Shown piece by piece: positions 1-23,703 of a DNA stretch of 23,703 nt. The DNA lies in IMG/VR virus record IMGVR_UViG_3300033997_000158, positions 1-23,703 of that record. One strand, given 5' to 3'. Each line of letters opens with the position of its first letter. Position 1 is the stretch's first letter. The translations under genes were made by a program, and so were the position numbers. Below the pieces are notes generated by a model. That model saw nothing but the letters and a program-made list of their open reading frames with translations. It made no database searches and was not told the DNA's origin. The DNA is from a virus.

Positions 1-1
1 A

Positions 2-490
2 CCGCGCAAGATTGACCTGAACAGCACCAGCACCAAGGCATCGCGTTACGGCCTGCAGGTGTACATGGTCGGCGTTACCAAGGCCAAAGACCTGTTGTTC
101 GAACGGCTCAAACTCACTGGCAGCGGCCCAGGCCGCATGCACGCATACAAAGGCGTGCGCGCGGACTACTTCGATCAGCTTCTGGCCGAGGTCAAGGCAC
201 CCAGCCGCAAGCATGGTGGCAAGAAGGTCTACCAGAAGAAGGCGGGCGCGGCCAACGAAGCGCTCGATTGCGAGGGCTACCAGATCCACCTGGCTCGCTA
301 CATGCGCCTGCACCTGAAATCGCCAAAGGAATGGGATGACATTGAGGCCGGCTTGATGCAGGCCGACCTGCTGGCCGAGGCGGACGAACAGGTGCCAGTG
401 ACCGCAGAGCCAAGTGCAACTCAACCCGCTGCTGCCAAGCCGGCAGTCAGCCTGGCCGACCTCGGCCGGATGATGAACGGAGACGACTGA
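2..490 (+). CDS. terL: Terminase large subunit, C-terminal part (lambda gpA family)
   Basis: Partial gene: the open frame enters from the left edge, and 162 residues plus the stop codon are visible. The stretch around VGVTKAKDLLFERLKL followed by PGRMHAYKGVRADYFDQLLAE is characteristic of the C-terminal nuclease end of the gpA/TerL family, which cuts concatemeric DNA and drives it into the prohead through the portal. After about residue 120 the tail is Ala/Pro/Glu-rich and low in complexity; in lambda the extreme C-terminus of gpA contacts the portal. The ATPase domain lies outside the window. The stop overlaps the next start (TGATG), and the order TerL, gpW, portal is that of lambda. A GTG at 60 is in frame, but upstream codons stay open and family-like, so it is not the true start. 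Confidence 0.88.
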   Translation, partial: PRKIDLNSTSTKASRYGLQVYMVGVTKAKDLLFERLKLTGSGPGRMHAYKGVRADYFDQLLAEVKAPSRKHGGKKVYQKKAGAANEALDCEGYQIHLARYMRLHLKSPKEWDDIEAGLMQADLLAEADEQVPVTAEPSATQPAAAKPAVSLADLGRMMNGDD

Positions 491-699
491 TGGCCACCCT
501 GCAGCAACTCAATGAGGCACGCGAAGCGCTGCACCTGCTCATCACTGGGCAGAGCACTGTTCGCGTGCAGCGTGACGGCAAGATGGTCGAGTTCACCCCG
601 GCCAATCGGCGCGACCTCGAAAATTACATTACCCAACTGGAGGGCCAGCTGGGCGTCGGCTCCCAAGCCCGTCGCCGGCCGGCACGCGTGATCGCATGA
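490..699 (+). CDS. gpW-like head-tail joining protein
   Basis: This 69-residue protein compares with 68 for lambda gpW. It starts MATLQQLNEAREALHLLITG, a helix, then has a short beta segment (VRVQRDGKMVEFTPAN) and a second helix (RRDLENYITQLEGQLG), which is the known alpha-beta-beta-alpha layout of gpW. gpW plugs the portal after DNA packaging and makes the platform for gpFII and tail attachment. The C-terminus is basic (QARRRPARVIA), as in the family, where this tail is needed for function. It sits in the lambda position between terminase and portal. Its start overlaps the terminase stop and its stop overlaps the portal ATG (ATGA), which suggests translational coupling. Confidence 0.88.
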   Translation: MATLQQLNEAREALHLLITGQSTVRVQRDGKMVEFTPANRRDLENYITQLEGQLGVGSQARRRPARVIA

Positions 700-2276
700 G
701 CAAGGTTCAGATCCTGGCGCCCAATGGGTTGCCAGCCCGCGAGCAGCTCAGTACCTGGCAGGGTGCCGGTGGTGGTTTCGGTGGCCAGCTGGAACGCTGG
801 CAGCCGCGCCTGCAGACGATTGACGCCGCGTTGCTGCCCAACCTCAAGCTGGGTAACGCGCGGGCTGAGGACGTAACCCGCAATAACGCTTTTGCCGCCA
901 ACGGCGTGCAGATGCACATCGATAACATCGTCGGCCACCTGTTCCGCCTCAGCTACAAGCCTCGTTGGCGTTTGCTCGGCATCACCGATGCTGACGCCCG
1001 CGCATTCGCGCAGGATGTCGAGGCCTGGTGGTTCGAATTTGCCGAGGATCCAGTCGGCTGCTGGCTCGATGTCGAGCGCAAGCGCACTGCCACCATGATG
1101 GTGCGTGAGGCTGTCGGTACGCACACCCGACTTGGCGAAGTCTCTGCCGCGGCTGAGTGGATCGAGCGACGCGGCACACCGATGCGGACGGCAGTGCGCA
1201 TGGTCAGCCCCAAGCGCATCGGCAACCCTGGAGATCGAGCCGACAGCGAAAATCTGCGTGCCGGCGTCGAGTTCGACCGCAATGGCGTAGCGATCGCCTA
1301 CCACATTCGGCAGCTCACCTCCGGTGGAATGGGGCTCGGTACCGGCTACGGCCGCGAGTGGCGGCGCGTCGAGCGTGAGGCGGCCAACGGGCGCATCAAG
1401 TTCATTCACGTGTTCGAGCCCAGCGAGGACGGCCAGGCCCGTGGGGCCAATCAGTTTCTCACGGTGCTGGAGCAGAGCCACATGCTGCCCAAGCTGCAGC
1501 ACACCAAGCTGCAGAATGCCATCGTGAACGCCATGTACGCGGCGACCATCGAGAGTGAGCTCGGCAACGAGGCCGCCTTGGAACTGATCGGTGCTGGTGA
1601 GGAAAGTGTCACCAAGATCGCCCAATACATGATGGCGGTGAACAGTTTCAACAGCGGCAGCAAGCTGGCCCTGAATGGCGTGAAGATTCCGCACCTGTGG
1701 CCAGGCGAGAAGCTGCATCTGCAGACCAGTGGCAACGTCGATAACGGCTATGCCGACTTCGAGGCGAGCATCCTGCGCTGGATGGCGGCGGGGCTGAACC
1801 TGCCTTACGAGCCATTCGCCCGCGACTACCGGCAGAGCACTTACAGCAGCGCACGCGCTTCGATGATGGAGGGCTGGCGCTACTACATGGGGCGTCGCAA
1901 GGTGATCGCCTCGCGCTTCGCCACGCACCTGTTCGTGCTGGCCTTCGAGGAAGCGCTGCAGCGTCGACTGTTGACGCTGCCGCGCAAAGCCAGTCGTGGC
2001 TTTTACGAGGCTCGCGCCTCGTGGTGCAACTGCGACTGGATCGGCGCCGGGCGCCTGGCCATCGACGGGCTCAAGGAAGTGAAGGAAGCGGTGCTGCGCA
2101 TCGAGTCCGGCCTGAGCACCTACGAGAAGGAGCTCGCCCTGCTGGGTGAGGACTATCAAGAAACCTTCGCGCAACAGGTGCGCGAAATGAACGAGCGCCG
2201 CGAGGCCGGGCTACCCCCGCCGAGCTGGATGCGTACCCAGGAACTGGCGCCGGATCAGACCGAGCCGACCGAATAG
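696..2276 (+). CDS. Portal protein (lambda gpB family)
   Basis: The protein has 526 residues, near the 533 of lambda gpB. Recognisable family features are an N-terminal stretch with many charged and aromatic residues and the segment NAFAANGVQMHIDNIVG at about residues 63-80. The central region has EWRRVEREAANGRIKFIHVFEP and GANQFLTVLEQ, and the clip/crown-side stretch has AGLNLPYEPFARDYRQSTYSSARA. Twelve copies would form the ring at one capsid vertex through which DNA enters and leaves. In lambda the portal protein is also processed by the gpC protease. It overlaps gpW upstream and ends 8 bases before the protease gene. A 516-aa open frame on the opposite strand is a composition shadow and is not annotated. 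Confidence 0.9.
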   Translation: MSKVQILAPNGLPAREQLSTWQGAGGGFGGQLERWQPRLQTIDAALLPNLKLGNARAEDVTRNNAFAANGVQMHIDNIVGHLFRLSYKPRWRLLGITDADARAFAQDVEAWWFEFAEDPVGCWLDVERKRTATMMVREAVGTHTRLGEVSAAAEWIERRGTPMRTAVRMVSPKRIGNPGDRADSENLRAGVEFDRNGVAIAYHIRQLTSGGMGLGTGYGREWRRVEREAANGRIKFIHVFEPSEDGQARGANQFLTVLEQSHMLPKLQHTKLQNAIVNAMYAATIESELGNEAALELIGAGEESVTKIAQYMMAVNSFNSGSKLALNGVKIPHLWPGEKLHLQTSGNVDNGYADFEASILRWMAAGLNLPYEPFARDYRQSTYSSARASMMEGWRYYMGRRKVIASRFATHLFVLAFEEALQRRLLTLPRKASRGFYEARASWCNCDWIGAGRLAIDGLKEVKEAVLRIESGLSTYEKELALLGEDYQETFAQQVREMNERREAGLPPPSWMRTQELAPDQTEPTE

Positions 2277-2284
2277 GGCACACC

Positions 2285-3601
2285 ATGAACTATCCGCAAA
2301 TCGCCAGCCGGGTGCTGAACACACCCCTGTTGCTGGAGCCTGCCTATGCGCGCGTGTTCTTCAGCGCGCTGGGCAGTCGGCTGAACATCGCCGAGCTGAA
2401 GGACGAGCAAGGCGCCATCGACATGGGCCAAAAGCTGCGCGTGGATGCCCGCACCTACAACAAGACGCGGGTCAACAGCTGGGGCATTGAAGAGGTGCTG
2501 TTCCAGGTGGTGGACGGCATCGCACTGCTGGATGTGAAAGGCACCCTGGCCCACAAGTCCGGCTACCTCAAGCCGTACAGCGGCATGACCGGCTATGACG
2601 GCATCATCAACCGCTTCGCGATGATGCTGGCCGAGAGCGACGTCAAGGGCGTGCTGATGGACATGCACACGCCAGGCGGCGAGGTGTCCGGCTGTTTCGA
2701 CACCGCCGACCGTCTTCGTCAGATGGCACAGCAAGCCGGCAAGCCGCTGTGGGCCATGGCTTGCGACTCGGCTTGTTCCGCGGGCATGGCCCTGGCCAGC
2801 GCTGCTGACCGGCGCTTGATCACACAGACCGGCTACGTCGGCTCGGTCGGTGTGGTGATGGCCCACGCCAGTTACGAGAACTACCTGGAGCAGGAGGGCA
2901 TCAAGGTCACGCTCATTCACTCCGGGGCGCGCAAGGTCGACGGCAACCCCTACGAGGACCTGCCAGAGGAAGTGCTGAGCCGCTTCCAGAGCGATACCGA
3001 CGCGCTACGCCAACAGTTCGCCGAACTGGTCGCCCGCAACCTGGGTATTTCCAGTGAAGCGGTGCTGGCCACCGAAGCCGCGGTGTTCCGTGGCCAGGCG
3101 GCAATCGATGTCGGCTTCGCCGATGCCTTGGTTAACGGTCATGAGGCCGTCGCCGAGTTTTCTGAATACCTGTCCACCCCGGGCAGGGTGACAACCCTAG
3201 GAGTCAAACGCATGGCTGGAGATACCCCCGCGCCGACTGCCGAAGCTGCACCGCCTGCCCAGGCGTCCAGCCCGGCCCCGGCCACCACCGACACCGCTGC
3301 AACCGCCAGTGCCGAGCGCACGCGCGTGCAGGGCATTCTGCACCACGCCGAAGCCGAAGGCCGCGGCAAGCTCGCCAACCACCTGGCTTTCAACACCTCG
3401 ATGTCTGTCGAGGATGCCGGCGCGATGTTGGCAGCTGCTGAGAAAGAGCAGGGCGCCACACTCGATGCCAGCACCGCGCTGGACAAGATGATGGCCAACG
3501 AAGAACAGCCGAACCTCACCTCTGGTGGCGGTGACGCAAAACCCAACCAAGCCCAAGCCATTGTCGGCAACTGGGCCAAAGCCACGGGAGCGAAAGTCTG
3601 A
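2285..3601 (+). CDS. Head maturation protease of the S49 family, fused to scaffold (lambda gpC-like)
   Basis: This 438-residue protein matches lambda gpC (439) in length and position. Residues about 75-290 are a S49/SppA-type fold with VKGVLMDMHTPGGEVSG and then ACDSACSAGMALASAAD. Ser165 in CSAG and Lys217 in HSGARKVDGNPY are the likely Ser-Lys dyad, spaced as expected for this family. The C-terminal part after about residue 300 is rich in Ala, Pro, Glu and Thr and is the scaffold region. The protease clears the scaffold and trims portal and other head proteins in the prohead. A strong internal ribosome binding site and start (next entry) would yield the scaffold alone. The stop overlaps the decoration-protein start. 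Confidence 0.9.
   Translation: MNYPQIASRVLNTPLLLEPAYARVFFSALGSRLNIAELKDEQGAIDMGQKLRVDARTYNKTRVNSWGIEEVLFQVVDGIALLDVKGTLAHKSGYLKPYSGMTGYDGIINRFAMMLAESDVKGVLMDMHTPGGEVSGCFDTADRLRQMAQQAGKPLWAMACDSACSAGMALASAADRRLITQTGYVGSVGVVMAHASYENYLEQEGIKVTLIHSGARKVDGNPYEDLPEEVLSRFQSDTDALRQQFAELVARNLGISSEAVLATEAAVFRGQAAIDVGFADALVNGHEAVAEFSEYLSTPGRVTTLGVKRMAGDTPAPTAEAAPPAQASSPAPATTDTAATASAERTRVQGILHHAEAEGRGKLANHLAFNTSMSVEDAGAMLAAAEKEQGATLDASTALDKMMANEEQPNLTSGGGDAKPNQAQAIVGNWAKATGAKV
3212..3601 (+). CDS. Internal in-frame start: Nu3-like capsid scaffold protein
   Basis: An AGGAG at 3199-3203 lies 8 bases before an in-frame ATG at 3212, inside the protease gene. Translation from it gives 129 residues beginning MAGDTPAPTAEAAPP, low in complexity at first and then helical (RTRVQGILHHAEAEGRGKLA and onward). 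Lambda makes its scaffold Nu3 in exactly this way, from an in-frame start in the 3' part of gene C, giving a protein of about 130 residues. The scaffold guides capsid assembly and is removed by the protease. The ribosome binding site and start are read directly from the sequence; the function follows from the family. Whether both products are made is inference. Confidence 0.75.
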   Translation: MAGDTPAPTAEAAPPAQASSPAPATTDTAATASAERTRVQGILHHAEAEGRGKLANHLAFNTSMSVEDAGAMLAAAEKEQGATLDASTALDKMMANEEQPNLTSGGGDAKPNQAQAIVGNWAKATGAKV

Positions 3602-3951
3602 TGGCCACCGTACAACAGCCCGTCGATAACTGGGTGACCGGTTCCGACTCGTACCAGACCACGTTGGTGACGATCCTTTCTGGCCAGAACCTGCCCGAGA
3701 AGAAGCCGCTTGGCGTGGTAACTGCCAGCGGCAAAGTCGTTGCCTGGGACCCAGCCGGCGATGACGGCCGTGAAGTGGCCGTTTACATCACCGCCTACGC
3801 GGTCGATGCCACTGGCGGCGACCAGCAGGCGCAGGTGATCAAAACCGGCACCTTCAACCCCGAGCAAGTCGTTTGGCCTGTCGGCACCACTGACGCGCAG
3901 AAGCTGGGCGCTTTCGTCGGTACGCCGATCAGCCTGCAGCTGCCGGTTTAA
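3601..3951 (+). CDS. Head decoration protein (lambda gpD family)
   Basis: This protein has 116 residues, compared with 110 in lambda gpD, and lies between protease/scaffold and major capsid protein as in lambda. Visible family features are a flexible N-terminus (NWVTGSDSYQTTLVTILSGQNLPE), then KPLGVVTASGKVVAWDPAGDDGREVAVYI, a central beta-tulip segment with the usual conversion of decoration-family sequence, and a C-terminal part ending TDAQKLGAFVGTPISLQL. Trimers of this family bind the expanded capsid at three-fold sites and stabilise it against internal DNA pressure. The start overlaps the protease stop (TGATG). An intrinsic terminator follows directly downstream. Confidence 0.88.
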   Translation: MATVQQPVDNWVTGSDSYQTTLVTILSGQNLPEKKPLGVVTASGKVVAWDPAGDDGREVAVYITAYAVDATGGDQQAQVIKTGTFNPEQVVWPVGTTDAQKLGAFVGTPISLQLPV

Positions 3952-3972
3952 CGGCAACCATCCAATCCCATC

Positions 3973-3995
3973 AGGGCCGCTACAGCGGCCTTTTT
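3973..3995 (+). terminator. Intrinsic terminator between decoration and major capsid genes
   Basis: GGCCGC (3975-3980), loop TACA, GCGGCC (3985-3990), then TTTTT. The stem can extend by a G-T and an A-T pair. It lies in the 62-base gap before the capsid gene, so late transcription must read through it or it trims messages. Confidence 0.75.
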
Positions 3996-4013
3996 CATTT
4001 CAGGAGACTGAAC

Positions 4014-5039
4014 ATGGCCGCTGGCTACGATACGACCACCCTGCTGGGTGTGAAGGAACTTCTGCCGAAGTTCACCCCGCTGTTCCTGCAGATGTTCTTC
4101 CCGACTGCTGCCACCTTCGACACCGAAGAAGTGGCCTTCGACAAAATCAAGAAGGATCGCCGCCTGGCGCCCTTCGTTTCTCCGCTGGTATCCGGTCGCC
4201 CGCGCCGTGAGCGTGGCGGCTTCCTCACCACGCTCAAGCCGGCCTACATCAAGGAAACCGATGTTGTGCGCCCGACCCGCTTGCTCAAACGTCGCCTGGG
4301 CGAAGCGCTGAACGGCGAAATGAGCATCGCCCAACGTCATGACGCCGTCGTGGCGGACATCCTCGTCGAGCAGGAGGAAAACATCGTCGCCCGCGAAGAG
4401 TGGATGGCGGTGCAGGCCGTCCTCTACGGCAAGGTCGTCATGGAAGGCCCTGACCATCCGCCGGTCGAGGTCGACTACGGTCGCAACCCGGACAACCAAA
4501 TCGTCCTGGCTGGTGCCGCGAAGTGGGACACCGTAGACCCGGAAACCTACGACCCCACCGACGACATCGAGGACTGGGCGGCGCTCACCACCGGTTCTGC
4601 TGGTGTGCTGATGATGGGTAAAGGTGCCTGGCGTCTGTTCTCCCGCTTCAAGGCGGTGAAGGAGAAGCTCGACACCCGCCGTGGCAGCACCAGCCAACTG
4701 GAGCTCGGCCCGCAGCTGGAGAAGGAAGTCATGCGCAAGGGCTTCTACGGTGAGTACGAAATCATCGTCTACACCGGCAAGTACACCAACGACGAAGGGC
4801 AGAAGACCAACTTCATGCCCGAGTACGGTGTACTGGTGGCGCCTGCCATGGCAGACAACGTGATGGCCTACGGCGGCATTCAGGATGCCAAGGCAAACGC
4901 CAATGGCATCGCTGCGGCCGAGCGCTACCCGTCCAACTGGTTCACCGACAACCCCAGTGTCGAGTGGCTGCAAACGCAGACCGCTCCGGTACCGGTGCTG
5001 TTCGACGCCGACGAGTTCACCTTCGTCCTGGTCGCCTGA
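4014..5039 (+). CDS. Major capsid protein (lambda gpE family)
   Basis: The protein has 341 residues, the same length as lambda gpE. Family features are the N-terminal segment KFTPLFLQMFFPTAATFDTEEVAFDKI, the central RRERGGFLTTLKPAYIKETDVV, a long helix with RHDAVVADILVEQEENIVAREEWMAVQ, and the C-terminal IIVYTGKYTNDEGQKTNFMPEYGVLV followed by ERYPSNWFTDNPSVEWLQTQTAPVPV. It would adopt the HK97 fold and build the icosahedral shell. A good ribosome binding site (AGGAG) precedes the ATG. It is the only head gene here preceded by its own terminator and a fresh ribosome binding site, which fits the need for several hundred copies. Confidence 0.93.
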   Translation: MAAGYDTTTLLGVKELLPKFTPLFLQMFFPTAATFDTEEVAFDKIKKDRRLAPFVSPLVSGRPRRERGGFLTTLKPAYIKETDVVRPTRLLKRRLGEALNGEMSIAQRHDAVVADILVEQEENIVAREEWMAVQAVLYGKVVMEGPDHPPVEVDYGRNPDNQIVLAGAAKWDTVDPETYDPTDDIEDWAALTTGSAGVLMMGKGAWRLFSRFKAVKEKLDTRRGSTSQLELGPQLEKEVMRKGFYGEYEIIVYTGKYTNDEGQKTNFMPEYGVLVAPAMADNVMAYGGIQDAKANANGIAAAERYPSNWFTDNPSVEWLQTQTAPVPVLFDADEFTFVLVA

Positions 5040-5043
5040 TCAG

Positions 5044-5075
5044 GCCTCAGCCACTGAGGCGCGCACCCGCGCGCC
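5044..5075 (+). other. Two adjacent, overlapping hairpins after the capsid gene
   Basis: Hairpin one is GCCTCAG (5044-5050), loop CCA, CTGAGGC (5054-5060). Hairpin two is GGCGCGC (5058-5064), loop ACCC, GCGCGCC (5069-5075). They share bases 5058-5060, so they compete at their junction. No T-run follows, so neither is a standard terminator. A 3' stabiliser of the capsid message or a processing site is possible; this is inference. Confidence 0.5.
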
Positions 5076-5090
5076 TGCAGGAGAAAGCAC

Positions 5091-5327
5091 ATGGCAAAGC
5101 AATACATCGTGAAAACCACCATCCATGGCATCCCCAAGGCGGGTGGCAAGAAGGTCGTCATCAAAAGCTCGCCCGAGCCGCAGGACGTGCCGGCAGCTTT
5201 GGTGAAAGAGCTGCTCGATCGCGGCGTGATCGAAGAGGTCGGCGCAACCGCGAAAGCCAAGACCGATGCTGACAACACCCAGCAGGATGGCGCCGGCGGC
5301 ACCGGCGCCGAAAACTCGGGCGACTGA
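5091..5327 (+). CDS. Small protein in the gpFI position
   Basis: A 78-residue protein directly after the capsid gene, in the place of lambda FI (a packaging helper). Residues 1-47 form a small domain: beta strands YIVKTTIHGI and KKVVIKSSPEPQDVP, then a helix AALVKELLDRGVIEEVG. The remainder is a polar, Gly- and Asp-rich tail (TDADNTQQDGAGGTGAENSGD). The last helix before a GVIEE turn recalls the DUF7210-type small domain seen again in the gene at 6674, so the two may share a fold. A ribosome binding site (CAGGAGAAAG) precedes the ATG. No precise function can be given; a structural or assembly role is inferred from position. Confidence 0.72.
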   Translation: MAKQYIVKTTIHGIPKAGGKKVVIKSSPEPQDVPAALVKELLDRGVIEEVGATAKAKTDADNTQQDGAGGTGAENSGD

Positions 5328-5329
5328 CC

Positions 5330-5656
5330 ATGAGCAGCGACTTCGACCGACTCATGCGGCGTGCTGACGACAGCCTCTTCCGCGTGTTCGGGGAGGATCG
5401 CTGCCAAGGCAAACCCACCTACACGCCACCCAACGGCGCCACGCAATGCTGCGAGGTGATGCTGGGGCGCGACGTAGCGGTGACCGGCGCCGACGGCATG
5501 TTTCGCTCGGTGAAGATTGTCGCCTCATTGCGTACCCACCAGGTGCGCGGCAAGCGCGGCGGGCTGCTGGAGCTGGCCGAAGGCCGGTTCAAGCTGCATG
5601 ACTTCATCGACACTGACGGCATTGTCGAGCGCTGGGAGCTGCTGGAGGTGACCTGA
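5330..5656 (+). CDS. Head-tail attachment protein (gpFII-like position)
   Basis: The protein has 108 residues (lambda gpFII has 117). It starts MSSDFDRLMRRADDSLFRVFGED, a helix, and continues as a small beta-rich domain ending FKLHDFIDTDGIVERWELLEV. Small proteins of this form sit between capsid and minor tail genes in lambda-like phages; gpFII binds gpW on the head and provides the surface for the tail. Assignment rests on size, the typical N- and C-terminal segments and gene order. It begins 2 bases after the preceding stop and overlaps the next start by one base (TGATG). Confidence 0.75.
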   Translation: MSSDFDRLMRRADDSLFRVFGEDRCQGKPTYTPPNGATQCCEVMLGRDVAVTGADGMFRSVKIVASLRTHQVRGKRGGLLELAEGRFKLHDFIDTDGIVERWELLEVT

Positions 5657-6216
5657 TGGCCGGCTATGACAGCGTGCGGGTCGAGTTCCGTGGTGATGCC
5701 ACCCGCTTTGATGCCGCGCCGGACAAACTTCGGCGTGCCATCCAGCTGGCACTCAACACCGTGGGTCGCAGCACGCGCACCCAGAGTTGGCGCGAGATCC
5801 GCGACGAGATCAACCTCAAGCCCAGCTACATCCAGAGGGAAGTCAACTTCATACCCGCTACGCCGGAAGACCTGCGCGTGATCATCTACGCCCGCTCACG
5901 CGGCGTAACGCTCAGCCAGTTCCCGCACCGCCAGCTGTGGCGGCAAGGGAAGAACGGCAAGCGCGTAGCGGCCGGGGTGCGGGTGGATGTTGGCAAAGGC
6001 TGGACGGAGCTGAACGAGGGCGCCTTCATCGCACCGATTGGCCCCAAAGGCGGGTTGATTGCCGAGCGTATCGGCAAGCCCCGGTTGCCGCTGGCCGTGC
6101 TGCACGGGCCGTCGCCCTCGCAAGTGCTCAACACCAAGCTCGAAGACATCGGCGCCGACGCCGAGCGCAAGCTCGAGGCCGAGACCGAACGCCAACTGAG
6201 GCGGATTGACCTATGA
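5656..6216 (+). CDS. Minor tail protein Z-like (tail completion)
   Basis: The protein has 186 residues, compared with 192 for lambda gpZ. It starts with VRVEFRGDATRFDAAPDKLRRAIQLALN, then RSTRTQSWREIRDEINLKPSYIQREV, which are typical of the GPZ family, and a middle part with SQFPHRQLWRQGKNGKRVAAGVRV. The C-terminus is helical and charged. In lambda, gpZ acts late in tail completion and is needed for correct DNA positioning and infectivity. It is flanked by an FII-like gene and a tail-terminator candidate, as in lambda. The stop overlaps the next ATG by four bases (ATGA). Confidence 0.85.
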   Translation: MAGYDSVRVEFRGDATRFDAAPDKLRRAIQLALNTVGRSTRTQSWREIRDEINLKPSYIQREVNFIPATPEDLRVIIYARSRGVTLSQFPHRQLWRQGKNGKRVAAGVRVDVGKGWTELNEGAFIAPIGPKGGLIAERIGKPRLPLAVLHGPSPSQVLNTKLEDIGADAERKLEAETERQLRRIDL

Positions 6217-6677
6217 CCAACCCCATCAAGCAGGCGGACCAGGCCCTGGTCGACCGCCTCGGGCAGATCACGCCCGCCAATGGCTACCTGACCGACGCCG
6301 GCACGCGCATCAAGGAAGGCTGGCTCAGCGACCTGATGCAGAGCGATGACCTGGTGTTTCCCTTCATCGCCCTGCAGCCCGGCCTTTATGTGCCGGGCGA
6401 CGACGCGGGTGATGCGCGTGAGATTCGCATCGGGCGTCGGTTGGTCGGGGCAGTGCAGGCTGGCGAGAACTACCGCGCGCTGCTGGAGGAGCTGTATTGC
6501 GACATCGCCCGCTGCGTGATGGTCGGCGGCGGCACGCCCAACCCGTGGGGTCGGCCTGGCCCGTACAGGGTCAGCTTCGAACCCACCCAGTTGTTCCCCC
6601 CTGGTGACGGCCTGGCAGCCGGCACCCTGTTGTTCCCCCTGCAACTTCACATCGTCATCAGAGGTAGTGACACATGA
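6213..6677 (+). CDS. Tail terminator protein candidate (gpU position)
   Basis: The protein has 154 residues (lambda gpU has 131). An N-terminal helix (PIKQADQALVDRLGQI) is followed by strand-rich sequence, the segment ENYRALLEELYCDIARCVM in the middle, and a terminal strand pair with AAGTLLFPLQLHIVIRG. This alpha/beta arrangement with a closing strand fits the tail-terminator fold that caps the tube and fixes tail length. The evidence is gene order between Z-like and tube genes plus secondary structure; sequence identity to gpU itself is not obvious. Start and stop overlap both neighbours by four bases. Confidence 0.65.
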   Translation: MTNPIKQADQALVDRLGQITPANGYLTDAGTRIKEGWLSDLMQSDDLVFPFIALQPGLYVPGDDAGDAREIRIGRRLVGAVQAGENYRALLEELYCDIARCVMVGGGTPNPWGRPGPYRVSFEPTQLFPPGDGLAAGTLLFPLQLHIVIRGSDT

Positions 6678-6862
6678 GCAAGAGCAAAGCGGCCGACCCC
6701 GGCCAGGTGGAGAAGGTCGAGGTTACCCTCGCCAAGCCCCACACCCATGGCCGTCAGCGCTTGAAGGCTGGCGACAAAATCAAAGTAACCGCTGAACAGA
6801 AGGTCTGGCTGGAAAAGCAGGGCGTGGTCGGCGGCCAGCAGGAGGAAGTGACCAATGGCTGA
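6674..6862 (+). CDS. Small DUF7210-like protein
   Basis: A 62-residue protein with VEVTLAKPHTHGRQRLKAGDKIKV followed by TAEQKVWLEKQGVVGG. The pattern strand, PHTH, K-x-G-D-x-I-x-V, then a helix ending at a G-V turn is typical of small phage proteins grouped as DUF7210, usually found near head-tail and tail-tube genes. Function is unknown. It overlaps the gene before by four bases and the tail tube by eight, so its translation is likely coupled to both. It resembles the first half of the protein at 5091-5327. Confidence 0.72.
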   Translation: MSKSKAADPGQVEKVEVTLAKPHTHGRQRLKAGDKIKVTAEQKVWLEKQGVVGGQQEEVTNG

Positions 6863-7598
6863 TATCCGTGGCGCCTTTCTCGGCGTAGGCAAGCAATACA
6901 TCGAGGATCTGGACGATCCGAAGGGCCTGATCTTCATCGGTAACTGCAACAGCCTGAACTACCAGGCCGAGACGCAGGATATCGAAGAGCAGGACTACAC
7001 CACCCCTGGTGGTGGCCTCGATGCCTCGGTGCAGCGCATCAGTTCGCTGACGGTCACCTACAACGCTCGCCATTTCAAAGCGGCGAACATGGCGCGTGCG
7101 CTGTTCGGTAGCAGCGAGGACGTTGCCGCTGGCACCGTGACCGCCGAGCCGCACAAGGCTTACCCGGGCGCGCTGCTGATGCTGGCTAACCCCGGCGCCA
7201 CCAACGTGGTGATCACCCCGGGAGCGGGCGGGGCTGCGCTGGTGCTCGATACCGACTACACCATCGACCCGGCTGGCTTCCCGGTCATCACCGAGGGCGG
7301 CGCGGTCACCGATGCGGGTGTGGATGTCGAGGTGGACTACTCGTACGCCAAGCACGCCACCATCCAGGCGCTTGTTCGCTCCGGCAAGCGTTACCGCCAC
7401 GTGTTCGTTGGCCTGAACGAAGCGCGCAGCGGCAAACCGGTGGTGATCGAGTGCTACCGCGTCAACCACTCGCCTGCCAGCCTGAGCTTCATCGGTGATG
7501 AGTTCCAGGGCATGGAGTTCACCGCCAAGGTGGAAAAGGACGCCACCAAGGTCGGCACCGGTCTATCGCAATACATGGTGATCAAGGACGTGGAGTGA
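6855..7598 (+). CDS. Major tail tube protein (gpV position)
   Basis: The protein has 247 residues (lambda gpV has 246). The N-terminal half opens MADIRGAFLGVGKQYIEDLD, then has the tube-type motif FIGNCNSLNYQAETQDIEEQDY followed by a Gly-rich loop and SLTVTYNARHF. A middle region of about residues 105-160 (PGATNVVITPGAGGAALVLDTDY) looks like an inserted beta domain, and the C-terminal part (KRYRHVFVGLNEARSGKPVVIE, then FQGMEFTAKVEKD) closes the tube fold. Hexamers would stack to form the flexible tail. In lambda the next genes are the chaperones G/T; here a 3.1-kb cassette intervenes, with its first gene converging on this one 19 bases away and no clear terminator between them. Confidence 0.85.
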   Translation: MADIRGAFLGVGKQYIEDLDDPKGLIFIGNCNSLNYQAETQDIEEQDYTTPGGGLDASVQRISSLTVTYNARHFKAANMARALFGSSEDVAAGTVTAEPHKAYPGALLMLANPGATNVVITPGAGGAALVLDTDYTIDPAGFPVITEGGAVTDAGVDVEVDYSYAKHATIQALVRSGKRYRHVFVGLNEARSGKPVVIECYRVNHSPASLSFIGDEFQGMEFTAKVEKDATKVGTGLSQYMVIKDVE

Positions 7599-7617
7599 GG
7601 TGGTGGCCAGGGATGGC

Positions 7618-8196
7618 TCAGCTTTCTTGAAGTTTCGCCTGAAGCGCTGTGACGGAATCAGTGAACGCCGAGAAAGCTCGGTCCAGCAGTTTGAAGGATC
7701 GCGCATCGGCTCCGCTGCAAACCAGTTTCCACGGCAGCGTTGAAGGTTCGCTGATATCGACCCATGACTTTGTAGCCCAGTCCAATTCTCTGCGGGTCGT
7801 CAATGGCGTGTAGTAGAGGCCGGCATCCGGGGTTTTCCTCGGCTTGCCGTTTTTGAAAAGTCTGCCGATTTCGACGAAATCAGGCCCTGCACTTGTGTGC
7901 CAGCCAGCTGCCATAAGCGCAGGCATCAAGTCATCGAGGTGCTGCTGGAATGACCAGCTGCTGCGATCCTCTTTGGGGCGATATGGCTCGATGGGTTGAG
8001 TGGTCGCGAGCTCAACCTTCGCAAGCTTGAAGGATTTGCGTGCGTTTGTTTCGAGGCACCTTGCGATAAGTGTATCGCCGCGCAGCTCAATCGGTGAGAT
8101 CGCTCTGGCGGAGCCTGGAGAGCTACCGCCGTGATAGATGATGGTGGTTTGCCCCTTGCGCTCAATGACCTGCTGCAGGTGTTCGGTAACGTCCAT
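7618..8196 (-). CDS. WYL-like domain protein of the inserted cassette
   Basis: This leftward gene encodes 192 residues. The chosen ATG at 8196 has an AGAGG eight bases upstream; a longer open frame reaching 8322 would overlap the upstream repressor gene and lacks that support. Residues about 15-50 (TTIIYHGGSSPGSARAISP, then ELRGDTLIARCLETN and RKSFKLAKVE) match the shape of a WYL domain: a strand ending in Y, a conserved P, then A-x-C and a K-S-F strand. WYL domains sense ligands in many transcription regulators. The remainder (from about 65) is a charged helical and strand region with GPDFVEIGRLF and GLYYTPLT that I do not recognise. It lies 13 bases downstream of the ribbon-helix-helix gene, so they are likely co-transcribed. 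Confidence 0.72.
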   Translation of the reverse strand: MDVTEHLQQVIERKGQTTIIYHGGSSPGSARAISPIELRGDTLIARCLETNARKSFKLAKVELATTQPIEPYRPKEDRSSWSFQQHLDDLMPALMAAGWHTSAGPDFVEIGRLFKNGKPRKTPDAGLYYTPLTTRRELDWATKSWVDISEPSTLPWKLVCSGADARSFKLLDRAFSAFTDSVTALQAKLQES

Positions 8197-8209
8197 TGTT
8201 AGCCTCTGG

Positions 8210-8569
8210 CTATTCGTCTGAAGTCGCTGTGCCTTGTGGAAATGAATCGGAAAGGAACTGCAAGCTTCTGGCGATGGTGTGGCGGAGATTTTTGGCGGCG
8301 CGCTCTTCATGCTCCAGCTCAACCAGCTCCATAGGGGTTGGTTTCTTGATCGCCCTTAACTCAGCCAAGCGCGCAGAGCTTTCTTCGTGCAGTTTGCGCA
8401 GCATTAGTAAGGCTGGTGCTGCCGGTGGCTCTACCTGGCTGAAGCTGTCTTGCAGTCGAGCAATGATTTCAGCGGTTGCCGATCGCTTGTTGTGTTTCGC
8501 GGCCTCTTCCACCTGCGCCTTGAGGGCGGCAGGGATACGAAGGTTGAACTGTGGATCTGTGCGGCTCAT
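8210..8569 (-). CDS. Arc/Mnt-type ribbon-helix-helix repressor (Mnt-like position)
   Basis: The protein has 119 residues. The N-terminus MSRTDPQFNLRIPAALKAQV is the classic Arc-family ribbon strand and first helix, followed by RSATAEIIARLQDSF as the second helix. Dimers of this fold insert the paired strand into the DNA major groove. After residue 50 comes a helical tail with ARLAELRAIKKPTPMELVEL, perhaps an oligomerisation region as in Mnt. The ATG at 8569 is chosen because it begins the family consensus; no good Shine-Dalgarno is visible, and an in-frame GTG at 8608 and ATG at 8605 lie within the first operator repeat. Divergent from the second Arc-like gene, it takes the place of P22 mnt, whose product represses ant in the lysogen. 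Confidence 0.82.
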   Translation of the reverse strand: MSRTDPQFNLRIPAALKAQVEEAAKHNKRSATAEIIARLQDSFSQVEPPAAPALLMLRKLHEESSARLAELRAIKKPTPMELVELEHEERAAKNLRHTIARSLQFLSDSFPQGTATSDE

Positions 8570-8599
8570 GGGAGTAGTTCTGATTAACAGAACATGAGG

Positions 8600-8657
8600 A
8601 TGCATCACGGTGCTATTGACGGCAATGCATCACCGTTCTATAACTATGCATCACCGT
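8600..8657. promoter_or_regulatory. Three direct 12-bp operator-like repeats
   Basis: ATGCATCACCGT occurs exactly at 8625-8636 and 8646-8657, and with one change (ATGCATCACGGT) at 8600-8611. Starts are 25 and 21 bases apart, near whole helical turns for the last two. One copy lies just upstream of the -35 box, one within the spacer and one just after the -10 box of the rightward promoter. Ribbon-helix-helix proteins typically bind short tandem sites, so one or both Arc-like proteins are the likely ligands. Confidence 0.7.
8616..8644 (+). promoter_or_regulatory. Sigma-70-type promoter for the arc-like and antirepressor genes
   Basis: TTGACG (8616-8621), a spacer of exactly 17 bases and TATAAC (8639-8644) give 10 of 12 consensus matches. 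Transcription would start near 8651, about 27 bases before the GTG of the arc-like gene. It corresponds in position to P22 Pant. The overlapping repeats make it a repressible promoter. No convincing leftward promoter was found in the same gap. Confidence 0.72.
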
Positions 8658-8677
8658 AATACATAGGGGGTCGTGAA

Positions 8678-8827
8678 GTGAGCAGAGCAGACACGCAAGT
8701 CAATGTCCGGATGCCTGATGCCTTGAAGGCTTGGCTGCAGGAGCAGGCAGCCGCCAACCGTCGCAGCTTCACTGCTGAGGTGGTTATCCGGCTTGAAGAG
8801 TCGAAAAAGATGCAGGAGGCAGCGTGA
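8678..8827 (+). CDS. Small Arc-like ribbon-helix-helix repressor
   Basis: A 49-residue protein from GTG at 8678, with AGGGGG at 8665-8670 seven bases upstream. The sequence VSRADTQVNVRMPDALKAWL gives the ribbon strand and first helix, then RRSFTAEVVIRLEESKK gives the second helix; this is a whole Arc-type domain and little else. P22 Arc is 53 residues. It sits between promoter and antirepressor on the same strand, as P22 arc does, where it throttles both early immunity-I promoters to prevent excess antirepressor. The gene is too short for many gene finders. Its last bases (GTGA at 8824-8827) overlap an alternative in-frame GTG for the antirepressor. Confidence 0.85.
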   Translation: MSRADTQVNVRMPDALKAWLQEQAAANRRSFTAEVVIRLEESKKMQEAA

Positions 8828-8832
8828 CGCTG

Positions 8833-8868
8833 AAAAAGAAAAGCCCCGGCATTGCGGGCCAGGGCTTT
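8833..8868 (-). terminator. Leftward intrinsic terminator in the arc-like/antirepressor gap
   Basis: AAAGCCC (8840-8846) pairs with GGGCTTT (8862-8868), with three further inner pairs (8848-8850 with 8858-8860). Read on the minus strand the stem is followed by TTTTCTTTTT, a good termination tract; on the plus strand only TTT follows. It therefore works best on leftward, antisense transcription from the start of the antirepressor gene, although the same hairpin could slow rightward transcripts. Confidence 0.55.
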
Positions 8869-8895
8869 GGTGTAAATCATTACGAGGCGATTCAC

Positions 8896-9906
8896 ATGGA
8901 AAATACTAACGCAATTTCAAAAGAAAACAATGCCCAGCTCGGAACCGTCGAGTTCCTTGGCAAGCCGCTGACCGTCATCGTTACTGACTCCCAACTGCTG
9001 GTCGCCATGCGCCCGATCTGCGAAGGCATCGGGCTGGACTGGAAGTCGCAGTATGAGCGCATCAAGCGAGACGAAGTGCTTTCGACCTCCATGGTTGTCA
9101 TGACCACACAGATGCCGGGTGATGATCAGAAGCGTCAGGTGACTTGTCTGCCGCTTAGTATGCTCAACGGCTGGCTGTTCGGTGTCGACTCCAAGCGCTG
9201 CAAGCCCTTCATTCGCCAAGCGCTGGTGCGCTACAAATTCGAGTGCTACGACGCCTTGGCGGCCTACTGGCAGGGGCACAGTGCCAAAGCGCTACCTGAG
9301 CCGCCGGCACTGCCTGCGCCTGAAGCGGCTGACCGCATCACCCACGCCTTCCGTGGTTCGCGTGTGGAGTTTCTGGTTGATGGCCGGCAGGTGTGGGTCA
9401 AGGCCAGTTGCATCACCACGGCGCTGGGCTTGGGCAGCTCTGACCGCATCACCCGCAGCCTGGCTGATGACCGCAAGGTCTACCGCATGCGCGGGCAGCA
9501 GAAGCATTGGTTCATCGACCCGGCTGCCGCCTTGCGTGCTGCTGGCTACGTGCGCGAGAGCGAGAAGGCCAAAGCCTGGGAAGAGTGGCTGGCCAGCGTG
9601 CTGAAAACCTTCGATGCCGGTGTGCAGAAGGCAGCGCTGGTTGAAGCCTTGGTGCCGGGGCATACGCCGGTGGAGCGTTACGGCCTGGAGCAATTGCTCG
9701 ATACCAAGCTGCTGTTCAGCCTCGACGAACAGGGTAGGGCGCAGGTTAAGCCGATCCCGCCAGGCGCGGTGATCGTCACCCCGGAGCGCCTGGCCGATGT
9801 GCTGCGTGATCCGTTCACGGTGCCGGTGGAGTACTTGCCCAACCTCATGCAGGTCATCGCCGGCCGCATGGGCGCAGTGCTCCAGCACGCTCTGCCCCGC
9901 CGTTAG
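8896..9906 (+). CDS. Phage antirepressor (P22_AR N-terminal domain plus BRO-like region)
   Basis: The protein has 336 residues from ATG at 8896, with GAGG at 8884-8888 upstream. Residues about 15-128 are a P22_AR-type domain: VEFLGKPLTVIVTDSQLLVAM, then GIGLDWKSQYERIKRDEVL, then CLPLSMLNGWLFGVD and the helix IRQALVRYKFECYDALAAYW. Residues about 150-240 look like a diverged BRO-type domain (VWVKASCITTALGLGSSDRI, then HWFIDPAAALRAAGYV). The C-terminus of about 90 residues is not recognised. Ant of P22 binds and inactivates the c2-type repressor. An in-frame GTG at 8824 would add 24 residues encoded across the hairpin; this is less likely given the ribosome binding site at 8884. Confidence 0.87.
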   Translation: MENTNAISKENNAQLGTVEFLGKPLTVIVTDSQLLVAMRPICEGIGLDWKSQYERIKRDEVLSTSMVVMTTQMPGDDQKRQVTCLPLSMLNGWLFGVDSKRCKPFIRQALVRYKFECYDALAAYWQGHSAKALPEPPALPAPEAADRITHAFRGSRVEFLVDGRQVWVKASCITTALGLGSSDRITRSLADDRKVYRMRGQQKHWFIDPAAALRAAGYVRESEKAKAWEEWLASVLKTFDAGVQKAALVEALVPGHTPVERYGLEQLLDTKLLFSLDEQGRAQVKPIPPGAVIVTPERLADVLRDPFTVPVEYLPNLMQVIAGRMGAVLQHALPRR

Positions 9907-9923
9907 AGCAACCGCTTGCCGAT

Positions 9924-9945
9924 AACCCAGCCAGGTGCTGGGTTT
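9924..9945 (+). terminator. Hairpin after the antirepressor gene, weak terminator
   Basis: AACCCAGC (9924-9931), loop CAGGT, GCTGGGTT (9937-9944) forms an 8-bp perfect stem followed by only one more T and then CGG. It ends the antirepressor unit 18 bases after the stop. The short T-run makes it a weak terminator. The rest of the 97-base gap (9907-10003) holds no clear promoter. Confidence 0.5.
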
Positions 9946-10003
9946 CGGTGTTGGTGCTGATCGGCTAGAGTCCCTGCTACGTCAGATGGGGAGGGAAAGC
10001 CCG

Positions 10004-10759
10004 ATGCAGTGTCCTAAGTGCCGCTATGAGCCGACTATGGCCGAAATGCAGCGCAGCCCGCATGAATGTGTGAAATGTGGTGCATCTTTAGCCACAAATG
10101 CGGGCAAGCAGACTAAGAGTGTCAGGGCGCGGCCCGGCGAGAAGCCAAGCGGAGCCAAGCTTTTAGTGTTTTTGGCGATCATCGCAATTGTTGCGTTGTT
10201 TGCTGGTTTTAAGTTGTTTCAGAGGCAGCAGGCTGTTTCGGCAATTGAGACCGAGCTCCGATTGACGACAGCGCAAACTAGGCAGGTTGTTACGGCACTT
10301 GATGGCGCTGGAGGTATGACATTCGCCGAATACTTCCAGAAGGCGAACTCAGGCATCAGTGAGATTGACGCTGCTATGGTTCGGGTTTCGGTTGTCAGGC
10401 CGTTAGTCGACCTTGCCGTGCCCGCTGAAGCCTATATGAAGGCATCCCAAGAATTGATTCGCAGCATGTCATCCGTTATGCGGATTAGCCTGGAGTATTC
10501 GACCGCTGAGTCCCGGTTGCAGACCGCCAAGGATGATAGCGCTTCTAGTAATAGCTACATTCGAGAGCGGGCCCTTGATCGCCAACTGGAGGCAACCAAT
10601 GAACTCATTGCGCTAATCAAGAAAATTGAGGCTGCGCAGAACAGCACTCGTAAGGCGGCAGCAGATTTGCTGGTTGCGGGAGAGGCAGTTGGCGGTAATG
10701 AGGGAGAGACAGTCATAGCCAGGTCAGTTTTAGAGAGGTTTACAAAAGAATCCAAATAA
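10004..10759 (+). CDS. Zinc-ribbon, single-pass membrane protein (moron candidate)
   Basis: The protein has 251 residues from ATG at 10004, preceded by GGGAGGGAAAG; earlier in-frame starts at 9935 and 9986 lack such a site. Cys3, Cys6, Cys22 and Cys25 (CPKC and CVKC) form a zinc ribbon. A basic linker precedes one membrane segment at about 53-69 (LLVFLAIIAIVALFAGF). The remaining 180 residues are mostly helical and polar, with a likely coiled coil around 155-225 (ATNELIALIKKIEAAQNS). Bacterial proteins with an N-terminal cytoplasmic zinc ribbon, one membrane helix and an extracytoplasmic helical domain are common, but I do not recognise this one. Base composition looks lower in G+C than the tail genes. 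It has its own strong terminator, as expected for a lysogen-expressed extra gene. Confidence 0.8.
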   Translation: MQCPKCRYEPTMAEMQRSPHECVKCGASLATNAGKQTKSVRARPGEKPSGAKLLVFLAIIAIVALFAGFKLFQRQQAVSAIETELRLTTAQTRQVVTALDGAGGMTFAEYFQKANSGISEIDAAMVRVSVVRPLVDLAVPAEAYMKASQELIRSMSSVMRISLEYSTAESRLQTAKDDSASSNSYIRERALDRQLEATNELIALIKKIEAAQNSTRKAAADLLVAGEAVGGNEGETVIARSVLERFTKESK

Positions 10760-10778
10760 CCCGCTTCGGCGGGTTTTT
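10758..10778 (+). terminator. Strong intrinsic terminator closing the inserted cassette
   Basis: CCCGC (10760-10764), TTCG tetraloop, GCGGG (10769-10773), then TTTTT, with two more A-T pairs at the base. It overlaps the stop codon of the membrane-protein gene and separates the cassette from the tail chaperone gene. Confidence 0.88.
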
Positions 10779-10795
10779 ATTGCCCGGAGATAGAT

Positions 10796-11107
10796 ATGAG
10801 TGAAAGCGCTGTAGGTAAAACGGTGATCAAAAAGCTCAGTAATGGTCAGCGTGTGCCTTGCATGGAGCTGACTGTGGGGCAGGCGCGCGGGCTGCTGCAG
10901 CCAAGGCAAGGTAGTGACGTGGTAGATGAGCTGCTGCTTGAGGATTTGCGCCTACCGGACCTACCACTATTCACCGGGCTGAAAGTCGAGGAGCTGGAGC
11001 AGATGCTACCCAGTGACCTAGAGATGCTGGTGGAAGGCTGCAAGGAGGCAAACCCCAGTTTTTTTCGCATGCTGGCCAAGTTGGCCAGCATGAACAAGCA
11101 GGCCTGA
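10796..11107 (+). CDS. Tail assembly chaperone, short form (gpG-like)
   Basis: The protein has 103 residues and is placed immediately before the tape measure gene. It opens with a charged segment (GKTVIKKLSNGQRVPCMELTVGQAR) followed by helices with DVVDELLLEDLRLPDLPLF and GLKVEELEQMLPSDLEMLVEG, and ends with NPSFFRMLAKLAS. Such small acidic, helical proteins coat the tape measure protein during tail assembly and are absent from the virion. Near its 3' end lies a run of seven T in the phase needed for a -1 frameshift, which yields the extended form in the next entry. A ribosome binding site (CGGAGA) precedes the ATG, just after the cassette terminator. Confidence 0.82.
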   Translation: MSESAVGKTVIKKLSNGQRVPCMELTVGQARGLLQPRQGSDVVDELLLEDLRLPDLPLFTGLKVEELEQMLPSDLEMLVEGCKEANPSFFRMLAKLASMNKQA

Positions 11108-11205
11108 GCAATCTGGACGGTCTGTGCTGCCAGTTGATCCGACTCGGCCACCACGGTGTTTGGGCTTACCCGTGGTCCTTATTCCTGCGCGCAATCAAGG
11201 GGTGA
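10796..11205 (+). CDS. Tail assembly chaperone, -1 frameshift extended form (gpGT-like)
   Basis: Ribosomes that slip back one base at 11059-11065 leave the short frame after 90 residues and continue with TCG at 11065 for 46 more, giving a 136-residue protein that stops at 11205, four bases before the tape measure ATG. The added part ends in CCQLIRLGHHGVWAYPWSLF and RAIKG, the aromatic, Pro-Trp-containing style expected for a T domain, which bridges tape measure and tube proteins in lambda. Without this frame the 101 bases between the short form and the tape measure would be non-coding, which is atypical for this compact region. The G/GT pair is conserved in long-tailed phages; the event here is inferred from sequence only. 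Confidence 0.75.
11059..11092 (+). promoter_or_regulatory. Programmed -1 frameshift site with stem-loop
   Basis: T-TTT-TTT at 11059-11065 is in the exact X-XXY-YYZ phase of the short chaperone frame (AGT TTT TTT CGC). A perfect 10-bp stem follows: CATGCTGGCC (11068-11077), loop AAGTT, GGCCAGCATG (11083-11092). The spacer is only 2 bases, shorter than the usual 5-9, so the lowest pairs would open as the ribosome enters. Confidence 0.75.
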
Positions 11206-11208
11206 TGT

Positions 11209-14200
11209 ATGACTGACGTTGAGCTACGGCTGGTTGCGGACGTAGACAATGCCGTTAAGGGCATCGGCAGCCTGAGCAAGGAATATCAGGGGCTGGTGAA
11301 CCAACTGGCCAAGCCGCTGAAGCAGGTGAACGCCTTCCGTGAATTGGAAAGCAGCCTGGAAGGTACTGAGCGGCAAACCCGCTCGGCGCGTGACCGCGTG
11401 CGTGAGCTGGGTGATGAACTGGCGCGCACTGCCGAGCCGAGCAAACAGCTTACGGCGCAGTACCGCGATGCCGTAAATGAGCTGCGCCGTCTGGAGCGTG
11501 CAGAGGGCACGGCCCAGCAGCAGCTGGCCCGGCGTCGCCGCGAGTTGCAAGCCGCGGGCATCGATACCCGTAACCTGGTCACTGAGCAGCAACGCCTTAG
11601 CAAAGAGCTGCAGGGCGCGCTTGGCGCAGGGCAGGCAGATCAGCGACTGCGCTCGGCGCAATCCAACCTGGGTGTTGGCGAGATCGAGCAAACCCAGCGG
11701 CAGCTGGTGGAACTGCGCAACGAATATCGCCTGGTCATGGCCGAAGGGGACCTGTCTGCCAAGCAGCGTGCCGAGGCTGAGGCCAACTATCGGCGTAGCG
11801 TCGCGCAAACCCTGGCTGCGCTGCGTCAGTTGCGTGCCGCCTCGGCGCCTGGGCCCAGCCGTAACGATGCGCAAGCTGCCCTGCAGGCAGAAGCGGCAGC
11901 GGCGGCTGATGCTGCCGAACAACAGCGCCGGCTGGATGCACAGCGCGCATTGGGTGTAGGGCGCATCGAGCAAACCCAGCAGTCGCTGGTTGCCCTGCGG
12001 GCTCAGTACCGTGAGGTGATGGCGGATGCCAGCCTGTCCGGCCGCGAGCGCGCCGAGGCAGAAACGGTTTATCACCAGCGCGTCCGCCAAACCCTGGCTG
12101 AGCTGCGCAACATGCGTGCTGCAATCGCTGACCAGGGTACGCAGGCGCAACGTGCAGCAGCTGCTGAGCTGCAACGCAGTCAAGCTGCGCGCCAGGGTAT
12201 TCGCGCGCAGTCTGCCGCGCTGGCTCAGTTGGTGCGTGAGCAGCGCGCCGCTAGCCTTGAGGCTGCACGCCAGAACCTGGGGGTGAATCGCTATCGCGAA
12301 CTTCAGGCCGAGATCGGCCAGGTGCGCGTGCAGTACCAACTGCTTCGTACCTCCGGCAAGCTGACAACGCAGGAGCTGGCCATCGCGCAGCGATCGATGA
12401 CCGAGCGTGTGCGCGAAACGCAGCGCGCCCTGCGTGAGATGAACGCCGAGCAGCGCCAGGCTAGTGGTATTTCCCGTTTGGCCGGTGGCATCGGCGGGGC
12501 GGTTGGCGCCATTGGCGCTGGCTACACTGCCGTTTCAGCGATCACGGCGGTATCCCGTGCGGCCGATGCTTACAACTTGATGAACGCCCGCCTGCGCCTG
12601 GCAACCACCAGCCAGGAAGAGTTCAATGTCGCGCAGCGTGAGCTGAGCCGTATTGCGCAGGAAACTGAAGCGCCTGTGCAATCGCTGATCACGCTGTATG
12701 GCCGCATCAGCCGTCCGCTGCGTGAGGCTGGCCGCAGCCAGCAGGATATTCTGGCTGTCACTGAGGCCGTCTCGACTTCGTTTCGGGTTTCCGGCGCAAC
12801 GGCACAGGAAGCCGAGAACGGCGTTATCCAATTCGCCCAGGCGCTGGGTGCTGGCGCGCTGCGCGGCGAAGAGTTCAACAGCGTGGCCGAGCAGGCGCCG
12901 CGCTTGATGCAGGCGCTGGCTGACGGCATTGGTGTGCCGGTGGGCGCGCTGAAAGAAATGGCCGCGCAAGGCCAGCTCACTGCTCAGGTGGTTACCGACG
13001 CCCTGACGGGGCAGTTGGAAACGCTGAGGCAGGAAGCCGAGTCGCTACCGGATACCGTTGGTGGTGCAATGACCCGCTTGCGCGACGCATTAACCGAAGC
13101 GCTTGGCGGCACTGATGTGCAGCCTCTAATCGATCAGATTCGGCGCCTTGCTCAAACTCTTTCTGATCCTCAGGTTCAGGAAGGGCTGCAGATATTCACT
13201 GGTTTACTGGTGAAGATGGGCGCTGCTGCAACTGGCCTGGTCAGCGACTTTGCTCGTCTTGGCCCGGAGTTCGCGACTATCGCCGCAGCTGTTTCGGGCA
13301 ACCTGACAGAGCTCGATAGGCTTGATGCGAAGATCAAGATGGTTCGGAGTAGCCTGGAATCGCCCGGGCCAACGGATAGCATCTTCAATTTCCTGACGGG
13401 GGCGACCGAGGCCGACCTGCAAGCTGAGTTGGATATGCTCACCAAGGCTCGCGCCAAGCTGATTGAGCAGCAGACCGGCCTCAATGAGGAAATGCAGTTT
13501 CTGGCTGACGTCGCGCAGGCGGCCGCAGAGCAGGCAAGAAACAACGAAATCGCCAGTTACACCAAGTACATCGCCAACATCGAAACCCTCCGCAAAAGCC
13601 AGATCAAGGCCGCCGAGGAAGCGGCCAAGAAGTTGGTGAGCGCTGAGAAAAAGGCGCTAGGCGATATCGAGAAGGTGCGCGCCGACCGACTCAAGATCGA
13701 GCAGCGGTATCAGGAGGCCTTGGCAACGCTCGGCGGCAGTGGGCAAGCCTCCTACGGCGCCGCGCAATCGCTCAAGGTTGGTGCTCGGCAGGCGTTGCAG
13801 GCAGGCGACGTGGAGGGCGCGCAGCGCCAAGCACAGGCCGCCCTGAAGATGCTGCAGGAGCTGGCCGCAGCCGGCGAGAACACCTATGGCTTCGAAGGAT
13901 TCATCAAGGAGCTGCAGGCGATCGAGCTGGCCGCCAACGATATCGAGCAGACCAATGCTGAGGCGAAGCTGCAGGCTATCCGCGACGAGATAGCCTCGCT
14001 GAAGGATCAGGCCAAGCAGCTGAAGGATATCCCGGTGTCGGTGAAAACCGACGAAGAAACGCTGGAGCAGGTGCGTACACAGATCCAGATGCTGGCCGAG
14101 CAGTTGGGAAAAACGGAGATCGTGCTGCCGGTGCGAGTGGCTATGCCTGACCTGGCCGGTTCTCCAGCTGCGTCGCCAACTGTCCCAGGCTTCGCCGGCG

Positions 14201-14556
14201 GCGGTTACACCGGTCCAGGTGGCCGGCTGGAACCTGCAGGCGTGGTGCACCGCGGGGAGGTGGTGTGGTCGCAACTTGACGTTGCTCGTGCGGGTGGCGT
14301 TGCCGTGGTCGAGGCCATGCGCCGCGGCCTGCGCGGTTACGACATGGGCGGCATCGTTGCGCCGCGCGCTATGCCATCCATCCCTTCGCTGGCCCCAGCG
14401 CTGCAGGAGCAACTCGCCGGCCCCATGTTCCCCGACTTGGGGCGCGTGGTGTTCGAAGCTGGTGGTCAGGAAACGACTGTGTATGCCTCGCCACAGGACG
14501 CACTGAATCTCAGACGCCTGGCCTTGAAGTTCAGCGGCAGCAGCCGCCGCAAATAG
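11209..14556 (+). CDS. Tail tape measure protein
   Basis: The longest gene: 1115 residues. Residues 1-420 are helical and rich in Gln, Arg, Ala and Glu, and contain three related units (see repeat entry). A Gly/Ala-rich hydrophobic stretch (GGIGGAVGAIGAGYTAVSAI, about 425-445) leads into the conserved tape-measure domain at about 446-625, with APVQSLITLYGRISRPLREA and ALRGEEFNSVAEQAPRLMQAL. Residues about 777-985 are another long coiled coil. The C-terminus has FAGGGYTGPGGRLEPAGVVH and GEVVWSQLDVARAGG, a Gly-rich end common in this family. The protein sets tail length and is ejected ahead of DNA. AAGGGG precedes the ATG. A weak hairpin follows. Confidence 0.93.
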   Translation: MTDVELRLVADVDNAVKGIGSLSKEYQGLVNQLAKPLKQVNAFRELESSLEGTERQTRSARDRVRELGDELARTAEPSKQLTAQYRDAVNELRRLERAEGTAQQQLARRRRELQAAGIDTRNLVTEQQRLSKELQGALGAGQADQRLRSAQSNLGVGEIEQTQRQLVELRNEYRLVMAEGDLSAKQRAEAEANYRRSVAQTLAALRQLRAASAPGPSRNDAQAALQAEAAAAADAAEQQRRLDAQRALGVGRIEQTQQSLVALRAQYREVMADASLSGRERAEAETVYHQRVRQTLAELRNMRAAIADQGTQAQRAAAAELQRSQAARQGIRAQSAALAQLVREQRAASLEAARQNLGVNRYRELQAEIGQVRVQYQLLRTSGKLTTQELAIAQRSMTERVRETQRALREMNAEQRQASGISRLAGGIGGAVGAIGAGYTAVSAITAVSRAADAYNLMNARLRLATTSQEEFNVAQRELSRIAQETEAPVQSLITLYGRISRPLREAGRSQQDILAVTEAVSTSFRVSGATAQEAENGVIQFAQALGAGALRGEEFNSVAEQAPRLMQALADGIGVPVGALKEMAAQGQLTAQVVTDALTGQLETLRQEAESLPDTVGGAMTRLRDALTEALGGTDVQPLIDQIRRLAQTLSDPQVQEGLQIFTGLLVKMGAAATGLVSDFARLGPEFATIAAAVSGNLTELDRLDAKIKMVRSSLESPGPTDSIFNFLTGATEADLQAELDMLTKARAKLIEQQTGLNEEMQFLADVAQAAAEQARNNEIASYTKYIANIETLRKSQIKAAEEAAKKLVSAEKKALGDIEKVRADRLKIEQRYQEALATLGGSGQASYGAAQSLKVGARQALQAGDVEGAQRQAQAALKMLQELAAAGENTYGFEGFIKELQAIELAANDIEQTNAEAKLQAIRDEIASLKDQAKQLKDIPVSVKTDEETLEQVRTQIQMLAEQLGKTEIVLPVRVAMPDLAGSPAASPTVPGFAGGGYTGPGGRLEPAGVVHRGEVVWSQLDVARAGGVAVVEAMRRGLRGYDMGGIVAPRAMPSIPSLAPALQEQLAGPMFPDLGRVVFEAGGQETTVYASPQDALNLRRLALKFSGSSRRK
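11656..12459 (+). repeat. Three diverged internal repeats in the tape measure protein
   Basis: Units of about 65 residues begin near residues 150, 244 and 353. Unit 1 has LGVGEIEQTQRQLVELRNEY, unit 2 LGVGRIEQTQQSLVALRAQY and unit 3 LGVNRYRELQAEIGQVRVQY. Each continues with a short loop, a basic-acidic helix (AEAEANY, AEAETVY, AIAQRSM) and an arginine-rich helix. Units 1 and 2 are close, unit 3 is more diverged. They look like duplications that lengthened the coiled coil and hence the tail. Confidence 0.75.
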
Positions 14557-14576
14557 CCCGCCCCGCGCGGGCTTCG
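14555..14576 (+). terminator. Weak terminator-like hairpin after the tape measure gene
   Basis: AGCCCGC (14555-14561), loop CCCGC, GCGGGCT (14567-14573), then TCG. The stem is strong but the T-run is poor, so it may attenuate rather than end transcription between the tape measure and the tail-tip genes. Confidence 0.45.
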
Positions 14577-14595
14577 TTCTATCTGGAGCCCATGA

Positions 14596-15108
14596 ATGTC
14601 TCAACCACGGATCATGCTCGGCGGTGTCGAGCTCGTGCTGCACTCGGGCGCGCCAGTCGAAACGCTGGAGCCGCTTGGGGCTGGCAGCAACGTGCTGCGC
14701 ATGAGTGACGGCGCGGGCGTGAAGCAAACACACTGGCAGAAAATGCAGGGCACCATCAGCGGTCAGGGCTGGATGCCGCCAGGCCTGGTCGGGCTGGATT
14801 ACAGCCTGCCGCTGGAACTGCGCAGCACCAAGGTCGAAGCAATCGGCGGCACCGGGCTGGTGTACACGCTCACCAGCACCCCGCGTCCTGACGTCGCGCC
14901 GTGGGGCCTGGCCTTGGTTGGCCGTGACTGGGTGCCTACCGCCTGCAGCGTGGAAGATGGCGTTGCCACGCTCACCGCACTTGCGGGCGCCACGCGATAT
15001 CGCGCGTGCTGGCTGCCGGTGTTCTCGGTGTTCTGTGAGAGACCCAGCGAGAGCCAGGATTCCAGCGGCAATACCCACAGTTGGCAAACCACCTGGCAAG
15101 AGGCCTGA
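14596..15108 (+). CDS. Tail-tip protein, 170 aa, after the tape measure
   Basis: The protein has 170 residues, begins MSQPRIMLGGVELVLHSGAP and is rich in beta strands, with QKMQGTISGQGWMPPGLVGL in the middle and a Trp-rich end (NTHSWQTTWQEA). The first gene after the tape measure in siphoviruses usually encodes the distal tail protein that forms the ring at the tube end. The strand-rich opening (target, then a value and its magnitude) fits, but the length is short for a full distal tail protein and the identification is inference. CTGGAG lies eight bases before the ATG. It does not resemble lambda gpM. Confidence 0.6.
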   Translation: MSQPRIMLGGVELVLHSGAPVETLEPLGAGSNVLRMSDGAGVKQTHWQKMQGTISGQGWMPPGLVGLDYSLPLELRSTKVEAIGGTGLVYTLTSTPRPDVAPWGLALVGRDWVPTACSVEDGVATLTALAGATRYRACWLPVFSVFCERPSESQDSSGNTHSWQTTWQEA

Positions 15109-15111
15109 ACC

Positions 15112-16845
15112 ATGCTGATCGGAGCTCAGCCGCTGGCCAGCGGCCCGCTTGCTGTCGCCCTGGGTTCGACCTACGAGCCGGTGTATGTGGTGCGCGGCCA
15201 GGCGTTCAACTGGCGCGTACGGCTACTGGTGGATGGCGTGGACCTCACCAGCCAGGTTACCGGCATGATCGATGTCGACCTCGAAGAGGGCGCGGCCGGT
15301 GTGGGTGGCTTCGTGCTCTACCTGCCGCCAGGGCCTGTGGTGCCGGATGACTGGAAGGGCAAGCCGGTGGTGATCGACTTCATCAGCCGCAACCGCGACG
15401 GCGTGATTACTGACCAGCGCCTGTTCACCGGCAAAATCGAGATGCCGGAATGGGACCCGACCTGGCGCCTGCTGGCGTGCGATTGCAGCGACCAGTTGCA
15501 GCAGAAGGTCGAGGGCATGCCCATCGAGACAATCAACACCATGACCGGCGGCCACTGGTCTGCCGACCTGTTCGAGCCGGTGACCGGCCGCAGCCGCTGG
15601 GATTACGCGCAGGAGCGGATGGAGAGCAGGGCGGCCAGCCTCGACTGCTCACCAACAGGGCAGGTGCGGCTGACCAGTTGGGCCGCCGCTGCCGTGCCGC
15701 ACGTCGTGTTCGGCCCGGGTACCACGCTGTTCGAGAGCGTGCAGATTGACCTGCAGCCCCTCGGCGCGGCCACCAACCGCTTGGAAATTGACGCCAGCTA
15801 CCGCTTCCCGCGCTTGTGGCAGCACATTCAGGGCTTTGGCTGGACGCACCCACAGGCTAGCAGCACGGGCATCCCGGGTTTCTGCCAATGGCGCACCTGG
15901 ACCAGTGACCTGCCCACAACGGAGATGATTGAGGACGCCATCACCGGAGCGGGACTGCAGCTGGTGGGGCGCGTGGGTGGCTTCAAGCTGCCGCTGAGCA
16001 TGGGCGACCCCTGCGGCGACGGTCGACCCTGGCGCAACACCTTCGACAATCTCTGGCTGAGCGCTAATGCCTCGGGTGGGCGCCGCTGGGTGCAGCAGGT
16101 GACCGAGAGCTACAAGCTGCTGCTGACCGCCATGGGCGGCGAGGATGAAACCACACAGGTGATCGCTCGCGACAGCGGAAGCGTGGCCATCGAGAGTAGT
16201 CAGGCGGACGACTGGGAGTCGAGCAAGCCGGCTTCGGGGCAGCCAGAGTCGGTGGACCTGTCCGACGAGATTCGCCGTAGTTCTGCGCTGCTCACCCTTC
16301 TGTGGGGTGGTGCGGTGCAGCTGCTGAGCGCTCATCGCGGCACGACGCTGAGCTGGCAGGTGCCGACCGACCTGGCGCTGGGCGTTGACCTGGTGCACAC
16401 GCTGCGCCTCGAGGATAAAGCCCTGGCGCAGGGCAAGTGCCGGCGGATCCAGCACCAGATCGACATCGAGGGCGGCACGGCGATTACCACACTCAGCGTG
16501 GCCATCAGCCGAGGCGGTGGCGTGGGCGTGGGCGACCCGCTCACCGCGCCGGCGCGGCCGGATACCAGCCTGCCGGATCTGGGGGGCAGTGTCGCCTCTC
16601 TGCCTACGCAGTTGGGCGGGCGGCTGAACGACCCGATTACCGGGTTCCCGATCCCGCCTTACGACGATGACCGGATGGGGTTCAGCGGCAACTGGGATGC
16701 GAAAGACGACCTGACGGCCGAGGATTTCCCACGGCGGTTCAAAGTCGAGGCGGTGGAAATTCCAGAGCTCTACCGCGATGAGCGTACTGGCGAGCTGACC
16801 GCGCATTATCGCGTGGCCATCCCGAATGACCTACTGGAGTTGTAA
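15112..16845 (+). CDS. Large tail-tip protein with hub-like N-terminal domain
   Basis: The protein has 577 residues. Residues about 20-140 have the pattern of tail hub domains: NWRVRLLVDGVDLTSQVTGM, a run of strands, GKPVVIDFISRNRDGV, then QRLFTGKIEMPEWDPTWRLL and a helix DCSDQLQQKVEG. In such proteins the LFTG strand pair is part of the gp27-like ring at the tube end. The middle holds WAAAAVPHVVFGPGTTLFES and the segment with SADLFEPVTGRSRWDYAQE, and the C-terminus has a Pro-rich linker (PARPDTSLPDLGGS) then DDDRMGFSGNWDAKDDLTAE. I infer a hub or tail-associated role; the lambda equivalents L and J are not recognisable. It starts three bases after the preceding stop. Confidence 0.65.
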   Translation: MLIGAQPLASGPLAVALGSTYEPVYVVRGQAFNWRVRLLVDGVDLTSQVTGMIDVDLEEGAAGVGGFVLYLPPGPVVPDDWKGKPVVIDFISRNRDGVITDQRLFTGKIEMPEWDPTWRLLACDCSDQLQQKVEGMPIETINTMTGGHWSADLFEPVTGRSRWDYAQERMESRAASLDCSPTGQVRLTSWAAAAVPHVVFGPGTTLFESVQIDLQPLGAATNRLEIDASYRFPRLWQHIQGFGWTHPQASSTGIPGFCQWRTWTSDLPTTEMIEDAITGAGLQLVGRVGGFKLPLSMGDPCGDGRPWRNTFDNLWLSANASGGRRWVQQVTESYKLLLTAMGGEDETTQVIARDSGSVAIESSQADDWESSKPASGQPESVDLSDEIRRSSALLTLLWGGAVQLLSAHRGTTLSWQVPTDLALGVDLVHTLRLEDKALAQGKCRRIQHQIDIEGGTAITTLSVAISRGGGVGVGDPLTAPARPDTSLPDLGGSVASLPTQLGGRLNDPITGFPIPPYDDDRMGFSGNWDAKDDLTAEDFPRRFKVEAVEIPELYRDERTGELTAHYRVAIPNDLLEL

Positions 16846-16847
16846 CG

Positions 16848-17285
16848 ATGGCAACACTCGCAGAGCAGCGCCGGGCCATTGCCGCCGGTATGCGGGCTTC
16901 ACGGCAGGGCACCAGCGAGGCCGCTCGGCGTGCCGGCGGTGCCGCGATGATCGCGCGCCGCACCGGGCGCGACGAGGTAGACGACATCAACGCGGTCGTC
17001 CGCCAGCCCCGCCAGCGCGCGGCGTTGCCGCCTGTGGCTGCTCGGGGCGGTGTGCCGGCGCAGGTGGGCACGGGCAATTACACCGCGCCGCCTCCCGCGT
17101 CCGGCGGCGGCATCGCCAGCCCGCTCGTGGAGCTTACCGCCAGCACGCGCGAGTACTACGACCCTGTTTTGCTGCCGACCACGGACGGCCTGGCCTGGGT
17201 GCGTTGGCGTAGCGTGAAAAAATTCGTGATGCAGGATGCCAACGAGGATGAGGTGATTCTGGAGTTTGCCAATGGGGTTTCCTAA
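16848..17285 (+). CDS. Tail-tip accessory protein of unknown function, 145 aa
   Basis: The protein has 145 residues. The first 70 are very rich in Arg and Ala (EQRRAIAAGMRASRQGTSEA, then ARRAGGAAMIARR), followed by a Pro/Gly linker around residues 60-90 (APPPASGGGIASP) and a compact C-terminal domain with TREYYDPVLLPTTDGLAWVRW and DANEDEVILEFANG. The N-terminal part may bind DNA or another tail protein; no family is recognised. GGAG is placed before the ATG, which lies two bases after the preceding stop. Its end overlaps the next gene by 14 bases. Confidence 0.65.
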   Translation: MATLAEQRRAIAAGMRASRQGTSEAARRAGGAAMIARRTGRDEVDDINAVVRQPRQRAALPPVAARGGVPAQVGTGNYTAPPPASGGGIASPLVELTASTREYYDPVLLPTTDGLAWVRWRSVKKFVMQDANEDEVILEFANGVS

Positions 17286-18726
17286 CAGCCCGGTTGACCC
17301 GGAGATCGTGCAATGGGGCTGGCCCTGGCACGGTCGCATCGAATCTGCGGTGTTCGGCGCCGCCACCGGCACGCTGCGGCTGCCCAGCGGCGCCACTATG
17401 AATATTGGGCGCCCGACGGACCACTGGACGTATCTGTGGGACATCGGCATGCCGGCGCCCGACAGCGACAGTGAAAACCCCGATGAGCAGTGGTGGAACC
17501 GCTCGATCCTGCGTTCCGCCGCGAGCAGCAGCGATGCCACCGTTGCCTACTGGTATGGCGGTGTCGGCGCTGGCGGCAACGTGCAGCGCTACCCGATGTA
17601 CGTGCCTGGGCGAGGCGTGCTGATGCGCCGCTTCGAGGTGCAGTTCAACTCCAACGTCACGCAGGCGACCATAACACTCAGTGTCCCTGGTTTTGCCGAC
17701 GTCAGCCGCACGTACACGCCCGCCCAGCTCGGCCTCGACGTGAGCGATGCGACGCCCACGTCAGTTCAGCGTACTGCGATGGACTGCTCGCCCGACGGCT
17801 GTGCCACGCTGATGTTGCTAACGCCGTTTCGAACGGCATTCGAGCCGGTCGAGTTGTTCGGTAGGGCCATTATCGAGCTGCGCGCGCGGGTGCTGGAGAG
17901 CGGCCAGCTCGACTTCGAATTGACTGTCATCAGCCGCTACAGCGACAAAACGTTCTCGTACGAAAACGGTTTTGCCACCCAGGCCGATGAACAGGCGCTT
18001 TACATGTACCGGTTCGTTTCCGACACCGGTGATATACACGATGGCCCTACGCGCCCGTCGACCGGCAACTGGCAGCCAATCGCGAGCTGGCCGGTGGGCA
18101 GCAACTATCGGCAGCACATTGACGAGACGCCGTGCTGGGCCTGGTATGACGCGAACGGCGCGGTGGAGGTGTTGCGCTACCGGCACACCGCTCTGGAGGA
18201 GTGCAACTACTCAGGAACCTACTCCTCTCGCTCTGGGTTTCAGCGGCAGACCAGCATTCGACAGCTGCTGGCAGGTTCGCGCTCGGCATCTCTCGTCGAG
18301 ATAACTAATGCCAATCTCAGTGGCAATCAATCAACGACGACGGAGAGCGACACGTACACCGTCGATGGCGAGTTGATCAGCTCTACGAGTTATGTCGCGC
18401 CAGCCGATATCAACACGTTCTCGCCGGGCTATCTGCCGCCGTCGGCGGTAACCCCGCAGATCGACGCTGAGTTGAGCCGTGGCTACCTGGTGGTGAGCAA
18501 CAAACTGCTGGCCCCCTGCATCAGGCAGCTCAGCCGCGATGGCGGGGTAACGCAGGAGGACTGGGCCGGCAACGCGCTGCACCCGGGCGGCGCCGATGTG
18601 GGTCGGCATATTCGGCTGTCGACCTGGCCGGTGGCTGACCGCAACCGTTGGCAGACGGGCTCATTCAATCCGATCACAGGCCAGGTGGTTCGCCACCTGC
18701 GCGACCTCTACTGCACCTGGGTGTGA
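17272..18726 (+). CDS. Tail-tip structural protein of unknown function, 484 aa
   Basis: The protein has 484 residues from ATG at 17272, preceded by GGAG at 17261-17264; an in-frame TTG at 17266 is a less likely start. It opens MGFPNSPVDPEIVQWGWPWH and is strand-rich with many aromatic residues (QWWNRSILRSAASSS, VAYWYGGVGAGGNVQRYPM). The middle has RRFEVQFNSNVTQATITLSV and FELTVISRYSDKTFSYENGF, and the C-terminal third has a polar Ser/Thr-rich stretch (NANLSGNQSTTTESDTYTV). I recognise no family. Position among tip genes and composition suggest a virion tip or baseplate component. It overlaps the gene before and ends two bases before the next ATG. Confidence 0.65.
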   Translation: MGFPNSPVDPEIVQWGWPWHGRIESAVFGAATGTLRLPSGATMNIGRPTDHWTYLWDIGMPAPDSDSENPDEQWWNRSILRSAASSSDATVAYWYGGVGAGGNVQRYPMYVPGRGVLMRRFEVQFNSNVTQATITLSVPGFADVSRTYTPAQLGLDVSDATPTSVQRTAMDCSPDGCATLMLLTPFRTAFEPVELFGRAIIELRARVLESGQLDFELTVISRYSDKTFSYENGFATQADEQALYMYRFVSDTGDIHDGPTRPSTGNWQPIASWPVGSNYRQHIDETPCWAWYDANGAVEVLRYRHTALEECNYSGTYSSRSGFQRQTSIRQLLAGSRSASLVEITNANLSGNQSTTTESDTYTVDGELISSTSYVAPADINTFSPGYLPPSAVTPQIDAELSRGYLVVSNKLLAPCIRQLSRDGGVTQEDWAGNALHPGGADVGRHIRLSTWPVADRNRWQTGSFNPITGQVVRHLRDLYCTWV

Positions 18727-18728
18727 AT

Positions 18729-19352
18729 ATGAATTTCATCGATTACTGGATCTACCCGCTCGGCGACGTGCTAGCGGTGGATGGGGAGGCGTTGCCGCTG
18801 CCGGGGGATGCCATTGCCCGCCTGCAGCTCGCCGATGGCGTTGAATATGCGCTGGTGCTCACTGGCACCCTGGCCCAGCCCGGCGGCGCTCCGTTTGAAA
18901 TTGCGCACCTGGTGGGCGTGGAGGGTGGCGGCTACACGCTGCTGCGCGGGCAGGAGGGCACCGACCCGCTGGAGTGGCCAGCCGGAACCTTGGTCATGGC
19001 CACTGTTACTGCAGCGCAATTGGCGAGCCTAGGCGCTGGTGGGGGTGATAGCGGCTGGCAACCGCTGGAGCCGTTGAGCGGATATGAATACCCGCCCGAT
19101 GCCAGGCTGCGCAACGGCATCGTATATCTGCGCGGCCTGAAATGGCTGCCGGAGGATCTCCTGGGTGAGCATATCGCATTGTTGCCGGAGGGCTGGTTGC
19201 CCGAGGTTCAGCTGGAGATTTACGTTAGTAACGCTACTCGAGCGCATCGTATCTATATCAACCCTACGGGTGAGATTTTTGTGATGCGCCTCGCTGGCGA
19301 TAGCGGCGGCGATTACATCCCGTTCGACAATATCTCATTCCCGGTCGGCTGA
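18729..19352 (+). CDS. Tail-tip/fibre-type protein with RGQEGT motif
   Basis: The protein has 207 residues from ATG at 18729; a longer frame back to 18648 overlaps the preceding gene and is not used. The first 105 residues carry LPLPGDAIARLQLADGVEYA and then YTLLRGQEGTDPLEWPAGTL followed by TAAQLASLGAG. The V/L-x-RGQEGT-x-P/A-x-x-W-x-x-G-T pattern is widespread at the tip-fibre junction in siphovirus structural proteins. After a Gly-rich linker the C-terminal half (GWQPLEPLSGYEYPPDARLR, NGIVYLRGLKWLPEDLLGE, AHRIYINPTGEIFVMRLAGD) resembles a small beta-rich receptor-binding or adaptor domain. Function inferred from motif and place. Confidence 0.68.
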   Translation: MNFIDYWIYPLGDVLAVDGEALPLPGDAIARLQLADGVEYALVLTGTLAQPGGAPFEIAHLVGVEGGGYTLLRGQEGTDPLEWPAGTLVMATVTAAQLASLGAGGGDSGWQPLEPLSGYEYPPDARLRNGIVYLRGLKWLPEDLLGEHIALLPEGWLPEVQLEIYVSNATRAHRIYINPTGEIFVMRLAGDSGGDYIPFDNISFPVG

Positions 19353-19383
19353 CCGGTCACCTCAATGAATGGAGTACCCAGCC

Positions 19384-19971
19384 ATGCAGCCGGCCTGCCT
19401 AGACCTGCCCATCATTCCGGGCGCGACCAATCGAAAACCGCTGTTCCTGCTGCAACCGCGCTGGGAGCGGCGCGCCATCGCTGAGGTGCAGAAAACCCCA
19501 TCGCTGCTGCTCACCGTGCCTGGGCACGACCTGCCAGCCGAGTGGCCGTGTTGGGTAAAGGGCGTGAGCGGTTTTTCCGACCTCAATCGCCAGCCACCGC
19601 ACCAGTCGCCCTGGATGGTTGGTGTGATTGATGCGAACACCGTTGAAATCAATGCCCTTGACGGAATCGGGCAGAACGCATCTGGCGGCCTGCTGGTGTA
19701 CCAGCCGGGCGTCGACCTCACCGACGCAACCGCCGCGCTCACGCTCACCGGCCCTGGCTACAGCCTGCATCTGACCACCGCCAACGACGGCCTGCAGGTG
19801 CTCGGGGTAGGGCGCCTGGTCATCGTGCTCACGCCCGAGCAGAGCGCGGCCATTCCGCAGGCCGGCGTGACGTACACGCTCGATATCACCTGGAGCAACG
19901 GCGACGTGGACCGCTGGCTCGACGGCCCGGTGACCGTGCGCCGAGGGGGTGGCCATGGCTGTTGCACCTGA
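19384..19971 (+). CDS. Tail-tip protein of unknown function, 195 aa
   Basis: The protein has 195 residues from ATG at 19384 (GGAG 10 bases upstream; an in-frame ATG at 19369 would add 5 residues). The start MQPACLDLPIIPGATNRKPL leads to two beta-rich halves: one with LLLTVPGHDLPAEWPCWVKG and VGVIDANTVEINALDGIG, a pattern seen in tail-tip proteins with surface-value domains, and one with LTLTGPGYSLHLTT and YTLDITWSNGDVDRWLDGPV, an Ig-like strand layout. No named family can be given. Its last 17 bases overlap the next gene, so translation may be coupled. Position suggests a component between the tip and the side or tail fibres. Confidence 0.62.
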   Translation: MQPACLDLPIIPGATNRKPLFLLQPRWERRAIAEVQKTPSLLLTVPGHDLPAEWPCWVKGVSGFSDLNRQPPHQSPWMVGVIDANTVEINALDGIGQNASGGLLVYQPGVDLTDATAALTLTGPGYSLHLTTANDGLQVLGVGRLVIVLTPEQSAAIPQAGVTYTLDITWSNGDVDRWLDGPVTVRRGGGHGCCT

Positions 19972-20443
19972 TGTGATCGTGCTGGGCCAGCCGTTTGTGC
20001 TGGTGCGTGAGCCGGCGGTGCCACCCGCCATTGTAGTGGCTGCTGGGACGCAGGGGCCTGCAGGGCGCCAGGGGGCGCCTGGCCCAGCTGGTGGCTCTGC
20101 TTTCCAGCGGCTCGCTGGCGAAACGCTCAGCGCGTTGCGCGTGGTGTATGAGCTGGCCGGCCAGGTTTTCGCCCTTGATGCTGGCGATGCCGAGCACATC
20201 GACCTTCTGCTAGGCGTGACACTCACCGCCGCCGATACCGGCGCCGACATCAACGTGCAGCGCTCTGGCGTGCTCGATGACGCTGGCTGGAGCTGGCAGC
20301 CAGGGCGGGTATGGCTCGGCGCCTCTGGCGCCCTCACTCAAACGCCCCCGGCTGATGGGTTCGCTGTGCTGATTGGCTCGGCGGTATCGGCTACCCGCAT
20401 CACCCTCAACATTCAAGACGCAATCCAACTGGAACAGGAGTAG
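19955..20443 (+). CDS. Tail-tip protein with short collagen-like segment
   Basis: The protein has 162 residues from ATG at 19955, with AGGGGG five bases upstream; an in-frame GTG at 19949 is possible. Residues about 31-48 are Gly-X-Y type (GTQGPAGRQGAPGPAGG), which commonly forms a short triple helix in trimeric phage fibres. The C-terminal 110 residues are a beta-rich domain (SALRVVYELAGQVFALDAGD, then HIDLLLGVTLTAADTGADI and GWSWQPGRVWLGASGALTQ), a type seen in several fibre-linked phage proteins. It overlaps the gene before by 17 bases. The likely role is part of a trimeric fibre or a base for the tailspike. Confidence 0.7.
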   Translation: MAVAPDVIVLGQPFVLVREPAVPPAIVVAAGTQGPAGRQGAPGPAGGSAFQRLAGETLSALRVVYELAGQVFALDAGDAEHIDLLLGVTLTAADTGADINVQRSGVLDDAGWSWQPGRVWLGASGALTQTPPADGFAVLIGSAVSATRITLNIQDAIQLEQE

Positions 20444-20448
20444 CCATC

Positions 20449-20961
20449 ATGGCTCAAGGCTTTATCGACCTCGTAAACGGCCGGCTCAAGCGCGTGCTGG
20501 CCATCATCACCTCTGCTGGTGCGGGCGACTCGGGCAAGATCCCGGCGCTGGGCTCTGACGGCAAACTGCACGAGTCGTTCATGCCGGCCGGCATCGGCGC
20601 CAATGTCGTCGTGGCCGTGGCCAGCGAAGCCATCGGCGCCGGCAAATTCGTTGAGCTGTTCGCGGATGCCGGCACCTTCAAGATGCGCCTGGCTGACAAC
20701 AGCAACGGCCGAGCGGCCTGGGGCTACGTGCGCACGGCTGTGGATGCCGACGCCAGCGGCACCGCCTACCGCCTGAACACCGCCAACGCCGCGCTGAGTG
20801 GCCTGACGGTGGGCGAGGACTATTGGCTGGGCACTGCTGGTGGGGTGATCAACGCGCCGCTCGACCCGGAAACGGATACCGGCAAACTGAGCCAGTACCT
20901 TGGCAAGGCCAGCAGTGCGACCGAGCTGGTCACCGCTGAATACGCTCCGGTCACGCTGTAA
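20449..20961 (+). CDS. Small fibre-associated structural protein, 170 aa
   Basis: The protein has 170 residues: a helix at the start (AQGFIDLVNGRLKRVLAIIT), a loop with GKIPALGSDGKLHESFMPAG, a motif seen in many tail-fibre proteins where an Ala-Leu-x-x-x-Gly-Lys turn precedes the distal domain, and then a beta domain (NVVVAVASEAIGAGKFVELF, GRAAWGYVRTAVDADASGTA, EDYWLGTAGGVINAP). The same beta domain type ends many fibre proteins and is also close to capsid-linked ones. G+C is very high here (43 of 60 bases counted at 20761-20820). It overlaps the tailspike start by one base (TAATG). Confidence 0.65.
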   Translation: MAQGFIDLVNGRLKRVLAIITSAGAGDSGKIPALGSDGKLHESFMPAGIGANVVVAVASEAIGAGKFVELFADAGTFKMRLADNSNGRAAWGYVRTAVDADASGTAYRLNTANAALSGLTVGEDYWLGTAGGVINAPLDPETDTGKLSQYLGKASSATELVTAEYAPVTL

Positions 20962-22787
20962 TGGGTGCCCGTCGACCTCTGGTATTGGTCGGCGGTCAGG
21001 TCAGGCAATTGCCCGAGGCTGACCGCTTACCGATCAGCCTTCTTGAGGGGCTCGGCTCAGTCCTCGCTGTTCGCCGCCTGGACGAGCTGGGCTGCACGCC
21101 TGGCAGCCCGTCGTCAGCTAACGCCAATACCGCCATTATCCAGAGTGCGTTGGATGCCGGAATCCCTCTGTGGGTGCCTGATGGGCATACCTATTTCATA
21201 AACTACCTGCTGCTACCGCCTAGGTTTTGCATCATGGGTGCTGGCACGTTGTCCTGGGCGCAGAGCAATCGTGTTGCTCCGGGCAACATGTTTGAGGCGT
21301 ACGGCGACATTGATGGCGGGTTGATTAGCGGCGTATCGCTGATCGGCAATCGACCCTATCAGTCGACGGCCACGACAACCGGCCACGACATGAAGTGCAT
21401 CAGTCTGCGCGGTGGGTCGGTACGCGACCTGCGCATTCGCGATGTCAGCATCGCTGATTTCGGCGACGGCGATCAGGCCGGTGGTGCAGTCCTGCTCGGC
21501 GCGCTGGCTGGTACAGGACATGTAATACAGGACATTGATGTTGATGGCCTAAGCGTGCGCGACGTCAGCAATATACCCGGCCTGTATATTGACTCTAATG
21601 CCAATCATCATAGTTCGTTGGCCAGGATTAAGGTCAGACGTTCTAAATTTATCAACAATATACCGGCTCGATATAATCAACTTTATATACTGGGACCTTC
21701 GATCAGCAATCCTGGCCTTGATGTTGATATTGATGCTTGCTGGTTTGAAACATCGGCGCAGATAGACTGCTGCGCCGAATTGAACCACATTCAGGATTTC
21801 AACTATTCCAGCAATTCACATATTCTGCGTGCCGCTGGATCGACTACTGGGAGTGCGACAGGCCTGCTAGTTCGGGATAACTGCAGTGATGGCGATATCG
21901 TACGGAATAGGTTTTTCAACTTCGGCGCTGCGACCAATATTTGCGCTATATCGCTAACTCGGCTGAACTCCGGATCGCAGTCAATCATTGATATTGACCG
22001 CAACAAATTTTACAACTGGGGGGCTGGCGCTGGAGGAATTGTCGTAAACCTAGGGACCGGTTGTAACACCATTACGGCTAGACACAACAGAATACGCTCA
22101 GGGCCGGCGGGTCGGATTCAGACAGCGTTTTCTGTTGCCGGCAACGTAAATGACATTACAGAAAACACACTGTCAGGAGTCAACTACCCGCTGGTTATGG
22201 CGGCTAATGCAATCCTCACGCAGTTCGAACGCAATAAGATGATCTTCTGCGGCGATGGCGCGGTCGGTGCAATTGTCAGTGCTGCGGAAGGTTTGGCAAT
22301 CAGCCACCTGCGTGTTCGCGATAACAATCTCTATACCGTACTGCCTGGCACGCCGAACTTTGTTTCAGTACTGACAACGGCTGCAACTGGTAACCGCATC
22401 GAGAACAACGCGCTGCCGGCGGGGGTGCAACATTGCAATCCCTCCTACGCCGCCAATTTTGTAGTTGTCACGCCAGCCGCTAGCGGCGCGTTGTTGGCCG
22501 GGCGGGTGTACCGCATGAGTCAGGGTCTGATCAGCGTAGGCCCGGGTGATCGGTGGACAATCGGTGGCAATCTCGACGCAACTCTCGACGGATTCGGCGC
22601 GTCAATGATTGCCCCCGGCGATACCGTGCTCGTGTCGCCGCCAGGTAGCACTGGTCCCTGCATCTGGAGTTGGAGCATTACGGCCGCCAACCGTGTGCGC
22701 ATTCGTATCGAGAACAACTCTGCGACAGCCCATGACGTACCCGCCGGCGACTGGGTTTTTACTGTCATCAAGACATCAGCAATGTAA
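20961..22787 (+). CDS. Tailspike/tail fibre with right-handed beta-helix
   Basis: The protein has 608 residues. The N-terminal 45 residues are a short attachment part. Residues about 48-80 (SANANTAIIQSALDAGIPLW, then VPDGHTYFI) match the entry of pectate-lyase-type beta-helices in tailspikes. Residues about 85-480 have repeated strand-turn units with Asn and Asp in turns (LRIRDVSIADFGDGD, IVRNRFFNFGAATN, IIDIDRNKFYNW, ITARHNRIRSG, ITENTLSGVN). The C-terminal 110 residues from about 499 form a beta domain (GALLAGRVYRMSQGLI, GDTVLVSPPGSTGPCIWSW), likely for trimerisation or binding. It is the probable receptor-recognition protein, perhaps with polysaccharide-cleaving activity. The centre is AT-rich (42 of 110 G+C at 21591-21700), unlike neighbours. 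Confidence 0.85.
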   Translation: MGARRPLVLVGGQVRQLPEADRLPISLLEGLGSVLAVRRLDELGCTPGSPSSANANTAIIQSALDAGIPLWVPDGHTYFINYLLLPPRFCIMGAGTLSWAQSNRVAPGNMFEAYGDIDGGLISGVSLIGNRPYQSTATTTGHDMKCISLRGGSVRDLRIRDVSIADFGDGDQAGGAVLLGALAGTGHVIQDIDVDGLSVRDVSNIPGLYIDSNANHHSSLARIKVRRSKFINNIPARYNQLYILGPSISNPGLDVDIDACWFETSAQIDCCAELNHIQDFNYSSNSHILRAAGSTTGSATGLLVRDNCSDGDIVRNRFFNFGAATNICAISLTRLNSGSQSIIDIDRNKFYNWGAGAGGIVVNLGTGCNTITARHNRIRSGPAGRIQTAFSVAGNVNDITENTLSGVNYPLVMAANAILTQFERNKMIFCGDGAVGAIVSAAEGLAISHLRVRDNNLYTVLPGTPNFVSVLTTAATGNRIENNALPAGVQHCNPSYAANFVVVTPAASGALLAGRVYRMSQGLISVGPGDRWTIGGNLDATLDGFGASMIAPGDTVLVSPPGSTGPCIWSWSITAANRVRIRIENNSATAHDVPAGDWVFTVIKTSAM

Positions 22788-22804
22788 TTCACAAATCAGC
22801 GATT

Positions 22805-22827
22805 GCCCGCCCTCTGCGGGCTTTTTT
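22805..22827 (+). terminator. Strong intrinsic terminator between tailspike and lysis genes
   Basis: GCCCGC (22805-22810), loop CCTCT, GCGGGC (22816-22821), then TTTTTT. It starts 18 bases after the tailspike stop and overlaps no gene. Lysis genes follow 18 bases later, so late transcription must pass it. Confidence 0.9.
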
Positions 22828-22844
22828 GTGCCTGGAGAAAACTC

Positions 22845-23291
22845 ATGTCTACGCCTCGTGGTGTCCGCAACAACAACCCCGGCAATATCGATTTCAACCC
22901 TCGCAACCAGTGGCAAGGCCAGCTCGGCCTGGAGCTAGGTGTGCCTCGGCCGCGCTTCGCCCGTTTCGATACGCCGGAGAATGGCATCCGCGCCCTGGGT
23001 AAGTTGCTGCTCAACTACCGCGGCAAAGATGGTATGCCCGGTGTCGGTGGCCCTGGCATCGATACCGTGCGCGAAACCATTAACCGCTGGGCGCCTGGTA
23101 ACGAAAACGATACCGAGGCCTACATTTCCGCCGTCGCCAGGGCGCTCGGCGTGAAATCCGATACCGTCATCGACGTCCGCCAGCGGCCGGTGCTGCGTGC
23201 GCTGGTTGTTGAGATCATCAAGCACGAGAACGGTGCGCAGCCCTACAAGGCTGAGGTGATCGACGAGGGTGTGCGGAGGGCGTTCGCATGA
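22845..23291 (+). CDS. Endolysin candidate (RGxRNNNPGN-type peptidoglycan hydrolase)
   Basis: The protein has 148 residues from ATG at 22845 (CTGGAG upstream). It begins MSTPRGVRNNNPGNIDFNPR, the signature of a family often annotated as structural protein P5 or lysozyme-like hydrolase, and continues with FARFDTPENGIRALGKLLLN, then TVRETINRWAPGNENDTEAY and VLRALVVEIIKHENGAQPY. Members are linked to muramidase/transglycosylase activity on peptidoglycan. No signal peptide or membrane segment is visible, so it would need a holin to reach the wall. It directly precedes Rz/Rz1 with a four-base overlap (ATGA), which supports an endolysin over a virion enzyme. Catalytic residues cannot be assigned with certainty. 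Confidence 0.8.
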   Translation: MSTPRGVRNNNPGNIDFNPRNQWQGQLGLELGVPRPRFARFDTPENGIRALGKLLLNYRGKDGMPGVGGPGIDTVRETINRWAPGNENDTEAYISAVARALGVKSDTVIDVRQRPVLRALVVEIIKHENGAQPYKAEVIDEGVRRAFA

Positions 23292-23703
23292 TTGTCGCCC
23301 GGTACCAGCTGGCCGCCAAAGCTGGCGGCGTGCTGCTGCTCATGGCGCTGACGGCCGGCGTGGTGTGGTGGGGTATGGCACCCCGTATCGATATCGAGGC
23401 CCGGCGCGCTGACGCCGCTCGGGTCGATCTGGCAAAGGCTGAGCAGATGATCGAGTTGCAGGCCGGTGTGCTCGCGCAGCAGCAGAAAACTCTCGGTGAC
23501 TTGGCAGAGATCGAGCGCCGCATGCAGCTGCTCGATCAGGCCGTCGCCCTTAACCATGCGGCCCAGTCGGCCGCACTCGCGGAGCTGAAACGCAATGACA
23601 AAGCCGTCGCTGACTATCTCGCTGGTGCTGTGCCTGCTGCTCTCGGCCGGCTGTATGAACGCCCCGAAACCACCGACCCCGCCGCCTACGCAGCCCCGCA
23701 TGG
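23288..23703 (+). CDS. Rz: Rz-like i-spanin, truncated at the window end
   Basis: 138 residues are visible and the frame is open at the edge. It has a short N-terminal cytoplasmic part, a membrane segment at about 12-30 (AGGVLLLMALTAGVVWWGM), then a long helical region with coiled-coil character (EARRADAARVDLAKAEQMIE, QQQKTLGDLAEIERRMQLLD) in the periplasm. This is the standard layout of the inner-membrane spanin subunit, which with Rz1 fuses the inner and outer membranes in the last step of lysis. GGAGG at 23275-23279 lies eight bases upstream of the ATG. Rz1 is nested in the +1 frame, as in lambda. No similarity beyond the spanin layout is claimed. Confidence 0.85.
   Translation, partial: MIVARYQLAAKAGGVLLLMALTAGVVWWGMAPRIDIEARRADAARVDLAKAEQMIELQAGVLAQQQKTLGDLAEIERRMQLLDQAVALNHAAQSAALAELKRNDKAVADYLAGAVPAALGRLYERPETTDPAAYAAPH
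23595..23703 (+). CDS. Rz1: Rz1-like o-spanin lipoprotein, nested in Rz, truncated at the window end
   Basis: The first 36 residues are visible: a basic start (MTKPS), a hydrophobic signal sequence (LTISLVLCLLLSAG) and Cys20 in LSAGC, a lipobox in which Ser takes the -3 position, then MNAPKPPTPPPTQP. The Pro-rich segment immediately after the lipidated Cys is typical of Rz1 proteins, which sit in the outer membrane and meet Rz in the periplasm. It lies in the +1 frame of Rz, starting 307 bases into that gene, with GGAG at 23581-23584 upstream. It is too short in the window to show its end. Confidence 0.87.
   Translation, partial: MTKPSLTISLVLCLLLSAGCMNAPKPPTPPPTQPRM

Follow-up and report, generated by a model that had tools for sequence, protein, structure and literature searches.

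Organization of the locus

The window is a whole virus record of 23,703 bp that carries head and tail genes; the early region and the main repressor gene are absent from this 23.7-kb record. In its tail operon, the order from left to right is the major tail protein gene (6855..7598, plus strand; phrog_807, 1.5e-67), a leftward gene of 192 aa, a leftward mnt-like gene, a control region, a rightward arc-like gene, the rightward antirepressor gene ant, a zinc-ribbon gene and a tail assembly chaperone-like gene (10796..11107, plus strand; phrog_7608, 6.8e-22, with a weak Phage_TAC_7 match in Pfam). The first and last of these are the left and right neighbours of the module rather than parts of it. 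A preliminary description had placed a switch of the P22 immunity-I (immI) kind at 7618–9906, between tail tube and chaperone genes. The genes within that span are as described, and the major tail protein gene does lie 5' of them. Two details differ: 7618..8196 is a separate third gene on the minus strand, not the Mnt-like gene, and on the right the zinc-ribbon gene separates ant from the chaperone-like gene. A megablast search of the region against phages returned no match.

The product of the 192-aa gene 3' of mnt (7618..8196) is weakly WYL-like (phrog_8498, 1.7e-22; PADLOC WYL, 2.3e-4); its Pfam WYL value of 0.19 is under the cut-off. Genes in this leftward slot are candidates for lysogenic conversion or exclusion. 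At the other end, a possible ant terminator hairpin (AACCCAGC/GCTGGGTT; 9924..9944, plus strand) with a weak T-run was read from the sequence, at a place equivalent to that of the P22 ant terminator. The zinc-ribbon/membrane gene beyond it (9935..10759, plus strand; real start probably 10004) was considered as a part of the module and rejected, because its N-terminus also occurs in relatives without the module. Among relatives this N-terminus is conserved and the rest of the protein highly variable.

Arc-family repressors and operator-like repeats

The two small divergent genes had been proposed to encode ribbon-helix-helix proteins. Profile searches confirm this, both products scoring above the curated Pfam cut-off for Arc (PF03869) of 20.4 bits. 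The leftward, Mnt-like repressor of 119 aa (8210..8569, minus strand) scores 53.6 bits (2e-14) and the rightward, Arc-like repressor of 49 aa (8678..8827, plus strand; GTG start) 29.4 bits (7e-7). The Mnt-like protein has a longer C-terminal part and aligns with solved Mnt (7e-4) and Arc (2e-3). Its contact strand, QFNLR, is that of P22 Arc and not of Mnt, which counts against the assignment of Mnt and Arc jobs to the two proteins. In Pseudomonas chengduensis DSM 26382, residues 1–44 of the Mnt-like protein are 90.9% identical and the Arc-like protein is 93.8% identical.

A promoter-operator region between the divergent genes, also predicted earlier, is found at 8600..8662. Three operator-like direct repeats ATGCATCACSGT begin at 8600, 8625 and 8646; the three matches in the window compare with 0.24 expected, and none falls outside the control region. 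They straddle a candidate rightward promoter, Pant (TTGACG, 17 nt, TATAAC; 8616..8644, plus strand), recognized by reading of the sequence, with one repeat within the spacer; the promoter scan overlooked it because a T was required at the last position. Operators overlapping a candidate Pant between two repressor genes are the arrangement of immI, here at the level of sequence. The same geometry recurs in Pseudomonas phage UFJF_PfDIW6 and in the related modules L004, L015 and L017, with differing operator sequences. These differences track the Mnt-like contact strand: QFNLR pairs with the operator TGCATCAC in the window, L015, L017 and UFJF_PfDIW6, and QVNFR with AAAGCA in L004 and L042. The Arc-like strand QVVVR is common to L004 and L017, although their operators differ. 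Since the operator follows the strand of the Mnt-like and not of the Arc-like protein, this small sample suggests that the repeats are read mainly by the Mnt-like protein.

A putative antisense RNA locus between arc and ant

The sar RNA of P22 is a textbook antisense RNA that has been described in P22-like phages. The preliminary description named mnt, arc and ant correctly, and overlooked a fourth part of immI, a sar-like locus in the arc–ant gap. This gap measures 68 nt in both P22 and the window and 67–73 nt across ten modules. A covariance model built from nine modules, with the window and L015 left out, places a sar-like core of two hairpins at 8838..8898 on the minus strand (47.1 bits, E=4.2e-9). 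The next best match in the whole window has E=0.24, and the module-free relatives searched gave no match. The full length of the Rfam sar family (RF00262) aligns to the minus strand at 8836–8909 with 18.6 bits, against a gathering threshold of 43. This family gives 97.8 bits for P22, 39.3 for L002, 37.4 for UFJF_PfDIW6, 24.2 for Salmonella phage Oslo, 21.4 for Erwinia phage Midgardsormr38 and 27.1 for a Klebsiella phage; in the window and the last five the match always lies at the arc–ant gap.

The element spans the ribosome site of ant, and the loop of hairpin I holds CCUC, the complement of the ant Shine–Dalgarno sequence. Hairpin II is predicted by a terminator scan to act as a strong leftward intrinsic terminator, with 11 bp followed by a U-tract (8840..8868, minus strand). 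Aligning the sar region in full with MAFFT misregistered the arms, and pairing was therefore scored within the hairpin only. Over 11 modules, 90.5% of cells are paired, against 37–60% when slid. The covariation score was reached by none of 500 shuffles, pairing being kept despite changes in both arms. When the antisense strand of the gap is folded, most modules yield two hairpins, with z-scores from -1.9 to -5.8 (window, -3.79).

It is very unlikely that the gap is instead conserved for protein, ant starting at GTG 8824 with a 24-residue extension. The gap frame is open in the window, L015, L004, L017, L042, L002 and UFJF_PfDIW6, and AGGAGG stands 5' of GTG 8824. However, this frame is interrupted by stops in P22 and Midgardsormr38, both hairpin arms change with pairing kept, and a GAGG lies 8 nt 5' of the ATG at 8896.

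Structure alone cannot name the strand, because both strands fold alike. The function of the hairpins could be confined to the sense mRNA, or they could serve to terminate leftward transcription and so insulate mnt or block antisense transcripts, with no sar RNA made. Consistent with this is the weakness of the sar promoter in the window: the candidate Psar -10, TAGTAT (antisense), lies in ant codons 3–5 (8903..8908, minus strand), at about the position of the P22 Psar -10, but is not extended, a point counted against a sar RNA, and no convincing -35 accompanies it in the window. The reading is nevertheless considered unlikely. A T-run follows the hairpin on the minus strand only, annotated P22 sar lies at exactly this place, and many relatives have a leftward extended -10 near the P22 Psar position, within the first codons of unrelated cargo genes. 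A leftward -10-like hexamer (at least 4 of 6 positions) occurs in the first 30 nt of the next gene in nearly all modules listed. The sar-like transcript would start near 8896; its transcription and its pairing are presumed by analogy with P22.

The sar model also follows the repressor pair. Among loci recruited by their Mnt-like protein, all 16 that have a divergent pair of repressor genes are matched at the right place, against none of 27 searched that lack one; training and test loci are related, mostly from Pseudomonas phages, so that the 16 are not independent cases, and one of them, L195, reaches only E=0.13. The model performs weakly in phages other than those of Pseudomonas and the P22-like group: the Klebsiella locus has E=7e-4, and the Acinetobacter loci and L119 are recovered at the correct position with E of about 1 and rank under false matches elsewhere. 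L119 (3550–4100), from a low-GC phage, has a divergent ribbon-helix-helix pair, a gap of about 72 nt and a leftward hairpin with a U-tract, and thus presents a sar-like element far from Pseudomonas. A literature search, with subscription journals outside its scope, turned up no report of sar from phages of Pseudomonas.

The antirepressor and exchangeable cargo

The rightward gene 3' of arc (8896..9906, plus strand), predicted earlier to encode an antirepressor with a P22_AR domain, does so: its product of 336 aa matches P22_AR_N (PF10547) at 3.3e-32, above the Pfam cut-off, and the PHROG family 'anti-repressor Ant' at 1.9e-42. P22_AR_N covers residues 17–129. No P22_AR_C domain was found in Ant by Pfam; this was counted against the immI assignment, though the domain is variable in the group and not defining. 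The C-terminal domain (residues 146–336) is shared with AntA-type antirepressors; it has 94% identity with its counterpart in L003 and 90% with that in L004, whose antirepressor has an AntA N-terminal domain. The ant of L015 is 90% identical. An AlphaFold model of Ant from seven sequences (mean pLDDT 58.5) was too poor for a fold search.

Domain shuffling among antirepressors is established. What stands behind the sar-like element varies in kind: P22_AR_N proteins in the window, L002, L018, UFJF_PfDIW6, L162, L164 and the Klebsiella phage; AntA in L004, L017 and L132; pRha in L163 and L187; Bro-N in L168, L179, L181 and L186; ORF6N in Acinetobacter phage qsb1; DUF3077 in L174 and L185; and KilA-N, as the second gene, in L042. 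The balance tips slightly towards a reading in which mnt, arc, Pant and sar form a portable control cassette, independent of its cargo, that moves between phages and is joined to varied cargos shortly past the sar promoter, in their first codons. If so, control of timing by the antisense RNA would be conserved among immunity-breaking genes far outside P22. Joint inheritance of a sar-like RNA and the Mnt/Arc pair in phages of Pseudomonas, with junctions to many cargos, was not found described in a literature of which coverage was incomplete, and a description may exist elsewhere.

The two ribbon-helix-helix genes might also stand next to an antirepressor gene by coincidence, as a toxin–antitoxin pair beside ant would. 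This reading would draw on the abundance of Arc-family proteins and on the scarcity of the repressor pair, present at just 2 of the 80 top-ranking P22_AR_N loci; because of this count, P22_AR_N was rejected as a diagnostic for the module. Against it, many phages from several hosts, unrelated ones included, share the full gene order, and coincidence is exceedingly improbable.

Two further arrangements were observed. In L165, L174, L175 and L185 (about 4330–4650, minus strand), an ORF of about 100 aa, not an antirepressor gene, comes first after the sar-like element; in L165 it has no Pfam match. In L003 (5012–6639), the same tail slot holds a helix-turn-helix repressor in place of mnt and arc, and sar-like hairpins (33.3 bits) and the Ant C-terminal domain are kept.

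Insertion in the tail operon

In relatives L019, L021 and others, whose major tail proteins are about 80% identical, the major tail protein gene is followed directly by the zinc-ribbon and chaperone-like genes. In local alignments, homology with L021 and L019 ends at 7626 and restarts at 9930, so the intervening 2.3 kb or so (7627..9929, outer boundaries approximate) is an insertion absent from these empty sites. The stop codon of the leftward gene falls just outside it, in flank-like sequence. Related modules lie 3' of the major tail protein gene in L002/L016, L004, L015 (P. chengduensis), L018, L042, L132, L136 and L138; that of L017 occupies the equivalent part of the tail operon. With empty sites in relatives, its own candidate promoter and a terminator, the locus is, as judged from these features, a moron, and specifically an immI-type 'ant moron'.

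Such a moron might be selfish or benefit the host, its advantage coming from the variable leftward gene through exclusion or defence, and its Ant no longer targeting the phage's own repressor. Across modules the slot 3' of mnt indeed holds unrelated genes (a 218-aa gene in L015 and L004), much as sieA does in P22, and the 7618–8196 protein resembles WYL proteins weakly. PADLOC, however, returned that weak WYL match only, and Ant, Arc and the DNA-binding part of the Mnt-like protein have identities of roughly 90% and above in P. chengduensis, with the operators kept. An explanation by the leftward gene is accordingly rated as unlikely.

Relation to known systems

The kind of module is already known, as P22 immI and the 'ant moron'. 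The comparison of gene order in relatives upholds the immI-like layout proposed at the outset: mnt-like, arc-like and ant genes and the sar-like locus occur in P22 order and orientation, with Arc-family repressors, a P22_AR_N antirepressor and a gap of P22 length holding a leftward sar locus and terminator, at a late-operon site beside a leftward accessory gene (sieA in P22). The Ant N-terminal domain, by contrast, is only about 32% identical to that of P22, and the Ant C-terminal domain and operator sequence differ. P22 immI lies between late genes 16 and 9 (PMC2629481), whereas the window module lies in a siphovirus tail operon. The 'ant moron' of P22-like phages is likewise a variable, independently expressed late-operon insertion (PMC2629481), but always 5' of the tailspike gene, unlike the position 3' of a siphophage major tail protein gene seen here.

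The closest deposited phage found is UFJF_PfDIW6 (OM418631). Its Mnt-like protein is 70% identical over 44 aa, and it shares the operator repeat TGCATCACCGT and a sar-like element, which is unannotated; its locus differs in lying between tail spike and integrase, and in the C-terminal part of ant. Salmonella phage Oslo, Erwinia phage Midgardsormr38 and Acinetobacter phages Acba_1 and qsb1, of other tail families and hosts, also carry in the tail operon a divergent Arc-family or regulatory pair with an antirepressor-type gene, between the major tail protein or chaperone gene and the tape measure gene; the qsb1 module is oriented against the tail operon and has ORF6N cargo. The tail-operon location, which the preliminary description implied to be novel, is therefore already present in these four deposited genomes, and P22 immI itself lies among late genes. 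Phage ES18 has other morons in the slot. Besides its module, qsb1 has an 'AntB' gene between tail genes (L139, 9346–9888). A short nucleotide match in phage PAJU2 was set aside, no repressor or antirepressor gene being annotated beside it.

Proposed working of the module

The stretch is quite probably an immI module of the P22 kind, carried as a moron in the tail operon of a Pseudomonas-type siphophage, with P22-like control by Mnt, Arc, sar and Ant. Gene families, their order and orientation, the operator–promoter layout, the two-hairpin antisense locus and insertion at a defined site can all be read from the DNA; repressor binding, transcription and pairing of sar, and the target of Ant are taken from P22, and the mechanism is drawn by analogy with that phage (PMC11016777, PMC2629481). 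(i) In a lysogen, the Mnt-like repressor would bind the repeats overlapping Pant and keep arc and ant off. (ii) On entry of a module-bearing phage into a Mnt-free cell, or on loss of Mnt, Pant would fire. (iii) Arc would then turn the promoter off again. (iv) The sar-like RNA would pair with the arc–ant junction and block the ant ribosome site, so that Ant would be made only as a pulse. (v) The target that Ant binds and inactivates would be a prophage repressor of the CI type, presumably the main repressor of this phage.

The preliminary description cast the module as a path of induction. Deletion of immI in P22 lowers the frequency of lysogeny (PMC11016777), and the module may therefore tune the lysis–lysogeny choice instead. 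With a counterpart of sar in phages of Pseudomonas and, less strongly, of Acinetobacter and Klebsiella, found alongside the Mnt/Arc pair and swappable cargo, a system described from one kind of phage can be studied by comparison. Such comparison could address the choice of prophage repressors attacked by the exchanged antirepressors, and the reason for the repeated placement of the circuit in late operons. A Peptidase_S24 protein, of the LexA/CI-type repressor fold, is encoded at least once in each of the five relatives' records or genomes examined (for L015, counted over the whole bacterial genome), so a plausible class of targets for Ant exists.
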